A DNA stretch of 64,000 bases from NCBI RefSeq assembly GCF_001280565.1, contig NZ_LGRO01000001.1:1984001-2048000 (forward strand), given 5' to 3'. Shown piece after piece: positions 1-64,000 of this stretch (positions are counted from its first letter, which is position 1; the number at the start of each line of letters is the position of its first letter). Under the pieces are notes generated by a model. It saw only the letters and a program-made list of their open reading frames with translations. It was not told where the DNA came from and made no database searches. The stretch comes from Sulfobacillus thermosulfidooxidans. GTDB lineage: Bacteria; Bacillota; Sulfobacillia; Sulfobacillales; Sulfobacillaceae. The position numbers were made by a program, and so were the translations under genes.

Positions 1-2123
1 TTCTTCAGAATTCCTGTCTTATAGTCGGTAATCGTGACGGTCCCATCTTTTGCATAATCAACCCGGTCGAGCCGACCTTTGACCTGCCAGCTTCCTCCCT
101 CGGTGTGTAGCGTCCATTTGAGAGGGTATTCGGTATCGACCCTATCCGCGGGCGATGGCGCAATGAGTGGCCATACCTGCAACAAATCGCGCACAACATC
201 ATCTTTGACATGGCTCAGAACGGATTGCAGCACCCGGTTTCCGGGCGGAATCCGTAAGGCAATCTCTTCGACAAATTGACGCAGAACTTTTACGGTAAGG
301 GGTTGTTCGGACTTCACCGCAAGTTCGAGCACTTTGTGCATCCATTGTCCTTTCACGGAAGGAGAAATCGTATATAAATCGTCGTCCGAGGGTGCTTTTA
401 GCTCTAAAACCTGTTCATAGAAAAAAGCTAACGGACATGTTCCGTACTGCTCGAGTGCCGTCGGTGTCACCTCATGGGGCCACAACGCTTCTGCCAGTTC
501 TTGTCCAATCATCCCTTGATAGGCATCTAAGACCTCACTCTCATAATGACTCCTATACCAGTCCCGGATTTTCTCCATATTTCTGGTAGCAAAAGAGATG
601 GGGACTTGCTCTAGCCCATCCCATTCATCATCCGGTGCCAATCCTTCCGGCCACCACAATTTTTCGTCGTCGTGTTGAGGCACAACCCAACAAATTTCCT
701 GATCGGCTGATTCGATGAGCACATGCAGCAAATGTAGATCTTGCTGGTGCGCATGATCTGGTCCCGGCAACCCATAGAGCTGGGCAAGTTCCGGAATCCA
801 TAAAGAATCGAAGACGACACCCCTCGGAAAAGTTCCTTCATGGATGGCGGCCACAATAATGGTCTGTGCGGTTAACATGCGTGCATTAAGCCCCTCGGCC
901 CAAAGGATTCCTCTTCGGCCTCCATAGGATTTTTTAAAGGGTAACAGTTGCCATAATTCCTCGATGAGATCCATCCGCGGAGCAATGTGCCACTGATCGT
1001 AAATCACCCAGTCCCGACAAGCCGTGAGGGTGCGGCTTAAATCATCGATATCATGGAAACGGATTGCATCATCGACAAGCTCAACCAGTTCTTGCCACGA
1101 ATGAATTTGTCGCAACTGTTCTCCCCAAAAGTGCACGAACAACACCGCGTCAGAAGCACTGTGCCCGTGTTCTTGCATCACTTCGAGCCAAAGACGTTTT
1201 GTGGCCTCATCTGCTTTTTTTTGAGCCAACCGCCAAAAAGCCGTCCACACATTCTTGGCGTGATAGAGAACCGGATTCTTTTCGCTGAAGATCACTCCCC
1301 GTCTTTGCGCCAGACGAATTAACGAAGTGGAATCCATGCCGCCCAATACCAGCAGGACATTTTCTCCCTGGCGGCTAGCAACCTGGTCGGTGATACTGTG
1401 TAACATTAACGTGCCAGGTCTCACATAAATGGCCGATTGACGTGGTTTCTTAGCTTTCTCTGGCAACGTTTCAAAGATTGCCCCTTGCTCTCGCCATTTT
1501 TTAATCCAATCTTCGGCCAAGCTATTATCATAATGCGTCAGCCAAGGCGTGTAGACGATGATAGAATAATGGTGCGACAAGGCATGAAGCAGTTGCCACT
1601 GCGATGTATGCGCTTCCACATAGCCATATATCGCCAGTGGTGAAATATCCTCTGTCACCAATGGGGCCTGACTCGCATATTGATAAACTCGAAACTCATC
1701 GTAGAGGGATTCGGGCCAAATATCTTCAAGCCAGCGTAATATCAGGGGCCAGGGAATACCATCAAAAGGTGGGAGGACAATTTGTCGCCTGCGCAGTTCT
1801 AAGACATGCCGGATAATATTAAGATAAATACCCGGGACTTGATGAGGCAGTTCCTGGTGTAAATCCCGAGCAAGGAGTGAGGCCAACGCCTTTTCCATGC
1901 CGATGGGCGCAATTTTTGCCCCCTGTGGCAACAGAGAACGGGCAAAGTCCCACAAACTTTCAATCCGTGGCATCTGGGGGATTGAGGTCTTGAGCAGTCC
2001 ATGCAAGAACTGGGCTAACGTCTCATTGGGAACGATTGTTGGTCCCGCCAAGACCCCATGACGATAGTCGGACAGCCACCGTTCCTGTAATTGGCGAGGA
2101 GAGCCCAAAATAACCTTAATCAA
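1..2123 (-). CDS. PD-(D/E)XK nuclease, AddB/RexB-like (3' end outside window)
   Basis: An uninterrupted frame of 707 codons runs from TTG at 2123 off the left edge. The start is chosen because GGGAGG lies 9 nt upstream. Near the visible C-terminus a CPLAFFYE segment is followed by GRLDRVDY and then TDYKTG. That is the D...DxK core of the PD-(D/E)XK nuclease domain, with the preceding cysteine typical of AddB/RecB-type nucleases. AddB trims DNA ends for recombination repair together with AddA. Here the N-terminus (IKVILGSPRQLQ) shows no Walker A lysine, so the helicase part looks degenerate or absent. The protein is shorter to this point than a classical AddB (about 1,150 aa in total). It could be a true AddB-like subunit or a stand-alone nuclease; the missing 3' end and any addA partner lie outside the window. 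Confidence 0.8.
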   Translation of the reverse strand, partial: MIKVILGSPRQLQERWLSDYRHGVLAGPTIVPNETLAQFLHGLLKTSIPQMPRIESLWDFARSLLPQGAKIAPIGMEKALASLLARDLHQELPHQVPGIYLNIIRHVLELRRRQIVLPPFDGIPWPLILRWLEDIWPESLYDEFRVYQYASQAPLVTEDISPLAIYGYVEAHTSQWQLLHALSHHYSIIVYTPWLTHYDNSLAEDWIKKWREQGAIFETLPEKAKKPRQSAIYVRPGTLMLHSITDQVASRQGENVLLVLGGMDSTSLIRLAQRRGVIFSEKNPVLYHAKNVWTAFWRLAQKKADEATKRLWLEVMQEHGHSASDAVLFVHFWGEQLRQIHSWQELVELVDDAIRFHDIDDLSRTLTACRDWVIYDQWHIAPRMDLIEELWQLLPFKKSYGGRRGILWAEGLNARMLTAQTIIVAAIHEGTFPRGVVFDSLWIPELAQLYGLPGPDHAHQQDLHLLHVLIESADQEICWVVPQHDDEKLWWPEGLAPDDEWDGLEQVPISFATRNMEKIRDWYRSHYESEVLDAYQGMIGQELAEALWPHEVTPTALEQYGTCPLAFFYEQVLELKAPSDDDLYTISPSVKGQWMHKVLELAVKSEQPLTVKVLRQFVEEIALRIPPGNRVLQSVLSHVKDDVVRDLLQVWPLIAPSPADRVDTEYPLKWTLHTEGGSWQVKGRLDRVDYAKDGTVTITDYKTGILK

Positions 2124-2223
2124 TCTCGTATTCCTCCCACGCAACGTTCCGTTTTTTATACAATACGTTTTACCAGACTGAAATCCCTGCATGAAGCCAT
2201 GGGTAGAAAAGAGGCGGATTACT

Positions 2224-3054
2224 GTGATACAGATGATTGCATGCGATTTGGATGGCACGCTGTTAAACCAAGATATTCATGTCCAGCCTAAGGCGGCGCA
2301 TTTACTGCGTCAATTATGGCAGAATGGCATTCATGTAATTGTCGCCACAGGAAGAAGCTGGCGTACGGCACTGAAAGCACAACAAGAACTCGGAATTACC
2401 GGGGCCATTGTCGCGCATAACGGTGCCTATGTTTTTGACCCCTCAAAACGTCCTGCCGATTTATACCGCCATGGCGTTCCCCGGCCCCGTGCTCAAGAGA
2501 TGTTTGCGTGGTCCTTTCGCCATCAAGCCCATATGCGGTTTTATTTAGGTTATCAACAACCCGTGTTGTTAACCCAGTTGCCCGATGATTATGACCGGTG
2601 GCAGAAGCCCAATGATCTTTTAGTCAACCCTGACACTGTCATTCCCCGGCAACCTTTAGAAATTTTGCTGCTGGGACAAGAGATTGTTGATCAATTTATT
2701 CAAGACTTTGGCCTGATTGGTCCCGATTATGAATTGACAATTTTCGATCATGGCCACTACCGGGAAGTCAATATCTGTGCTCCCGGTGTCACCAAAGCAG
2801 AAGGATTAGAAAAGCTAGCCTATCACTACCATATTGCGCGGCAAAACATTTTGGCCATTGGCGACGGGCTCAATGACGTCCCCATGCTGAAATGGGCCGG
2901 TATCGGCATCGCGGTGGGCCAGGGATTACCAGAATGCCACCGCGTGGCCGATTATGTCACCCCCAAAGGCAGTGACGACCCTGTCACCGCCGCGATTTTA
3001 TGGGCCGAACAACAAGGTTTATTAGGACCTTTAAGCCATCAAAAGGTTTTCTAA
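2224..3054 (+). CDS. Cof-type HAD-IIB family hydrolase
   Basis: This is a 276-residue haloacid-dehalogenase phosphatase, probably cytosolic and acting on sugar phosphates or nucleotide-like phosphates. The nucleophile motif is DLDGTLL near residue 8, motif II is ATGRSW, and the late motif is GDGLNDVPML, which binds magnesium. The C2 cap and overall length fit the Cof/YidA type. I chose GTG at 2224 because GAGGCGG lies 6 nt before it; ATG at 2233 and ATG at 2191 are alternatives. The 3' end overlaps the convergent hutH gene by 24 nt. The substrate cannot be told from sequence. Confidence 0.9.
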   Translation: MIQMIACDLDGTLLNQDIHVQPKAAHLLRQLWQNGIHVIVATGRSWRTALKAQQELGITGAIVAHNGAYVFDPSKRPADLYRHGVPRPRAQEMFAWSFRHQAHMRFYLGYQQPVLLTQLPDDYDRWQKPNDLLVNPDTVIPRQPLEILLLGQEIVDQFIQDFGLIGPDYELTIFDHGHYREVNICAPGVTKAEGLEKLAYHYHIARQNILAIGDGLNDVPMLKWAGIGIAVGQGLPECHRVADYVTPKGSDDPVTAAILWAEQQGLLGPLSHQKVF

Positions 3055-4554
3055 CCAGTTGATGGTGTCTGACGCCAGCATGGTTTGGGCGATACGCTCG
3101 ATGTCCGGAGCCAGCGGACGGTCGGCCTCCAGCGGTGGAACGATCTTCCGGATCCATTCATAAACGGCATGCGTTTTGGGGGCCATATGCTCGGGCCCAA
3201 GTAAATCACACGCTTGGGCCCCGCATAATAGCTCAATACTTAAAACATAGCGCAAATTATTGACGACCACTAGCGCCTTACGCCCCGCGGTGGTTCCCAT
3301 AGAAACATGATCCTCCTGGTTCGCTGACGTGGGAATGGAGTCCACACTGGAAGGATGTGCCCATACTTTGTTTTCGGAAACTAAACTAGCAGCGGTATAT
3401 TGTGCCAGCATCAAACCAGAAAATACGCCGCCATGCCGTGTTAAAAAGGGCGGTAATCCTGATAGGGCCGGGTTCACCATGCGTTCAATCCGCCGTTCAC
3501 TAATATTCGCCCATTCCGCCGCTAAAATAGCTAAATAGTCTAAAACCAGTGCAAGGGGTTCGCCATGGAAATTGCCTGCCGATATCACCAACTCTTCCTC
3601 AGGAAATAATAAGGGATTGTCCGTGGCACTGTTGATTTCGCGCGATAGGACCTCTTGCACGTGATTCAGAGCGTCAAGACAAGCCCCGTGCACCTGGGGC
3701 GTAGCACGCAAGGAATAGGCATCTTGCATTCGCAATTCGCCCGGTTCTGTGACCAGGTGACTTCCTTCTAACATTGTCCGCAAGTGCTGCTGCACAAGAC
3801 GCTGCCCTGGATGCGGCCGCACTAAAGCCACCCCGGGATGAAATGCCATGGGAATGCCGCGTAAAGCCTCAATGCTTAATGAAGCTGCGACATCCGCCCA
3901 CAGTCCTAGAAATTTCGCTTGGGTACTTGCACTAATGCCCAAAGAGCCCATGGCTTGTGTGCCGTTAATGAGAGCCAGCCCTTCTTTCGCCTCCAGAATG
4001 ACGGGTTCAAGCCCCACGCTCCTGAGTGCTTGGTCTCCGGGTATTTTCGGTCCTCCTTGAACCCGGGCCCAGCCTTCACCAATGAGGACGAGAGCCAGAT
4101 GAGCCAGGGGGGCTAAATCCCCGCTGGCTCCAACAGAACCTTGAGATGGAATAACCGGAATGACGCCCCGATTTAGCATCTCGATGAGCAACCGGACAAC
4201 TGTGGTCCGAATACCGGAATATCCTTTGGCCAAGGCATTGGCACGAAGAACCATCATGCCCCGAATAATGTCTTCGCCAAAAGGTTCCCCAACTCCCGCG
4301 CTGTGACTGCGCAACAAATTGATTTGTAATTCTTGGCGTTTGTCTTCAGGGATGAGCACATCACTAAAACGTCCAAACCCCGTGGTAACGCCATAAACAC
4401 TTTTTCCTTCAGCTAAGTAACGCGTTACCATAGCACGGGAGGCCGCCATTTTTTTGGCGGCCTCCTCGCTCAGTGCTACGGGATAGTGATCATGGGCTAC
4501 ATGATACGCTTGTTCAATGTCTAAATCGTCACCAGTCAGGATGACTGTTTCCAT
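3031..4554 (-). CDS. hutH: Histidine ammonia-lyase
   Basis: This 507-residue enzyme removes ammonia from histidine to give urocanate, the first step of histidine breakdown. The MIO cofactor triad Ala-Ser-Gly is at residues 143-145 within GSVGASGDLAPL, and the catalytic tyrosine motif SVYGVTTGFG is near residue 54. The length equals the usual 505-510 aa. ATG at 4554 has AGGAG about 7 nt upstream; the frame stays open much further upstream, but that part overlaps the peptidase gene and is not protein-like for this family. No hutU, hutI or hutG is in the window, so the pathway context is incomplete. The related MIO lyases for phenylalanine or tyrosine are possible but less likely, given the close match to HutH. 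Confidence 0.93.
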   Translation of the reverse strand: METVILTGDDLDIEQAYHVAHDHYPVALSEEAAKKMAASRAMVTRYLAEGKSVYGVTTGFGRFSDVLIPEDKRQELQINLLRSHSAGVGEPFGEDIIRGMMVLRANALAKGYSGIRTTVVRLLIEMLNRGVIPVIPSQGSVGASGDLAPLAHLALVLIGEGWARVQGGPKIPGDQALRSVGLEPVILEAKEGLALINGTQAMGSLGISASTQAKFLGLWADVAASLSIEALRGIPMAFHPGVALVRPHPGQRLVQQHLRTMLEGSHLVTEPGELRMQDAYSLRATPQVHGACLDALNHVQEVLSREINSATDNPLLFPEEELVISAGNFHGEPLALVLDYLAILAAEWANISERRIERMVNPALSGLPPFLTRHGGVFSGLMLAQYTAASLVSENKVWAHPSSVDSIPTSANQEDHVSMGTTAGRKALVVVNNLRYVLSIELLCGAQACDLLGPEHMAPKTHAVYEWIRKIVPPLEADRPLAPDIERIAQTMLASDTINWLENLLMA

Positions 4555-4576
4555 CACCTGATCTCCTTTTCTCTGT

Positions 4577-5872
4577 TCATGATGAAATCGGCTTAATAAC
4601 AGAACTGGCCCGTTTAGATTCTTGGAGATGAACATGACGAGCCTGTTCAATATCGTCCAAACCAATCGATAAAATGGTATCAACATAATCAAAAATATCG
4701 ATCTGCCGGAAAAACAGATGGTTAAAGGCATACGCCAATTCTTCGGGGTTTTGAAACAGGGCGATGAATTCTCCGAGTTCGCGCTTTTTAGCCCGGGCCA
4801 AATCCTCTTCACGCAAGGGAGCCTGCTGGATCCCCTCCACAAGTTGTGCTTCCAACGCTTGAGGGTCGGGTGTTTCTCCGCCCACCGTGCTAAAGCCAAA
4901 GGTCGTGGAGGCGCCATAGCGGGCATAGAAACGGTCATTAATGAGTCCCTGCCGATAAAGATTTTGAAACAATGGGGAACTTTTGCCGCACAGCATTTGC
5001 CACATCAATCCATAAGTGATTTCATGGTGCAGTAATTCCCGTCCTACCAAACCCGTTTGGGTATCTTTATAACCCATGACGAATAGGGGCATGGATACGA
5101 CCATGTCTTGTTCCCGGTGCTTTTCGTGAACCCTGTGGGGTTCGTCCGGATAAATCCTGGTGATTGGCGACTGGTTCCCATAATTCTTGGTCTTCTGATT
5201 TTCCCACGTATAATCGAACACCATTTGCGGATCGATGTCGCCTATCACAAGCAAAACCATGTTACTAGGATGGTAAAACGTGCGGTAACACGTATACAGG
5301 TCTTCTGGGGTGATGGTTCGAATCGATTCCACCGTTCCAGCAATATCAATGCGCACGGGATGGTTCACATATAACGCTTTCATCAAATTGGAATGCAGTC
5401 GGTCCCCTGGCATATCTAAATACATGCGTATTTCCTGTTCGATAATCCCCTTTTCTTTTTCGACGTTAGCGTCAGTAAAATATGGTTCCTGAACAAAATC
5501 CAGGAGGATTCCTAAATTATCGAGCACATGACTCGTCGTCTGAAAAAGAAAAGTGGTTGAAGTATAATCCGTATACGCGTTCGAAGAGGCACCAAGTCGT
5601 GCAAAATCATCAAACGCATCGCCACCCCCTTTTTTCTCAAACATTTTATGTTCTAGAAAGTGAGCAATCCCGTCCGGCACCTGCACAGCCTGGCCGGTCT
5701 TGGGATCCCGGAACGCATTGTCAATGGACCCATAATGGGTGGCAAAGGTGGCAAAGGTTTTTTTAAACCCCGGTCGCGGAAAAACAACCACGGTGAGCCC
5801 TGAGGGCAAGACAAGGCGACTTAACTGTTCGCCGATCGCTTCATTTTCAATGACTTGGGCTTCTTGCGTCAT
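4577..5872 (-). CDS. M16 family zinc peptidase, YmfH type (active subunit)
   Basis: This 431-residue insulinase-family protein carries the inverted zinc motif HFLEH at residues 71-75, and a distal glutamate lies in the GIIEQEIR helix, so the catalytic site appears complete. It matches YmfH, the partner of YmfF in Firmicutes; some databases link this pair to EF-P 5-aminopentanol modification. Its ATG overlaps the stop of the upstream M16 gene by 4 nt, with GGAGG about 10 nt upstream, so the two are translationally coupled. The active HxxEH subunit and the inactive partner probably form a heterodimer, as in other two-subunit M16B proteases. The substrate is unknown. Confidence 0.88.
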   Translation of the reverse strand: MTQEAQVIENEAIGEQLSRLVLPSGLTVVVFPRPGFKKTFATFATHYGSIDNAFRDPKTGQAVQVPDGIAHFLEHKMFEKKGGGDAFDDFARLGASSNAYTDYTSTTFLFQTTSHVLDNLGILLDFVQEPYFTDANVEKEKGIIEQEIRMYLDMPGDRLHSNLMKALYVNHPVRIDIAGTVESIRTITPEDLYTCYRTFYHPSNMVLLVIGDIDPQMVFDYTWENQKTKNYGNQSPITRIYPDEPHRVHEKHREQDMVVSMPLFVMGYKDTQTGLVGRELLHHEITYGLMWQMLCGKSSPLFQNLYRQGLINDRFYARYGASTTFGFSTVGGETPDPQALEAQLVEGIQQAPLREEDLARAKKRELGEFIALFQNPEELAYAFNHLFFRQIDIFDYVDTILSIGLDDIEQARHVHLQESKRASSVIKPISS

Positions 5873-7188
5873 GGGGTTGTTGCCTCCGTCCCTGTAGCAG
5901 ATTCATCATCACTATCACGTGTTAAAAAGAACACAGTATCCAAACGCACATGCTGCGCCACTTCTTGTACTTGCTCCCTGGTGACTTGATGTAACGCGTC
6001 CTTGAGCGATTCACCCATGAGTCCACCGCCAACCAAAAGATGTTCCAGTTGGCGTGAGATGATTTGACTCGCATTGTCTTCTTCTGACAAGATGTCATTA
6101 TCAAAAGCCCTCAAGGTAAATTCCCACTCTTGATCGCTAATATCTCCTTGCTTCATGGCCTCCAGTTGTTGGGCAATAATCTTTACCGCGGCATCAAAAT
6201 CTTCAAATTCAATCCCGGCGCCGATTAACATATATCCTAGCGCGGCATCAAGCCGCGCATAGGCATAATAGGCCAAACTTGCACGCTCACGCACATTCAA
6301 AAACAGTTTGGAATGGGGAAATCCCCCCAAAATCCCTGCATACATCATCAAAGCCGGATAGCGCGCATTATCGAGCGTAATACCGGTGTAATATCCCATA
6401 TTGACTTTACCCTGCCGAATATCTTGTCGTTCAATCAAAGTACGGTCATGGTAATGGGGAGTATAAGGCTCAATACGCTGCAATTCGTGCCGGGGATGCT
6501 CATGTCGGTAATGCTGCATAAACTGCTCGATCCGTACCGGATCAATATCGCCCACCGCAAACAAGATAATAGGATGGGTCTGATGAACCTTTCGATAATA
6601 CTCATATAGAGTATGAGGCGTAACCCGTTCCAAGTCCTCCACCCGGCCCAGTTTTCTTAGGCCAAACCGGCGCCCGTCAGCCATCGCCTCAATCAAACGG
6701 GTCACAGCATATTGTCCCTTATCGTTAATTAATCCTTGAATGCGCCGTTTCAACAAATCTTTCTCTTGCTGAACGATGTCTTCGCGAAAAGCGTGGTCAT
6801 GAACCAGTGGATGATCTAAGACCTCTTGCAGAAATTCCAATCCCAAACTTAATGTATCGGGATGTCCGGGTAAATAGCGCCCGTTGACAATTTCTAAATG
6901 GAAAGAAATGAGCTGTTTGTCTCCAATTTTTCCTACGTCAGCCCGAAAGGAAGCCCCATACATATCTTCCAAGGTCTGTTCCATTTGCATATATGTGGGC
7001 CACTTTTGAGTTCCCCGTTGTAGGACGTGCGGTAATAACGCTCCAAAAGCCGCCTCATCCGCAGTCAATTCATTGATGATAAATGCATGAAGGGTAATCG
7101 TTTTAAAGCGGGGCGTTGAAAAACAATACCAACCACTCCCTTGGTGAATTTGCCCCACAAATCCTTCATCTTTGGCGGTAACGGACAA
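5869..7188 (-). CDS. M16 family peptidase-like protein, YmfF type (inactive subunit)
   Basis: This 439-residue M16 protein lacks the HxxEH zinc site: the corresponding region reads ADEAAFGALLPHVLQRGTQK. It keeps the M16 fold pattern and the R/Y motif late in the chain (ERASLAYYAY). It matches the YmfF subunit that pairs with YmfH. The start is set at TTG 7188 because AAAGGAG sits 8 nt upstream; the in-frame GTG at 7197 overlaps that ribosome site and is unlikely. The gene is first of a two-gene unit with a 4-nt overlap to the active subunit. It lies downstream of ftsH, separated by a strong terminator. Confidence 0.85.
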   Translation of the reverse strand: MSVTAKDEGFVGQIHQGSGWYCFSTPRFKTITLHAFIINELTADEAAFGALLPHVLQRGTQKWPTYMQMEQTLEDMYGASFRADVGKIGDKQLISFHLEIVNGRYLPGHPDTLSLGLEFLQEVLDHPLVHDHAFREDIVQQEKDLLKRRIQGLINDKGQYAVTRLIEAMADGRRFGLRKLGRVEDLERVTPHTLYEYYRKVHQTHPIILFAVGDIDPVRIEQFMQHYRHEHPRHELQRIEPYTPHYHDRTLIERQDIRQGKVNMGYYTGITLDNARYPALMMYAGILGGFPHSKLFLNVRERASLAYYAYARLDAALGYMLIGAGIEFEDFDAAVKIIAQQLEAMKQGDISDQEWEFTLRAFDNDILSEEDNASQIISRQLEHLLVGGGLMGESLKDALHQVTREQVQEVAQHVRLDTVFFLTRDSDDESATGTEATTP

Positions 7189-7278
7189 ACGGTCCACTCC
7201 TTTCCCCTACCTACTTTGTTTTATGTACGATGAACATCCTCATTTTAGACAGAGTTTCCTAACTCATAACATAAGAAT

Positions 7279-7317
7279 AGCCCGAAAGCACGGGAAATAC
7301 TCGCGTGCTTTCGGGCT
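7279..7317 (-). terminator. Terminator after ftsH
   Basis: A perfect 14-bp inverted repeat (AGCCCGAAAGCACG and its complement) encloses an 11-nt loop, immediately 3' of the ftsH stop codon. On the minus strand it is followed by ATTCTTATGTT, a moderately T-rich tail. It should separate ftsH from the M16 peptidase pair. Confidence 0.8.
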
Positions 7318-7323
7318 GCTAAA

Positions 7324-9138
7324 TTAGATGGCCACTTCACGTCCATGCACAATCGCCTGTAATTCATCCGCCAGCAAGGTTTCTTTCTCCATTAAGGTTA
7401 ACGCTAAGCGATTTAGAGTCGTTCGGTGTGTCATCAAAATGTGTTTAGCGCGTTGGTATTGTTCCATGACAATTTGACGGACTTCACGGTCAATCGCCGA
7501 TGCCACATCTTCACTATAGTCGCGGTCCCGCGCTAAATCGCGGCCTAAGAAAATCTGATCTTGTTTTTGCCCGTAAGTCATGGGCCCTAATTCCTCGGAC
7601 ATGCCATATTCGGTAATCATTTGCCGAACCATCGATGTCGATTTCTCCAAGTCGTTTTGTGCTCCCGTGGAAATTTCCCCGAAGACCAGCTCCTCCGCTG
7701 CACGACCTCCCAAAGCCATTGCCACCTGATCAAGAATTTGCGATTTGGTGACTAAATAGCGATCTTCATCCGGCAAGGGTAAGGTATACCCCATCGCCAT
7801 GCCACGAGGAATAATGGTCACTTTATGCACGGGATCGCCATGAGGTACTAGCATCCCCACTAAGGTGTGCCCGGATTCGTGAAAAGCCACGGCCTTCTTT
7901 TCTTTTTCCGAGATCACCCGGCTCTTTTTCTGGGGACCGGCCATAATCCGTTCGGCCGCCTCTTCAAAATCAGACATGTGAATACTCTTTTCACGGCGCC
8001 TGGCTGCAAGCAAAGCCGCTTCATTCGCCAAGTTAGCCAAATCCGCTCCCGTGTAGCCTGGTGTTCTCTTCGCGATTACAGCGAGATCCACATCTTCAGC
8101 TAGGGGCTTCCCTCGGGTATGCACTTTCAAAATGGCCTCACGGCCCCGCACATCGGGTCTGTGTACAATCACTTGACGGTCAAACCGTCCCGGACGTAGC
8201 AACGCCGGGTCGAGTACGTCAGGACGGTTCGTGGCAGCAATGACAATAATGCCTTCATTGACGCCGAAGCCATCCATTTCAACCAATAATTGATTGAGCG
8301 TCTGCTCCCGTTCATCATGTCCACCCCCGTAGCCGGCCCCACGCATCCGGCCGACTGCGTCAATTTCGTCAATGAAAAGGATACAGGGAGCATTCTTCTT
8401 CGCTTGGTCAAATAAATCGCGTACGCGCGACGCCCCCACACCGACAAACATTTCAACAAAATCCGAACCACTATCTGAGAAAAAGGGCACACCGGCTTCG
8501 CCGGCTACGGCTTTAGCCAGCAACGTTTTCCCTGTACCAGGAGCGCCAGATAGTAAAATGCCTTTGGGAATCCGCGCACCCAACTCCAAATACTTCTTGG
8601 GATACCGAAGGAAATCGACTACTTCTTGTAATTCCTGCTTTTCTTCATCTACCCCGGCGACATCAGCAAAAGTTACGCGATTGGTATCGTCCGTGTGCAG
8701 TCTCGCACGCGACTTCCCAAATTGCATAACCCGGTTGCCTCCCCCTTGGGTTTGGTTGAACACAAAATAAAGCATAAAAACGATCACCAATAAGGGGAGA
8801 ATGTTGCCGATCAAGCTTAGCCACAACGACGTCGTCGCTGGCTTCATAATACTGACGGTGACATGATCATTAGTGAGATCATTGGCAAGCGATGCCGTTC
8901 CACCTGTTGCATAGGTAGTTTGAAAATGTTTACCTGTTGTTGTCGTCGCATAAACCGTATGCGTTTGGGGATCTATGCGAACTCTTTGAACTTGCCCACT
9001 ATTGGCCATAGATAACAGGCGACTGTATGATTCCTGAGTGATTGTGGATGTCTGCCCGCTCATTAGTTCCCATAACGTCACAATGAAGAGCACTGACAAA
9101 ATGAGCGTCAGAACTCCTCGTAGCCATCGATTTGTCAC
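7324..9138 (-). CDS. ftsH: ATP-dependent zinc metalloprotease FtsH
   Basis: This 604-residue membrane-anchored AAA+ protease degrades misfolded and regulatory membrane proteins. Transmembrane segments lie near residues 7-25 and 104-128 and flank the small external domain. Walker A GAPGTGKT is at 199-206, Walker B is LFIDEID, the second region of homology carries [18 protein letters not shown], and the zinc site HESGH lies in the C-terminal protease domain. Length matches the family. The start is GTG at 9138 with GGAGG 7 nt upstream. In Bacillus, ftsH follows tilS and hpt; here a 12-kb block separates it from tilS and no hpt is seen. Confidence 0.97.
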
Positions 9139-9194
9139 GAAACGGCCTCCTCTCGCTCACAGGCGTTAAAACTTCGTTTAGGCCAAGTTGCGTT

Positions 9195-9226
9195 ATTATA
9201 CCATATTATTATATTCCTTCTGGCAA
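9195..9226 (-). promoter_or_regulatory. Possible ftsH promoter
   Basis: The minus strand carries a perfect TATAAT (9195-9200) about 60 nt before the ftsH start. A TTGCCA -35-like element lies at 9221-9226. The spacing is 20 nt, which is too long for a strong sigma-A promoter, so only the -10 element is convincing. Confidence 0.4.
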
Positions 9227-9484
9227 GGAGAAATCCTCTATGTAATTATGACGTCTGAAAATTGCAATCATCATAGCACAATTCTCGACTCATCCCTAAT
9301 CACTAGGAGGATCTTAGGGATTGTCCTGGTGTTTTCTGCGCGACTTCTGGTTCCCATTGTGTGTTCTAGCCTGTCATGATCTCATAGGATTGGAAAAAAG
9401 ATGCCATCCGACGTATCGAAAATCCTTGCTTTCACGGTATAGATCATGCGACGAAAACCAAACCTGTAGGGATTAACAGATGTC
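9227..9484. other. Intergenic region without a convincing gene
   Basis: This lies between the ftsH promoter region and the PsiE-like gene. Short frames exist on the plus strand but have random-looking composition. A small stem (TCCCTAA at 9293-9299 with TTAGGGA at 9314-9320) has AGGAGG in its loop, but no sensible reading frame follows. Confidence 0.5.
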
Positions 9485-9907
9485 TTAATCCGCATTTTGC
9501 GGAGGAATTTGGGCCAACAAAAAAGAGAGTGCAAGGATTCCTAAAAGCGTAGCTCCCGCATTCCAAGACGCCAGTGACATCGTAGAAGCCAATACCACGC
9601 CATGACGCAACACCGCAATGAAAATGAGAGCCAACAACGGCCGCAATGGCAAGTGATGATTTTGCAAAGTCAACGCGACCGTATGGAGAAGCTCTGCTAG
9701 CATTAACAACAACAGCAGGGGATCTAAGGCGGACAACATCGCCGCATAAGACGGTGCAAACCATAAGATTTTAGTAATTCCGGCCACAACACGGATCGAT
9801 AGGGCCAACACACATAACACGGTGAGAAAATAAACGCCGTCCGCGCCCCATATAATCAACCGATTTACAACGTGGCGAATGGGAGACGTTAAGGATTCTG
9901 GTTCCAT
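9485..9907 (-). CDS. PsiE-like small membrane protein
   Basis: This 140-residue protein has four predicted membrane helices, near residues 24-45, 58-80, 87-107 and 117-135. The segment LDPLLLLLMLAELLHTV resembles the core of the phosphate-starvation-inducible PsiE family, whose biochemical role is unknown. ATG 9907 is preceded by GAGG 8 nt upstream. It stands alone between ftsH and the propeller gene. A second open frame on the same strand (9444-9764) is a shadow. The family assignment rests on residue pattern only. Confidence 0.65.
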   Translation of the reverse strand: MEPESLTSPIRHVVNRLIIWGADGVYFLTVLCVLALSIRVVAGITKILWFAPSYAAMLSALDPLLLLLMLAELLHTVALTLQNHHLPLRPLLALIFIAVLRHGVVLASTMSLASWNAGATLLGILALSFLLAQIPPQNAD

Positions 9908-9991
9908 CGAATCACCTCATCACGAGTCTATGCGTCAAAACCTTGGATCAGCCCCTTTATATAGCCGTATCGTGCCTTAAGCATAAAGCAT

Positions 9992-10032
9992 GAAGAAAGA
10001 ACATGGGGAGCAAGCTTCCATGTTCTTTCTTC
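9992..10032 (-). terminator. Terminator after the beta-propeller gene
   Basis: A perfect 15-bp inverted repeat (GAAGAAAGAACATGG and its complement) has an 11-nt loop and lies 20 nt past the stop of the minus-strand propeller gene. The A/T-rich stem base gives a T-rich run on the minus strand. Confidence 0.75.
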
Positions 10033-10051
10033 TCAGTGTGAATATAGAGTC

Positions 10052-11950
10052 TTATTGGTAATGAATCGTAACGGACGGATCAATCGCTTTAAGCGGAATC
10101 GCCTGGACCCAGTCATAGGAGTTGTCCAAGTACATCGTTCCGCCCACGATCACTGGATTCACAATCCCGAATCGTCCGCCTGGGGTATACGATCCAAGTT
10201 CTTGTCCCGTTTGTGGATTCAGCGCGTAGACTTTTGGTCCTGCTGCCACCCATAATACCCCATCGGCGTAGACCGCATTTCCGCGTCCGGCTCCGGCCGG
10301 TCCTGCATTCTTAATGGGAAAGGTCCACAAAATTTTTCCGTTGTCTTCATTTAAGGCATAAATCGTTGAGGTAACAGGCGAACCCACATATACTACACCG
10401 TTATGAATCATGCTGACGCCCGCTTTATATGCCGGAGGTGCATTCCCCCTGCCCAGGTCGGTGGCCCAAAGAACTTGACCAGTTGCCGCGTTCATCGCAT
10501 AAATCGCAAGATTTGTCGTGTGGTTGGCCTTATCAAAATTGACGACCGAATCTTGAATAATGAGATTTCTTGCCTGATCGACAGTCGGCGAATTATCTCC
10601 CATCCCCGTATTGAAAATGTTTAGTGCGGTTTTCTGCGTCCACAAAATCGACCCGTTTGTTGCATTGACGGCCACCACATGATTTTGATCAGATGTCCCT
10701 ACAACAATTTCTGTTTGATGGGTAACAGGATTTGTGTAGACATTCGGACTCGACATACTGTCAAAACCTTGTAATGCGGTTTGCCATTTGACAGCACCGG
10801 TCTGGGCATTAAAGGCCCATAAATGGCCCCCGCCCGTTGCCGCATAGACTGTACCGTTGTAATATACGGGCGAAGGCATGGCATTGCCATGAAAATCTTG
10901 TCGCCATACCATCCGTCCGGTTTGGGCATTAAATGCATAAATGGCCGAATACATGAGGCCCCGGATCAAAGTCGAGGTCCCTTGCGATAACTCGTATTTC
11001 AATACTTGCGAAAATGGAAATCCGGTATCTCCTGCGGTCACATACACCATATTATTGGCGACAATGGGATTGCCCATGAGATTATTGGCCAATTGCCCTG
11101 TTTGCCATAGCAAGGCACCGGTTTTGGCGTCCAATGCATAGAGATGATAATCATCAGACTCCGCATAAATAATGCCGTTGACCGCGCTGACACCGACGGC
11201 ATTCCCAAGATTCTGAGTCATTTTCACAGGAGCACCGCGTTCCCCTAAGTTAGCCAAATCCGGAAAGGGTGCATTTAAGGGGACCGCAGCATCCTCCGCA
11301 AAATTCCACCGCACCCCGACTTTTTCCCATTCAGGAGCTGACTTCGGAATCTTAAAGGCCGAATTATGAGAGGGTCCGTAAGCATACACCGGCCAATTTC
11401 GAGGAAATCCCGCGGTATCCGGTGGCAACGGCAATGCCGGAGCCACTTGATCTACGATTTCTCTTACCAAACCGGCTCCCTGTTCCGCTAAACGTTCTAC
11501 CTGGTAACCTTGGGCCTTAAGCCCGGCGATAATGGCCGGGCTGATTTGTTGGGCATTGCCGAGAACATAGATCATAGGCTTACCAGACGTCAATTGAAAT
11601 GGCTGCACTGTCCCCGCGGGAGCGACTTGCGGAACGCTCAATGCCGCTAAAGCCTGTTCAGTGGCTTGACCTAGCACATGCGCATTGTCAACCAGCAATA
11701 GGGCTCCTGATAATTTCGTGGCGAGCGCTTGTCCCAAGGCAATCCCCTCACTATCAGTCGGAGAACACAAAATGACCGTCTTTGTCCCGCTGGGAAAGAG
11801 TCGAACGGCCATTTGCGCTGTAGCTTCTGCTGTTAAGCCGTCTGCCGCTTTGTGGTTATCGGCCAAGACACTTGAGCCCGTCCCCAATGCCATAAAGCCA
11901 AGGCTCACAACCCCTGCAACTCCAAGAATCATCATGCTTGTTTTGTTCAA
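10052..11950 (-). CDS. Exported PQQ-type beta-propeller protein with N-terminal CWB2-like domain
   Basis: The 632-residue protein starts with a signal peptide (hydrophobic residues about 5-25, then SSVLADNHK). Residues about 40-175 look like a cell-wall-binding repeat 2 (CWB2) domain: alternating strands and helices with GALLLVDNA and PMIYVLGNAQQIS. Residues about 190-630 hold repeated blades of the YALDAKTGALLWQT type, as in PQQ-dependent dehydrogenases and BamB-like propellers. I see no clear full set of PQQ or metal ligands, so a catalytic role is unproven. TTG 11950 is chosen because AAAGAGG lies 8 nt upstream, whereas GTG 11959 overlaps that site. The gene is divergent from the membrane LuxR regulator, which may control it. 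The domain combination suggests a wall-attached protein facing the acidic outside. Confidence 0.8.
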   Translation of the reverse strand: MNKTSMMILGVAGVVSLGFMALGTGSSVLADNHKAADGLTAEATAQMAVRLFPSGTKTVILCSPTDSEGIALGQALATKLSGALLLVDNAHVLGQATEQALAALSVPQVAPAGTVQPFQLTSGKPMIYVLGNAQQISPAIIAGLKAQGYQVERLAEQGAGLVREIVDQVAPALPLPPDTAGFPRNWPVYAYGPSHNSAFKIPKSAPEWEKVGVRWNFAEDAAVPLNAPFPDLANLGERGAPVKMTQNLGNAVGVSAVNGIIYAESDDYHLYALDAKTGALLWQTGQLANNLMGNPIVANNMVYVTAGDTGFPFSQVLKYELSQGTSTLIRGLMYSAIYAFNAQTGRMVWRQDFHGNAMPSPVYYNGTVYAATGGGHLWAFNAQTGAVKWQTALQGFDSMSSPNVYTNPVTHQTEIVVGTSDQNHVVAVNATNGSILWTQKTALNIFNTGMGDNSPTVDQARNLIIQDSVVNFDKANHTTNLAIYAMNAATGQVLWATDLGRGNAPPAYKAGVSMIHNGVVYVGSPVTSTIYALNEDNGKILWTFPIKNAGPAGAGRGNAVYADGVLWVAAGPKVYALNPQTGQELGSYTPGGRFGIVNPVIVGGTMYLDNSYDWVQAIPLKAIDPSVTIHYQ

Positions 11951-12018
11951 TTTGCTCACCTCTTTTTGAGTGGGTTTATTCCTATCCCACTGTATAAAGA
12001 GGGAATTCTTGGATGCTA

Positions 12019-12054
12019 TTGAACATTGTCTTATTTTTTTCTAAGACAGTTCAA
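12019..12054. promoter_or_regulatory. Interrupted palindrome between divergent propeller and LuxR genes
   Basis: TTGAAC, a two-base bulge and TGTCTTA are mirrored by TAAGACA and GTTCAA around a T-rich centre. It sits about 70 nt from one start and 100 nt from the other. It could be an operator for the neighbouring regulator or a hairpin in a leader RNA. Confidence 0.45.
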
Positions 12055-12154
12055 AACATTGAAATTCTTCAAATTTCCGATGATAATAATAAAGGACTAT
12101 GACGCACTGGACGTGGTGGAGACTTTTGTTAAGGAGAAAGAGGACTGACAATTT

Positions 12155-13021
12155 ATGTTTTACAGTCTTGATCCCCCTAAGGTTCTTATTGGTTTACGGT
12201 TAACGGTTCCCATCTTATGTTTTGCCGAATTAATCAATATATCCCGGGACATTTGGCCAGCAATCGGCATTGGTTCACTGGCATTATTGGATGTTCTTTG
12301 GTGTGTATGGCAGGTTTACCGCGGTACAGAAATAGTCAATTCTTGTGTCCGGGATATCCTCTATGCGTTGGCCTTCTACATTCTCTATCTCATGAGCCCC
12401 AATGTTCCCGGGTTAATTCTGGCTCCCATCGCTATTGCCGAAGGGGCTTATTGGTTTGCAACATTTAATATCCAACTCGTCGGCGCAGGTTTTCTCTTGA
12501 TTGGATTTCGCATGTGGTCTTTACATCACTTAATGCATACTTTTCCTCACCCGAATTGGCCGATTATCATGACACTGTTGCTCATCATCTCCAGTCTTTT
12601 TGGTTATCTCATTCGTCAACTCACTGAGAGTCATCGAAAACTTCAACAACTGTACGATAACAGCCTGATTGTGATAAATGAGTTTGTGAACACCTTAGAA
12701 GCACATATTGACCATCCTTTGACTCCGGATCTACTCACTGGTGATGCAGGTCTTGTCAAAGAACGTTCCCGCGATCTCGCCCTTGCGCTTAAGCAGGAAT
12801 TAGCACCGCCCTTGACCGCACCTTCTATATTAACCCCGCGCGAACAGGAAGTATTAAATTTGATGGCACAAGATTATTCTTACCGTACCATTGCGCATCT
12901 TCTTCAGGTTAGTCCGGGAACGGTGCGAGCACATGTTGCCAGCATCTATCGCAAAGCCGATGTGCATAATAAAGAAGAAGCATTAATGTGGGCCAAACAC
13001 TGTGGGTTAATTCCGTCTTGA
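12155..13021 (+). CDS. Membrane-anchored LuxR-family transcriptional regulator
   Basis: This 288-residue protein has about six hydrophobic segments in its first 155 residues, a linker with coiled-coil character (ESHRKLQQLYDN), and a C-terminal LuxR-type helix-turn-helix (LTPREQEVLNLMAQDYS to about residue 285). It lacks a receiver domain and a kinase domain, so it probably senses through its membrane part and binds DNA directly. AAGGAG and AGAGG precede the ATG. It is divergent from the exported propeller gene with a palindrome between them. The sensed signal is unknown. Confidence 0.8.
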   Translation: MFYSLDPPKVLIGLRLTVPILCFAELINISRDIWPAIGIGSLALLDVLWCVWQVYRGTEIVNSCVRDILYALAFYILYLMSPNVPGLILAPIAIAEGAYWFATFNIQLVGAGFLLIGFRMWSLHHLMHTFPHPNWPIIMTLLLIISSLFGYLIRQLTESHRKLQQLYDNSLIVINEFVNTLEAHIDHPLTPDLLTGDAGLVKERSRDLALALKQELAPPLTAPSILTPREQEVLNLMAQDYSYRTIAHLLQVSPGTVRAHVASIYRKADVHNKEEALMWAKHCGLIPS

Positions 13022-13319
13022 TCATACCTGTAATCATAATCAACTTGATCATAAACAATTTAACGATCATTTTAATTCAACCCCAATAATGGCCATGGGA
13101 TTCATCTCTTGGCCCGAGAATTCAGCAAATCCGCCAATCGAATTGGAACAAAAAAATTCCAAGTCCATCATCGGGTTCGTTGGGCTAGGACAATTCATGG
13201 TGATGTGTCGGATAACTGGTGGAAAAGAAAATCTGTTCGCTTAGCGTTGCGTTAACTCCCGTCTTCGTATAGTTCAAGACGCATGAAACACGGGCAAAAC
13301 GTAAGACTTCTGAAATAAC
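13022..13319. other. AT-rich intergenic region
   Basis: No convincing gene is visible. It holds repeated CTTGATCATA words after the LuxR gene and a small stem (TTGGAA at 13143-13148, TTCCAA at 13157-13162). One plus-strand frame ends in a protein-like stretch (DNWWKRKSVRLALR) but has no plausible start. It may be the remains of a lost gene. Confidence 0.4.
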
Positions 13320-13691
13320 TTATTTTTTGGTATTTCCTTGTTCATTTCGTTGACTGTGATCCTCGTTAGAATCAAAGTCGACAATGTTTGCGAAAGTCCG
13401 GTTTTTCGCGTACAAATTCTGGCTGCTTTTTATCTTGTGAAGACTTTCCGAGTCACCTAATCCCCGATTTACCATACGATCATGCTGGCGAAGCAACTGC
13501 TGCAATGCGCCGTTCTGCAATGAATTTAAGACGCCTTCGATTTTATTAACAGCTGTGGTTACTTCCAGTAATTTTGTATTGGCCTCTTTGTTCATATTAA
13601 TTCCTTGCCACGTAAAAATCGCCCCAATAATACCAAGAAATACGGCAATAACACTGATAATGATACTCGACCACGTTAGTAATGCCGTCAT
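13320..13691 (-). CDS. Small single-span membrane protein coupled to the Cas2-like gene
   Basis: This is a 123-residue protein with one N-terminal transmembrane helix (about residues 6-29), a helical amphipathic stretch (about 34-75) and a charged, polar C-terminus rich in Asp, Asn and Gln. I recognise no family. Its ATG overlaps the stop of the upstream Cas2-like gene by 4 nt, so the two are translationally coupled. The layout, small membrane protein plus nucleic-acid-fold protein, resembles two-component toxin or defence effectors, but that is only inference. A holin-like protein is another possibility. Confidence 0.7.
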   Translation of the reverse strand: MTALLTWSSIIISVIAVFLGIIGAIFTWQGINMNKEANTKLLEVTTAVNKIEGVLNSLQNGALQQLLRQHDRMVNRGLGDSESLHKIKSSQNLYAKNRTFANIVDFDSNEDHSQRNEQGNTKK

Positions 13692-13984
13692 GGTTTTTCA
13701 TCCTGTCTAGACAAATTCTTCCACAACCAATTATAACACCCTTCGTCGTCAAAACCGGCACCGGCCCACATCGGCCCCACTTCGACAACGAGAATTTCCA
13801 TATGTTGCGGTACATAAGCAAGGCATTTTCTTAGGACTTCTTTAGCAGTATCCTCGCTTTTTATGAGCCACGTTGATTCCAGGTGATGCCACCATGATGG
13901 ATAGCTTTTTAGATGGTCTATCAGGCTTTGGTAATCTTCGGGATCGTTTCCACGAATATCATAGGTCACGCAATATTGAGGCAT
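13688..13984 (-). CDS. SinR-family protein with Cas2-like fold
   Basis: This 98-residue protein begins with the strand motif YCVTYDIRG, followed by DYQSLIDHLKSY and the hallmark WWHHLESTWLIKS. This pattern is that of the short SinR-family proteins, which share the ferredoxin-like fold of Cas2 and VapD; this SinR is unrelated to the Bacillus biofilm regulator. No cas1 or CRISPR array is present. The role of the family is not established; related folds are ribonucleases or structural partners in integrase complexes. CTCCTCC on the plus strand gives a GGAGGAG site before the ATG. It is first in a two-gene unit. Confidence 0.75.
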   Translation of the reverse strand: MPQYCVTYDIRGNDPEDYQSLIDHLKSYPSWWHHLESTWLIKSEDTAKEVLRKCLAYVPQHMEILVVEVGPMWAGAGFDDEGCYNWLWKNLSRQDEKP

Positions 13985-14559
13985 TTCTCTCCTCCTAATT
14001 CAACCAATGGGTCGAAACGGCTCTATGTCTAGATTATATTAGTCAAATGGACAGGCGAAGCATGAGGTGAAAATGGCGGACATTATCTAACAATACAATA
14101 TACATTTAGTATGCCTAAAACGTCTGTAGAATGTCTAGAAAATTTTTATAAACAACTGCTGCCCTGAAAAGATAAATTTCAGCTTTAGCGACAGCAGGAC
14201 GGTCTCGAAAATGGCCACAAATATTATCTACTCAATGAGAATCGATAACAATTCCAGGCGGCAAACAACGATTATAACCACTACACGGACCAAATTCCGT
14301 ATCCTATTTCCACTTAACAAAACCAAGAAATCAAAAATACTCAGGTTATAAATCTAGTTATAAAATCCGGTCAAATATAGTACCATAGATTTGATATCGT
14401 TGTCCCTTGAAGAAGAGAGAACGCTCAATGGCGATTTATCTGGATTCTTCAACGGGATTGAACGATCACCCTCATAAGGCAAAAACTGCATGTCTTTTGG
14501 CCATTCCGAAAATCGCTATAAAGATAAGGCGAAAGAGACCGAAGCAGGAGGTCGAAAAA
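13985..14559. other. AT-rich intergenic region upstream of the first Cys-PAS regulator
   Basis: No clear gene is visible. Two related words, AAAATGGCGGACATTATCTA near 14072 and AAAATGGCCACAAATATTATCTA near 14211, form an imperfect direct repeat and could be remnants of insertion-sequence ends. A nested inverted repeat (CTGCTG, CTGAAA / TTTCAG, CAGCAG) lies at about 14156-14203. From 14407 the frame of the downstream regulator is open for 51 codons, but these look non-coding. Confidence 0.45.
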
Positions 14560-15126
14560 ATGATTTGGAGTAATGGAGCCTGCTTTGTGGTAAACAGTCA
14601 GTTTGCTATTGAGCATTGGAATGACAGTCTGAGTCAATTGACGGGGATGACGGAAAGTGAAGTCTTACACCGTCCTTGTCAAGAGGTGTTTGCCGCGCAG
14701 TTGTTCACAGGCATGGATTTTTGCCAGAAATCCTGCCCTTTAGTTACGGAAGCTGGAAACACAACTAACCAACCCCTCTTCGTGATCATCCCGACCCGTT
14801 ATATGGGACAACAATTAATACAAATTCACTTCGCCATCTGGGATGATCCCTTAACGATTGTTCACTGGATTCAGCCGGTTAATCGCGATTTTAAGCCGGT
14901 TATCCCCTTAACGCCTCGCCAACAGCAAATCTTTGCGTTATTAGCTCAAGGGTTAACCCGCCGGGATATTGCCCAACAATTAAACATATCGTTAAGCACT
15001 GTCAACACGCATATCCGGCGAGTCTGTGAAATTTGGGATGCACCAACAGAACGTCACGCTCTGACACGGTTTATCCGAATGCAAGGGGGGAACCTTGCGA
15101 ACTCTCTGCCTTCCTCTTCGTCTTAA
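14560..15126 (+). CDS. PAS-LuxR transcriptional regulator with three-cysteine motif (A)
   Basis: This 188-residue protein has a PAS-like domain (about residues 5-108) and a LuxR-type helix-turn-helix (LTPRQQQIFALLAQG to about residue 175). Within the PAS part Cys40, Cys55 and Cys59 form C-x14-C-x3-C-P, the last two in FCQKSCP. ATG 14560 has AGGAGG 8 nt upstream. From this start the protein aligns without gaps to regulator B (MIxSN at both N-termini), which confirms it. The same frame is open upstream to 14407, but that extension has no counterpart in the homologues. The cysteines could bind a metal, an Fe-S cluster or act as a redox switch; none is shown. It converges on regulator B. Confidence 0.85.
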   Translation: MIWSNGACFVVNSQFAIEHWNDSLSQLTGMTESEVLHRPCQEVFAAQLFTGMDFCQKSCPLVTEAGNTTNQPLFVIIPTRYMGQQLIQIHFAIWDDPLTIVHWIQPVNRDFKPVIPLTPRQQQIFALLAQGLTRRDIAQQLNISLSTVNTHIRRVCEIWDAPTERHALTRFIRMQGGNLANSLPSSSS

Positions 15127-15140
15127 TGTTCCAGAATATT

Positions 15141-15674
15141 CTAATGTTGTTCTTGATTCCAATACCATGTGACCAAATGTCGATCCGATGCACAGGATAA
15201 GGTGCGCCGAATGCGCTTAAGTTGTGTGGTCACCGTACTCAACGCAATATGATTTTGTTCCGCAATTTGCCGGTGGGTAAGACCCATCGCCAATCCCTGA
15301 ACTAATTGCAACTGATTCTTGGTGAGTTTCGGGGAAGATTTACTCGCATCGTGGAGAGGCCGCACAAAATGCAAAATGCCTTTCGGGTTATCTAGGATGA
15401 CATAATGAACCCGAACAATTTGACGCGGAGTATGAGGATTATTCAATATCATGACCGGGTTAATAGTCAATGCATGGCGGCTCGCAGTGGTCAGCGGGCA
15501 TACCGGCCGGCAAAAAGATGATCCATCAAGATTATGACCATCCACCATATCAAAACACGACTTGCCAACAACATCCTCCACACTGTGCCCCATCCATTCG
15601 GCAACAGTGCTATCACACGCCGTGATTTGCCAGTTTTCGTCGACCATAAAATGCGGAATATTGCTCTTAATCAC
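15141..15674 (-). CDS. PAS-LuxR transcriptional regulator with three-cysteine motif (B)
   Basis: This 177-residue paralogue of regulator A has a PAS-like domain up to about residue 108, then a LuxR-type helix-turn-helix (LTKNQLQLVQGLAMGLTHRQ). Cys40, Cys55 and Cys59 (FCRPVCP) are at exactly the same positions as in A; Cys20 is extra. GTG 15674 is preceded by GGCAGGG at about 6 nt. No receiver or kinase domain is present, so it is a one-component regulator. It converges with A (14-nt gap between stops) and lies 43 nt downstream of regulator C on the same strand, so it may be co-transcribed with C. Confidence 0.85.
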   Translation of the reverse strand: MIKSNIPHFMVDENWQITACDSTVAEWMGHSVEDVVGKSCFDMVDGHNLDGSSFCRPVCPLTTASRHALTINPVMILNNPHTPRQIVRVHYVILDNPKGILHFVRPLHDASKSSPKLTKNQLQLVQGLAMGLTHRQIAEQNHIALSTVTTQLKRIRRTLSCASDRHLVTWYWNQEQH

Positions 15675-15717
15675 CTGAAGCCCTGCCTTTTAAAATCACT
15701 ATATTCCTTATAATCTA

Positions 15718-17091
15718 TCATATTCTCGTGAATTCGTCTGGCACCGGTTCAATCCAGTGAGTCGTCCATCCTAGCGTATCTGTCATCATGTGCATCCGCA
15801 CTTTCGGACCCAAAGGATGTTGCCAGCGCACAACAGGTGGCTCACCCTCTAATGGTCCCGCTTTTATCGGACAAGTTTTGCCGCAATAAGGTTGAGCTGG
15901 GTTCAAATAGGTATGAACGATATCAGAACAGGCGTGCCCTTCACTGTCTTGAGGATGAATCCCGGTGATCTTCGCAAGATTTTTATCCCAGTGGCGGATC
16001 TTTCCCGCCTTATCCACGACAAAGCACAAACTGTTGCTCGAAAACCGTCGCCTCCCGCCCCATTTGATAGATGCATGGGCATAGATATGCGTTGTTGCAT
16101 TTTTATGGCTGGCCAATACTTCCCTTAACGCCTGACGGCGTTTCCCGGTGACCGTAGCCCATTGCCAATAAACGTCCCAGGGAATCGCAATTTTAGCATT
16201 TTCGTAGGCCTCAACCATCAAGGAAGGGATGTGAACTTCTTTGGCAATATCCTCTTGGGATAATCCCCTCTCTATTCTCCATGCTTTAAGTTGTTTCGCT
16301 TGGGCTTGATGGCTCCCTGACCGTTGAATGAATGATTGCGGCAAATTTAATTCCTTTGCCAAATTCTCTAGGCTACCATAATGATGGATGACAGCATGAG
16401 AAAGTCTTGGATGATAGCGAAATGCCGCGTTAATGGAAAAACCGTGAATAAAATAATCATAAATCAAGCGCTTAACCCGTTCGCTATTCCACTTCATTTC
16501 CGTATGGCCAGTGTGTAGCGCACTTTGGACCGCATCTTCCCAGGATCCAAAATGCTCACAGGCTGCGCGATAAAGGGCCCGGTTCCAAAAGCGAATCGAG
16601 CGATCCGATAAGTCTGCGCCGGACTTTTTGGCATCCATAATGAGCGTTTTAACCCGCTCAGCAGTCCATGGGACAGAGAACCGCACGGCGTCAGCATTGA
16701 CGCCGGCGGCTTCTAGAGCCTTGGCCCATGAACCAAAATAATATCCTGCTGCCGAAACCAACCGGTTATCAATCTTTTGCATTTGATGTGCGGCCAGTTG
16801 GCTTCCTTGATCACGGTATTGCTGAATGCGTGAGATGATAATCTCTCGAGACCAGGTCCCAGCTCGAGCCCGCGTTCTCGGTGACTTTTGAGAATCCACG
16901 GATAATCCTGCCTCGCTTAAAGCCTCTTTCCATCCGCCAAAATGACGTTTGGCCGCTTGCCACAGCCCTTCATCCTCTTGGCGCACCGCAAAAGAGGTGA
17001 TGGGGCGGTTGTGCATAGCACGGTCTCTAATAGCGTTCACAATATTTTCTTTGGTCCACTTCCGTTTCGGGACACAAAGTTTTTCATCCAC
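15718..17091 (-). CDS. Four-repeat / XRE helix-turn-helix / Cys-PAS fusion regulator (C)
   Basis: This 457-residue protein has an unusual architecture. Four repeats begin at about Trp12, Trp80, Trp142 and Trp201, each with the pattern W-x-x-E-x-[IV]... and ending in FG[GS]W or YGS near 51, 119, 181 and 238. They resemble the homing-endonuclease-associated (HNH_repeat) domain. An XRE-like helix-turn-helix follows (about 268-322, RGLSQEDIAKEVHIP), then a C-terminal PAS-like domain (about 349-457) with Cys388, Cys403 and Cys407, spaced exactly as in regulators A and B. No endonuclease motif is visible. GTG 17091 has AAGGAG 8 nt upstream. It lies 84 nt downstream of the oxidase gene cluster on the same strand, which may place it in that transcript. 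Confidence 0.85.
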   Translation of the reverse strand: MDEKLCVPKRKWTKENIVNAIRDRAMHNRPITSFAVRQEDEGLWQAAKRHFGGWKEALSEAGLSVDSQKSPRTRARAGTWSREIIISRIQQYRDQGSQLAAHQMQKIDNRLVSAAGYYFGSWAKALEAAGVNADAVRFSVPWTAERVKTLIMDAKKSGADLSDRSIRFWNRALYRAACEHFGSWEDAVQSALHTGHTEMKWNSERVKRLIYDYFIHGFSINAAFRYHPRLSHAVIHHYGSLENLAKELNLPQSFIQRSGSHQAQAKQLKAWRIERGLSQEDIAKEVHIPSLMVEAYENAKIAIPWDVYWQWATVTGKRRQALREVLASHKNATTHIYAHASIKWGGRRRFSSNSLCFVVDKAGKIRHWDKNLAKITGIHPQDSEGHACSDIVHTYLNPAQPYCGKTCPIKAGPLEGEPPVVRWQHPLGPKVRMHMMTDTLGWTTHWIEPVPDEFTRI

Positions 17092-17175
17092 TATAGATTC
17101 TCCTTACATCCAACCCGTTCGTCATGAAACGGCATATCGGTTCCTTCGTTACCCACATTACCAATATTACCGGCA

Positions 17176-17367
17176 TTACCGGGATTTACGCTGGTTCTTA
17201 GACCTTTCCCCCCGGTCCCGGTCAATATCCAAAGCCACCTTGCGAAGAGACAGCAACAAAAAAGACATCACCAGGATTTGAAAGATCCACCACATCGGAT
17301 CCCACCAGTGGGATATTCCCGGACTAAAAGGAATTTTTAAGGGTAATGTAGGAAAAAAGTTATTCAC
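17176..17367 (-). CDS. Small membrane subunit at the end of the oxidase cluster
   Basis: This 63-residue protein has one membrane helix (WWIFQILVMSFLLLSL) followed by a basic, charged C-terminal tail (DIDRDRGERSKNQRKSR). I set the start at GTG 17367, with GGGGGAG 5 nt upstream; the longer frame to 17448 would overlap the preceding cox gene by 58 nt and is not supported. Size, location and topology suggest a small subunit IV-like accessory protein of the heme-copper oxidase, but there is no diagnostic motif. Confidence 0.65.
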   Translation of the reverse strand: MNNFFPTLPLKIPFSPGISHWWDPMWWIFQILVMSFLLLSLRKVALDIDRDRGERSKNQRKSR

Positions 17368-17390
17368 GGACTCTCCCCCTTTCACTGTCA

Positions 17391-17960
17391 CTAAACCAGA
17401 AATAAGACGATATACGTAATAATCCAGATCACCGCGATGCCCGACCACAAGTAAGACACCGCTTCAATGTGCCAGTGATCATCTTCTTGAGGGTCGACAA
17501 ACCGCGCCCTGGAGAGAGCAGACAACAAGCCAACAAGACCAACAACCACATAAAATACGGCAAATCCCGTCATGGTATAGTAAATTTCACCAAAACGGCT
17601 CGTCGTCGGATCAAACCGCAACGCCCATTGGTAAAACGTGACCAATAGAGCCCCTGTTCCTAACAAGGTGACCCATTTTAATAACGGAGTGCGGTCCTGA
17701 CCGTGCGCGGCCTCCGTTTTGACTTTCCACGCTATGACCAAAGAGATCAGCATAAAAAGTGCCGCGATCAACCCGATCCACGGACTGGCTTTCGGCGAGA
17801 CGTAGGTTCCCGCCGAAAGGTACCGCATATCAATTAACACAATGAGAGGAATCAACTGACTGAAAATAAACACGCTCATTCCAAAACGGTACATGCGCCT
17901 GCGCAAGGCAGGATTTTCCTCAATGGTCCAAGCACCGCGAGTCATGTTGTGACTAGCCAT
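17391..17960 (-). CDS. Heme-copper oxidase subunit III
   Basis: This 189-residue membrane protein has five to six hydrophobic segments. The C-terminal helix pair carries HWHIEAVSYLWSGIAVIWIITYIV, positioned like the conserved subunit III segment that packs near the oxygen entry path of subunit I (the longest quoted run here is a region, about residues 162-185). It is shorter than mitochondrial-type subunit III, like many bacterial five-helix forms. Its start codon overlaps the stop of the subunit I gene by one base, so it is translationally coupled. It assembles in the cytoplasmic membrane with subunits I and II. Confidence 0.82.
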   Translation of the reverse strand: MASHNMTRGAWTIEENPALRRRMYRFGMSVFIFSQLIPLIVLIDMRYLSAGTYVSPKASPWIGLIAALFMLISLVIAWKVKTEAAHGQDRTPLLKWVTLLGTGALLVTFYQWALRFDPTTSRFGEIYYTMTGFAVFYVVVGLVGLLSALSRARFVDPQEDDHWHIEAVSYLWSGIAVIWIITYIVLFLV

Positions 17961-19870
17961 TATTCCGAATCTCCTCCCTTGTTCTTAAAGTCGCTAGCTG
18001 CTGCTAATTCCTGCTGGGCCGACATTTGTACCGCAACGGGTTGTTGAGCACCGTAAATATACAGACTAGAGACAATTTCCGGTTGAACCGGGAAGTTCTC
18101 ACGCGGCGGTGGTGAAGACGTAAACCATTCGGGCGTCCGGGCCTGCCAAGGATTGTCGGCTGCTTTGGGACCTTTCACCCATGCCCAGATCACGTGGACA
18201 AAGTGCGCTACGAACGAGAACCCTAACAGGAAGGCGAAAATCGAGACTTCGAAATTCATCGGTTGCAAATAGGCAGGATAGGCCGGAACCCAGCGGTTCA
18301 TCCCATGCAACCCGAGCAGGAAGAATTGACTGAATGTCAGATTGAAGAACAAGAACAAGGCAATCGACAGGAATTTACCCCAAAACTCGCTGTACATCCG
18401 TCCGGACATTTTCGGAAGCCAATAATATAGCCCTGCCAATGCGGTAAAGACCACACTTCCAATAACAGTGTAGTGGAAGTGTCCAACCACCCAAAATGTG
18501 TCATGCAGCTGCAAATTGACAATCGGGTCGGCCAGAAACACTCCGGTCAATCCCCCAATTAGGAAATTGAACATACTCATCAAAACCAGCAACATCGGCG
18601 TGGTTAATCGAACCTTGCCTCGCCACATTGTGCCGATTCCTGCCATATAAGCAAATCCGGTTGGAATCGAAATCATTTCCGTAAAGAAGGCAAAAGGCAA
18701 AATCTCACTATTACGCATGTTGGTAAACATGTGGTGAGCCCAGACTAAACCTGATAACATCATGACAAAAACCAGCCCAATGACCGCCCATTCTCGGGCA
18801 AACAATGATTTTTGTGACATGACTGGAATAATTTCATTCCACAACGCAAATGCAGGAACCGCAATCATATACACTTCGGGATGGCCGAACAACCAGAAAA
18901 GTTCCAAATAACTTAAGACGCTTCCGGTTGCTGTAAAGAAATTGAAAGGCACCAATTTTTCCAAAAGGCCCAAAACGAACGTCGTCTGAATTTCTGGTAT
19001 CCAGATTAACACCAAAAGGCCGACGGTCACTTGGCCCCATGCAAAGAGAGGCAAGCGTCCCCAAGTCATTCCGGGAGCCCGGCGAAACATGATCGTCGTC
19101 ACCATATTAAGGGCCACGATAAAGGTCGAGGTGGTCAGTGCAGCCACACCCAAGTAATAGAAGAGAATCCCGTTAGCATCTTGGCTGGCCAAGGGTTCAT
19201 ATCCTCGCCATCCTGTCGTCCAAGCACCTAACAAGGGGCTAAACAACACGGTTAAAATCCCCGCAGGCACCAACCAGACACTAATTCCGGATAATTTCGG
19301 AAAAGCAGTTCCCCGGGCCCCAATCATAATGGGAACCATGTAATTGCCAAATCCTCCAAGCAATGCCACATTAGCCACGGAAAACATCATGATGGTACCG
19401 TGAATTCCCACCGCAGAGAGATAATTGCTGGGATAGTGGAAAATCGTTAAGTGGTCGCTCATTAATTCCCAGCGCATCAACATCGCGATAAATCCTGCAA
19501 TGAGAAACCCGCCCATCGCGGACCCCAGATATTGCAAGCCGATAACCTTGTGATCCGTGGAATATTCAAAATACCGTTTCCAACCAGTGGTCCTTTCTTG
19601 CCAATTTGTACGGAACCCAAACATCGGCAAGACGACGCCTTCTAACACACCGACGCCAAGAAGCCAACCAATGACAGCCCCAACCCAACCAAAAGTCGCT
19701 GAAGGCCCGGTAACAAACGAATGTCCCCGAAAAGGATCGACGATATCCACGATGACATTCATAATCACAAACCCAATGCCGGCCCACAGAAAACCGCGTA
19801 ACACCGGTGGCATCGGAGCCCGAGTCTGGTGTTTTGGTGATGAAGTGGGAGATACCAACGCTTGTGCCAA
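17960..19870 (-). CDS. Heme-copper oxidase subunit I
   Basis: This 636-residue protein reduces oxygen at a heme-CuB centre and pumps protons. Motifs in order: HGTIMMF, FWLFGHPEVY (CuB histidine cross-linked to tyrosine, with the proton-path glutamate), SQKSLF (probable K-channel lysine), WAHHMFT (two CuB histidines) and GHFHYTV (heme ligands). About 12-14 membrane helices are visible, plus an extra N-terminal pair (residues about 25-90) that the shortest forms lack. The GHPEVY motif points to the A-type family. TTG 19870 is chosen because AAGGAGG lies 7 nt upstream. It is flanked by subunits II and III. Whether it takes electrons from a cytochrome c or from the cupredoxin upstream is open. 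Confidence 0.95.
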   Translation of the reverse strand: MAQALVSPTSSPKHQTRAPMPPVLRGFLWAGIGFVIMNVIVDIVDPFRGHSFVTGPSATFGWVGAVIGWLLGVGVLEGVVLPMFGFRTNWQERTTGWKRYFEYSTDHKVIGLQYLGSAMGGFLIAGFIAMLMRWELMSDHLTIFHYPSNYLSAVGIHGTIMMFSVANVALLGGFGNYMVPIMIGARGTAFPKLSGISVWLVPAGILTVLFSPLLGAWTTGWRGYEPLASQDANGILFYYLGVAALTTSTFIVALNMVTTIMFRRAPGMTWGRLPLFAWGQVTVGLLVLIWIPEIQTTFVLGLLEKLVPFNFFTATGSVLSYLELFWLFGHPEVYMIAVPAFALWNEIIPVMSQKSLFAREWAVIGLVFVMMLSGLVWAHHMFTNMRNSEILPFAFFTEMISIPTGFAYMAGIGTMWRGKVRLTTPMLLVLMSMFNFLIGGLTGVFLADPIVNLQLHDTFWVVGHFHYTVIGSVVFTALAGLYYWLPKMSGRMYSEFWGKFLSIALFLFFNLTFSQFFLLGLHGMNRWVPAYPAYLQPMNFEVSIFAFLLGFSFVAHFVHVIWAWVKGPKAADNPWQARTPEWFTSSPPPRENFPVQPEIVSSLYIYGAQQPVAVQMSAQQELAAASDFKNKGGDSE

Positions 19871-19980
19871 AGTTATCCCTCCTTAATTCCATTCATTCCG
19901 GTAATTTCGTCAATTCCTACACTTCTTGCAGTTGTAAGCCCTTATCCGGATCTGTCATTCCACCCGAGAAGGGAATGCAA

Positions 19981-20802
19981 TTAACCCTGATTACTCTGTA
20001 AAGCTTTTTGTTGCGCAATCCAGCTTTGGAACTGGGAAGCACTCACGACATTTAATGGCGCTTCCATCCACGGGTGTCCCGGTCCACAAACTTCTGCACA
20101 CTGCACTCGGCTCATAGGATTTTGCGCAAATGAGGTAATCTTGGTCGGGGTGATATACAAAATACGTGTTTCCCCGGGAATGACGTCCTCTTTAACACCC
20201 CATGACGGTACCCAAAAACTGTGGATGACATCGACGTATTGGTCATAGGTGTGGTAAGGATCATACGAACGCAGTACCAGTTCAACGGGCCGTCCAACAG
20301 GCACTTCGAGAAGATCCTGCCCATTTTGGTTGACAGTCTGCACCAGCCCATATTGGGGATAGCTAAAAATCCATTCCCACTGTCTTGCCGTCACATCCAC
20401 AACCAGCGCATGCCGATTTTGCGGTGCTGACGGGGTTTCTAAGGCAAAGAATTGTTCCGTGGCACTGGTGGTTGGGTGAAGCACAAACAATACATTGACC
20501 ACAATGCTGCCTAGCACCCATATGCTCACAAACCACCGATTGCTCCGCGCCCAGTGCTGTGGCAATTCCGGCTTTTCGCCTTTTTTCACATGAAAGCGAA
20601 CCATGGTCCAAATGAACGTGAGGACCACAAAGGCAAAAATGGGAATTAAGACCACCAAAATGAAATCGAACGCCTGCTCGACCATCACACCAATATTGGA
20701 TGCCGTGTAATAGAGCGGATTGTGATTAATAAGGATTCGGCCAGCCCATTCGCCTATTGCCGATAAGATAATCCACACTATGCCGAAGAGGATACTCTCC
20801 AC
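19981..20802 (-). CDS. Heme-copper oxidase subunit II with CuA site
   Basis: This 273-residue protein has membrane helices at about residues 5-20, 40-70 and 92-110, followed by an external cupredoxin domain. The dinuclear CuA ligands are all present: His194, Cys235, Cys239, His243 and Met246 (CAEVCGPGHPWM). An intact CuA site argues against a quinol oxidase and for a soluble electron donor, such as a cytochrome c or the blue copper protein encoded just upstream. A 110-nt gap separates it from subunit I. No heme-c binding CxxCH is fused to it. Confidence 0.93.
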   Translation of the reverse strand: MESILFGIVWIILSAIGEWAGRILINHNPLYYTASNIGVMVEQAFDFILVVLIPIFAFVVLTFIWTMVRFHVKKGEKPELPQHWARSNRWFVSIWVLGSIVVNVLFVLHPTTSATEQFFALETPSAPQNRHALVVDVTARQWEWIFSYPQYGLVQTVNQNGQDLLEVPVGRPVELVLRSYDPYHTYDQYVDVIHSFWVPSWGVKEDVIPGETRILYITPTKITSFAQNPMSRVQCAEVCGPGHPWMEAPLNVVSASQFQSWIAQQKALQSNQG

Positions 20803-20835
20803 TCATGTCACTCCTTTTACTCGCCGACTTCACAA

Positions 20836-21474
20836 TCACGCCTTAATAATATTGATAATGCCGCGCATGCCTGTCCGGTAATGAATATATTGTTGGACAA
20901 AGCACCCAAAGTCCCAAATACCGGGTTTATCGGGAACTTGAAACGACAGCGTTAAACTGCCTCCCGGTTTGAGAGTGGGACTAAAGTCACCGCCTGAGGC
21001 GATATTGTATAGGGATTTTGGTCCTTCATAAGTCACAATGGCCTTATTGGGTACAAAGTTATCAATTTTATAAGGATTGCTGAGTGTTACTGGTACGCCA
21101 TCCCAAAAATCGACCTTCCAGGCATCGGCCGGTAACTCACCGAACGCTTGAAAATAGGATTCATTTACATGGCGACCAATAGTCCATTCGTGCCAATGCG
21201 TATGACTTTGATTTTGGAATGTGACTTCCAAATAATCTCCTACCCGCCATACCATATAGTTCGGCACATAATAATAATCAAAAGCATATAGATTGAAAGC
21301 TCCTGAGGTCACAGGCGATCCAAACAATGACCGAGCCGCTGAGACGATGCCTTGGCGCCCTAACAAGGATACCGTCCCTGCTACGGCAAGCCCTCCAAGT
21401 CCCCATAAAAATTGACGCCGGCTCCAATCGGGGGAACCTTGTTCCGTCAATTCGTTGGGTATACGATCTGCCAT
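20836..21474 (-). CDS. Tat-exported blue copper protein (cupredoxin)
   Basis: This 212-residue protein has a twin-arginine signal (SRRQFLWGLGG at about 18-28) and a cupredoxin domain. Likely type-1 copper ligands are one of His91/93/95 and the C-terminal Cys191, His198 and Met203 (GCFVQQYIHYRTGM). The Cys-x6-His-x4-Met spacing is that of mononuclear electron-transfer cupredoxins such as rusticyanin and sulfocyanin. Export by Tat implies folding and copper loading inside the cell. The gene is first in the oxidase cluster, 33 nt before subunit II, so it probably feeds electrons to CuA. It could alternatively be an oxidase-bound subunit. Confidence 0.85.
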   Translation of the reverse strand: MADRIPNELTEQGSPDWSRRQFLWGLGGLAVAGTVSLLGRQGIVSAARSLFGSPVTSGAFNLYAFDYYYVPNYMVWRVGDYLEVTFQNQSHTHWHEWTIGRHVNESYFQAFGELPADAWKVDFWDGVPVTLSNPYKIDNFVPNKAIVTYEGPKSLYNIASGGDFSPTLKPGGSLTLSFQVPDKPGIWDFGCFVQQYIHYRTGMRGIINIIKA

Positions 21475-21601
21475 GATTTCACCCCCGCATTAAGCCTTGC
21501 GATGTTCGAATTAGAGCCTCGATACTAGTCAAATCGAGTAGACAAAGTTTACATCGCTAGGTATAAAAATACTCACTTAGCGTCATGGTCCACAATCGTG
21601 C

Positions 21602-21628
21602 AAAGGGAGGACACAATGTCCCCCCTTT
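21602..21628 (-). terminator. Hairpin downstream of the small frameshifted gene
   Basis: A 12-bp stem with one mismatch (AAAGGGAGGACA and TGTCCCCCCTTT) closes a three-base loop, with short T runs at the base on both strands. It probably ends transcription of the minus-strand gene at 21653-21830 ahead of the respiratory cluster. Confidence 0.6.
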
Positions 21629-21652
21629 TGTACTGCTATCCATCACAAGGGA

Positions 21653-21830
21653 TTAATCCATGCCGTTTATGACTTTATGGGCGCGAAAGAAAATCTGTTC
21701 AATTCCACTCATCAAAATACCCAACTCATAAGAAGAAGATGTTAAAGGCAGAAGCCAACCAAAATAGGTGAGCAGCGGCAATAAAATCGTAACCGTCAAG
21801 AACAGGATTCGATAGCGTTTTTGTCGTCAT
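21653..21830 (-). pseudogene. Small membrane protein gene with +1 frameshift in an A run
   Basis: Starting at ATG 21830 (AGGAG 7 nt upstream), the frame reads MTTK and then, in the frame reached by skipping one A, RYRILFLTVTILLPLLTYFG and continues to a TAA at 21653. The result would be about 58 residues with one clear transmembrane helix and a polar C-terminus (SGIEQIFFRAHKVINGMD). In the unshifted frame the product is only 34 residues and lacks a helix. The shift falls in an A5 run (ACAAAAACG). It may be a sequencing error, a real mutation or programmed frameshifting. No family is recognised. Confidence 0.6.
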
Positions 21831-21962
21831 GCCATGACTCCTGTAATCACCATCACCGGCTACCAACAAGATTTAAGGGAAAGAAACAATGGTCCAAAAA
21901 GACCTCATAACCCCTCGTGAAAAGCTTGAGTGCTGCTAAATAGGCGGAACATTCCGCTCGTC

Positions 21963-23327
21963 TTAGGCAAGATCATCATCCTGTTGGTATTCAATCGCCG
22001 TACACAAACACCCTGGGGTGCATCTGGCATTTTCTGCACTCATGATGCCGGCAATGCCAAGAATCTGGTGAAAATCTGAAGCTGCGACAATAATAGGCCA
22101 TCCAGAACGCTTATGACGAGGAATTTTATAGTCCGTAAAAATATCTCCGATTTTTTTGTGATGGCCCTTCATCCCTAAGGGTTCAATCCGGTCACCAGGC
22201 ATCCATGGCCTCACGGCTATGTCTGGCCAGCGTTCTTTATTGATTTGCACCACATGGGTACGAGGGCCTTGAAATGGCGCCGTGCGGATAATTAAGCGGT
22301 TGTGGGAATCAAGGTCGACAATCCCTTGCCGGGGTAACACTTGCGCATCCCACATGGCCCTTTGAAGGAGTTCCCCTGAACTTGGACGACTAATCCTCCA
22401 TCCTTGGTTATCGCGTGTGACAACCACGCCCTGAGGCCAGTTGGCTTGGCCTTGAATAGCTTCTTCAATATGATGCCGGTTCAGACGAAGTTTCCAATCG
22501 GCCGCAATCATTTCGAAGATATCCGCTTGGACGGCGGGATTGAGTTGCCCAAAAAGGTGGGGTAACCGTAATGGATTATCTATTGTGTCAATATGGTGGT
22601 TGCTAAGAAAATCCCGGGCTTGCTCATGAATCAAGGCATACGCTTCTTGAGCGCGGACGGCTAGGGCTGCTAAAGCCTGTTCAATTTGCGGGTTAAACCG
22701 ACGTTGTAATAAGGGAAGTAAATCCCAGCGGATGCGATTACGCAGAAAATACGTATCCTGATTACTCTCATCTTCGCGCCATGTCAGGTGATTCGCCCGC
22801 AAGTATTCTCGCAATACTTCCGGTGAAAATGATAGCAGTGGGCGGATAATCATACCATTTTGTTCTTTCATTCCCTGCAAACCTTGAACACCAGTTCCCA
22901 TAATCAATCGCATTAGAACTGTTTCTGCCTGGTCACGCTGATGATGCCCCACCACGATGCGGCTGTAAACTCCATAGCGTGCCCGATGTTGTTCTAGAAC
23001 AGCATATCGCTGCCGGCGGGCAGCCATTTCAATTGATTCTCCCGTTTCCGGAACAATGTGAATGCGTTCGATGGTTACCTCTAAGCCAAAGCGCTCCCGC
23101 AACGTCTCTTGCACAAAGAGCGCATCCTGGGCAGCATTAGGTCTTAAACCGTGATCAATATGGACAGGATAAAGAACCATGGGCCACTTGTCTTGTACGT
23201 TCACAAGCAGCGTCATTAACGCCATCGAATCCGCTCCGCCACTGACACCCACCACCAGTGGCGCGTTTGGCATACATAATTTTTCAATCTGATGCAAAAA
23301 ACCCTGTTCTAGCGCATATCTGTCCAT
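21963..23327 (-). CDS. tilS: tRNA(Ile)-lysidine synthetase
   Basis: This 454-residue enzyme attaches lysine to the wobble cytidine of the CAU-anticodon tRNA-Ile, so that it reads AUA. The PP-loop ATP motif SGGADS lies near residue 30, followed by VHIDHGLRP and GHHQRDQAETVLMR, both typical of TilS. The C-terminal domain with GDRIEPLGMKGHHKKIGDIF is also present. I prefer ATG 23327, with AAGGA at about 10 nt; an in-frame GTG at 23363 would add 12 residues. In Bacillus, tilS lies between spoIIE and ftsH, and here it still directly follows spoIIE. Confidence 0.95.
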   Translation of the reverse strand: MDRYALEQGFLHQIEKLCMPNAPLVVGVSGGADSMALMTLLVNVQDKWPMVLYPVHIDHGLRPNAAQDALFVQETLRERFGLEVTIERIHIVPETGESIEMAARRQRYAVLEQHRARYGVYSRIVVGHHQRDQAETVLMRLIMGTGVQGLQGMKEQNGMIIRPLLSFSPEVLREYLRANHLTWREDESNQDTYFLRNRIRWDLLPLLQRRFNPQIEQALAALAVRAQEAYALIHEQARDFLSNHHIDTIDNPLRLPHLFGQLNPAVQADIFEMIAADWKLRLNRHHIEEAIQGQANWPQGVVVTRDNQGWRISRPSSGELLQRAMWDAQVLPRQGIVDLDSHNRLIIRTAPFQGPRTHVVQINKERWPDIAVRPWMPGDRIEPLGMKGHHKKIGDIFTDYKIPRHKRSGWPIIVAASDFHQILGIAGIMSAENARCTPGCLCTAIEYQQDDDLA

Positions 23328-23363
23328 AATCCCCTGTTCCTTAACCGTAAAGACGCTAGCCAC

Positions 23364-23777
23364 TTACCGCAAGCGGCTGGCAGAAGATTTTCTGGCATTC
23401 TTTTTCTGTACAACATTGAGAAAGGGCAACAAAAGATCTTCGCTCCATTGACAATCACGACAGAGCCTTGCACAAGGGTTTATTATATCACTAGGTTATC
23501 ATGCCCGAAAAAGAAATGATATCGGCCTCACATGTTGTAGATTCAAAGGGTCTTACATGTCGCATTTAAGGAAATTCTGAGTGAGTGACGACGTACTCTG
23601 ATCGACTTCAACGGGGAACGCCTACGATGTCGGCAGTGTCGAAGAGGCGTCACCGGATCCCATCAAACATTACGTTGAGGCCCAAAGCACCCTAAGTCGA
23701 ACACGCTAGTGGTTAATCCCTTAAGACCGGAAGAAGGTAGCGCGCGAGCCGGCAAGTATTTGCTGTCACCCGGGGCG
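23364..23777. other. Intergenic region with possible transposase remnant
   Basis: No intact gene is visible between tilS and spoIIE. From about 23600 to 23777 a plus-strand frame contains CRQCRRGVTGSHQTLR, a stop, and then a further open stretch (KSNTLVVNPLRPEEGSARAG). The Cys-x2-Cys motif and interrupted frame look like a decayed zinc-ribbon transposase, but the match is by eye only. The preceding 230 nt are AT-rich and hold the probable tilS promoter. Confidence 0.35.
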
Positions 23778-25940
23778 CTAACGCATATGACGAAGGGGCC
23801 TGGGAGTTAGCCTTTGCCATTCCATAGTGGGCTGGTCGGCTTCGGTAATCGACGTGGTCTTAGGCTTTTGGCCATGAGCCAAGACTTGAATCACCATCAC
23901 CGCTGCATCATCCCGTCCGTCTTGATCATGGCCCAACATATAACTTAAAATCGTTTCCGCCATAACTTGCGGCGCAACCCCAGGCATTTCTTCCAACAGC
24001 CGACGCAATTTTTCTTCGGCGGCTGCATCTTGAATTTCCAAGGTCCCGTCGGTAACCATAACCACGATGTCTCCAGGTTCTAGCGTATGATAGATGGGTT
24101 CTACAGGCACCTCTTGTAAAATTCCTACAGGGAGACTGTGAGACCTAATAATTTCCACGCGGCCCTGTCGGCAAAAAAATGTTGGTGCCGCCGCCACTTT
24201 GATTAATTCACCCCCTCGTCCCATCCGGTCCATTAAGAACAAGTCTAGAGTCGCAAAGTGATCCTCTACCGACCTGAGCAACAATGTGGTATTAACCGCT
24301 CTCACCGCTAACTTTTGCGAAAAGCCGGCTTGCAACAATTGTTCCAATAACGCCATTGCCGTACCACTTTCCCAAGCAGCCCTGGGTCCTACCCCCATCC
24401 CATCTGATAAACCAAAAATGACCCGATGTTTAGGAAGTTCCCGCACCAAGTCGCTATCTCCACTAATAAGTCCTCCCCGTCTGGGTCGTTTAGCCAGCCC
24501 CACAGCATAATCCAGTGCGGGGATTAACTTTTTCACCCCATCTCGTGCATAGGATGCGTCAAAGTCATGGGCCATGTCCTTAATTAATTCTGCCAATCCC
24601 CCTAACTGGCGTTCAGCCAATGCCCGCGACTCTTTGACGCGCATTCGAAAATGTGCCCGCTCTTTCTCTTTGTTTACGTGAATATTGGCTGATTGGATGA
24701 TCGCCTCGGGCCGAATACAGCGTTTTTGCAATTCAGGATTTAAATCATGTAAGGTTAACAATTCCTCCTGACTAGATGAGGTCAAATCTAAAAGAGCCCG
24801 GTAGGAGCGATAAAACTCATCTTCCCAGCACGCACGGTAAAGGGAGCACTTTTTACAGACTCCGGAGACGATAGCTTCTACTAAATTCGTCTCCGGTGAG
24901 GAATCTTCATCGTCGATTCGAAACGCGTGCGACATTTCTTGCATCACGGCGGCAATTTTGTTTAATCGTGCTGGCAAGGTATCTGGCGTGTCACCACGCA
25001 CCAATAATTCTGTCCAAACCCTTCCCAGATCTACGATAGCGCCGGATAACAACTGGATAAGCAAAGAGGCGGTTCCCAGAGAAATCCACAATATGCTTAG
25101 TTCCTTGGGCAAGTTAATCAAAACCGCGTAGAGCACAATCCCTAACATTAATCCCATGGAAGCTAAACGCCAATATCGTGTGGCTAATAAGCCGGCGAGA
25201 AAGCCGCCCGTGACAAGGATCCCGATTTCGTCGCCGGGACCTGTACCGCGGACGGCCAAAGTAAAACCCAATGTGGCCCCGGCCACAGCGCCGCCTCCCG
25301 GACCATTTAAGATAGCGGCCGCCAAAATTAATACACCACCGACCAAAAGGCTTGGAGCAAAGGGGCCAAACTTCCAGCCTTCTAACCCTGCAATAAAGGA
25401 ACCCATTGCGGCTAATCCCATTATCAAGGTGGTTTGATCGCCCTGACCCGTATCAATCACCTGAATTTGGCGGCCTGCCGCCCAGTACAGCAGTAAGGCT
25501 CCCCCGCAAATGAGAGCGGTAATGACACTATCAAAGACATTGAGAGCATGTCCCAGTAAAAATAACAGCGCTGTGCCCCCAATTAATAATGGCCACTGCA
25601 TCCACTGCCAGCCCGCCCGTCGCCAGGGAACGGGCACACTGAGCGCTAAAACACCAACTACTAATGCCGACCACCCATTAATGCCTAAGGCGGTCCCCAG
25701 TATACCTCCAATGAGCATGGGTCCAAAGAACCGGCGCCACCGGGGCCACACCAGTAATAAGGCGATCCACAGAAAAGGCGCTGGCCTGTGATAAATCATC
25801 GCTTGTCCCAAAACCCATCCCAATACCGCCATAACAAATTGCGCCCCGCGAAGCGATAATTTTTCACTATTGTGAGAGGGCAAAAGAGGTTCTTGTTCGG
25901 AACTGACATGCATATCCATTAAGAGAAGACTTCCTGCCAT
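23778..25940 (-). CDS. spoIIE: Stage II sporulation protein E (PP2C-type phosphatase)
   Basis: This 720-residue protein has about ten N-terminal membrane helices (residues about 30-300), a central regulatory region and a C-terminal PP2C phosphatase domain (FGLSDGMGVGPRAAWESGTA, then VTDGTLE and GRDDAAVMVI). SpoIIE dephosphorylates SpoIIAA at the polar septum and so activates sigma-F in the forespore. ATG 25940 follows GGAGG at 8 nt; the frame is open further upstream, but that part covers a palindrome. On the minus strand a TGTCGAG word at 26032-26038 has one mismatch to the Spo0A box, which would fit known spoIIE control, but one box is weak evidence. Confidence 0.93.
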   Translation of the reverse strand: MAGSLLLMDMHVSSEQEPLLPSHNSEKLSLRGAQFVMAVLGWVLGQAMIYHRPAPFLWIALLLVWPRWRRFFGPMLIGGILGTALGINGWSALVVGVLALSVPVPWRRAGWQWMQWPLLIGGTALLFLLGHALNVFDSVITALICGGALLLYWAAGRQIQVIDTGQGDQTTLIMGLAAMGSFIAGLEGWKFGPFAPSLLVGGVLILAAAILNGPGGGAVAGATLGFTLAVRGTGPGDEIGILVTGGFLAGLLATRYWRLASMGLMLGIVLYAVLINLPKELSILWISLGTASLLIQLLSGAIVDLGRVWTELLVRGDTPDTLPARLNKIAAVMQEMSHAFRIDDEDSSPETNLVEAIVSGVCKKCSLYRACWEDEFYRSYRALLDLTSSSQEELLTLHDLNPELQKRCIRPEAIIQSANIHVNKEKERAHFRMRVKESRALAERQLGGLAELIKDMAHDFDASYARDGVKKLIPALDYAVGLAKRPRRGGLISGDSDLVRELPKHRVIFGLSDGMGVGPRAAWESGTAMALLEQLLQAGFSQKLAVRAVNTTLLLRSVEDHFATLDLFLMDRMGRGGELIKVAAAPTFFCRQGRVEIIRSHSLPVGILQEVPVEPIYHTLEPGDIVVMVTDGTLEIQDAAAEEKLRRLLEEMPGVAPQVMAETILSYMLGHDQDGRDDAAVMVIQVLAHGQKPKTTSITEADQPTMEWQRLTPRPLRHMR

Positions 25941-26243
25941 GGTGTACGCCTCCTTAAACAATTCACGAGGAACGATAACAAAAACACTATGGCATTTTCT
26001 GGTAGTTGTTGACATGGGAATGAAAGAAATTCTCGACACAATGATGGGCCATGTCCAAAATTGGACATGGCCCATCATGGTCACGTCACACCCGAACACG
26101 CTTTTATCTGCGACCTAAAATAGAAGGCATTTTGGGGCGATTCCCAAAGGCTCGGCACGACGAAAGTTTCCATACCAGGTCAAGTGGTGGCGAAAAAGCA
26201 CAGGCAGAGAAGATTTTTTCGTTACACAGTCACTGTACGGTGA
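25941..26243. other. spoIIE upstream region
   Basis: No gene is seen in this stretch. It contains the spoIIE ribosome site, a partial Spo0A-like box (26032-26038), the 38-bp palindrome, and a smaller stem (AGTCAC 26228-26233 with GTGACT 26240-26245) that reaches into the galU stop codon. Confidence 0.5.
26041..26078. repeat. 38-bp perfect palindrome between galU and spoIIE
   Basis: Two 18-nt arms (ATGATGGGCCATGTCCAA and its exact complement) are separated by only two A bases. It lies about 100 nt upstream of the spoIIE start and 165 nt past the galU stop. No T run follows on the minus strand, so it is not a typical intrinsic terminator. An operator or a recombination-type site is possible. 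Confidence 0.6.
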
Positions 26244-27137
26244 CTATAACGAAGGATCTTCGACTTGTAATTGGGCTACTAAATTTTTTAAGTAGGCAAT
26301 AACGTCATCCCGCAGATCATCCCGGTCTAACGCGGCTTCCACCGTTGCTTTGATAAACCCAAGTTTTTCCCCGACATCAAAGCGCTTGCCTTGATACGGT
26401 ACCGCAATCAGTTGTCCTTGACGCGCGAGCACGTCCAAAGCGTCGGTCAATTGAATCTCGCCTCCGGCTCCGGGATTAATATCTTCTAAAACCGCAAACA
26501 CGGCCGGATCTAAAATGTACCGTCCCATAATGGCTAGAGGCTTCTCAGGCGCCTCAGAAACTGGCGGCTTTTCTATTAAATGGGAGACTTTAAATGTCCC
26601 GTCAGTGGTCCAGTTTCCGTAAACAATGCCGTAGCGGTTAGCTTCTTCACGGTTGATGGGCTGCACCGCAACAATCGAAAGTTCCGGTCTCCAACGATTC
26701 ATCAATTGTTTGAGCACAGGCGGGTTGGCTTTCATCACGTCATCTCCTAGCAACACAGCAAACGGTTCTTGCCCGACATGACGACGAGCCGATAATACGG
26801 CGTGCCCCAACCCCAACGGTTCTTTTTGTCGAATAAAGTGGAGATTAGCTAAGCGCGAAACCCCCATTACCACCTCTAATAAATCCATCTTTCCCCGCTT
26901 GCGAAGGAATTCCTCAAGTTCTGGAGCGCGATCAAAGTGGTCTTCAATACTCCCTTTATCCCGTCCGATTACCACTAAGAGGTCATCGATTCCCGAGGAT
27001 ACCGCCTCTTCAACAATATATTGAATTGTAGGCTTATCGATTAAGGACAGCATTTCTTTGGGCTGGGCTTTGGTTGCAGGCAAAAACCGCGTACCTAATC
27101 CCGCTGCTGGTATAACCGCTTTTCTGACTGTCATCAT
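26244..27137 (-). CDS. galU: UTP-glucose-1-phosphate uridylyltransferase
   Basis: This 297-residue enzyme makes UDP-glucose from UTP and glucose-1-phosphate for envelope polysaccharides and trehalose-type metabolism. The signature GLGTRFLPATKAQPKEML is at residues 13-30, and the later motifs VLLGDD, IVEKP-like HLIEKPP and GKRFDVGEKLGF complete the GalU pattern. Length is typical. The start is one of two adjacent ATG codons behind AGGCAGGAA. It lies 134 nt downstream of the GDP-mannose gene on the same strand, and both supply nucleotide sugars. Confidence 0.95.
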   Translation of the reverse strand: MMTVRKAVIPAAGLGTRFLPATKAQPKEMLSLIDKPTIQYIVEEAVSSGIDDLLVVIGRDKGSIEDHFDRAPELEEFLRKRGKMDLLEVVMGVSRLANLHFIRQKEPLGLGHAVLSARRHVGQEPFAVLLGDDVMKANPPVLKQLMNRWRPELSIVAVQPINREEANRYGIVYGNWTTDGTFKVSHLIEKPPVSEAPEKPLAIMGRYILDPAVFAVLEDINPGAGGEIQLTDALDVLARQGQLIAVPYQGKRFDVGEKLGFIKATVEAALDRDDLRDDVIAYLKNLVAQLQVEDPSL

Positions 27138-27271
27138 CGTATTCCTGCCTTTCTCGTGTTAATGCCCCTTCGCTCTATCCTTTCCAACACGTTCTCGACC
27201 GGTCCCATCCCCTCTCTCATTCACACTCTCACGATTTCATTTTTGTCTCCAATGTCCAATCCCATAGCGGT

Positions 27272-28318
27272 CTACAATAAATGCTCATGTTGTCCTTCTT
27301 TGAGGGCCTGCACAACTTGACGGACATCTTGGCTCCGATCGGGGGATAAGATTAGCACAGCATCTTTGGTAGCCACCACAAACAAATCCTTGACACCGAT
27401 AAACGACACAACGGGACCTTCTGAGATCGCTGTAACATTTTGGCTATCCACAAATATGGCGTGACCCTTGGCAGCATTTTGTTCATCGTTACGAGGAAGA
27501 TGCCTGGCCAATGCAGCAAAGGTTCCCACATCATCCCAACCAATATCAGCTGGCAATACATAAACATTTTTCACTTTTTCCATGATCCCGTGATCCACGG
27601 ACACTTGCGGAAGTTCAGGGAAAATGGTGTTGATCCGGTCCGGATGATGGATTAAGGCCATAATTCCTTCGTAAAGATCGGGGATTAACATCCTGATGGC
27701 TGCTAAATACTCTTCGGCTTTAAATGCAAACATTCCGGAATTCCAAAAGAAGCGACCCGACTCCACCATCACTTGCGCGTCTTCCAACGGCGGCTTCTCG
27801 ACAAATCGTTTCACATGCAAAATTCCATGTTCCACTTCACTGCCGTGTTCAATATAGCCATAACCGGTTTCCGCATGAGTCGGAATGATACCGAAGGTGT
27901 AAAATCCACCGCGAGTTTCCGCCGATCGCAACGCCAGATCCGCTAATTTCTGAAAGCGTTTCTGATATTTAATAAGATGGTCCGAAGGTAAAATCAATAT
28001 CACCGCAGCTGGGTCTTCTTGATAAATTGACGCAGCAGCCCAGGCAATTGATGGCGCGGTATTTCTTCCCACGGGCTCACCTAGGATATGGGAGGAAGGG
28101 ACATCGGGAAGATTGGTTTTAACCTTGTCGACATAATCTTGACCCGTCACGACCCATGTGTTTTCCGGTCCAATGAGCGAACGAACACGATCCCGCGTCG
28201 TACGAATCATGCTATGGTTCCCCATCAGCGTCAGAAATTGCTTTGGATGCATCATGCGGGATAAAGGCCAAAACCGTTCTCCGCGTCCTCCCGCTAAAAT
28301 TACCAACCATCGTGCCAT
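27272..28318 (-). CDS. Mannose-1-phosphate guanylyltransferase
   Basis: This 348-residue enzyme is expected to make GDP-mannose from GTP and mannose-1-phosphate. The GMP-type signature GGRGERFWPLSR is at residues 10-21 with the lysine in MHPKQFL. FVEKPP and WNSGMFAF are also diagnostic. It lacks the phosphomannose isomerase domain of long ManC proteins. ATG 28318 follows AGGAGTC about 9 nt upstream. It is transcribed away from phoU. The product would serve glycan or exopolysaccharide synthesis. Confidence 0.9.
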   Translation of the reverse strand: MARWLVILAGGRGERFWPLSRMMHPKQFLTLMGNHSMIRTTRDRVRSLIGPENTWVVTGQDYVDKVKTNLPDVPSSHILGEPVGRNTAPSIAWAAASIYQEDPAAVILILPSDHLIKYQKRFQKLADLALRSAETRGGFYTFGIIPTHAETGYGYIEHGSEVEHGILHVKRFVEKPPLEDAQVMVESGRFFWNSGMFAFKAEEYLAAIRMLIPDLYEGIMALIHHPDRINTIFPELPQVSVDHGIMEKVKNVYVLPADIGWDDVGTFAALARHLPRNDEQNAAKGHAIFVDSQNVTAISEGPVVSFIGVKDLFVVATKDAVLILSPDRSQDVRQVVQALKEGQHEHLL

Positions 28319-28576
28319 TGTCTTTGCGACTCCTTATTTTGTCCAGGCGGGGAAACCCGCCCATTTGTATAAGATAAAGCTCCAGGCGCTCCGAATGCTA
28401 TTAGTAAATGTAACATATTTCACGAATCCTTCGCGGGGTCCAAAACCCTGCCCGTGTTCAAATTGCGCAAACACACTCTTATGGCATAGCAGAGCCACCT
28501 ATATTTGGTCAACCAGAATCGAATACCTGTTGTACAGAGTATAATAGACTGAAAAACTTTTACAGGGGCGAGGCTT

Positions 28577-29269
28577 ATGTTTGTTAGCAGTTATGACCGT
28601 TCACTCGAAGACATTATTCGGCGCGTTAATCACCTGGCTGATGATGTCTATCAGATGTTAGGCCAAGCCCTTAACTCGCTCTACCAGCAAGATAAAGAGG
28701 CTGCTCAGCGGGTTCTTGACCATGATGACTATGTTGATGACGAAACCAACGCCATTGAAGAAGATTCCCTTCAATTAATTTCGTTGCAGCAACCTAGACA
28801 AAAAGATCTCCGAATCTTAGCCGCGTCCTTACGCATCGTACGCGATTTGGAACGGATTGCGGACTATTCTTGTGATATTGCTGAAGTTACCGAGATTCTC
28901 GCTCATAGTCCATACTTTAAACCCTTGATTGACATCCCTCGCCTTGGCACTATGACGTTAAATATGTTGAAATTAGCGGCGCAAGCGGTTAACAATCATG
29001 ACATTGCCTTAGCTCATGACGTCTACCGCCAAGATGATGCGGTCGATGCGTTATATATTCATTTACATGATGAATTGATGGAAGCCATGCGCCAACATCG
29101 AGATGTCGTGGAACAAGCCAGTTATCTCTCATTGGTTGCCCGCTACTTGGAACGCATTGCGGACCACGCGGTTAATATTGCAGAAATGACAGTATTTGTA
29201 GAAAATGGAGATCGTCGTCCTTTTCGGCGCTCACCCTTTCCTTCAGGTCATTCTGAAGAACATGATTAA
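28577..29269 (+). CDS. phoU: PhoU-type phosphate regulator
   Basis: This 230-residue helical protein has two tandem three-helix PhoU domains. Each contains the metal-cluster motif: E-N-x-x-x-E appears as DDETNAIEED near residue 55, and LERIADYSCDIAE / LERIADHAVNIAE near 93 and 190. PhoU dampens phosphate uptake and signalling through PstSCAB-PhoR. No pst genes lie here; instead a Na/Pi cotransporter with its own PhoU-like tail begins 15 nt downstream, suggesting that this PhoU acts on that transporter. A TATAAT word lies at 28540-28545, with no clear -35. Confidence 0.9.
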   Translation: MFVSSYDRSLEDIIRRVNHLADDVYQMLGQALNSLYQQDKEAAQRVLDHDDYVDDETNAIEEDSLQLISLQQPRQKDLRILAASLRIVRDLERIADYSCDIAEVTEILAHSPYFKPLIDIPRLGTMTLNMLKLAAQAVNNHDIALAHDVYRQDDAVDALYIHLHDELMEAMRQHRDVVEQASYLSLVARYLERIADHAVNIAEMTVFVENGDRRPFRRSPFPSGHSEEHD

Positions 29270-29284
29270 TTAAGGAGAACTCTC

Positions 29285-30883
29285 ATGACCCAAAGCTGGC
29301 TAGCATTATTAGGAGGGATGGCACTTTTTACATTCGGACTATCCCAAACCAGCGAGAGTCTAAGACGGTTAACCGCGGGCTGGCTGAAATCCTTGTTGCT
29401 TGTTATGACCAAAAATCCGTTGGGTTCGGTGATTCTTGGCATTACCACGACCATGCTAGCAGGGTCTTCCAGCGCCATTACGGTTATGGTCGTCAGCTTT
29501 GTCAGTGCGGGCCTGTTAGAATTGAGACAAGCTTTGGAAGTGATATTGGGTGCCGCCATCGGCACTACCCTAACCGTCCAGTTAATCTCTTTTGATTTTA
29601 TTCGCTATGCACCAATTTTAGTCTTTTTAGGCGTTGTCATACTGATCATTCAGCGGGGCAAAGATAATGCATCATTGGGCTCGTTGACGCTCGGTTTTGG
29701 CCTCATCTTTTATGGCATGATGGTCATGATCGGTGCTGTCCATAATTTATCCACTGAAGTCGGTGTGCGCAGCGCACTTAAAGTGTTAAATCACCATGCC
29801 CTTCTTACGTACTTATTGGTTCTTCTCTTCACAGCCGTTATTCAAAATTCTGCCACGGTCATCGCCTTGGCGATCACATTCCGTCTTCATGGGCTGATTT
29901 CTTTGCCGACTGGCCTCGTTATCGTCTTTGCAGCCAATGTCGGATCAACTGCAGCTGCCATGTATAGCGCATGGCTCGGGGGATCCCGCAGTGCCAAGCG
30001 TACCGCCACCGCCTACTTTCTCATGAAATTTTCGCTGTCACTTTTAGCCCTGGCATCTCTAGGTCCATTTGAGCACGTATTATTATCGGTTGAAACCGCA
30101 CCGGGACGAGTATTGGCGGATGCCCATACGCTCTTTAATATTCTTTTAGCGGTTCTCTTCCTTCCATTTTTAGGCCCCATTGCTCGCCTTATGCAGCGCT
30201 GGCTGCCAGACATTCGTCCTAAGCCGATCAGTCCCTTATTGGACATGGATTTATTAGATGATCCTCATGTGGCCCTCACCCGGGCGGCACAAGAAATTGC
30301 GCGAATGGCTCGTATCATTCAAAATCAAATCTTCGACAATTTACCCGCCTATCTCGAAATGCCCAGGGAAAGCATTTCCCGCAGCATGCGCCAAGCCGAA
30401 TCGGATGTCGATCTTTTACACCATGCGATTACTCATTATTTGTTCCAATTAGGACAAGTCAGCCATTTGACAGATGCCGAATTAACTAGTCAAGTCCGCT
30501 TATTATACTTGGCTAATCATTTGGAACATCTATCCGATACAGCCATTAAAGTCATGAATACTCGCGATAAATTAGTCCGCCGCAATTTCAGTTGGCCTCC
30601 GGCATTGTGGACTGATACCTTAGCCTTATTAACCCGGCTGGATGAACAATATCACCGCTTAGCCGACGCCATTTCATTAGACGATGATGAGCAAGCACTC
30701 TCGTTAGTTCAGGAAAATCCTGAACTCCTGCGACAAGAAGCTAAAATTCGGCTAAATATTCTTACCCATGTAGAGGAATCCCAACTGCGCTTTACCTCAA
30801 CATTGCTTGAACTCTCAGATGACCTCTCCTTATTGACCAACCGCATTGCGGCCGTGAGTCGCGCCTTATTGGGTATCATTTGA
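29285..30883 (+). CDS. Na/Pi cotransporter family protein with C-terminal PhoU-like domain
   Basis: This 532-residue protein has two PF02690-type repeats of membrane helices, each with the Q/S-rich motif: TMLAGSSSAITVM near residue 58 and VIQNSATVIALA near 188. About eight to ten helices fill residues 1-310. Residues about 335-532 form a helical PhoU-like domain. It probably takes up phosphate with sodium or protons. AAGGAG precedes the ATG by 8 nt, 15 nt after phoU, so the two form an operon. A hairpin at 30928-30961 follows. Confidence 0.9.
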   Translation: MTQSWLALLGGMALFTFGLSQTSESLRRLTAGWLKSLLLVMTKNPLGSVILGITTTMLAGSSSAITVMVVSFVSAGLLELRQALEVILGAAIGTTLTVQLISFDFIRYAPILVFLGVVILIIQRGKDNASLGSLTLGFGLIFYGMMVMIGAVHNLSTEVGVRSALKVLNHHALLTYLLVLLFTAVIQNSATVIALAITFRLHGLISLPTGLVIVFAANVGSTAAAMYSAWLGGSRSAKRTATAYFLMKFSLSLLALASLGPFEHVLLSVETAPGRVLADAHTLFNILLAVLFLPFLGPIARLMQRWLPDIRPKPISPLLDMDLLDDPHVALTRAAQEIARMARIIQNQIFDNLPAYLEMPRESISRSMRQAESDVDLLHHAITHYLFQLGQVSHLTDAELTSQVRLLYLANHLEHLSDTAIKVMNTRDKLVRRNFSWPPALWTDTLALLTRLDEQYHRLADAISLDDDEQALSLVQENPELLRQEAKIRLNILTHVEESQLRFTSTLLELSDDLSLLTNRIAAVSRALLGII

Positions 30884-30927
30884 CATCTGATATCCACTTT
30901 TACGCATCAGCAGTAATCAAAAAATCG

Positions 30928-30961
30928 ATGCCGCTGTCCAAATATACAGGTTCAGCGGCAT
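30928..30961. terminator. Bidirectional terminator
   Basis: A perfect 9-bp stem (ATGCCGCTG and CAGCGGCAT) with a 16-nt loop lies between the convergent cotransporter and small membrane genes. On the minus strand it is followed by CGATTTTTTG; on the plus strand by a weaker GGTTCTTAT tail. Confidence 0.7.
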
Positions 30962-30966
30962 GGTTC

Positions 30967-31308
30967 TTATAGAGTTCGCGCATGATTCTTAAAAATCGTC
31001 CACTTCACCGGAGAATGGTGAGGAAATCCATGACGTCGCGGAACTCTTTTATGGCGCGAAACCGCCTTACGCATTATGGGCCAAAACGCTACAGACCGCA
31101 AAACACACAATGGACCTTGTGTCCGGTAGGTGGCATGAAGCAATGTCCGGTCTCGCCACATTTCCACGGCAGTCCATAGACGTTCGATCGTCACAACACC
31201 CCATGCAAGCCCAATAATCCCCACCATTAATAGACCCGCAATAAGAATGCCATGAAATATTTGTGTGGTTGAAGGATGAAGAGGCTGTACCATCGCTGTC
31301 ATATCCAT
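30967..31308 (-). CDS. Small single-span membrane protein, unknown
   Basis: This 113-residue protein has one transmembrane helix (FHGILIAGLLMVGIIGLAWG, about residues 18-38) followed by a basic, mostly polar region. I recognise no family. ATG 31308 is preceded by AAAGGA at 5 nt; GTG at 31311 is adjacent. It is divergent from the SQR gene, with about 240 nt between, and ends at a terminator, so it looks like a single-gene transcript. It could be a membrane partner of the sulfide module, but only location supports that. Confidence 0.55.
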   Translation of the reverse strand: MDMTAMVQPLHPSTTQIFHGILIAGLLMVGIIGLAWGVVTIERLWTAVEMWRDRTLLHATYRTQGPLCVLRSVAFWPIMRKAVSRHKRVPRRHGFPHHSPVKWTIFKNHARTL

Positions 31309-31471
31309 CACATTCCTTTCTCAATGTTAGTTTAGGATTCTGAGCTATCCAGGTCTATGTCCGATCGACCATTCTTGATGGACCATTTAGACACATTATC
31401 ATGACAAATGTCGTATGCCGGGTTATTTTCATTCCTTCTTTCGAACTATCCCGATCACGACCATATGGGCC

Positions 31472-31501
31472 ATGACCATCCATTTACATTAATCGTATAA
31501 T
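31472..31501 (+). promoter_or_regulatory. Probable promoter of SQR1
   Basis: TATAAT at 31496-31501 is preceded by ATGACC at 31472-31477 with an 18-nt spacer, a recognisable sigma-A type promoter. Palindromic sites begin 3 nt after the -10. Confidence 0.55.
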
Positions 31502-31504
31502 GAG

Positions 31505-31535
31505 TGCAATTGCAAATAAATTGCATTAATGCAAT
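31505..31535. promoter_or_regulatory. Tandem TTGCA palindromes: candidate operator of SQR1
   Basis: TGCAATTGCA (31505-31514) and ATTGCATTAATGCAAT (31520-31535) are both perfect palindromes built on TTGCA. They sit between the -10 box and the ribosome site of the SQR gene, where a repressor would block transcription. The bound regulator is not known. Confidence 0.6.
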
Positions 31536-31549
31536 GGGAGGAAACTATT

Positions 31550-32701
31550 ATGGCGCACATTGTGATTGCAGGGAGTGGGTTTGGAGGTCTGACAGCCGCC
31601 TTAAAACTTAAAAAGCACCTCGATCTGTCGCGGCATCACATTACTGTTATTGATCAAAGCTCCCGGTTTGTGTACCGCCCCTCATTAGTCAACGTAGCTT
31701 TTGGAAAAGCCACGCCGGAATCGATTACATTTGACTTGCCAGCGGTTTATCACAGATCAGGTATTCAATTTATTCAGGCATCCATATTATCGATAGACGG
31801 CGACCAAAAAACCGTTGAAACCAGCAAAGGACCGGTGTCTTACGATAAACTGATTGTCGCTCTAGGCGAAAAATTGGCTTATGATGACATACCGGGTTTA
31901 AAGGACCATGGGTATAATGTGTGCACGTTGGAATCTGCCTTGGCCCTAAAACAAGCCTTATCAGCCTATCAGGGAGGGCCTGTGGTCGTAGGATGGGCTC
32001 AAAATGTCCAAACGGGCGGTCCAGCATTTGAGGTAGCCTTGGAGTTATCGCACTATATGACCCATCACCATCTAACCGGAACCATCCAATTTATCGATCC
32101 CCTGCCCAAACTGTGGGCACCCGCTGGACCTAAGGCTAGTGCATTCCTGGAAAGAGTCTTTGCCGCCCATCATATTCAGCGCCATGGGCCAGTTCAAGTG
32201 CGCGAAGTACAAAAAGACCGTGTTATTTTATCGAACGGAGAAGAATTGCCCTCTGTCCTCACCATTGTCACCCCACCATTCCGGGGCGAAGAGGCCCAAC
32301 AAGCGTTAGTCTCGGACAACGCTCGGGGCTGGCTGGAAACGGGAAAAGACATGCAATCTATTCATTATCCCGATATCTACGTAGCCGGGAGTGCCGTTGC
32401 ATTTGAAGGGCCGAAACAAGGGCATACTGCGATGTTGCAAGCAGAAGTGGCAGCATATAATCTCGTGCAGGATTTAGAAAATGCCACGCCAAAGCACCGG
32501 GAATATGATCACGAAATGAGCTGCGTCCTGGACCTCGGAGATGGGCAGGGATTATTCGTGCGCCAATCTCTATGGTCTAAAGAACACCAAGTTGTTCGCG
32601 TGGGCCGCGAATGGCCACTGGCTAAGAAAGCTCTCGCTTTTGCTTTTGTCCGTACCCCGGTATTCAAAAAATGGGCCCTATCCATTCCTCAACCTAAATG
32701 A
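31550..32701 (+). CDS. Sulfide:quinone oxidoreductase-like flavoprotein (SQR1)
   Basis: This 383-residue FAD protein has an N-terminal dinucleotide-binding fold (IAGSGFGGLTAAL, residues 6-18) and a second strand motif GPVSYDKLIVALG. Only two cysteines are present, Cys125 (NVCTLES) and Cys325 (MSCVLD), spaced as the active-site pair of SQR. This favours SQR over NDH-2, which needs none. It would oxidise sulfide to sulfur or polysulfide and pass electrons to quinone at the membrane. The C-terminal stretch, rich in aromatic and basic residues, may anchor it. ATG 31550 has GGGAGG about 7 nt upstream. It has its own promoter and palindromic operator. Confidence 0.82.
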   Translation: MAHIVIAGSGFGGLTAALKLKKHLDLSRHHITVIDQSSRFVYRPSLVNVAFGKATPESITFDLPAVYHRSGIQFIQASILSIDGDQKTVETSKGPVSYDKLIVALGEKLAYDDIPGLKDHGYNVCTLESALALKQALSAYQGGPVVVGWAQNVQTGGPAFEVALELSHYMTHHHLTGTIQFIDPLPKLWAPAGPKASAFLERVFAAHHIQRHGPVQVREVQKDRVILSNGEELPSVLTIVTPPFRGEEAQQALVSDNARGWLETGKDMQSIHYPDIYVAGSAVAFEGPKQGHTAMLQAEVAAYNLVQDLENATPKHREYDHEMSCVLDLGDGQGLFVRQSLWSKEHQVVRVGREWPLAKKALAFAFVRTPVFKKWALSIPQPK

Positions 32702-32707
32702 CCCGAT

Positions 32708-32744
32708 GTGGGCCATAAAGGGTTTCCTTTCCTTTATGGCTCAC
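32708..32744. terminator. Terminator between SQR1 and the convergent membrane gene
   Basis: A 14-bp stem with a single mismatch (GTGGGCCATAAAGG and CCTTTATGGCTCAC) and a 9-nt loop fills the gap between the convergent genes. T-rich tails are short, so termination could be bidirectional but weak. Confidence 0.6.
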
Positions 32745-32749
32745 AGTTA

Positions 32750-33145
32750 TTAAAATCCAAAAAAACCTGTCGTCAATCCCCGGCCATACATCGCCATTAA
32801 AAACAAATTTAGGCCAAAATATACCCACACTTCATGAAATCGTCCATAATCTTCGGCCAAGACTTGACGGAGCTGACGTCCTTTTCCCACTCCCCTTTGT
32901 GCCATCACCGTCAACAAAGCCATCGCCCCGTAGAGCAAATGCCATTCGACCTTAGGGCGCCCTCCCATGAGATATAGGGTCGTACCAAATACGCCCAATA
33001 GGACGGTATTAATCTGCACATAAGTTTGATATCTCCAAAAGTAGTCCGGTAATTCCCGTTGATGACGCCAGCGGTAAGCATCAATGGATAAAGCAAGGGC
33101 TCCTAAAAATCCTCCCAATGCCGTCGCGATATGCGCAATTAACAC
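32750..33145 (-). CDS. Four-helix membrane protein in the sulfide module, unknown
   Basis: This 131-residue protein has four hydrophobic segments (about residues 3-22, 44-63, 68-86 and 108-125). Histidines near helices one and three (LIAHIA, WHLLYG) could be heme ligands, but there is no recognised cytochrome b motif. The start is uncertain: GTG 33145 has no nearby ribosome site, and the only strong site (AAAGGAG) lies 30 nt upstream. In-frame ATT codons lie between, so an unusual start is possible. The gene sits between the two SQR genes and may be a quinone-linked or heme partner. Confidence 0.6.
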   Translation of the reverse strand: MLIAHIATALGGFLGALALSIDAYRWRHQRELPDYFWRYQTYVQINTVLLGVFGTTLYLMGGRPKVEWHLLYGAMALLTVMAQRGVGKGRQLRQVLAEDYGRFHEVWVYFGLNLFLMAMYGRGLTTGFFGF

Positions 33146-33332
33146 AATATGATAAATAATGCCCGTTTTTTTCGTCTCCTTTCGGATGATTCTGGTGCTT
33201 TTCTTTCATCATACGTCCAGATCGTGTTTGACGTAAGTTGTTGGCATCTAATCCAGAAATTGTTGGTGTCAATTTATTTGAAAAGGAGATGATAATCCCT
33301 AGCATGCAATTGTACAAAGGAGGTGGGCCGTC

Positions 33333-34508
33333 ATGGCAAAACCACACGTTTTGGTACTAGGTTCAAATTTCGCAGGTCTCGGTGCTGCTCAAAAAGTCCG
33401 GGAAATGGCGGGTGATGCCGTAAACATCACCGTTATTGATCGCAAAACGTACCTGTTGTTTGTCCCCAATATTCCTATGGAAGTATTTGAAAATCGTAAT
33501 CCTCTTTATTCCATGCATATGCCTCTGATACCTGCCATGAAAGAAGATCATATGGATTTCATTCAGGGAGATGTACAAGGCATCGATGTGGAAACGCAAA
33601 CCGTGGAATTTCTACCCGTCGAAAGGCTCGGAGCGGCTGTCGATCGCATTCACTATGATTACCTGGTTATCGCGGTCGGTGCCCGCTTAGCCTATGACAA
33701 AATTGAAGGATTTCGGGAATATGGCCACACCGTCAGCGATACCTATTACGGCAATCGATTGCGGCATTACCTTTATCATGAATATAAAGGAGGACCCGTC
33801 GCCATCGGTTCCGCTCGCTTTCACCAGGGAACGAAGACCCGCGATTTAGTTCCCACTGCTGAAGCAGCCTGTGAAGGTCCTCCAGTAGAAGTCATGTTAA
33901 CCATGGGAAACTGGCTGCAGTCCCGTAACTTAGGGGGACCAGACAAAGTTACGGTATTTACCCCGGCCGAGTGGATCGCCGAGGACGCGGGGCAAGGGAT
34001 TGTCCATGCTCTCTTGGCCAAAGCAGGCACAATGGGTTTTCATTACCGGAACAATACCCACGATATTACCCGGATTACCAAAGACGGGATTGAATTCGCC
34101 AATGGCCCCAGTTTAGATGCGGAATTGAAAATTATCTTCCCTGACTGGGTCCCCCATGCTTTCATGAAGAATTTGCCCATTTCCGACGACGTTGGATTTG
34201 TTATTACCGATATGACCATGCGCAATCCCAAATATCCTAATGTGTTTGCGTGTGGGGATGCGGCTGCAGTAACAGTACCCAAATTGGGGATTTTGGCCCA
34301 CATGGGAGCAGAAGTTGCAGCCCGCCAAATTGCCAAAGATGTGGGTCTGATGAATAAAGAATTGGCCGATCAACCAATGAAGCCTATTGTTGACTGTATT
34401 GGGGACATGGGCAATAACCAAGCTTTCTATATTAGTTCCAATACATGGTATGGCGGCAACCGCGAAGTCTTTCGGATGGGGCATGTGCCCTATTTGCTCA
34501 AAGTGTAG
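33333..34508 (+). CDS. Sulfide:quinone oxidoreductase (SQR2), ended by an internal amber codon
   Basis: This 391-residue FAD protein has LVLGSNFAGLGAA at residues 7-19, a quinone/FAD motif with ACGDAA near 307, and cysteines at 180, 307 and 355. The 180/355 pair matches the catalytic pair of known SQRs (178 and 350 in the archaeal enzyme, by general knowledge). ATG 33333 follows AAAGGAGG. The frame ends at TAG 34506-34508, yet the same frame continues for 30 more codons that look like the normal SQR C-terminus (see the next feature). The catalytic core is complete; the missing part is the membrane-associating tail. A DUF1641 gene follows directly, which is the usual partner of this SQR type. 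Confidence 0.88.
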   Translation: MAKPHVLVLGSNFAGLGAAQKVREMAGDAVNITVIDRKTYLLFVPNIPMEVFENRNPLYSMHMPLIPAMKEDHMDFIQGDVQGIDVETQTVEFLPVERLGAAVDRIHYDYLVIAVGARLAYDKIEGFREYGHTVSDTYYGNRLRHYLYHEYKGGPVAIGSARFHQGTKTRDLVPTAEAACEGPPVEVMLTMGNWLQSRNLGGPDKVTVFTPAEWIAEDAGQGIVHALLAKAGTMGFHYRNNTHDITRITKDGIEFANGPSLDAELKIIFPDWVPHAFMKNLPISDDVGFVITDMTMRNPKYPNVFACGDAAAVTVPKLGILAHMGAEVAARQIAKDVGLMNKELADQPMKPIVDCIGDMGNNQAFYISSNTWYGGNREVFRMGHVPYLLKV

Positions 34509-34601
34509 TATAAAGAGATGTTTTTCCGCACCAAAGGCAAAGTACCGGATTGGGGCATCCCCGTAGCAGACTTTCTGACGGAAATGCTGACAAAGGGGTG
34601 A
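34509..34601 (+). pseudogene. In-frame C-terminal continuation of SQR2 after TAG
   Basis: Thirty codons in the same frame as SQR2 directly follow its TAG and end at TGA 34599-34601. They begin YKEMFFRTKGKVPDWG and continue IPVADFLTEMLTKG. The pattern of an amphipathic aromatic helix followed by a PxWG turn resembles SQR C-termini. The stretch was therefore translated until a recent single-base change to TAG, or it still is by read-through. The TGA overlaps an ATG of the DUF1641 frame. Confidence 0.7.
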
Positions 34602-34606
34602 TGGGA

Positions 34607-35131
34607 ATGCCACAGACAGAATTACAGCGTCCACAGTCCGTGTTAACGGAAGCCCAATGGCAAGGCCTAGCACAGTTAGGCGATTTGGTAACGGTCCTGA
34701 CCAAATTATTGGAAGGACCCATGGGGAGTGTCATCACGGGCTACGCAGCTGAAGCCTCGAGTTTTTTCCCCGCTGAGGCTCTTCCCACTCTTAAGGAGTT
34801 ATTAGAATTATTGGCCGAAATGCGTGCACAAGGCGTCTTTACCCAATTAGCCACGGTCGTCGGTCTCGCTTCCGAAACCCTAACCCGGGAAAATTTGAAC
34901 GCCTTTTTTCAAACCATCTTGGATATGGCGGGGGAAGCTTCCTTCGCGGAAGTTCTCCGCAATACTTTTCAAGAGGCGGTCAAAGAATCGGCACAAGACA
35001 TGCAACATTTAGGCGGGTTAGCAGGCCTTATGCGCGTTATGAAGGACAAAGATGTCCAGGCTGGATTACGCGTGATGGGAATTATGGCAGGAAAAATGGT
35101 CCCCCTACTCCGGTCCCGGGCATCAACTTAG
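34607..35131 (+). CDS. DUF1641 family protein (SQR-associated)
   Basis: This 174-residue, mostly helical protein has long hydrophobic amphipathic stretches. It matches DUF1641, a family typically encoded beside SQR-type oxidoreductases. ATG 34607 has AAAGGGG at 8 nt; another ATG at 34601 overlaps the extended SQR2 stop. The function is unknown, and a role as an assembly or membrane-docking partner is inference. It ends before a strong intrinsic terminator, so SQR2 and this gene form a two-gene operon. Confidence 0.8.
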   Translation: MPQTELQRPQSVLTEAQWQGLAQLGDLVTVLTKLLEGPMGSVITGYAAEASSFFPAEALPTLKELLELLAEMRAQGVFTQLATVVGLASETLTRENLNAFFQTILDMAGEASFAEVLRNTFQEAVKESAQDMQHLGGLAGLMRVMKDKDVQAGLRVMGIMAGKMVPLLRSRAST

Positions 35132-35166
35132 CCTCGTTAACCCGAAGCTAAGACTCCTCACAAGTC

Positions 35167-35198
35167 AAAGAAGGGCAGCACTGCTGCCCTTCTTTTTT
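35167..35198 (+). terminator. Intrinsic terminator of the SQR2 operon
   Basis: A 14-bp perfect stem (AAAGAAGGGCAGCA and TGCTGCCCTTCTTT) around a single base is followed by further T residues. It lies 35 nt past the DUF1641 stop and also faces the convergent lysC gene. Confidence 0.85.
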
Positions 35199-35227
35199 AA
35201 GAATTCGCATCACAAATTTTTGACCCC

Positions 35228-36457
35228 TTAGTCCTCAATCATTTCGGCTGATTTTCCCAAATTGAATTCTTCATGGATAAGGGCGAGAGCACGTTCCGCA
35301 TCACTACGATCAATAATGCACGAAATCTTAATTTCTGAGGTACCAATCATTTGAATGTTAATGTTCCCGTTGGCCAATGCCTTAAACACCCGCGCCGCCA
35401 CACCAGGACGTCCCAGCATCCCCGATCCAATCGCGGAGACTTTAGCCACATGCGTATCAATGACTAGTGAGTGTCCCCCTAGTTGCTGTAAACAACTCTT
35501 CACAATGGGTTCGGCTCTTTTTACGTCCTGTTCTTCGATGGTAAAAGCAATGTCATTTAATTGATTATGGGAAACCGCTTGGATAATGAGTTCCACGTTA
35601 ATGCCGTGTTTGGCTAATTCGCCAAAAATCAATGCGGCCACCCCTGGGGCATCCGGAACACCTAATAGGCCTAATTTCGCAATATGACGGTTTAAAGCCA
35701 CTGCCGTCACGGGAGGTTTTTCAATACTTTCTCCTTCGCTGATTATGGTTCCCGGTTCATCACTAAAGGTAGAGCGAGCGTAAATTGGCACTTGTTGTCC
35801 TTTGGCAAATTCCACCGCTTGAGTCTGTAATACTTGAGCCCCTTGACTGGCCAATTCGAGCATTTCATCGTAGCTCAACATGCCCAACGGGGAAGCGGAA
35901 GGAATGATGCGCGGGTCGGCCGTGTAGACGCCTGCCACATCCGAATAAATCTCACAGCGGTCGGCTCCTAAAGCATTAGCGATGGCAATAGCGGTGAGAT
36001 CTGATCCTCCTCGTCCTAATGTAGCCACGTCGCCCGAACGAGTGACTCCTTGAAAACCGGCCACTACCGGCGTAATGCCTACCGCCAAAGCGTTGCGGAG
36101 TTCTTTGGGGTCAACTTGTTCGATGCGTGCCTTTCCATAATCGTAACTGGTAATAATTCCGGCTTGGCGTCCTGAAAATGATTTGGCCGGAATACCTAAG
36201 TGTTCGAGCGTCATCGCCATCAACGCACTCGATTGAGTTTCCCCTGTCGACAATAATTGATCCAGTTCCCTGGCGGAGGGCATGGTAGCCAATTGCTCAG
36301 CCAGTTCCAACAGAATATCCGTGCTATCTCCCATGGCCGATACCACGACAACGACTTGATGCCCTTGTTCTACGGTGTGCTGCACTTTTTTTGCAACATT
36401 TTTGATATGCTCAGCCGATTGCAGCGAGCTGCCGCCATATTTTTGCACAATTAGCAT
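35228..36457 (-). CDS. lysC: Aspartate kinase
   Basis: This 409-residue enzyme phosphorylates aspartate, the first step toward lysine, threonine, methionine and diaminopimelate. The KYGGSS motif is at residues 6-11, the catalytic domain includes TLGRGGSDLTA, and two C-terminal ACT domains (about 265-405) provide feedback control. ATG 36457 has AAAGGG upstream; an open extension to 36562 is not protein-like. An internal start that would yield the small beta subunit, as in Bacillus LysC, is possible but not marked. It is divergent from the HAD gene. No lysine riboswitch is visible in the 97-nt gap. Confidence 0.95.
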   Translation of the reverse strand: MLIVQKYGGSSLQSAEHIKNVAKKVQHTVEQGHQVVVVVSAMGDSTDILLELAEQLATMPSARELDQLLSTGETQSSALMAMTLEHLGIPAKSFSGRQAGIITSYDYGKARIEQVDPKELRNALAVGITPVVAGFQGVTRSGDVATLGRGGSDLTAIAIANALGADRCEIYSDVAGVYTADPRIIPSASPLGMLSYDEMLELASQGAQVLQTQAVEFAKGQQVPIYARSTFSDEPGTIISEGESIEKPPVTAVALNRHIAKLGLLGVPDAPGVAALIFGELAKHGINVELIIQAVSHNQLNDIAFTIEEQDVKRAEPIVKSCLQQLGGHSLVIDTHVAKVSAIGSGMLGRPGVAARVFKALANGNINIQMIGTSEIKISCIIDRSDAERALALIHEEFNLGKSAEMIED

Positions 36458-36554
36458 GCTGATCCCGTCACCCTTTATCAACTTTTCGTCTATAATAACA
36501 AAATTAAAGCAAGTTCCCACAAAGTTTGTGAAATTATCCGCAAGGAGGCTATTT

Positions 36555-37265
36555 GTGCTCACAAGGCCCCTGAATATCAGTTGCGATTTTGACGGTACGC
36601 TTATGCAAAACCCATATTGGCGACTTCACCTCAAACCGTGGCTGATATCCTTTGGCCAATCCCGTCGCCAGTCATGGCCTGAACTGTGGCAACTTATGCT
36701 GCAAGAAAGCCTGCTGCGGCTCCAAAAGGGTCAATCTGCCGGGGCCTATGACTGGAAAGACATTGTCCACACTCTGTTTCAGGCCTATTTGCCCGATCCC
36801 GCCGTGCCTCCTCGCTCCCAGGTCCTTCCCTTGGTTTATCCCGATGTGTGGGATTTCTTGCACTGGTCTTTTAATTATCCCGTGCGCCTGCATTTGGTCA
36901 CCAACGGCTTTATGACGAATCAACTCCCCTATCTCAAGGCGCTCGGATGGGATAAGATATTGGCATCATGGACCGGATCCGAAAGGGGATTTACTAAACC
37001 CGATCCCCGGATTTTTGATGGCATCCCGGATCTAGATATACATATTGGGGATCGTCTGGCCCATGACGTTTTGGGAGCTAAACGGGCATCGGTTTTTGCC
37101 GTTCATCTGAAGCGCCATGACGTAGGGGAAGAGCAAGACGGTTGGGACCCCTTGTCGCCTGCTCATTGTCAGGCCGATCTAACCATTAAGACGCTCGAGG
37201 AGATGCCCAAAGCCATACAATTACTTCTCCCAACCATCGTGATACGAAAGGCAGGCTGGTTATGA
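36555..37265 (+). CDS. HAD family hydrolase
   Basis: This 236-residue HAD-type phosphatase has nucleophile motif SCDFDGTL at about residues 8-15, motif II VTNGF, the lysine in FTKPDPRIF, and motif IV IHIGDRLAHDVLGA. The helical cap (about 25-110) fits subfamily IA. GTG 36555 is chosen for AAGGAGG 6 nt upstream. The stop overlaps the next ATG by 4 nt, so it is coupled to the thioesterase. The substrate is unknown. Confidence 0.85.
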   Translation: MLTRPLNISCDFDGTLMQNPYWRLHLKPWLISFGQSRRQSWPELWQLMLQESLLRLQKGQSAGAYDWKDIVHTLFQAYLPDPAVPPRSQVLPLVYPDVWDFLHWSFNYPVRLHLVTNGFMTNQLPYLKALGWDKILASWTGSERGFTKPDPRIFDGIPDLDIHIGDRLAHDVLGAKRASVFAVHLKRHDVGEEQDGWDPLSPAHCQADLTIKTLEEMPKAIQLLLPTIVIRKAGWL

Positions 37266-37711
37266 ACGGAATTCTGATAGGCGGCAAACGCTTTGTCCAT
37301 GAAACGGAAATACGCGTGCGTTTTTGTGAAACCGATGCGAATAAGCATGTCAGCCAGGTGTCTTATGTTATTTATTTTGAACAGGCCCGCACCGAGTTTA
37401 TCGATAGTTTAATCGGGGAAGATTTCGACTGGTGGTCTGAACGTTATTCTTTGGTGTTAGCCAGGCAATCCATTAGTTATCTCGCACCGGCCTATTTTCG
37501 CCAAGTGCTGAAAGTCTATACGGGGATTGCATCGATAGGCCGATCCTCCTTAAATCTCTATCATTTGGTTATAGAAAAAGAACATGGCACCTTAATTGCC
37601 AATCAAGACAGTACGGTCGTATTGATTGACCAGGAAACTCAGCGAAGTCATGCTTGGCCCGATAGTTTTCGGGAACGGATCAACGCCTTGTTGAATGATG
37701 ATGCCTCATGA
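37262..37711 (+). CDS. Acyl-CoA thioesterase, 4HBT/hot-dog family
   Basis: This 149-residue hot-dog fold protein carries the YbgC-type signature: a catalytic Asp in RFCETDANKHV and then YFEQARTEF. It should hydrolyse acyl-CoA or acyl-ACP thioesters. It is second in a plus-strand group with the HAD gene (4-nt overlap) and the NifX-like gene 37 nt later. Substrate preference cannot be inferred. Confidence 0.85.
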   Translation: MNGILIGGKRFVHETEIRVRFCETDANKHVSQVSYVIYFEQARTEFIDSLIGEDFDWWSERYSLVLARQSISYLAPAYFRQVLKVYTGIASIGRSSLNLYHLVIEKEHGTLIANQDSTVVLIDQETQRSHAWPDSFRERINALLNDDAS

Positions 37712-37748
37712 GTTGTGCCGTGCATAAATGAACGAGAAAAGGACTGTG

Positions 37749-38174
37749 ATGAAAATGCGTATAGGAGCTGTAATTGGACCCGATCACGAAACTATTGTAC
37801 CGCTGCCGGATGGACCGATAATCCGGGTCCGGGATACCGAGAACAACGTCACCGCAGATTATCCCAATCCGGGTTATACCGCCGAAACCCACCGGAGACC
37901 GACCGCAGCCAAGGCCCTGGTCGCCCACCACATTGATGTGGTTCTAACAGTTCCCGGGTCATTTTGCTCGCTCTCCCATAAGATTGCCCGCCAAGGAGGA
38001 ATAACCTTTTGGCCGGTAGAGTCCGGTAGTACATGGCAAGAGGTTGGAGCACAAGGTGAACCACCGCCAGAAGCAGTGGTTGATGCATTACCTCTTCCTG
38101 AATTGATGAAACAAAATTTGGCATCCATCAAATACTATTGGAACCGCCGCCGCCATTCATCCTCAAGCCGTTAA
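37749..38174 (+). CDS. NifX/NifB-C-like small protein
   Basis: This 141-residue protein has the outline of the dinitrogenase iron-molybdenum cofactor-binding family: a first strand MRIGAVIG, a mid-region RPTAAKALVAHHIDVVLTV, and a following GSFCSLSHKIARQGGITFWPV. No nitrogenase genes are present, and such proteins often serve general metal-cluster roles or have unknown roles. The tail is basic and Ser-rich. ATG 37749 has AAAAGGA at about 6 nt. The stop overlaps the convergent PBP2 gene by 4 nt. The family match is by pattern and not secure. Confidence 0.5.
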   Translation: MKMRIGAVIGPDHETIVPLPDGPIIRVRDTENNVTADYPNPGYTAETHRRPTAAKALVAHHIDVVLTVPGSFCSLSHKIARQGGITFWPVESGSTWQEVGAQGEPPPEAVVDALPLPELMKQNLASIKYYWNRRRHSSSSR

Positions 38175-40117
38175 TATTTCGGCGCCGCCGGTTTTTGATA
38201 ACTATAAGGCCACTTCCAATTCAGACCAAAAACACTGTCAAATAAAGGCTGCGCCTTGGGATCTTGAATTTTGAAATACTGATCGTAAATAGCTCGCGCC
38301 ACAAATCCGGAGTCTGCTCCCCAATTTCCTTCGCGGATATATACCAGAATCAAAATTTGAGGATGCGGCATGGGACCATAAGTCAAGAAGAAGGCGTTGT
38401 AATTATTTGACTGCCCCACGACCTGAGCCGTCCCCGTTTTCGATGCGACGGGTACCGGAAGCCCCGCTAACGCGCCATAACCGGTTCCCGAGACGCCTTT
38501 AGCAATATCGGGATCTTGTGCAGACATATCCATGCCCTGGTGCACAGCATGCCAGATAGAATAGGGTAAATTAATTTTTCCTTGGACTACTGGGTTAAAC
38601 TTTTTCACGACTTTGCCCGAAGGCGTGGTAATTTCGCTCACCAAATGTGGCCAATACAAGGTCCCGCCATTGGCAATGGCCGCGTCAGCACGAGCCAATG
38701 CAATCAGGGTATAGCGGGCAATACCTTGGCCAATCACAGTATTCAAATTCCATCCCCAGGTCCAAGGGCCTTGTCCTGATGCGGCTAAACGAGCGGGTGT
38801 GGGAATTTGACTCGTGATCTCTCCTGGTAAATCAATGTGCGTGGGTTTATTCAACAAGAACTTCCGCATCCATTTGTCCATCGTATTGATGCCCATGTCA
38901 TAACCCAAGGTGTAGAAAAACACGTCATCAGACAGTCCTAAAGCCTGCTCAACATTCAACCAGCCAAAACCAGGAGCATACCAGTTGCCAAAAGCGCGAT
39001 CTTTAGGAAAGTAGCCGGGATCGTAGATTTCGGTGGTGGGAGTTATGACTCCCGAAGCCAAGGCGGCTACAGCCATAATCGGTTTAAATACCGATCCCGG
39101 TGCAAACCACCCCGAAATGGCTTCATCAATGAAAGGGCTAATGCCCATTTTGGCTAAGGGGCTGGTGGCTAACTTATTGTAATAGCTACTATATTCTTTG
39201 GGATTTGTCGGCAATAACTTATTGGGATTATAAGTCGGTAAACTCGCCATTGCCAAGATATCGCCATTATTGGGATTCATGGCAATCACAGCCCCTTGCA
39301 CTGCGCCCGCACTGTGTGAAAAGCCTACGGTAGAATGTCGCATGGCTTTCATCACATACGCTAAGGAGTTTTGTGCCGTTTCTTCCAGGCGCCAATTAAT
39401 CGTTAAATGCAGCGTATCTCCTGGAGTCGGACCAGAACGGCTGAGCAGCTTCACAAGTTGCCCTTGCCGGTTCACTTCTGCATATTCCCCACCAGCATGG
39501 CCATGAAGATATTGATTGTATTCATATTCCAAACCCGCCGCACCAACAATCGAGGTCATAGAAAACCCTTTATTTTTCAGCTGTTGATATTCCTGGGCAT
39601 TGATACGCTGCGTATAACCAATGATATTCCCCATCAAATTGCCGTAGGGATAATAACGGACCGCAATGGGTTGAATGCGCAAATTGGGCAGTTCATTAAT
39701 ATTTTCTTCAATGTTGGTCATTTCACTGGCCGTAAGTCCTGAGGTAATCACGACCGGATCGTAAGGTGGTAGCTGCGCAATTTGCTTACTGATCAACTGA
39801 CTCAAGTACGCAGGCGACTCGCCTAATTCCTTGCCCAACAAGGTCAATTCGGACGAGGGCATATTTTGCCCATTGGCGAGGTAATATAGTGTCCAGGACG
39901 GTTTTGATGTCGCCACAACCTTTCCGTCCGCAGTCACAATGTTACCTCGGGGTGCTGGAATCGGTAGCTTACGCAAGGTGTCAGCTTGCGCTAAGGCTTC
40001 GTAATGACTGCCTTCTTTGACTTGCAAATACCAAAATCGGGTCCCCACCACGGCAAAGGATGCGGTGATTACGGCCATAAACACAATGCTGCGATTACGG
40101 CTTTGACGATTGATCAT
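38171..40117 (-). CDS. mrdA: Penicillin-binding protein 2 (transpeptidase)
   Basis: This 648-residue class B PBP has one N-terminal membrane helix (about residues 11-29), a dimerisation domain (IPAPRGNIVTADGKVVA) and a C-terminal transpeptidase domain. SxxK is SVFK in APGSVFKP, and the KTGTAQVVG motif marks the third active-site box. It cross-links peptidoglycan during elongation or spore-wall synthesis; a SpoVD-like role is less likely because no PASTA domain is seen. Length is typical. It stands alone on the minus strand, away from mreBCD or rodA. Confidence 0.9.
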   Translation of the reverse strand: MINRQSRNRSIVFMAVITASFAVVGTRFWYLQVKEGSHYEALAQADTLRKLPIPAPRGNIVTADGKVVATSKPSWTLYYLANGQNMPSSELTLLGKELGESPAYLSQLISKQIAQLPPYDPVVITSGLTASEMTNIEENINELPNLRIQPIAVRYYPYGNLMGNIIGYTQRINAQEYQQLKNKGFSMTSIVGAAGLEYEYNQYLHGHAGGEYAEVNRQGQLVKLLSRSGPTPGDTLHLTINWRLEETAQNSLAYVMKAMRHSTVGFSHSAGAVQGAVIAMNPNNGDILAMASLPTYNPNKLLPTNPKEYSSYYNKLATSPLAKMGISPFIDEAISGWFAPGSVFKPIMAVAALASGVITPTTEIYDPGYFPKDRAFGNWYAPGFGWLNVEQALGLSDDVFFYTLGYDMGINTMDKWMRKFLLNKPTHIDLPGEITSQIPTPARLAASGQGPWTWGWNLNTVIGQGIARYTLIALARADAAIANGGTLYWPHLVSEITTPSGKVVKKFNPVVQGKINLPYSIWHAVHQGMDMSAQDPDIAKGVSGTGYGALAGLPVPVASKTGTAQVVGQSNNYNAFFLTYGPMPHPQILILVYIREGNWGADSGFVARAIYDQYFKIQDPKAQPLFDSVFGLNWKWPYSYQKPAAPKY

Positions 40118-40306
40118 TGATGCGTATCCCCCTCATTATCCCTATCAATCATAATAAACGGTTTGGTTGTCTTCGGGGAGCTCCATAAAAAATTACCAAC
40201 CGGGTTTTTTTGTGGCAAATGGAATGATTTCCAATCTCAAGGATAAGAGGGTAAAATGAGAAATACTTTAAGAAATAAAAAAATAACGCATTTATCACGC
40301 GTATAA

Positions 40307-40395
40307 TGGTGCCGGGAACCGGACTTGAACCGGTACGAGCATCCCTGCCCGGAGGATTTTAAGTCCTCTGCGTCTGCCTATTCCGCCATCCCGGC
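40307..40395 (-). tRNA. tRNA-Leu (anticodon TAA)
   Basis: This is an 89-nt tRNA with encoded CCA. The acceptor stem GCCGGGA pairs with TCCCGGC, the T arm is CCGGTTCAAGTCCGG, and a long variable arm typical of leucine tRNAs is present. The anticodon stem GAGGA/TCCTC closes a CTTAAAA loop, giving anticodon TAA, which reads UUA and UUG. It follows yabR on the same strand, where Bacillus also carries tRNA genes near yabR and spoIIE. Confidence 0.97.
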
Positions 40396-40420
40396 AAATT
40401 GTTATTTAACTAGCGACTAA

Positions 40421-40837
40421 TTAGCGGCTCGCTCCACGACCGCCCCGTTTAGATTCTGTATTCCTTCGTAAATCCTGCAACCGGTCCTCACTATCTTTCA
40501 TAAACCGTTGCATTTTATCTTCAAAAGATGTTTGCGATGAAGCACGGCGCTCACGATGTCCCGCATCACGTGGTGACGGTGTTTCTCGTTGAGCCTTGGG
40601 TTGAGCTTGACGAATTGAAAGTGCAATTTTCCCGGAAGGATCCATTGAGAGAACCTTTACCGTAACTTTGTCACTTTCTTTCAAATAATCTTTGATGTCC
40701 TTAACGTATGCATCTGCCACTTCCGAAATGTGAACCAGCCCAGTCTTTCCGGTGGGCAATACAACAAAAGCTCCAAACGGTGCAATACCGCTCACAGTTC
40801 CTTCTACGATCTGCCCTACTTCAAGTTCAGACGGCAT
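40421..40837 (-). CDS. yabR: S1-domain RNA-binding protein, YabR type
   Basis: This 138-residue protein has one S1 RNA-binding domain (about residues 5-75, with GTVSGIAPFGAFVVL and TGLVHISEV). The basic, disordered C-terminus (about 78-138) is rich in Arg, Glu and Ser. It matches YabR, a general-stress and translation-related S1 protein of Firmicutes whose precise target is unclear. It follows divIC with a 147-nt gap that holds a near-perfect sigma-A promoter. Confidence 0.9.
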   Translation of the reverse strand: MPSELEVGQIVEGTVSGIAPFGAFVVLPTGKTGLVHISEVADAYVKDIKDYLKESDKVTVKVLSMDPSGKIALSIRQAQPKAQRETPSPRDAGHRERRASSQTSFEDKMQRFMKDSEDRLQDLRRNTESKRGGRGASR

Positions 40838-40891
40838 ACGTCTTATATTTTCCTCCTAAATAAAAGCTCAACTCGCCTCACGACAACGTTA

Positions 40892-40920
40892 ATTATAAGA
40901 TGCAAGGTCATAACTGTCAA
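40892..40920 (-). promoter_or_regulatory. Sigma-A promoter of yabR
   Basis: The minus strand reads TTGACA (40915-40920), a 17-nt spacer, then TATAAT (40892-40897), both exact consensus. It lies about 55 nt upstream of the yabR start, so yabR and possibly the tRNA are transcribed separately from divIC. Confidence 0.85.
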
Positions 40921-40984
40921 TCGGTAAAAGGTTGAAAGACTCACTATCATTTAGCAAAAAATGGCTTTGGTGACTACGACAGTT

Positions 40985-41266
40985 CTACGGTTGACTGAGA
41001 GCCGGATCAGGAATGGCCATCTTTCCCGTAATCATATTTTTAACCATCACCGGATTTTTTAGTTCTTGAATATCCTGTTGCAATTTTGCATTTTGTGTTT
41101 GCACAGCTTGGATGTTGTGATTTAACGTCAGTTCATCATGCCACAAAACCCAAATATGGATTCCCGATTGAACGGTCCAAAAACTTAAATACCCCAACAC
41201 AAACACGGTGACAAAGCGCTTCCAATTCCAACGTAAGCGTACCCGTTTTTGTCCAGCAATAGCCAC
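40985..41266 (-). CDS. divIC: Cell division protein DivIC/FtsB family
   Basis: This 93-residue bitopic protein has a short basic cytoplasmic part, one membrane helix (about residues 17-40) and an external coiled coil (about 45-75, DELTLNHNIQAVQTQNAKL). It belongs to the septum-assembly FtsL/DivIC complex. GTG 41266 overlaps the TAG of the HTH gene by one base (TAGTG), and GAGGAG precedes it. Location between yabQ and yabR matches Bacillus. Confidence 0.85.
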   Translation of the reverse strand: MAIAGQKRVRLRWNWKRFVTVFVLGYLSFWTVQSGIHIWVLWHDELTLNHNIQAVQTQNAKLQQDIQELKNPVMVKNMITGKMAIPDPALSQP

Positions 41267-41502
41267 TAAATCTCCTCCTCGTCCTCATCCTCCGCGGCCA
41301 TAACGCCCAACGGATCCCCACTAATGACCAGAACGACTTGATACCCTTTGGTTTTCGCCCGGTTGTAAAGCGTTGCCACTGTCGCCGGCGACAAGCCCAA
41401 CCGTTTCGCGATGGTTTCACTGGAGACTCCTGTTTCCTTTAAAGCCACCACTTGCCGTTCACGAAATGATAATTTTTCGAGTCCGCGAATTTCAATTTGC
41501 AT
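41266..41502 (-). CDS. Small sigma-4/LuxR-like helix-turn-helix protein
   Basis: This 78-residue protein has an HTH (LSFRERQVVALKETGVSSETIAKRLGLSPATVATLYNRAK) over residues 11-50, read here in two segments of the sigma-region-4/LuxR type. The C-terminal half ends in an acidic tail (EDEDEEEI). There is no sensor domain. It is absent at this place in Bacillus. It is translationally coupled to divIC and may autoregulate the pair. DnaA-box-like sequence sits right before its ribosome site. The function is unknown. Confidence 0.75.
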   Translation of the reverse strand: MQIEIRGLEKLSFRERQVVALKETGVSSETIAKRLGLSPATVATLYNRAKTKGYQVVLVISGDPLGVMAAEDEDEEEI

Positions 41503-41514
41503 AATCTCTCCAAG

Positions 41515-41548
41515 TTATCCACAGGTTGTGTACAAACTGTGTACAAAC
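41515..41548. promoter_or_regulatory. DnaA-box-like cluster upstream of the HTH-divIC unit
   Basis: TTATCCACA at 41515-41523 is an exact DnaA box. It is followed by two direct copies of TGTGTACAAAC, which on the other strand read TTGTACACA, partly matching the box. It lies immediately upstream of the HTH gene and suggests replication-linked control; an origin is not indicated. Confidence 0.45.
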
Positions 41549-41605
41549 TTATTACAAAATTATGACATGGTTTTTACATTATAAAACAGGCAAGAGGTTT
41601 TCGCA

Positions 41606-42055
41606 CTACATTTCGGGGGAATTAGGCGGAGGCGAAGGAGGCTTTTTTTTGCTGGCCAGGATTTTTTGACGGAACGAGAACAGCACATGGGGAAACGGTG
41701 CGATCAGTGTGGAGAGAAACCAACGGAAGGGAAATGTCACATAAAAGACCATACGCGCCTGAACAAACAAAATCCGTGATACCCAAATAAAGGTTGTTGG
41801 GGCAGCCAACCAGACCCATAACCCGTAACCTAGCGCGATAATCAACAAGCTCCACGCATGAAACACGCCCCAATCCGTCCACAAATAGACGACTAAAATC
41901 AAAAGAGCCGCGATAACAAACCATAGCCAGTCCAAAAAATGACCAATGAGATTCCAGATGTGCCATTGCGTGCGCATGGCTCCATAAATTGTCGATAATA
42001 GCCCTAAACTAATCCCGGCTAACAGCCATGCCGCAATGGTGAATTCCGGTGACAT
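41606..42055 (-). CDS. yabQ: Spore cortex biosynthesis protein YabQ
   Basis: This 149-residue protein has four to five membrane helices from residue 5 to about 125 and a basic Pro/Lys-rich tail (KKKPPSPPPN). It matches YabQ, needed for spore cortex formation in the mother cell. ATG 42055 is preceded by AGGAG at 13 nt, a little far. It begins 16 nt after yabP, so both are co-transcribed. The Bacillus gene is sigma-E dependent; I cannot confirm a sigma-E promoter here. Confidence 0.85.
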   Translation of the reverse strand: MSPEFTIAAWLLAGISLGLLSTIYGAMRTQWHIWNLIGHFLDWLWFVIAALLILVVYLWTDWGVFHAWSLLIIALGYGLWVWLAAPTTFIWVSRILFVQARMVFYVTFPFRWFLSTLIAPFPHVLFSFRQKILASKKKPPSPPPNSPEM

Positions 42056-42071
42056 GATGAAGACATCACTC

Positions 42072-42353
42072 CTAGCGCCATAATCTCGCCCATGTTCCGT
42101 CACTTTTGCCAGGCTTTTTGCGGGAATATACGAGAGAATCAATATCCCCTTCGGCTACAAAACTGCCGGAATCGAGATCCAGCTGGTGGATGCGCAAATT
42201 ATGTCCCTTGATGGTTAAAATGCCCATATCCGTGGATAACATAATGACGTCATCATCAAAATTTTCTACATGCTGAACCCCTTCAATGGCTAATTGAGTG
42301 CGGTTAGTCAAGGTCAAGAGATGGGTGCGAGTCTTGTCGCGTTTTTCGTCCAT
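42072..42353 (-). CDS. yabP: Sporulation protein YabP
   Basis: This 93-residue protein matches the YabP/YqfC family: ltltNRtqlaieGVqhVenFDDdvI near the N-terminus (residues about 13-38) and later GILTIKGHNLRI. YabP is required for sporulation, and its biochemical role is not known. It sits 54 nt after rqcP and just before yabQ, exactly as in Bacillus. Confidence 0.9.
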   Translation of the reverse strand: MDEKRDKTRTHLLTLTNRTQLAIEGVQHVENFDDDVIMLSTDMGILTIKGHNLRIHQLDLDSGSFVAEGDIDSLVYSRKKPGKSDGTWARLWR

Positions 42354-42407
42354 GGCACAGCCCCGCTTTCTTCGATGTCATAGAAGCTTATGCCGGAAAA
42401 AGCCGGG

Positions 42408-42647
42408 CTAGACCTCGTGAAAAAGTTCTGATGCGCGGTTGGCCGGAACATTTTCCACGATCTTTTCAATGACGACGCGCCTTGTTCCAGACGGCAATTG
42501 GATTTCCAATTGGTCGCCCACATGAACTTCGTATCCTGCCTTGACGACCTTGCCATTGACCGACACCCGCCCACTATCACACACCTCTTTGGCTAAGGTC
42601 CGTCGTTTTATAATCCGGCTAACTTTTAGAAACTTGTCAATACGCAT
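42408..42647 (-). CDS. S4-domain RNA-binding protein RqcP/YabO
   Basis: This 79-residue protein is essentially one S4 domain: MRIDKFLKVSRIIKRRTLAK, then GRVSVNGKVVKAGYEV and VGDQLEI. It corresponds to YabO (RqcP), which binds 50S subunits with RqcH during Ala-tailing in ribosome quality control. AAGGAG lies 8 nt before ATG. It heads the rqcP-yabP-yabQ group. Confidence 0.92.
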   Translation of the reverse strand: MRIDKFLKVSRIIKRRTLAKEVCDSGRVSVNGKVVKAGYEVHVGDQLEIQLPSGTRRVVIEKIVENVPANRASELFHEV

Positions 42648-42704
42648 GGAACCACTCCTTTACTGTTTTACTGTCTGTACACTCTTATTGCTTATCATGC
42701 CATG

Positions 42705-42731
42705 CAAAAAAGCCCTGCGAACAGCAGGGCT
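42705..42731 (-). terminator. Intrinsic terminator after hup
   Basis: The stem AGCCCTGC/GCAGGGCT with a 5-nt loop is followed on the minus strand by a run of T bases. It lies 18 nt past the hup stop and separates hup from rqcP. Confidence 0.9.
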
Positions 42732-42748
42732 CGTTCAAACACCACGAA

Positions 42749-43024
42749 TTATTTAGCCACGGACTCTTTAAGAGCTTTTCCAGCTTTAAATGCCGGCACT
42801 TTGCCTCCCGCAATTTCCAAGGTGTCGCCCGTCCTCGGATTCCGTCCAATTCGAGCTGCGCGTTCGCGCACTTCAAATGTTCCGAAACCTACCAATGAAA
42901 CCTTATCACCCTTGGTTAAGGCTTCTTCGATGGACTCCACCATGGCGTTGACGGCACGCTCAGCATCCTTCTTACTCATACCGGCCCGTTCCGCTACGCT
43001 TGATACTAAATCCGCTTTGTTCAC
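42749..43024 (-). CDS. hup: HU family DNA-binding protein
   Basis: This 91-residue nucleoid protein has the HU fold: [20 protein letters not shown] at the N-terminus, then [22 protein letters not shown], the DNA-binding arm (about residues 44-65). GTG 43024 is chosen because AGGAGG lies 7 nt upstream; the ATG two codons earlier overlaps that site. It bends DNA and compacts the chromosome. In Bacillus, HU is located elsewhere, so its place between mazG and rqcP is a local difference. Confidence 0.95.
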
Positions 43025-43106
43025 TGCCATCCCTCCTGATCATTCACTAAATTTCACTGAGATTCATGCTCGTTATTCGCCAAAAAGAGAAAAAATCCTG
43101 TCTCGC

Positions 43107-43955
43107 TTAGGAGAAATTCATGCCATTACTGAAAAACGCCAATCGTGTCCATAAGGACCATTCCGCATCCTGATGATACTGACGGCTCACGTCGGCAACG
43201 GCCCAGGCCGCATCTGCCAACGTTTCTTCCAGTTTTCCCTCACCATTTCCAATATATACCTTAAGGAGTTCGGATACGGCATTGAAAACGTTACTCGTTG
43301 GCAAAATTCCGCGTTTACCAAGACGCCTTGCCCAGACTAAACTCGGGTATACCCACTCGGCCACATGAGTTCTCGGGGGATCCAGCGTTTTGAGTTGATC
43401 CCACTGGCTAGCGACTGCTGAGGCGGTTGTCCAGTGTTCATCAGAAAAGACATGAGGATGCCGCCGAATCAGCTTCGCCACTTGTCCGTGAACCACATCG
43501 GCTAAAGAAAACGTCTTCGCTATGGCGCTGTGAAACACGACTTGCAGCAGGACATCGCCCAATTCGTCTGCCAATCCCGCTTCATCCCCGGCAACAATCG
43601 CTTCACTGGCTTCATAGCTTTCATCCAGTAAGTAGCGGAGGAGGGACAAAGGAGTTTGTTCCCGGTCCCATGGGCAGCCATCTTCCGCTAATAACCGCGT
43701 CATGACATGCTCTAAAGGACCGACGGAGGTCGGATTACCCGGAAGTTGCAAGCGGTCTCCCGCTTGTAATTGAATCGTCTTGAGATCTTGCCACTCGATT
43801 TCCCTGGGCGTTTCACCCTGGGGCAGAAGAAGCGCCCGCGAATTGCCGGGAAAATAGGCGCCAATGCGCGCATAGAGATCTTCCCCGTCAAATGGGCCTT
43901 CAATAATAAAACGATCTTCTGCGTCACCTGAAGGGCGAAATGTCCATTCGGACAA
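43107..43955 (-). CDS. MazG-type nucleotide pyrophosphohydrolase (YabN C-terminal domain only)
   Basis: This 282-residue protein has a MazG domain (about residues 85-190): CPWDREQTPLSLLRYLLDESYEA-type start and ELGDVLLQVVFHS metal-binding helix (EExxE/ExxD pattern). It hydrolyses NTPs to NMPs to clean the nucleotide pool. Bacillus YabN has a tetrapyrrole methylase domain in front; here only about 80 unrelated-looking residues precede MazG. A second, degenerate MazG-like half fills the C-terminus. TTG 43955 has AGGAG at 9 nt. It lies between spoVB and hup, matching the yabN position. Confidence 0.85.
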   Translation of the reverse strand: MSEWTFRPSGDAEDRFIIEGPFDGEDLYARIGAYFPGNSRALLLPQGETPREIEWQDLKTIQLQAGDRLQLPGNPTSVGPLEHVMTRLLAEDGCPWDREQTPLSLLRYLLDESYEASEAIVAGDEAGLADELGDVLLQVVFHSAIAKTFSLADVVHGQVAKLIRRHPHVFSDEHWTTASAVASQWDQLKTLDPPRTHVAEWVYPSLVWARRLGKRGILPTSNVFNAVSELLKVYIGNGEGKLEETLADAAWAVADVSRQYHQDAEWSLWTRLAFFSNGMNFS

Positions 43956-44035
43956 CGTTCCAGGCTCCTTTCCTCAAAGCGATATCTCAGTATACCAGGT
44001 TATCCCTGACATACCAAAGAATATAGGGTTTTAGC

Positions 44036-45547
44036 CTATTCTCGCAAGGCCTTTAACACATTTAACTCGCCTAAAGCGGCCATTAGCACAAAATAAATGA
44101 TGATTCCCACCCCTATCGCACTCACGACGGGTCCAATAATCCCTGGGATATGGCAAAATCGCATCCAGGTCTGAATCCCCATGACCATCACGATGGTCCC
44201 CACAAAAGGCCACATAGCATCTTTCCAGGGACTATCCAACGGGTGCACAATATTTGACCAATCTTTCCAATTGAGCCATGCTGTCACAACGCTGGCCCCC
44301 ACCGTTCCAATCGCAGCTCCCCGAATACCCAAGGAGGGCAAAGGGGTTAACCACCATGTCAAAACAAATTTGGCCAGAGCACCGAATAATAAATTTTTCA
44401 CGGGAATCCATCCATGCCCACTAGCCTGCAACGAAGACCCTAAGACCTGTTGGATAGCCAAAATGGCACTGCCCACAGCCAAGACCTGCAAAGCCCGCAT
44501 GGCGCCGCTTTCTCCATATAACAATCGCGTCAGCGGTTTCGCTAATACAATTAACCCGCCGGCCATAGGTAATCCTAATAGCCAAATCATATGCACCGCC
44601 AGATTGACCCGTTTGGCGGCCAGTTTCGGGTCATTTTCGGCCATGGCTTGTGCAATAGCCGGAACAAGTGATACCGCCAATGCTGCCCCCACCACCATGG
44701 TCAAATTAATTAACGGCATGGCCTCCCCACTTAACCGGCCAAATTGAGCCGTGGCTTGACGCAAACTTAAACCCGTTTTCACTAACTGTTCGGGCACAAA
44801 CATGGAATCAGCCAGAAACATCAACGGAAACAAAAGACCTGACAAGGACATCGGCATCGCCACCAAAAATAATTGCCGCAACTCGGACCAGGGAATGGGA
44901 CGGTATAAAACCCACCGTCTTCTTTTTAACCGGGCCCCCAATAAAAAAAGCATGCCGATCATAGCCCCGACGGGAGCGCCCACAGTGGCCCCGGCGGCTG
45001 CCCAAGCAGTTCCCTTAGGCAACCACATCAAAGCTAAGGGAAACATCACCGCTACCCGGGAAACTTGTTCCAAAATTTGCGAGATGGCCGTTGGAGCCAT
45101 CTCTTGATATCCCTGAAAATATCCCCGCAAACTCGCCTCAGAGGCAACAAACGCCAAAGCGGGTGCCAATGCACGAATGGATAACGTCGCTTCGGGTTCA
45201 TGAAAAACGTAACGTGCAACCCAAGGTGCCAAAAATTCCAACATGACGGCCATTACCAAGCCAATTCCGGAAAGAAAAATTTGAGCCCAAGCAGCTAATT
45301 GTTCTGCGGATTTGATGTCATGATGCGATAACTTTTCTGCTGTTTCTTTGGATAATGCTGTTGGGATTCCATTCACAGATACAGCGAGTAGCAAAGCATA
45401 TAATGGATAGGCCATTTGAAAAAGCCCGACGCCATAGTCCCCTAAAATGCGCGGCAAAAAAATCCGGTAAATGGCTCCAATGGACTTCGATATCAGAGCA
45501 CCCAGGGATAACCAAAAAGCTCCCCGCCACAACGTACTTTTCTTCAT
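44036..45547 (-). CDS. spoVB: Polysaccharide flippase-like protein SpoVB
   Basis: This 503-residue MATE/MOP-superfamily protein has about fourteen membrane helices. The N-terminal pattern GALISKSIGAIYRIFLPRIL and the loops match SpoVB, a lipid II-type flippase used in spore cortex synthesis. The start is set at ATG 45547, AGGTGG 7 nt upstream, with GTG just before it. Upstream lies the hemL terminator, so it has its own promoter. YtgP/MurJ-like paralogues are an alternative, but position supports SpoVB. Confidence 0.88.
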   Translation of the reverse strand: MKKSTLWRGAFWLSLGALISKSIGAIYRIFLPRILGDYGVGLFQMAYPLYALLLAVSVNGIPTALSKETAEKLSHHDIKSAEQLAAWAQIFLSGIGLVMAVMLEFLAPWVARYVFHEPEATLSIRALAPALAFVASEASLRGYFQGYQEMAPTAISQILEQVSRVAVMFPLALMWLPKGTAWAAAGATVGAPVGAMIGMLFLLGARLKRRRWVLYRPIPWSELRQLFLVAMPMSLSGLLFPLMFLADSMFVPEQLVKTGLSLRQATAQFGRLSGEAMPLINLTMVVGAALAVSLVPAIAQAMAENDPKLAAKRVNLAVHMIWLLGLPMAGGLIVLAKPLTRLLYGESGAMRALQVLAVGSAILAIQQVLGSSLQASGHGWIPVKNLLFGALAKFVLTWWLTPLPSLGIRGAAIGTVGASVVTAWLNWKDWSNIVHPLDSPWKDAMWPFVGTIVMVMGIQTWMRFCHIPGIIGPVVSAIGVGIIIYFVLMAALGELNVLKALRE

Positions 45548-45601
45548 CACCCAACCACCTAACCTGCGTCATTGCTTCTCATGCAGGATATTCGGTGGGA
45601 G

Positions 45602-45636
45602 ATAATAAAAAGAACAAGCTCTTGTGAGCTTGTTCT
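45602..45636 (-). terminator. Intrinsic terminator after hemL
   Basis: A perfect 11-bp stem (AGAACAAGCTC and GAGCTTGTTCT) with a 4-nt loop is followed by TTTTTATTATC on the minus strand. It lies 16 nt past the hemL stop. Confidence 0.92.
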
Positions 45637-45651
45637 GAGACTTCATCCTGA

Positions 45652-46956
45652 TTAATCCCGGACCAATTCCCGAAAACTCTCGCGACAGGCTTCGAGCGTT
45701 TTATCAATCTCTTGTCTTGTGTGCGCGGCGGACACAAACCAGGCTTCAAAGCGGCTAGGCGCCAAATAAATTCCCCGTTCCAACATAAGCCGGTGAAACC
45801 GTGCAAATTTCACCGGATCAGACATTTTAGCCGTGGTATAGTCATAAACCGGATTTTCCTGGAAAAACACAGTAAACGCTGATCCCACACGGTTTATAGT
45901 AATGGGTTGATCAAATTCCTGAGCAATTTCTAGAATATTCTCTTCTAGAATCTTCGCAAGCTCTGCCATGCGCTGATACGGCTCCTCGCGTTTCAACACC
46001 TCCAAGGTCGCAAGCCCTGCCACCGACGACAAGGGATTGCCAGCTAAAGTGCCGGCTTGAAACATGCCGCCCAGGGGAGAGACGTACTGCATAACGTCAT
46101 AACGTCCTCCATAGGCCCCTGCCGGTAATCCTCCGCCAATAATCTTCCCTAATGCATAGAGATCAGGAATAACTCCGAGTAATGACGCCGCCGATCCATA
46201 GTGGAACCGGTATGCGGTAATCACTTCATCAAAGATTAACAGCGCTCCCGCCTTATGGGTTAACTCTTTCATTTGTTGCAGGTAGCCATCTTTCGGTGGA
46301 ACAATACCCATATTGCCCACAATCGGCTCCGCCAAAACACACGCCACCTGATCACCCATTTTGGCCAAGGTTTCTTCCAAAATGGCAATATCATTGTAGG
46401 GCAAACTGACGACGTCCTTCACCACGCCCCAAGGGACGCCAAGGCTGTCTTGTGTGCCTACCGTGGACGCGCCTGAACCCGCTTTTACTAACATGCCATC
46501 ACTATGGCCGTGATAAGCCCCTTCAAATTTGACCACCACAGGTCGGCCAGTAAATGCACGGGCCAATCGGATGGCCGACATGACCGCTTCCGTACCTGTT
46601 GATGTAAACCGTACTTGGTCGAGCCCGTCAATGCTCGCGACCAACTCTTCTGCCAGTTCAATTTCCTTAGGGGCAGGGGTTCCCCATAAAGTGCCCTCAT
46701 CCACATGATCTTTAATCGCTTGCACGACATGGGGATTCGCATGGCCCAGGACCAACGGCCCAAAAGCGGCAAGATAATCAATATAGCGCCGCCCATCAAC
46801 ATCTTCAAAATAGGGTCCCAGACCTCGCACCATCACTACGGGAGGATCTCCCCCCACCGCACGAAAGGACCGCGCAGGAGAATTGACCCCTCCAGGAATA
46901 ACTCGTGTGGCTCGTTCAAACCACGCTTGCGATTTTTCGCCTACTTCATATCCCAA
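45652..46956 (-). CDS. hemL: Glutamate-1-semialdehyde 2,1-aminomutase
   Basis: This 434-residue PLP enzyme converts glutamate-1-semialdehyde to 5-aminolevulinate for heme, siroheme and cobalamin. Residues ERATRVIPGGVNSPAR open the fold, FTSTGTEAVMSAIRLAR binds phosphate, IFDEVITAYR lies by the cofactor, and the PLP lysine is in GKIIGGGLP. TTG 46956 has GGAGG 8 nt upstream and gives the usual length; the frame is open further to 47028. It is not with other hem genes here. Heme supply suits the neighbouring oxidase, but no co-regulation is visible. Confidence 0.95.
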   Translation of the reverse strand: MGYEVGEKSQAWFERATRVIPGGVNSPARSFRAVGGDPPVVMVRGLGPYFEDVDGRRYIDYLAAFGPLVLGHANPHVVQAIKDHVDEGTLWGTPAPKEIELAEELVASIDGLDQVRFTSTGTEAVMSAIRLARAFTGRPVVVKFEGAYHGHSDGMLVKAGSGASTVGTQDSLGVPWGVVKDVVSLPYNDIAILEETLAKMGDQVACVLAEPIVGNMGIVPPKDGYLQQMKELTHKAGALLIFDEVITAYRFHYGSAASLLGVIPDLYALGKIIGGGLPAGAYGGRYDVMQYVSPLGGMFQAGTLAGNPLSSVAGLATLEVLKREEPYQRMAELAKILEENILEIAQEFDQPITINRVGSAFTVFFQENPVYDYTTAKMSDPVKFARFHRLMLERGIYLAPSRFEAWFVSAAHTRQEIDKTLEACRESFRELVRD

Positions 46957-47128
46957 TCTCTCCGCCTCCCAAGCAAATCCTGCCACAAGCCCTGTCTTAT
47001 CATGCCTAACCCAAATGCTATTACGCAAGACGTCTTATAGGGCGTCAGCCTTTAACAATCGCTATGCCTAAATGACTTGCGTTTGTATCATAAATCCCTA
47101 TACTAAAAAAAGGAAAGGCGGACCTGCT

Positions 47129-47704
47129 ATGAGAAAGCGACGAATTTGGCTTATCTTGTCTGCCGGTGTTGCCATTTTTGTGTCAGCGGGGATTGTCGGC
47201 TATCACCGTCTTCAAGAACCTAAACAGCAGATATTTGCTGTCACCAATCAAGTCTTACAGGCGGAACTCGCCTTAAATCCCAGGGAATCCGCAAAGCAAT
47301 TAGCGATGCTTGACCAATATCTCGTGAGAGGCAGCCAGGCCGATTTTTTTACGGCATGGCTTTACGATGAAATGCGGTCGCTTGCCGAGCAAAATCCGCC
47401 TCGGCTGGCATCAATCCACATGGACATCGCGCAAAAAGCCATTTATTCATTAACCGCGTCCCAGGCCATTGTCGATTACCGCTTAACGGTAACTCACATC
47501 TATAAACCCGGTGGTCATGTTAATACTACCGAAATTGTAACTCTATGGTTAACCAAATTGCCCCATTCGTCCCAAGGCGCGCCGTGGAAAGTTTATGCGA
47601 TCAACTTTAATTTTGATCCTATTGATTTCCCGGGTAGGCCCGACTCGGAAGGCTATGACACGTGGAATCTCCAGCCAGCACCGACTCCGCCACATGGTGT
47701 GTAG
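47129..47704 (+). CDS. Exported or membrane-anchored protein, unknown
   Basis: This 191-residue protein has a basic start and a hydrophobic segment (residues about 5-25, IWLILSAGVAIFVSAGIVG) without a lipobox, so it is secreted or anchored by this helix. The remainder is soluble with mixed alpha/beta character; the C-terminal part (VTHIYKPGG to PWKVYAINF) resembles a cystatin/NTF2-like strand pattern, but I cannot name a family. ATG 47129 follows a GGAAAGGCGG site. It is the only plus-strand gene in this region, facing the convergent spoVT. Confidence 0.7.
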   Translation: MRKRRIWLILSAGVAIFVSAGIVGYHRLQEPKQQIFAVTNQVLQAELALNPRESAKQLAMLDQYLVRGSQADFFTAWLYDEMRSLAEQNPPRLASIHMDIAQKAIYSLTASQAIVDYRLTVTHIYKPGGHVNTTEIVTLWLTKLPHSSQGAPWKVYAINFNFDPIDFPGRPDSEGYDTWNLQPAPTPPHGV

Positions 47705-47736
47705 TCATAAGATTCGAGTAAGGACATATGGTGCAT

Positions 47737-47778
47737 AAGAAAACCGCAATGATCGGCACGACTCAGCGACCATTGCGG
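47737..47778 (-). terminator. Terminator after spoVT
   Basis: The arms CCGCAATG (47744-47751) and CATTGCGG (47771-47778) enclose 19 nt, and TTTTCTT follows on the minus strand. It lies 47 nt past the spoVT stop, between the convergent genes. Confidence 0.75.
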
Positions 47779-47824
47779 ACTTCCTACCGGATAAGAGTGG
47801 GATGTGGAGGATGACGGGTGAAAA

Positions 47825-48379
47825 TTATTGTTCCATCTGCTTCGCTAGGAAGCCCGCCGCTGTTTCTGCCAATTTAATCTCCATTTCTCCCATACGTACA
47901 TCAGGTTCTCGACTGCAAATGATGACGGCTCCGATAGGATCGCCTTCTGAAATAATCGGTGCGATAACTTCCGCCAGGAACTTATCGTCTTCATCATCCC
48001 CAATTAAGCTACCCTTCGGTTTGTGATCGCCACGATTATAGGCCAGCGTTTTACGTTCTTCCATCGCCTTTTCCACCAAAGCACCCAAGGGTTTATTCAG
48101 AAATTCCTTTTTAGGAGCTCCGGCCACCGCAATAACGGCGTCCCGATCCGCAATGAGGGCAATGTGGCCGACCGCCTCATATAACGAATCCGCATATTCT
48201 TTGGCGAAATCTCCCAATTCCCCAATCGGTGAGTATTTTTTGAGAATCACCTCTCCATCCCGGTCGACAAAAATTTCTAGGGGGTCTCCCTCACGAATCC
48301 GTAACGTTCTCCGTATCTCTTTGGGTATCACCACCCGACCCAAGTCATCTATTCGGCGCACAATGCCGGTAGCTTTCAC
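47825..48379 (-). CDS. spoVT: Stage V sporulation protein T
   Basis: This 184-residue regulator has an AbrB-type swapped-hairpin DNA-binding domain (MKATGIVRRIDDLGRVVIPK, residues 1-50) and a C-terminal GAF-like domain (about 55-180). SpoVT adjusts sigma-G dependent transcription in the forespore. The start is GTG with GGAGG 7 nt upstream. Length and sequence match the family closely. It lies between spoVB/hemL and the parvulin/mfd pair, as in Bacillus (mfd-spoVT-spoVB). Confidence 0.97.
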   Translation of the reverse strand: MKATGIVRRIDDLGRVVIPKEIRRTLRIREGDPLEIFVDRDGEVILKKYSPIGELGDFAKEYADSLYEAVGHIALIADRDAVIAVAGAPKKEFLNKPLGALVEKAMEERKTLAYNRGDHKPKGSLIGDDEDDKFLAEVIAPIISEGDPIGAVIICSREPDVRMGEMEIKLAETAAGFLAKQMEQ

Positions 48380-48484
48380 TGATGGCCCTCCTTTCGCCTG
48401 CGGCCTTTCAGGGGTAGTATATCGACGAACCGCGGCGTTTATGCATTTTTTCCAGATATACCGGATGGTAGAAAAAACAGCTGA

Positions 48485-49411
48485 TTAAAAAATTCTGACG
48501 TGAGCTTGGCGTATGATCGGTTGAGACCAGTGATCAAAGACCTGTGTCTTGGACTGATTCCACAACTCGCTTCGAATGCCGGCTTCTACGGTATGATTCA
48601 GCGGCAATGGCTTTCCACCTTGCTTCGCTTGAACTTCGATGATAGCGTAGCCTAAATGCATATGAACTATACCCTCTTGTCCCGGAGAATGGGCACGAAG
48701 GAATTGAATGGTGGGAGAGGGGGAATGGGCAGGAATTGATACCCATCCCATTTCGCCGCCAGATAGCGCATTTTGGTGATCTATCGAGAATTTTTGGGCC
48801 AGTGCCTGAAAGTGTGCACCGTGTTTATATTGCTGGCTGACACTTTGAGCCAGGCTAGCATTTTTCACCACAATTTCCCGGGCTAGAACTTCTTTCGGAG
48901 TCACAAATTGGTCCTGATGGGTGTGATAATACTGGCTAATTTCAGTCAAGGAAGGGGCTGGCACATGGCTTGTCACATGGTTAAAGGCGGCCAGCAGCCA
49001 GACTTGTTGGGTCACATAATTTTTTAGAGCTGATGAAGTTAAGTGATACCGGTTAAGGGCTTGGGGCAAGCCCAGATGCTCACGACGCAAGACCTGCTGA
49101 ATCTTGGCTTGGGCTTCACTGGCGGCCATGGTGGGTGAAAGCCAGTGTTTCTTTTGACTATAATGGGCAACGGCTACTTGATCCGCATAGGTTTTGACTT
49201 GGTAGGTCTTCCACTGTGGCGAAAAATTTGGCAGCTTGCCAGTTAACAGCGCATTGGCTCTGAGTACCGCCTGCCACTGTGCATTAGAAATGAGTTGTCC
49301 ATCTACTTCCGCCACATTAGCAGGATCGGCAGCGCCACAAGCTGTCAATAACCCCAGTAATCCCCAAAACAATAGGCCAACAAGGCCATTAACCGCTTTC
49401 CTGCTTTGCAC
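48485..49411 (-). CDS. Parvulin-type peptidyl-prolyl isomerase lipoprotein (PrsA-like)
   Basis: This 308-residue protein has a lipoprotein signal with lipobox LTAC (Cys near residue 25). It has a SurA/PrsA N-terminal region and a parvulin domain (about 175-270, VLAREIVVKN, FSIDHQNALSGGEMGWV). It should assist folding of exported proteins outside the membrane. GTG 49411 has AAGGGG at about 9 nt and overlaps the end of mfd by 23 nt, so the two are coupled. A parvulin gene after mfd is also seen in other Firmicutes. Confidence 0.88.
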   Translation of the reverse strand: MQSRKAVNGLVGLLFWGLLGLLTACGAADPANVAEVDGQLISNAQWQAVLRANALLTGKLPNFSPQWKTYQVKTYADQVAVAHYSQKKHWLSPTMAASEAQAKIQQVLRREHLGLPQALNRYHLTSSALKNYVTQQVWLLAAFNHVTSHVPAPSLTEISQYYHTHQDQFVTPKEVLAREIVVKNASLAQSVSQQYKHGAHFQALAQKFSIDHQNALSGGEMGWVSIPAHSPSPTIQFLRAHSPGQEGIVHMHLGYAIIEVQAKQGGKPLPLNHTVEAGIRSELWNQSKTQVFDHWSQPIIRQAHVRIF

Positions 49412-52400
49412 CAGCGAGAGCCCCTTTCATGGTGAGGAGCACATCTTCGGCGACGTCTAACGCGTGTTCGACACTGTGCCGAAGTGGCAGCTTCACACTC
49501 AATTCAGGTGCTTTGGCGGGCGAAGGAATTAACCGACCGGGATAGCGCGCCGCAAGTTGCCGGATGACATCAACGCCCATAGGGGTTTCAGGCAAGGTCG
49601 TCAACACGAGCCGATCTTTCTTATGGCTTAACTGCACAATCTTTAAATCTTTCGCCATGACCCGCACTCTCGATAACTGTAATAACCGCGTCACCTCAAC
49701 GGGCAACGGACCGAACCGGTCTTCAATTTCTTCCGCCAAAGCCTCAATTTCCTCTAAGTTTTTGGCAGAGACCAGCCGTTTATACAGTTCGACTTTCGCG
49801 CTGGGCACATTGATGTAAAAGTCTGGAAGATAGGCATCCACAGCCATATCAATTTGCGGTTCGATGTCGGTTTGAACAGTCTCTCCCTTAAGTTCGCGTA
49901 CCGCTTCGGATAACAATTGTGTATATAGATCGAATCCCACCGAAGCAATAAAGCCATGCTGCTCTGCGCCTAGCAAATTACCCGCACCGCGAATTTCCAG
50001 ATCACGCAGGGCAATTTGATAGCCCGCCCCGAGCTCCGTAAATTCCCTGATGGCTTCAAGCCTTTTCTCGGCTTGTGGAGAGAGCACCTTGTCCCGTTTA
50101 TAGGTAAAGTAGGCATAGGCTAAGCGAGCGGACCGCCCAACGCGTCCCCGTAATTGATATAACTGGGCTAATCCCAAGCGGTCGGCATCTTCCACAATGA
50201 GGGTATTGGCATTAGGAATGTCCAATCCCGATTCGATAATGCTGGTAGCAACCAATATATCATATTCTTGCTCAATGAACCGGGCCATCACATCTTCGAT
50301 CCTCGTTTCGTCCATACGTCCGTGCACCACGCCAATAGCCACATCAGGAAACATTTTTTGCAAGCGGGATACGGTCTGGTCAATCGCCAAGATTCGGTTT
50401 TGGACATAATAGACTTGCCCGCCGCGGTCTAACTCCCGGCGAATGGCTTCACGGACGAGATCTTCATCAAATTCCGCCACCACGGTTTCCACCGGAAGAC
50501 GGTCTAATGGCGGGGTTTCGATGAGACTCATATCCCTTACCCCTACCATCGCCATATGCAATGTCCTGGGAATTGGGGTAGCAGACAAGGTCAACACGTC
50601 AATATTTTCCCTGAGCGCTTTGATCCGCTCTTTATGGGCCACACCAAAGCGGTGCTCTTCATCCACAATGAGCAAACCTAAGTCCCGAAACTTAACATCT
50701 TTGCCTAAAAGGCGATGGGTACCAATAATGAGGTCAATTTGCCCCTGGTGTAACCGCTCTAAAATGTCCCGCTGCTGCTTTGGCGTGCGAAACCGGCTTA
50801 AGACCTCGACCGCAACCGGAAAGCCAGAAAATCGCGCTTTGGCGGTGGTATAGTGTTGATCTGCCAGTAAAGTCGTGGGTACCAAAAATGCCACCTGTTT
50901 TCCCGACATGATGGCTTTAAATGCTGCACGAAAGGCCACTTCGGTTTTGCCGTAACCGACGTCGCCACAAAGCAGGCGATCCATAGGACGGGGACGTTCC
51001 ATATCCCGTTTAATTTCTTCTATCGATCGCATTTGATCTTCTGTTTCATCATAGCCAAAGGCTGCTTCAAACTCTTGTTGCCATGGCGTGTCAGGAGCAA
51101 AACTGAACCCCGGACGTGATTCCCTAATTGCATACAACCGAATCAATTCTTCGGCCATTTGGCGTACGGAAGCCCGCACTTTGTCCTTGACTCGGGACCA
51201 CTCTTGCCCTCCCATTTTGGATAGTTTAGGTTCTTGGCCTTCAATCCCAATGTATTTTTGGATGAGTCCTAATTGATCGGTGGGAACATAAAGTGTGTCT
51301 TGACCAGCATATTGCACATGCAAATAGTCTTTATGCTGGTCTTGAATCGTTAGGGTTTTAATGCCCAAATAGCGACCAATTCCGTGGGTGATATGGACCA
51401 CATAATCTCCCGGATGCAAATCCCCAATACGTACCGTTTGTCGGCTTTCCCGGTTTTTCCTCGGTGTCAGTTTCAGTTCCCGACCCGATAGCTCGGTTTC
51501 TCCCAGTAATGCTAACGACAATTCCGAGAGGATAAATCCATGTCCCAATTGGCCCGTCAAAAGTCCCACTTCGCCGCGTTCGCCTAATCCCTCCCGGGAA
51601 CTAATTCCCAGATCCAGAAGCTGGCGCTGCATCACATTCACGGCCTGGGTATCGCGCAAAACCAATCCTACCCGCATGCGGGATTTGCGAAGGCGGGAAA
51701 TCTCCGCTTTAAGCAATTCCATTTGCCCATGAATCCGTGGTGCAGGCCGGCCAGTCAGATTCAGATGAAGATCACTCTCCCGGCGATTATGGGGCATAAG
51801 CGACAAGCTGAGTTCCCCATGCCCCTTCAACCGGGAAAAGAACTGGTCGTAATCTAAGGTGCCATGGGCTTCTAGGGGAAGAAAATCGCCTCGTTCCAAA
51901 TGGCGTTGACGCTCTTCACGCTCATCGGCATCGCGCCCTAACAGTGCCTCCCCAATGCGCGGCAAATCATGGTAGATGACTAACGGCTTCGTCGAAAATA
52001 TCTGGGTAATGGATTTTAAGGAGCCAAATGCTGGCGCAAAACGCTCAATCCCCGCAAATATGCGCCCTTCGGCCAAATCGCCCAGCCACCGTCCAAAACG
52101 CTCCTTGGCTTTTTGCGCCTTATCAAATTGTCCCATAGATTCCAAATTGCGGATTAACAGATCGGATTCGTGAGCAATTTGATCGATCCCGCGCTGGCGC
52201 TGTTCAGGAGATAAAAGGATTTCCGCAGCCGGTCCGATTTGAGCAGTTTGGATCATCTCCACGGTTTTTTGGGTGGTGACATCAAAAATTCGCAATGAAT
52301 CTATCTCATCGTCAAACCATTCTATACGGTAGGCAGGTCCTCCGGGAACAAAGACATCAATCAGACCTCCTCGCACCGCAAAGGTTCCTTGTTCAGTGGC

Positions 52401-52913
52401 TTCGCCTTCCCGCTGGTAGCCAAGACGATCTAGCTGCAGCATCACCGCTTCAAGTGGCAATTTTTGGCCCACGGTGATCTCTAAGGGCTCAGCCTGTAAC
52501 GGCAAAATAAGCTGGCGGCAAGCCTCAACGGAGGCAATCACAATAGCACGGGGATTATGAGCCGCCTGTGTTAACGCTTGAAGTCGCATCAAGGTCCAAT
52601 CATGGCTCTGCGCCTGAACCTCGCCCACGATATAGGGCCTTGGCGGCAACAAATAAATGGGGGCTTGGGGTAGAAATTGTGTCAATTCGGCTTCAAACGC
52701 CCGCGCTTCTTGAAATCCGACGGTGACGATTAAACAGGGTCTAGCAATGTCTTCGGCAACTTTAGCCGTCAAATAGGACGGCAAAGACCCTGACAACCCA
52801 AAAACTTGGGTTGTTTTGCCTTGTTTCAATTCCTCCACCAAATTGCGGTAGGGGGCCAAGTCAGACCACAAGGTTGTAAGCGAACTTAAATCAGCCATCA
52901 CAAGTCCTTTCAT
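49389..52913 (-). CDS. mfd: Transcription-repair coupling factor Mfd
   Basis: This 1174-residue DNA translocase removes stalled RNA polymerase and recruits UvrA. Domains in order: UvrB-like N-terminal module (residues about 10-350), RNA-polymerase interaction domain (GDYVVHITHGIGRYLGI near 500), RecG-like helicase with Walker A GDVGYGKTEVAF near 655, DEEH box IVDEEHRFGV, the TRG motif region, and the C-terminal D7 domain. Length is normal. ATG 52913 or the nearby second ATG five codons on is the start. Its place beside fin and spoVT matches Bacillus. Confidence 0.97.
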   Translation of the reverse strand: MKGLVMADLSSLTTLWSDLAPYRNLVEELKQGKTTQVFGLSGSLPSYLTAKVAEDIARPCLIVTVGFQEARAFEAELTQFLPQAPIYLLPPRPYIVGEVQAQSHDWTLMRLQALTQAAHNPRAIVIASVEACRQLILPLQAEPLEITVGQKLPLEAVMLQLDRLGYQREGEATEQGTFAVRGGLIDVFVPGGPAYRIEWFDDEIDSLRIFDVTTQKTVEMIQTAQIGPAAEILLSPEQRQRGIDQIAHESDLLIRNLESMGQFDKAQKAKERFGRWLGDLAEGRIFAGIERFAPAFGSLKSITQIFSTKPLVIYHDLPRIGEALLGRDADEREERQRHLERGDFLPLEAHGTLDYDQFFSRLKGHGELSLSLMPHNRRESDLHLNLTGRPAPRIHGQMELLKAEISRLRKSRMRVGLVLRDTQAVNVMQRQLLDLGISSREGLGERGEVGLLTGQLGHGFILSELSLALLGETELSGRELKLTPRKNRESRQTVRIGDLHPGDYVVHITHGIGRYLGIKTLTIQDQHKDYLHVQYAGQDTLYVPTDQLGLIQKYIGIEGQEPKLSKMGGQEWSRVKDKVRASVRQMAEELIRLYAIRESRPGFSFAPDTPWQQEFEAAFGYDETEDQMRSIEEIKRDMERPRPMDRLLCGDVGYGKTEVAFRAAFKAIMSGKQVAFLVPTTLLADQHYTTAKARFSGFPVAVEVLSRFRTPKQQRDILERLHQGQIDLIIGTHRLLGKDVKFRDLGLLIVDEEHRFGVAHKERIKALRENIDVLTLSATPIPRTLHMAMVGVRDMSLIETPPLDRLPVETVVAEFDEDLVREAIRRELDRGGQVYYVQNRILAIDQTVSRLQKMFPDVAIGVVHGRMDETRIEDVMARFIEQEYDILVATSIIESGLDIPNANTLIVEDADRLGLAQLYQLRGRVGRSARLAYAYFTYKRDKVLSPQAEKRLEAIREFTELGAGYQIALRDLEIRGAGNLLGAEQHGFIASVGFDLYTQLLSEAVRELKGETVQTDIEPQIDMAVDAYLPDFYINVPSAKVELYKRLVSAKNLEEIEALAEEIEDRFGPLPVEVTRLLQLSRVRVMAKDLKIVQLSHKKDRLVLTTLPETPMGVDVIRQLAARYPGRLIPSPAKAPELSVKLPLRHSVEHALDVAEDVLLTMKGALAGAKQESG

Positions 52914-52992
52914 CGGTTAGCATCTGTACCCACTTCCACATTTTCGCCCTTTATCGCAGGTATCGTGCAGAAATTAGTGGTCTAACTTTTCC

Positions 52993-53199
52993 CTAGTTAT
53001 ACCATAAGCCTTCGTCATAAGGGATAGGCAGACACCCCTCACACAGGACATTCACTTGAACTTGGCCCGGTCCAATATCTTCGAGCATATCGTGTTGCTC
53101 AGATGGTGTCAGTTTTGAAAGTCCAAGGAGGGGGTCGTCCCACGGCCCCCCATATTCTCCAATGATTCGGTGACAATGACGGCAACGGTAAACAACCAT
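52993..53199 (-). CDS. fin: Anti-sigma-F factor Fin
   Basis: This 68-residue protein has two zinc-ribbon-type pairs: YRCRHCHRIIGEYG at the start and VLCEGCLP near residue 52, with LSKLTPSEQHDML between. This is the Fin (YabK) pattern. Fin inhibits sigma-F and helps the switch to sigma-G in the forespore. ATG 53199 has AAGGAGG close upstream. Its position between pth and mfd equals that in Bacillus. Confidence 0.92.
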   Translation of the reverse strand: MVVYRCRHCHRIIGEYGGPWDDPLLGLSKLTPSEQHDMLEDIGPGQVQVNVLCEGCLPIPYDEGLWYN

Positions 53200-53274
53200 A
53201 ACGGCCTCCTTGATGTCAGAAGTTACCGTTAGTGTGCCCCGCTCCCCCTCACGCTACGCCGATAGACCAGAGGC

Positions 53275-53838
53275 CTACTGGCCGTTGAAGCGATTCATCG
53301 TCTCCGCAATACCTTTGACCACGGCCCATTCACAGGCTTCGGCTGCTTCATCTAAAACTCCATCGAGAATTTTCCATTCCTCGGGACTAAACCGCCCAAG
53401 CACCCAATCAATGACTTGCACATGTTCTGGCGGACGCGAGATCCCAATTTTAATCCGGGGAAATTGATCCGTTCCTAACACGTGCGTAATGGATTTCAAA
53501 CCATTATGACCGCCACTTGAACCACGGGCCCGCACACGGATTTTTCCTAGTGGCAAATCCAAATCATCTGAGATCACCAAAATACTCGCAGCCGGCAATT
53601 TATAGAACTTCGCTAAAGCCCCGACCGCCTCGCCGCTCAGATTCATAAAGGTTAGGGGTTTTAATAAGATAATGTCGCCCCACTTGCTCACTAACCCAAA
53701 GCGGTTGCGAACAAAATGGCCTCCTCTGCGAGCGGCTAAACGGTCCAGTGCCAGGAACCCTGCGTTGTGTCGCGTTTTGGCGTAATCTAATCCCGGATTT
53801 CCTAATCCCACAATGGCGCGAATCTCGTCCATCATCAT
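53275..53838 (-). CDS. pth: Peptidyl-tRNA hydrolase
   Basis: This 187-residue enzyme releases peptides from peptidyl-tRNA dropped by ribosomes. Motifs GLGNPGLDYAKTRHNAGF (catalytic His near 23), LNLSGE-type FMNLSGEAV, the aspartate in ISDDLDLPLG and GSSGGHNGLKSI are complete. Three ATG codons in a row begin the frame, and the first overlaps the prs stop by 4 nt. The Ctc (50S L25-like) gene that separates prs and pth in Bacillus is missing. Confidence 0.96.
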   Translation of the reverse strand: MMMDEIRAIVGLGNPGLDYAKTRHNAGFLALDRLAARRGGHFVRNRFGLVSKWGDIILLKPLTFMNLSGEAVGALAKFYKLPAASILVISDDLDLPLGKIRVRARGSSGGHNGLKSITHVLGTDQFPRIKIGISRPPEHVQVIDWVLGRFSPEEWKILDGVLDEAAEACEWAVVKGIAETMNRFNGQ

Positions 53839-54779
53839 TCAAACAGCTTGGACACCGACAAATCTTCATGCACGCGCATAATGGCTTCAGCCAATAAGGC
53901 AGCAACAGAAATCACGGTAGTCCGCGCCATAGGCTCCTGTAATGGTATCGTATCCGTCACAAAAAATTCCACAATGGATGAATCCCGTAGGACTTGCGGC
54001 GCCCTTCCAGAAAATACCGGGTGAGTACACGCCGCATAGACCGCTCGCGCTCCCAGATCCATGATGGCTTGAGCCGCTTGAGCAATCGTACCGCCGGTAT
54101 CAATCATGTCATCCACAATAACCACGGTCTTGTCCCGGACTTTTCCGATCACGTTGACAACTTCCGAAACATTGGGTCCGGGACGCCGTTTATCAATGAA
54201 CCCTAATGGAGCTTCTAAGTATTTGGCCATTTTCCTCGCCCGGTACACGCCGCCGGCATCAGGGGAAAAGATCATCAAGTTATCTAAATGCTTTTGATGA
54301 ATGGCTTCAGATAAAATCCGCACGCCTTGTAAATTATCCACGGGAATATCAAAAAATCCCTGAATTTGAGGCGCGTGTAAGTCCATGGTTAAAACACGGC
54401 GCGCACCGGCTACCGTGATGAGATTAGCGACCAATTTGGCCGAAATGGGTTCACGTCCCTGTTCTTTGCGATCTTGCCTGGCATACCCGTAAAAGGGCAC
54501 CACGGCTGTTACCCGTCTTGCCGACGCCCGGCGCGCCGCATCAATCAGGAGCAAGAGCTCCATCAAGTTATCGTTCACCGGATGTGAAGTCGGTTGCACA
54601 ATAAAAACGTCGGTGCCACGCACATTTTCAAGAAGGCGGACCCGTATCTCTCCATTAGAAAATCGGCCGACATCGGCCTGTCCCAAGGAGAGCCCCAAAT
54701 GTGACACAATTTTTTCGGCCAGCGCACGATTCGCTGTCCCTGTAAAGATCTTGAGTTCTCCTTCCCGTTCAAAGCTCAT
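53835..54779 (-). CDS. prs: Ribose-phosphate pyrophosphokinase
   Basis: This 314-residue enzyme makes PRPP from ribose-5-phosphate and ATP for nucleotides, histidine and tryptophan. Diagnostic segments are PFYGYARQDRK, the metal-binding DLHAPQIQGFFDIPVDNL, and the PRPP loop VVIVDDMIDTGGT. ATG 54779 has AGGGGA upstream and gives the standard length; upstream codons to 54848 are not homologous. It follows glmU by 41 nt, as in Bacillus. Confidence 0.97.
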   Translation of the reverse strand: MSFEREGELKIFTGTANRALAEKIVSHLGLSLGQADVGRFSNGEIRVRLLENVRGTDVFIVQPTSHPVNDNLMELLLLIDAARRASARRVTAVVPFYGYARQDRKEQGREPISAKLVANLITVAGARRVLTMDLHAPQIQGFFDIPVDNLQGVRILSEAIHQKHLDNLMIFSPDAGGVYRARKMAKYLEAPLGFIDKRRPGPNVSEVVNVIGKVRDKTVVIVDDMIDTGGTIAQAAQAIMDLGARAVYAACTHPVFSGRAPQVLRDSSIVEFFVTDTIPLQEPMARTTVISVAALLAEAIMRVHEDLSVSKLFE

Positions 54780-54820
54780 TGGAACAACGGTCCCCTTCCT
54801 GCATGCCTTTTTACTCCATT

Positions 54821-56191
54821 CTATGATTTTCGTCGTTGACGCGCCCAATCGGGCTTGTTTTCCTGCCGGCTGCGGGCAATGGCCAAAGCATCCGGTGGAA
54901 CGTTTTGCGTAATTGTTGATCCGGCAGCGACATACGCGCCTGCTCCCACTTCTACTGGTGCTACTAAATTCGCATTACAACCAATGAAGGCGCCATCCCC
55001 AATGAACGTCGGATGTTTGGCTTGCCCGTCATAGTTCACGATGACCGTCCCGGCGCCAATATTCACGCCGCCTCCAATAGTGGCATCACCTAAATACGAA
55101 TGATGCCCGGCTTTACTCCCGGTTCCCACGCGAGTGTTCTTTAACTCGACAAAGTTCCCGATTTTCACATTATGATCCAAAGAGGTTCCTGGACGCAAAT
55201 GACTGAAAGGTCCCACTGAAGAATGACTAGCTAATGAGCTTTGTTCCACCACGGACCGGTCCACTCTTACCCCATCTCCTAGGCGACTTGAAACAATGGA
55301 TGTCATCGGTCCGATATGACATTCTCGTCCTATACGGGTTTTTCCACGGAGAAAGGTCATCGGATAAATGACGGTATCTTGGCCAACCTCAACATCCACA
55401 TCAACATACGTCGAAGCCGGATCGACAATCGTCACGCCCTGATCAAATAGCCGGTTTAAGGTCAATTCCCGGAGATAGGCTTCTGCTTGGGCTAAATCGC
55501 GGCGTGTATTAATGCCCATCACGCGCGCCGGATCCGGCGCCACGTACGCTTCGACCCGCTTTCCGGCGGCAATTAAGCGGGCTACAGCATCGGTTAAATA
55601 TTTTTCATCGTGATGCCACGGCAAAGTATCCAGCAATTTGGCCAACCCGGTAACAGACCATACCCCAAGACCTGTATTAACCTCATTAATTTGGTAGAGT
55701 GCGGGATCGCTCATCGCCTCTTTGTCTTCGACGATGGCCCTTACCCTATCATCATCTGCTCGCACAATCCGTCCGTAACCTGATGGGTCCGAGACAATCA
55801 TACTGACAATCGTGGCGGCGGCCTGTGAATCGCGGTGAACCTGCAATACTTTTTCGATCAGAGAAGGCGGAACCAACGGGCAATCCGCAACAAGGACGAC
55901 CACATTATCCACATCAGAATCCATCACTGCGAGAGCTTGCGCTAACGCATCACCCGTTCCATGCATTTCTGGCTGGCGGACAAACTCCGCTTGCCCTTCC
56001 AACACTTCCTCGACGCGGTCAGCTTGGTGACCCACCACAACCCACGGTTTACCTAGTCCTGCTTCCCGGACGGCCCTTACAACATGCTCGACCATCGGGA
56101 CACCACCTAACTCATGTAATGCCTTTGCCAACCCAGAATGCATCCTGGTGCCGCGCCCTGCGGCCAAAATAACGGCTACCGTCTGCGCCAA
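54821..56191 (-). CDS. glmU: Bifunctional GlmU (uridylyltransferase/acetyltransferase)
   Basis: This 456-residue enzyme makes UDP-N-acetylglucosamine in two steps. The N-terminal domain carries LAAGRGTRMHSGLAKALHEL (residues 10-29, with the catalytic Arg and Lys); the C-terminal domain is a left-handed beta helix from about 250 with hexapeptide repeats and acetyltransferase segment NYDGQAKHPTFIGD. It supplies peptidoglycan precursors. The start uses the first ATG at 56191. It is downstream of a terminator after spoVG, so it can be expressed independently. Confidence 0.97.
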   Translation of the reverse strand: MAQTVAVILAAGRGTRMHSGLAKALHELGGVPMVEHVVRAVREAGLGKPWVVVGHQADRVEEVLEGQAEFVRQPEMHGTGDALAQALAVMDSDVDNVVVLVADCPLVPPSLIEKVLQVHRDSQAAATIVSMIVSDPSGYGRIVRADDDRVRAIVEDKEAMSDPALYQINEVNTGLGVWSVTGLAKLLDTLPWHHDEKYLTDAVARLIAAGKRVEAYVAPDPARVMGINTRRDLAQAEAYLRELTLNRLFDQGVTIVDPASTYVDVDVEVGQDTVIYPMTFLRGKTRIGRECHIGPMTSIVSSRLGDGVRVDRSVVEQSSLASHSSVGPFSHLRPGTSLDHNVKIGNFVELKNTRVGTGSKAGHHSYLGDATIGGGVNIGAGTVIVNYDGQAKHPTFIGDGAFIGCNANLVAPVEVGAGAYVAAGSTITQNVPPDALAIARSRQENKPDWARQRRKS

Positions 56192-56281
56192 AACGATCCC
56201 TCCGATTCCTGGGGCCTGAGGTTCCTCATACCATGGTTAGCATACCAAAATTTCGCCGCGGGATGAATGACTTCCCCCAGC

Positions 56282-56310
56282 AAAAAAGAGTCCGCCTAGA
56301 GGCGGACCCT
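56282..56310 (-). terminator. Intrinsic terminator after spoVG
   Basis: The stem GTCCGCC/GGCGGAC with a TAGA loop is followed on the minus strand by TCTTTTTT. It lies about 30 nt past the spoVG stop. Confidence 0.92.
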
Positions 56311-56338
56311 TAATATCTACAATGGCAATGTCGATTGG

Positions 56339-56593
56339 TTAAACACCTCCGTGAAAGACCTCTAACACGGCTTTTTGTATCCGCTCCCGAGCTGCTTGCG
56401 TAATGGGATGCGCAACATCCCGAAATTCACCATCCGGTGTTTTCCGGCTGGGCATCGCCACGAATAGTCCTTTTAGACCTTCAACAACTTTAACATCATG
56501 AATGACGAATTCCCCATCCAGGGTCACCGACGCGACGGCCTTCATCTTTCCCTCAGTTGTCATTCGGCGTAACCGCACATCCGTTATTTCCAC
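56339..56593 (-). CDS. spoVG: Septation/regulatory protein SpoVG
   Basis: This 84-residue protein starts [10 protein letters not shown] and contains [22 protein letters not shown], the conserved SpoVG core. It binds nucleic acids and affects sporulation septation and stress responses. GTG 56593 follows AAGGAGG by 7 nt; the longer frame to 56656 is not homologous. It sits between ilvA and glmU. In Bacillus, yabJ-spoVG-glmU is the order. Confidence 0.95.
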
Positions 56594-56704
56594 GCTGAAT
56601 CCTCCTTGTAGCCAAGTTAGGTGGCCCGGACATCCGGGGATTAAATTATTCGCCATTTATGGGCCGAAGTCCTCTATATTGTCGAAATTTTTGTTGCGAA
56701 TCTT

Positions 56705-57928
56705 TTAATTCAGAATCTCCACATCGTAGCCATCTTCACGCAATTTCGTCACTAATTGCTGGACGTGCTCCACATTACGTGTTTCCAACACCATTTGAAT
56801 GGCCACTTCCGCAGGCGACAGCTGCGGATTCCACCGTTCATGCTCGACGCGAATAACATTGGCTTTTAATTCCGCAACTCGGCGCAACACCCGAGCCAAT
56901 TGACCAGGCCGGTCTCCTACCGTTGTTTTGAGGTGCACTTGACGGCCTTCTTCCACTAGTCCTTTTTCAATAATGCGGTTTAATAAGGTGACATCAATAT
57001 TGCCACCACTCACGACAACACCGACCGTACCCAAGCCTAAAGGAATTTTTCCGGCCAAAATCGCGGCTAAACCGACAGCTCCTGCCCCTTCTACCACAAG
57101 TTTGGTGCGTTCCAAAAATATGAGAATGGCGCGAGAAATATCATGTTCGGAAACTGTTACCACATCATCCACATATTGCTCGACAAGTTCAAACGTTAAG
57201 TCTCCCGGACGCTTGACCGCAATCCCGTCGGCAATCGTTCGGCCTCCATGAGCTTCTACCACACGATGCTCTTGCCGCGATAGAACAAATGCGGGAACGG
57301 AATCGGTTTGAACCCCAATCACCTTAATGCGGCAATTTTGCTCTTTCGCTGCTAGGGCCATTCCCGCAATCAGTCCTCCTCCCCCTACGGGCACAACCAA
57401 TACATCTAAATGGGGACGTTCATCCAACATTTCCAGTGCAATGGTGCCTTGGCCAGCAATAATTGCGGGATCATTAAACGCCGGGATTAAGACGCGGCCC
57501 GTTTCTTGGGCCACGCGTTCCGCTTCATGATAGGCATCATCAAAGGTTTCTCCAAAGAGGCAAATATCTGCGCCATATCCCCGGGTAGATTCGATTTTGG
57601 TTAACGAAGCCCCTTCTGGCATATAAATTAACGAGGTGGTGCCAACCAGCCCCGCAGCAAGGGCTACACCCTGGGCATGATTGCCGGCCGACGCGGCAAT
57701 GACACCCCGTTTTAATTCTTCCGGAGTCAATTGCCGAATGCGGTTATATGCACCCCGTAGTTTGAAAGATCCCGTACGTTGGAGATTTTCTAATTTAAAA
57801 AAAACTCGTGCCCCTAACAAGTCATTGATATAGACCGATTCTTGCAGGGGAGTCATCACCGTCACACCTTGCAAGGCTTTGGCTGCTTGTCTAATATGCT
57901 CTATTGTCAACTCTTGACCCACATGCAT
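56705..57928 (-). CDS. Threonine ammonia-lyase (dehydratase)
   Basis: This 407-residue PLP enzyme converts threonine to 2-oxobutyrate for isoleucine synthesis or catabolism. The PLP lysine lies in RTGSFKLRGA (residue about 55), and the phosphate-binding loop is VGGGGLIAG. A single C-terminal ACT-like domain (about 330-407) suggests the TdcB/IlvA short form. ATG 57928 has AGGAG upstream and starts 4 nt after the purR stop region, so they are co-transcribed. It occupies the place of yabJ (ridA) in Bacillus. Confidence 0.9.
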   Translation of the reverse strand: MHVGQELTIEHIRQAAKALQGVTVMTPLQESVYINDLLGARVFFKLENLQRTGSFKLRGAYNRIRQLTPEELKRGVIAASAGNHAQGVALAAGLVGTTSLIYMPEGASLTKIESTRGYGADICLFGETFDDAYHEAERVAQETGRVLIPAFNDPAIIAGQGTIALEMLDERPHLDVLVVPVGGGGLIAGMALAAKEQNCRIKVIGVQTDSVPAFVLSRQEHRVVEAHGGRTIADGIAVKRPGDLTFELVEQYVDDVVTVSEHDISRAILIFLERTKLVVEGAGAVGLAAILAGKIPLGLGTVGVVVSGGNIDVTLLNRIIEKGLVEEGRQVHLKTTVGDRPGQLARVLRRVAELKANVIRVEHERWNPQLSPAEVAIQMVLETRNVEHVQQLVTKLREDGYDVEILN

Positions 57929-57931
57929 TCT

Positions 57932-58759
57932 TTAGTGCTCCTCTCTCATTTCGCATAGCGCATTGGCCCATTCACTCGGCACCACACGAGACGGGGCATT
58001 TTCTTGCCACTCTAATAAACTCCAAAACTTGTCAACCAGTTTATTCGCCGGCTCGCGTGTCGCCACTAACACCCCGACGCCAACCACCGTGGCTCCAAAT
58101 TCTCCTAGGAGATCCGATGCCGCCCGTGCCGTACCTCCAGCCTTCATAAAGTCATCAACAAACAATACCGAACTCCCCGGCTTTAACGCGCGCCGGCTCA
58201 AGGACATCGACTGAATTCGCCGGGATGAACCGGATAAATAGTTTATTGATAAAGCCGACCCTTCCGAAAGTCGGCTATCGCGCCGGATTAACACCACCTC
58301 TGTGCCTAAGGCTCGAGCACAAGCCATGGCCAAAGGAATCCCTTTCGTTTCCACTGTGGCCACGGAATCAACATGGAGTTTGTTAAATGGCGCGGCCAAC
58401 AATTCTCCCAACGGATCCACCATCGCCGGATCAAATAATAAGTCGGTCATGTAAAGAAAACCATCCGCGGTTAACCGCTCGGGTTCCATTAAACGCTCGG
58501 CCCATTTGTGCAAGGAATTTTTGGCCCGCTTCCGGTCCAAACTAGGCAAATATATGACACCGCCTTGCACGCCGACTTGGGTCATCACCCGTCCCCGCCC
58601 GGAACTTTCTAAAATGCCCTTTACAAACATCAGATCTTCCGACAACGTCGATTTCGCTACGTGCAATATGCCACTCAATTCCGTTAAACTCAGCTGAATC
58701 CGCGGATGATCAAGCAAATAGCTGGTCAGCACAATGAGTCGTTTGTACCGCTCGCGCAT
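57932..58759 (-). CDS. purR: Pur operon repressor PurR
   Basis: This 275-residue protein has an N-terminal winged helix (residues 1-75, LTSYLLDHPRIQLSLTELS) and a phosphoribosyltransferase-like domain with the PRPP loop VLFVDDFMKAGGTA. It represses purine genes and is relieved by PRPP. Start ATG 58759 lacks a close ribosome site; AAGGAGG lies about 30 nt upstream, with an in-frame ATT between, so a non-canonical start is possible. Position next to ispE-side genes equals Bacillus. Confidence 0.93.
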   Translation of the reverse strand: MRERYKRLIVLTSYLLDHPRIQLSLTELSGILHVAKSTLSEDLMFVKGILESSGRGRVMTQVGVQGGVIYLPSLDRKRAKNSLHKWAERLMEPERLTADGFLYMTDLLFDPAMVDPLGELLAAPFNKLHVDSVATVETKGIPLAMACARALGTEVVLIRRDSRLSEGSALSINYLSGSSRRIQSMSLSRRALKPGSSVLFVDDFMKAGGTARAASDLLGEFGATVVGVGVLVATREPANKLVDKFWSLLEWQENAPSRVVPSEWANALCEMREEH

Positions 58760-58963
58760 GCGGCTTGGCGATTTAATGTCCGTGGTGTTCCCTCCTTCCC
58801 TTCGCCTTTGGCCTTTGGTCCTTCGGGCCCTTTTGTTCCTGCTTTTCTTGTTTTATCCTTCTTGTGTTTCTGCCTGCTTGCCACAGAACTTGTTGGGCCT
58901 GTTCTAACTGGCCCTTTTTGATGACGACGGCTATGGATGACATAAAGCAAGCCCTATCATGAT

Positions 58964-59737
58964 TCATGGCACGAGGAAGGAGGTCTGATCGGTTTGGCTC
59001 AGCCATTTGTCAGCCAAAACCCAGTCTTCGGGTTTATCAACATCAACCCCCACTTCCGGATAACCAAATATCAAAGCTTTGCCTTCCACGCCCAGCAATG
59101 TTTTCATCCGGCGTTCCGCATCCACAATCCGAAGACTTCCCATGAGCCAACGCATCAAGATCATGAGGCCAATATCTGAGGCCAGGCGCATCGGCGATTT
59201 GCGGTGACTGAGCAAATCGCGCAGAGTCCGATGACTTTTGATCACGGCGTCTTTATTGACCATTAACAGGTTTCCGCCCGTAAATGTGCCATCTTTTAAC
59301 CGTACATACGTCCGGTGGGTATCGGGAAATTTCGCTTCAACCACAGATTTTTCAATCACTGGATAGACGACATCGTAACGGGGATCGGCTTGATCCAAAA
59401 AAGCATTGACGATATAACCTGTCAATAAAGGGATATCCGCCGTGGCAATGAGTACGCTAGATTCGTCCACAGCGTTTAACCCGCTTAAGACATTCTCCAG
59501 CATATCCGGATGGACATCAGCCCAAATCACATCGTGTAAACCTAAATGGGGTGGACCGACAACGATTATGGGACTTACACGGCCGGAATTACGCAAGGCG
59601 TCCACGACATACTCGACCATGGGACGACCTTGCAATAAAATTTCAGCTTCCCACTCTTTATCTGAGATCGTGCGTAATTTACCGTCATTGTGCTGACCCG
59701 CCAGCACGATCGCTGGACGTTGGTTCAAGGGATCCAT
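58964..59737 (-). CDS. Nucleotidyltransferase family protein (GlmU/MobA-like)
   Basis: This 257-residue protein has a nucleotide-sugar-transferase-like fold: AIVLAGQHNDGKL near the start in place of the usual LAGGxGxR loop, then RPMVEYVVDALRNSG, a DxD-like ATADIPLL, and YPEVGVDVDKPEDW at the end. The altered nucleotide loop makes catalysis uncertain. ATG 59737 has AGGAAAGG close upstream; the frame is open to 59827. It lies between ispE and purR, where Bacillus has none. The substrate is unknown. Confidence 0.8.
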   Translation of the reverse strand: MDPLNQRPAIVLAGQHNDGKLRTISDKEWEAEILLQGRPMVEYVVDALRNSGRVSPIIVVGPPHLGLHDVIWADVHPDMLENVLSGLNAVDESSVLIATADIPLLTGYIVNAFLDQADPRYDVVYPVIEKSVVEAKFPDTHRTYVRLKDGTFTGGNLLMVNKDAVIKSHRTLRDLLSHRKSPMRLASDIGLMILMRWLMGSLRIVDAERRMKTLLGVEGKALIFGYPEVGVDVDKPEDWVLADKWLSQTDQTSFLVP

Positions 59738-59918
59738 CAACCTTTCCTCATGCTGTTTTCCTTCATCTTGCGGCTCTTCCAATTTTTTCTCTTGCAGATG
59801 CCGCCCCATCGGGTTTATAGACACCACTTGGGAATTGTAGTCATCTTACCGCATAAAGAGAACTCTTCACCACAGCTTTGCGCCTTAAACAATTTTTCTC
59901 CGGTATCCCCTGAATATT

Positions 59919-60887
59919 TTAGGTATTTTCGCACATTTCAGGTCCTCCAAACTCTGCTACGGCAATGTGGCTGATCCCTGAAATGCGCTGTTTTTGCAAC
60001 CGTTGTTGTAAGGCCAACGCTTCATCTTCATCACGCAACAAGGTAAAATATGTGGATCCGCTCCCAGTCAAAAACCACGGCTTCGCAGTGAAGCGGATTA
60101 AAGTCTCTTTCAGGGATTGTAAGGCGGGATTCACTATCCATGCCGCAGGTTCCAAGGCGTTAAATAGGTTACCGGGTAATATTCCCTGGCGCAATGTCTC
60201 CACAATCTCCTCTAAGGTATACGGCGCGCGATATGCCACAGCCTGCGCGTCAAAAGCCTCATAGACGCGCGCGGTGGATAACCCGAAGCGCGGGCTCACC
60301 AAGAGAACATGCCAATGACGAAGAGGAAGGAGATATTCCAGTTCTTCTCCGTAACCGCTGGCTTTCGCGGTTCCACCCTGAACGAGAAATGGCACATCCA
60401 TTCCTAATACCGCGGCCTCTTTTGTTGATAGAGGCCGGGACATAAACTGCCCTGCCCAACGCAATATGCTCGCGGCATCGGCACTCCCACCGCCCAGTCC
60501 CGCTCCCACAGGAATATACTTCAGTACGCGAATGTGCACTGTAGGAATCGTTTTATCAATGCTTCGGACAAGTCTATAAGCCTTGGTCACCAAATTGTCC
60601 TGAACGCGCAAGGACAACGGAAAACTCAAGGAAGATCCGGGGCCTTTTAGCATATCTACATGATAAGCACTCGCCCGTCGAATCTCGATCTGGTCTGAGA
60701 ACTGGATCGTCTGCATCAGTGAGCGTACAGGATGATAGCCTCGTGCATCACGAGGCTCCACCCATAATCCTAAGTTAATTTTGGCACAGGCTTTTAGGCG
60801 CCATGTATCAGGTTGCGTGAAAATCCCTCCTGGGCTGTACTGCGAGTATCTTACACCAAAGCGCCAGGGAGCTAAAGATGTTGGCAA
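59919..60887 (-). CDS. ispE: 4-diphosphocytidyl-2-C-methyl-D-erythritol kinase
   Basis: This GHMP kinase phosphorylates CDP-methylerythritol in the MEP isoprenoid pathway. ACAKINLGL opens the fold, and the ATP loop PVGAGLGGGSADAA is present. The start is unclear: TTG 60887 has no ribosome site, while CCCGGAGGG lies about 60 nt further in, close to where IspE proteins normally begin. Only ATT and ACG are near that site in frame, so a rare start codon is likely and the true protein is about 300 aa. It precedes the nucleotidyltransferase and purR. Confidence 0.92.
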   Translation of the reverse strand: MPTSLAPWRFGVRYSQYSPGGIFTQPDTWRLKACAKINLGLWVEPRDARGYHPVRSLMQTIQFSDQIEIRRASAYHVDMLKGPGSSLSFPLSLRVQDNLVTKAYRLVRSIDKTIPTVHIRVLKYIPVGAGLGGGSADAASILRWAGQFMSRPLSTKEAAVLGMDVPFLVQGGTAKASGYGEELEYLLPLRHWHVLLVSPRFGLSTARVYEAFDAQAVAYRAPYTLEEIVETLRQGILPGNLFNALEPAAWIVNPALQSLKETLIRFTAKPWFLTGSGSTYFTLLRDEDEALALQQRLQKQRISGISHIAVAEFGGPEMCENT

Positions 60888-60906
60888 TAGGCCATTTTTG
60901 GGGAAT

Positions 60907-63543
60907 TTAGGAAACGTCCTCGGTATTCTTCACAGGCCGAAGCACACTGAACACAGCATCCTTAACCGTTTGATAGTTTTCAAACAATACCACCACCAAA
61001 CTCTGCGGGGGTGCCGTGTCCACGGCATGAATGACTGCGTGTCGTTCTTGGGGAACAGTCATGAGGTGCTCTGGATTAAATCCGATGTGTTCAAGGGTAT
61101 GGACCATGAAGTCGGTCATTTCTCCGGGTTTTCGGCCCCGAAGATCCGCATCTTCCCGAATCACAATGTCATCGGAAAATGCTGCAGCTGCCTTGATGGC
61201 TTGTTCCAAATCTTGATTGCGTCTATCTCCCGGTAATCCCAGCACCGTACGCACATGCCCATATCGCAGACGTTTCACCACTGTCCCTAGGGCTTCCAGC
61301 GCGGGAGCATTGTGCGCGTAATCTAGTAACACATCCACTTTCTCACCAGGGATCATCTCTAAGCGCCCGGGATTGTCTTTTTCTTCCACCGCAAATTGAC
61401 TTAAACTCTTGCCCACAAAAGCCGGATCAAGGCCCATGGCAATGGCCGCTGCAGCTGCCGCCATCGCGTTTTTGACATTGATTTCCGCCCGACCCTGCCA
61501 ACTTGCTGGAAGCACCCGGTTTCCAATAATCCGGCGCATCCCCTCTTGATCGCGGTAGACAAGATATCCATGGTTGAGGATAACCGCCCCATGGCCTTCC
61601 GCGACTTGTTCGGCAATAAAAGTGTGATCTTTACTTGTCGAAAACCAAATGATGCGGTTGTTCGTTCGTTGAGCCATTTTCATCACGTAGGGATCATCGG
61701 CATTCAATACCACGATGCCCCCAGGTCGAACGACATCGACCAGTAACGCTTTGAGATGTGTCAAATCCTCTAAGGTATCAATCCCGTCTTGTCCCAAATG
61801 ATCTGGTCCAATATTGGTCACCACAGCCACGTCGAGATCGGAAAATCCTAAACCGTGACGGGCCATCCCGCCCCGGGCCGTTTCTAATATGGCGACCTCT
61901 ACTGTAGGATCCCCTAAGATGACTTGAGCCGACCACGGACCTGTTAAGTCCCCGGACTGCACCAGACGATTCCCAATCATAATGCCTCCTGTCGACGTCA
62001 TTCCCACGACCCGACCAGTCTGCCGCCAAATATGCGCCAGCATGCGTGTTACCGTCGTTTTCCCATTGGTCCCCGTAATCGCGCACACCGGAATACGCCC
62101 GTTATGATGGGGAAATAAGTGCTGAATAATGGCTTCACCAACTGGCCGGCTTTGGCCGTGGGAGGGATAGACATGCATACGAAGTCCTGGGGCGGCATTG
62201 ACTTCAATCACCATGCCACCCCCGCTCCTAAGATCCTGGCTCAAATTGGGTGTGACAATATCGATGCCCGCAATATCTAGCCCAATAATTTGTGCAGTCC
62301 TTACCATATCCCAGGCTAAAGCCTCAGAAACGTCATCACTCACATCCACCGCTTCGCCCCCACTGGAGAGATTGGCACTTTCTCGAAGCCAAACTTTCTG
62401 TCCTTGATCCGGAATACTATGAAGGGTTAAATGTTGGTGGTTCAGTGCCATCACGGTTCCTTGATCCCGGAGAATTGGGCTTAACGGCAACGTGTGATGA
62501 AGTCCGCGTAAGGGATTTCGGTTTTCTTGCTCTATCAATTGATCGATGCTGTGGATCCCGTCTCCTATTACTGACGGCGGCTGCCGCAAGCTAGCAGCAA
62601 CCACTTGATTTCCAACCACCAAAATCCGGTAGGGTTTTCCTTGGACCTGTTCTTCGATCATAATGGCGTCATCACCGCTGTGATCGATAGCCCACGCAAA
62701 GGCCCGGGACAATTCACTAGCATCTTGGACGTTCAGGCTGACGCCTTGACCTTGATGTCCGCGTACGGGTTTCACCACTACCGGATAGCCCAGTTCCTTT
62801 GCGGCCTCTATGGCATCATCGTAGTTGTTCACGGTTCGACCCCTGGGCACCATAATGCCATGACGTTGCAATAACTTCTTGGTTAACTCTTTATCCTGGC
62901 AAATATCTACCGCAATAGTCGACGTCTCATCAGTCACGGCCGCCATAATGCGTTTTTGGTGGACCCCTTGACCTAAACGCACCATATTCTCACTCGTGAG
63001 CCGCCATACCGGAATGCCCCGGGCCTTAGCCGCATCAACAATGGCCCGGGTAGAAGGGCCCAAATGATGTTCACGAATGTGATCGAGAAGGACAGACAAA
63101 GTATTTGACCATGCCGGGATCATGTCCTGATCCCATAACGCCTTTACCCACCGGCTAGCCGCTTGCAACGCCAATCGGCCACCTGCTTCGGTCTGGCTTT
63201 CAAAAACAATTCGCACACTGTCTTGTCCCGGAATTTCTCGGGTTTTGCCATAATGGCCCTCTTCGCCGGCTAAATACAAAACTTCCAGGGCCACATGTTC
63301 CATCACATGCCCTAAATAGGTGCCTTGTTGAAGGCGTGTCACAAATCCCCCAGGAACTCCCAAAGAACACACATGATCGTGCAGACCTGGTAATAGAGTT
63401 AAAATCCGGGAAACAAAATCTTGCCGTTCACACGTCGGAGTGGATCCATAAACTCCCAGACGCACAATGGCTTCATAGGCACTATGCAAGGTATGGCGAT
63501 TGGGTCCTGGATAAAATCGCTCGGATGTGATATCAATATTCAC
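60907..63543 (-). CDS. cphA: Cyanophycin synthetase
   Basis: This 878-residue enzyme polymerises aspartate and arginine into the storage polymer cyanophycin. It has an N-terminal domain (about 1-160), an ATP-grasp domain (about 215-475; KPVRGHQGQGVSLNV), and a C-terminal Mur-ligase-like domain with the P-loop AITGTNGKTTVTRML (near 490). GTG 63543 has AGGAGG at 7 nt upstream and overlaps the cphB stop by 11 nt. The tandem with cphB is the classical storage operon. It could be the short CphA2 type, but length and full ATP-grasp plus ligase fit CphA1. Confidence 0.95.
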   Translation of the reverse strand: MNIDITSERFYPGPNRHTLHSAYEAIVRLGVYGSTPTCERQDFVSRILTLLPGLHDHVCSLGVPGGFVTRLQQGTYLGHVMEHVALEVLYLAGEEGHYGKTREIPGQDSVRIVFESQTEAGGRLALQAASRWVKALWDQDMIPAWSNTLSVLLDHIREHHLGPSTRAIVDAAKARGIPVWRLTSENMVRLGQGVHQKRIMAAVTDETSTIAVDICQDKELTKKLLQRHGIMVPRGRTVNNYDDAIEAAKELGYPVVVKPVRGHQGQGVSLNVQDASELSRAFAWAIDHSGDDAIMIEEQVQGKPYRILVVGNQVVAASLRQPPSVIGDGIHSIDQLIEQENRNPLRGLHHTLPLSPILRDQGTVMALNHQHLTLHSIPDQGQKVWLRESANLSSGGEAVDVSDDVSEALAWDMVRTAQIIGLDIAGIDIVTPNLSQDLRSGGGMVIEVNAAPGLRMHVYPSHGQSRPVGEAIIQHLFPHHNGRIPVCAITGTNGKTTVTRMLAHIWRQTGRVVGMTSTGGIMIGNRLVQSGDLTGPWSAQVILGDPTVEVAILETARGGMARHGLGFSDLDVAVVTNIGPDHLGQDGIDTLEDLTHLKALLVDVVRPGGIVVLNADDPYVMKMAQRTNNRIIWFSTSKDHTFIAEQVAEGHGAVILNHGYLVYRDQEGMRRIIGNRVLPASWQGRAEINVKNAMAAAAAAIAMGLDPAFVGKSLSQFAVEEKDNPGRLEMIPGEKVDVLLDYAHNAPALEALGTVVKRLRYGHVRTVLGLPGDRRNQDLEQAIKAAAAFSDDIVIREDADLRGRKPGEMTDFMVHTLEHIGFNPEHLMTVPQERHAVIHAVDTAPPQSLVVVLFENYQTVKDAVFSVLRPVKNTEDVS

Positions 63544-64000
63544 CGTTATCCTCCTCCTCGACACGTATCGGCTGCCGAGTTTTCAAATGAAATCCGTAAC
63601 CTTTGGACAATACATGCAAGGTCACATGGGTTAGGCTCAGTGGTTGGCCCAGGTGGGTATTGTGGACGTTGGTTTCGCCAATACTGCGCCCGTCAACGAG
63701 GCTCACGGTCTGCGATCCCCAGACTTCCAACCACTCCCGGTCTTGATCCACAAAAATCGCCGTATCCTCGTCAATGCCCACCCCTAACACACCGGGATTT
63801 TGCGCTAATGCGGCCAAAAGCCGTCCTAGACGCCCGCGCTGGGTAAAATGTTGATCCACCACCGTATGCGGCCACAGTCCCATTCCCGTTGCTAAACGAA
63901 CAGAACTTCTTGTCGGAATATCGTCCTGGTCACCTTCCACGATCATCGTCGTCGACATCATGGCAGCTCCCGCAGAGGTACCGGCAATGATGAGACCTTC
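63533..64000 (-). CDS. cphB: Cyanophycinase (5' end outside window)
   Basis: The last 155 codons of the serine-type exopeptidase that degrades cyanophycin to beta-Asp-Arg dipeptides. The nucleophile motif AGTSAGA lies at the edge (13 codons before the ATG at 63961 are in frame and coding). Further on, GMGLWPHTVVDQHF and GVGIDEDTA match the family. The start codon is beyond 64000. The gene overlaps cphA by 11 nt, so synthesis and breakdown enzymes are translated in tandem. Confidence 0.93.
   Translation of the reverse strand, partial: EGLIIAGTSAGAAMMSTTMIVEGDQDDIPTRSSVRLATGMGLWPHTVVDQHFTQRGRLGRLLAALAQNPGVLGVGIDEDTAIFVDQDREWLEVWGSQTVSLVDGRSIGETNVHNTHLGQPLSLTHVTLHVLSKGYGFHLKTRQPIRVEEEDNGEY

Follow-up and report, generated by a model that had tools for sequence, protein, structure and literature searches.

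The window analysed here, the whole 64,000-nucleotide stretch of DNA from Sulfobacillus thermosulfidooxidans, contains three adjacent regulator genes, designated A, B and C, beside a cluster of terminal-oxidase genes. The coordinates and cysteine positions that a sequence-only reading of this DNA had given for A, B and C were found to be correct on rechecking the reading frames, and the strands, which were absent from that reading, are + for A and - for B and C. The features of the locus are as follows (the inverted repeat is listed without a strand):

14560-15126, + strand: regulator A, with a PAS domain at residues 1-110 (C40, C55, C59, H102), then a LuxR/GerE HTH at 116-172
14677-14739, + strand: motif C-x14-C-x3-CP of A (C40 to P60)
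15141-15674, - strand: regulator B, paralogue of A, with a PAS domain (C40, C55, C59, H102) and a LuxR/GerE HTH
15495-15557, - strand: motif C-x14-C-x3-CP of B
15718-17091, - strand: regulator C, with four PF18780 repeats (about 10-250), an XRE-type HTH (267-308) and a C-terminal PAS domain holding C388, C403, C407 and H445
15868-15930, - strand: motif C-x14-C-x3-CP of C
17176-17448, - strand: ORF for a small membrane protein of 90 aa, situated between coxC and C, kept upstream of C and coxD-like by position only
17391-17960, - strand: coxC, oxidase subunit III-like
17960-19870, - strand: coxA, cytochrome c oxidase subunit I (haem-copper)
19981-20802, - strand: coxB, subunit II, with the Cu_A motif CAEVCGPGHPWM
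20836-21474, - strand: AcoP-like cupredoxin with a twin-arginine leader (PDB 7z3b AcoP, E 9.4e-22), first gene of the oxidase cluster
21606-21624: inverted repeat GGGGGACATTGTGTCCTCC, located upstream of acoP and retained in near relatives

A distance of 14 bp separates the ends of the convergent regulator genes A and B. C precedes B by 43 bp on the - strand, where the gene order is acoP, coxB, coxA, coxC, the 90-aa ORF, C and B. A clear Shine-Dalgarno sequence (AGGAGGT) stands ahead of the ATG of regulator A at 14560. The 90-aa ORF gave no Pfam match. On the other side of the trio, genes for a PQQ-repeat protein and for a LuxR regulator anchored in the membrane (window 10052-13021) are also flanking genes in the near relatives L039-L042 and were not found beside the trio in L043 and L044; a small ORF at window 13688-13984, adjoining a small membrane ORF, resembles Cas2 only very weakly by Pfam (E 0.22).

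The placement of the trio next to a copper oxidase cluster, proposed from the letters alone, was borne out, and the cluster proved to be acoP-coxBAC. An assignment of its cupredoxin as "sulfocyanin" was rejected, as Pfam gave no match and the PDB search led to AcoP. The oxidase part of the Acidithiobacillus ferrooxidans rus operon, which serves Fe(II) oxidation, is acoP/cup-coxBACD (PMC2754497), and the Sulfobacillus cluster shares with it both the order acoP-coxB-coxA-coxC and the AcoP match (E 9e-22). Unlike the rus operon, it is without cyc2, cyc1 and rus, having tilS ahead of acoP and the small ORF and regulators after coxC. CtaR (Rrf2) and RegBA have been proposed as regulators of the rus operon (PMC2754497), and sulfocyanin, rusticyanin and coxBAC clusters have been discussed for Sulfobacillus (PMC4062416, PMC6803676). 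The AcoP match and the gene order suggest that the acoP-cox cluster may serve Fe(II) oxidation in Sulfobacillus as well. The inverted repeat at 21606-21624 may be an operator or the terminator of the upstream gene, being terminator-like on the + strand, and is offered as a lead only; a genome-wide search with it returned one exact site, the one from which it was built, and no clear regulon. Three to five acoP paralogues occur in most Sulfobacillus genomes (the window genome and its relatives), and some acoP matches in other genera carry an in-frame TGA.

All six well-assembled Sulfobacillus genomes, S. thermotolerans Kr1 and S. benefaciens AMDSBA1 being two of them, have the three regulator genes adjacent, with order and orientation unchanged, and regulator identities span about 40-90% in these relatives. 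In 6/6 the trio stands beside one and the same acoP-cox copy, though most genomes have three to five acoP genes. Regulator C alone adjoins a further acoP-cox cluster in G005 and G027, the latter being of another genus. In the close relative G003 (L039 12400-18000), IS66-like and IS110-like elements, judged by sequence, lie between coxC and C; because coxC and the C-B pair are split there by insertion sequences, co-transcription is not obligatory, and C and B need not depend on the acoP promoter in that genome. The acoP-cox-C clusters of G005:C94 (L046) and G027:C18 (L045), from different genera, are equal throughout in their identities to the window proteins, which reflects either a recent transfer or a misbinned contig. 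Plasmid searches gave no useful matches.

A C-x14-C-x3-CP motif common to the three regulators had been the central claim made for this DNA, and a six-frame scan and a shuffle test confirmed it: translated in all six frames, the 64 kb window yields just three copies of the motif, one in each of A, B and C, and three shared Cys columns were obtained in none of 200,000 composition-preserving shuffles. The ungapped alignment of A and B from the first codon also held, with 25 of 111 positions identical. In the C copy of G005/G027 the motif spacing is x15 and x4. Only eight columns are invariant across 18 A/B/C PAS domains (about 25-30% identity) and four of them are C40, C55, C59 and H102; the three Cys, the His and one Ser are the sole invariant polar residues, and no orthologue of A, B or C departs from the three Cys and the His. 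The H-[WF]-[IV]-x-P segment described downstream of the cysteines is present in all three regulators, but only its His is invariant across orthologues, the W/F and P positions being variable. This His, which the earlier reading did not count as such, is a possible fourth ligand.

Two LuxR-type outputs and a third with a different DNA-binding part had been read from the translations, and the domain analysis agrees. A and B are PAS-LuxR one-component regulators, a PAS domain followed by a GerE/LuxR HTH without a receiver domain (PAS_9 in A is above the Pfam cut-off), and C combines PF18780 with an XRE-type HTH. The PF18780 ("homing endonuclease associated") match in C scores 49.7 bits vs. a cut-off of 26 and is found in 6/6 orthologues. 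The AF2 model of A (pLDDT 84.8) has a standard PAS fold and matches PAS domains of the PDB with Z as high as 12.3; the model of C is of low confidence (pLDDT 65.8), and its helix pattern alone was used, which agrees with the PF18780-XRE-PAS layout. Foldseek ranked EL222 first and VqmA next among the closest full-length PDB architectures to A, and heme PAS domains were closest by Z to the PAS part of A alone. A PDB sequence search with the PAS part returned only generic PAS matches over the N-terminal half and no characterised close relative.

In the model of A, C40 starts E-alpha, C55 and C59 lie just ahead of F-alpha and H102 is on I-beta, the last strand. In an hhalign comparison of A with EL222 (94.8%), C40 was aligned on the LOV flavin cysteine (GRNC), which faces the PAS pocket. 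With the His placed by anchoring on the PAS-core end in L117 (HLFRDIT), it would precede the LOV glutamine by two residues and share its face of the last strand; the face taken for the glutamine is that of the established LOV structure. By topology, C40 and H102 should therefore face the PAS pocket, with C55 and C59 at the pocket edge, which makes a 3Cys-1His site plausible.

Comparison with characterised sensors gave likeness in parts. The heme-ligating His of FixL is located in the F helix, and the FixL/Dos heme pattern is absent from A, whose helix 60-65 is PLVTEA, without His, and whose H102 is on the last strand. The NreB-type [4Fe-4S] PAS domain has four Cys in two CxxC pairs; A, B and C have C-x14-C-x3-C and one His instead. 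IscR, a 3Cys-1His [2Fe-2S] regulator of the Rrf2 fold, resembles the trio in having three Cys and one His as the ligand set of a one-component regulator, but its fold is unrelated and the resemblance is in the ligand set only. No match to any known PAS-metal family was found, which counts against the explanation that we prefer. The LOV-LuxR one-component photoreceptor EL222 shares with A the order of PAS and LuxR HTH, and C40 falls on the LOV Cys. It differs in that the GxNCRFLQ motif is missing from A (HRPCQEVF vs. GRNCRFLA of EL222), only the Cys being common, and in that A has two more Cys and a His and no sign of flavin binding. VqmA, a Vibrio PAS-LuxR quorum and redox regulator, has the same architecture and a cysteine-based oxygen response, read by a C48-C63 disulfide, a C-x14-C pair (PMC7387800). 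Unlike the trio, it senses DPO, its Cys pair is shifted by 5 residues and it is without an equivalent of the third Cys or the His. Equating its disulfide with C40-C55 was rejected, since C48 of VqmA aligns 5 residues before C40; the C48/C63 positions carry no such Cys pair in the trio. The PteF-type PAS-LuxR regulators of antibiotic clusters, with an N-terminal PAS and a C-terminal LuxR domain (PMC9394381), are likened to A and B by architecture alone, Cys content aside.

The motif had been regarded as local, and this was not borne out, for it occurs with many output types in several phyla. Profile searches found three Cys at the same PAS place in LuxR, GGDEF, EAL, kinase and sigma-54 proteins from Bacillota relatives, Chloroflexota and genomes of Eisenbacteria and Syntrophaceae, the output types of non-trio proteins being judged from sequence, not by a full domain scan. 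Loss of the cysteines outside this locus would have spoken against a sensor; they are conserved in other phyla, and the sensor idea survives that test. The three-Cys motif is much older than the trio. The GGDEF, EAL, kinase and sigma-54 proteins, known here as unannotated sequence, share C-x14/15-C-x3-C[P] or C-x8-C-x3-C with the trio and differ from it in their outputs and in mostly lacking the His. A limited literature search found nothing on three-cysteine PAS motifs, which is not proof of absence.

Since the Cys formed part of the first profiles, a second search used a query in which Cys and His were masked. Of 23 distinct Chloroflexota matches to the masked query, 13 keep all three Cys and most others have none, and this tendency towards all or none suggests that the three Cys act jointly. 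The loop between the first and second Cys ranges from 8 to 15-16 residues with the three Cys retained, the PAS domains of the sigma-54 type having the shorter first loop (C-x8-C-x3-C) and keeping all three; that loop length varies while the Cys stay argues for ligands rather than sequence drift. Among 84 non-redundant PAS domains, with outputs assigned approximately by a small HTH profile, those with a LuxR output have the His in 19/19 and all three Cys in 18/19, very distant PAS-LuxR proteins included. Three-Cys PAS domains with other outputs are without the His in 33 of 40 cases, C orthologues making up most of the exceptions, so that the His does not seem to be needed for the role of the Cys in non-LuxR domains.

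In a maximum-likelihood tree, the PAS domains of A, B and C form one group (100/98) vs. the other three-Cys PAS domains sampled, and the grouping of A with C is weaker (94/60). Four genomes from other, related genera encode homologues of C that have the repeats and the XRE domain and end before any PAS, which indicates that the PAS domain was joined to the C scaffold or, less simply, was lost several times. The clade and these PAS-less homologues uphold the earlier proposal that duplication and domain shuffling gave rise to the trio. Within the Sulfobacillus lineage, a gene for a PAS-LuxR protein would have undergone duplication, and fusion of one PAS copy with a PF18780-repeat/XRE protein would have produced C.

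The regulator trio is real and genus-conserved; it lies by a rus-type oxidase cluster, and its PAS domain belongs to a three-cysteine variant that is widespread and apparently uncharacterised. With a common sensor domain of three Cys and a His and a constant place beside one oxidase cluster, A, B and C are good candidates for a metal or redox switch of that cluster. We hold with middling confidence that each is a one-component sensor whose PAS pocket carries a 3Cys-1His site for a metal or Fe-S cluster, and that they control the adjacent oxidase. A, B and C would act in the cytosol as one-component transcription regulators that sense through the PAS domain; its pocket site (C40, C55, C59 and H102 in A) most likely holds a metal or an Fe-S cluster. 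Such a cofactor would be the simplest use of the site, with a [2Fe-2S] cluster, a [4Fe-4S] cluster and a single ion of Fe or Cu as the best-fitting candidates. The redox state, occupancy or loss of the site, reporting iron, oxygen or electron-flow status, would alter the PAS dimer and through it the DNA-binding part. The most likely target, which they might activate or repress, would be the adjacent acoP-coxBAC terminal-oxidase cluster, akin to the oxidase part of the rus operon.

A serious rival, though on balance a doubtful one, is a thiol-disulfide switch without metal, in which two of the three Cys pair under oxidising conditions and alter DNA binding. VqmA, the Foldseek runner-up to EL222, works in this manner with C48-C63 (PMC7387800), and C55 and C59 are near one another in sequence; by alignment, however, the VqmA pair is 5 residues N-terminal of C40/C55 and not the same pair, and a bare disulfide leaves the third Cys and the invariant His unexplained. 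We find it quite improbable that the site is a structural zinc merely stabilising the PAS loop, the signal then being a small ligand or other contact. Zinc is commonly bound by a 3Cys-1His set, WalK has a PAS domain that binds zinc (cited in PMC10468136) and loop-length variation suits a structural site, but C40 and H102 are predicted at the cofactor place of LOV and other PAS domains and not at the surface, and the Cys are missing from many close PAS relatives, which fold nonetheless. Whatever the site binds, the trio might be a neighbourhood hitch-hiker that regulates something else, as could be supported by the convergent, separately transcribed A and by the IS elements that split the block in G003. 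Against this stand the trio's place beside the same acoP-cox copy in 6/6 relatives, at about 40-90% regulator identity, and the occurrence of C alone beside another acoP-cox copy, and we consider it unlikely.

The metal or Fe-S reading may tentatively be extended, as a possibility to which we attach less than even weight: the widespread three-Cys PAS class would hold a metal/Fe-S cofactor (with the His added in the LuxR-linked subclass), its first Cys at the LOV flavin-Cys position, and in Sulfobacillus the domain would have been triplicated and grafted onto a PF18780-repeat/XRE scaffold, giving a dedicated control set for the rus-type iron-oxidation oxidase. We found no description in the literature of the switching of the iron-oxidation chain in Gram-positive oxidisers such as Sulfobacillus, and there are now three candidate regulators at one defined oxidase cluster. 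Since the same three-Cys PAS module is shared by numerous diguanylate cyclases, kinases and sigma-54 activators from other phyla, a result on A or B would bear on a large set of signalling proteins. Regulator C unites a sensor and a conventional HTH with repeats of PF18780, on which hardly any literature exists.

Some further variants of the domain were seen in the searches. In L026 (395-1060 and 1898-2443), a distant PAS-LuxR gene with the 3Cys-1His set neighbours one for a [2Fe-2S] small subunit, which is of the xanthine/CO dehydrogenase type as judged by sequence. Large sensor proteins at L058, L059 and L064 have a PAS domain with a fourth Cys in the same loop, about C-x15-C-x4-C-x2-C. Related PAS domains in L106, L107 and L108 (Gammaproteobacteria/Pseudomonas, Herbaspirillum) keep the third Cys-Pro, and His-rich HxLIHHxHxDG-like segments replace the first two Cys, perhaps forming a sister metal site.
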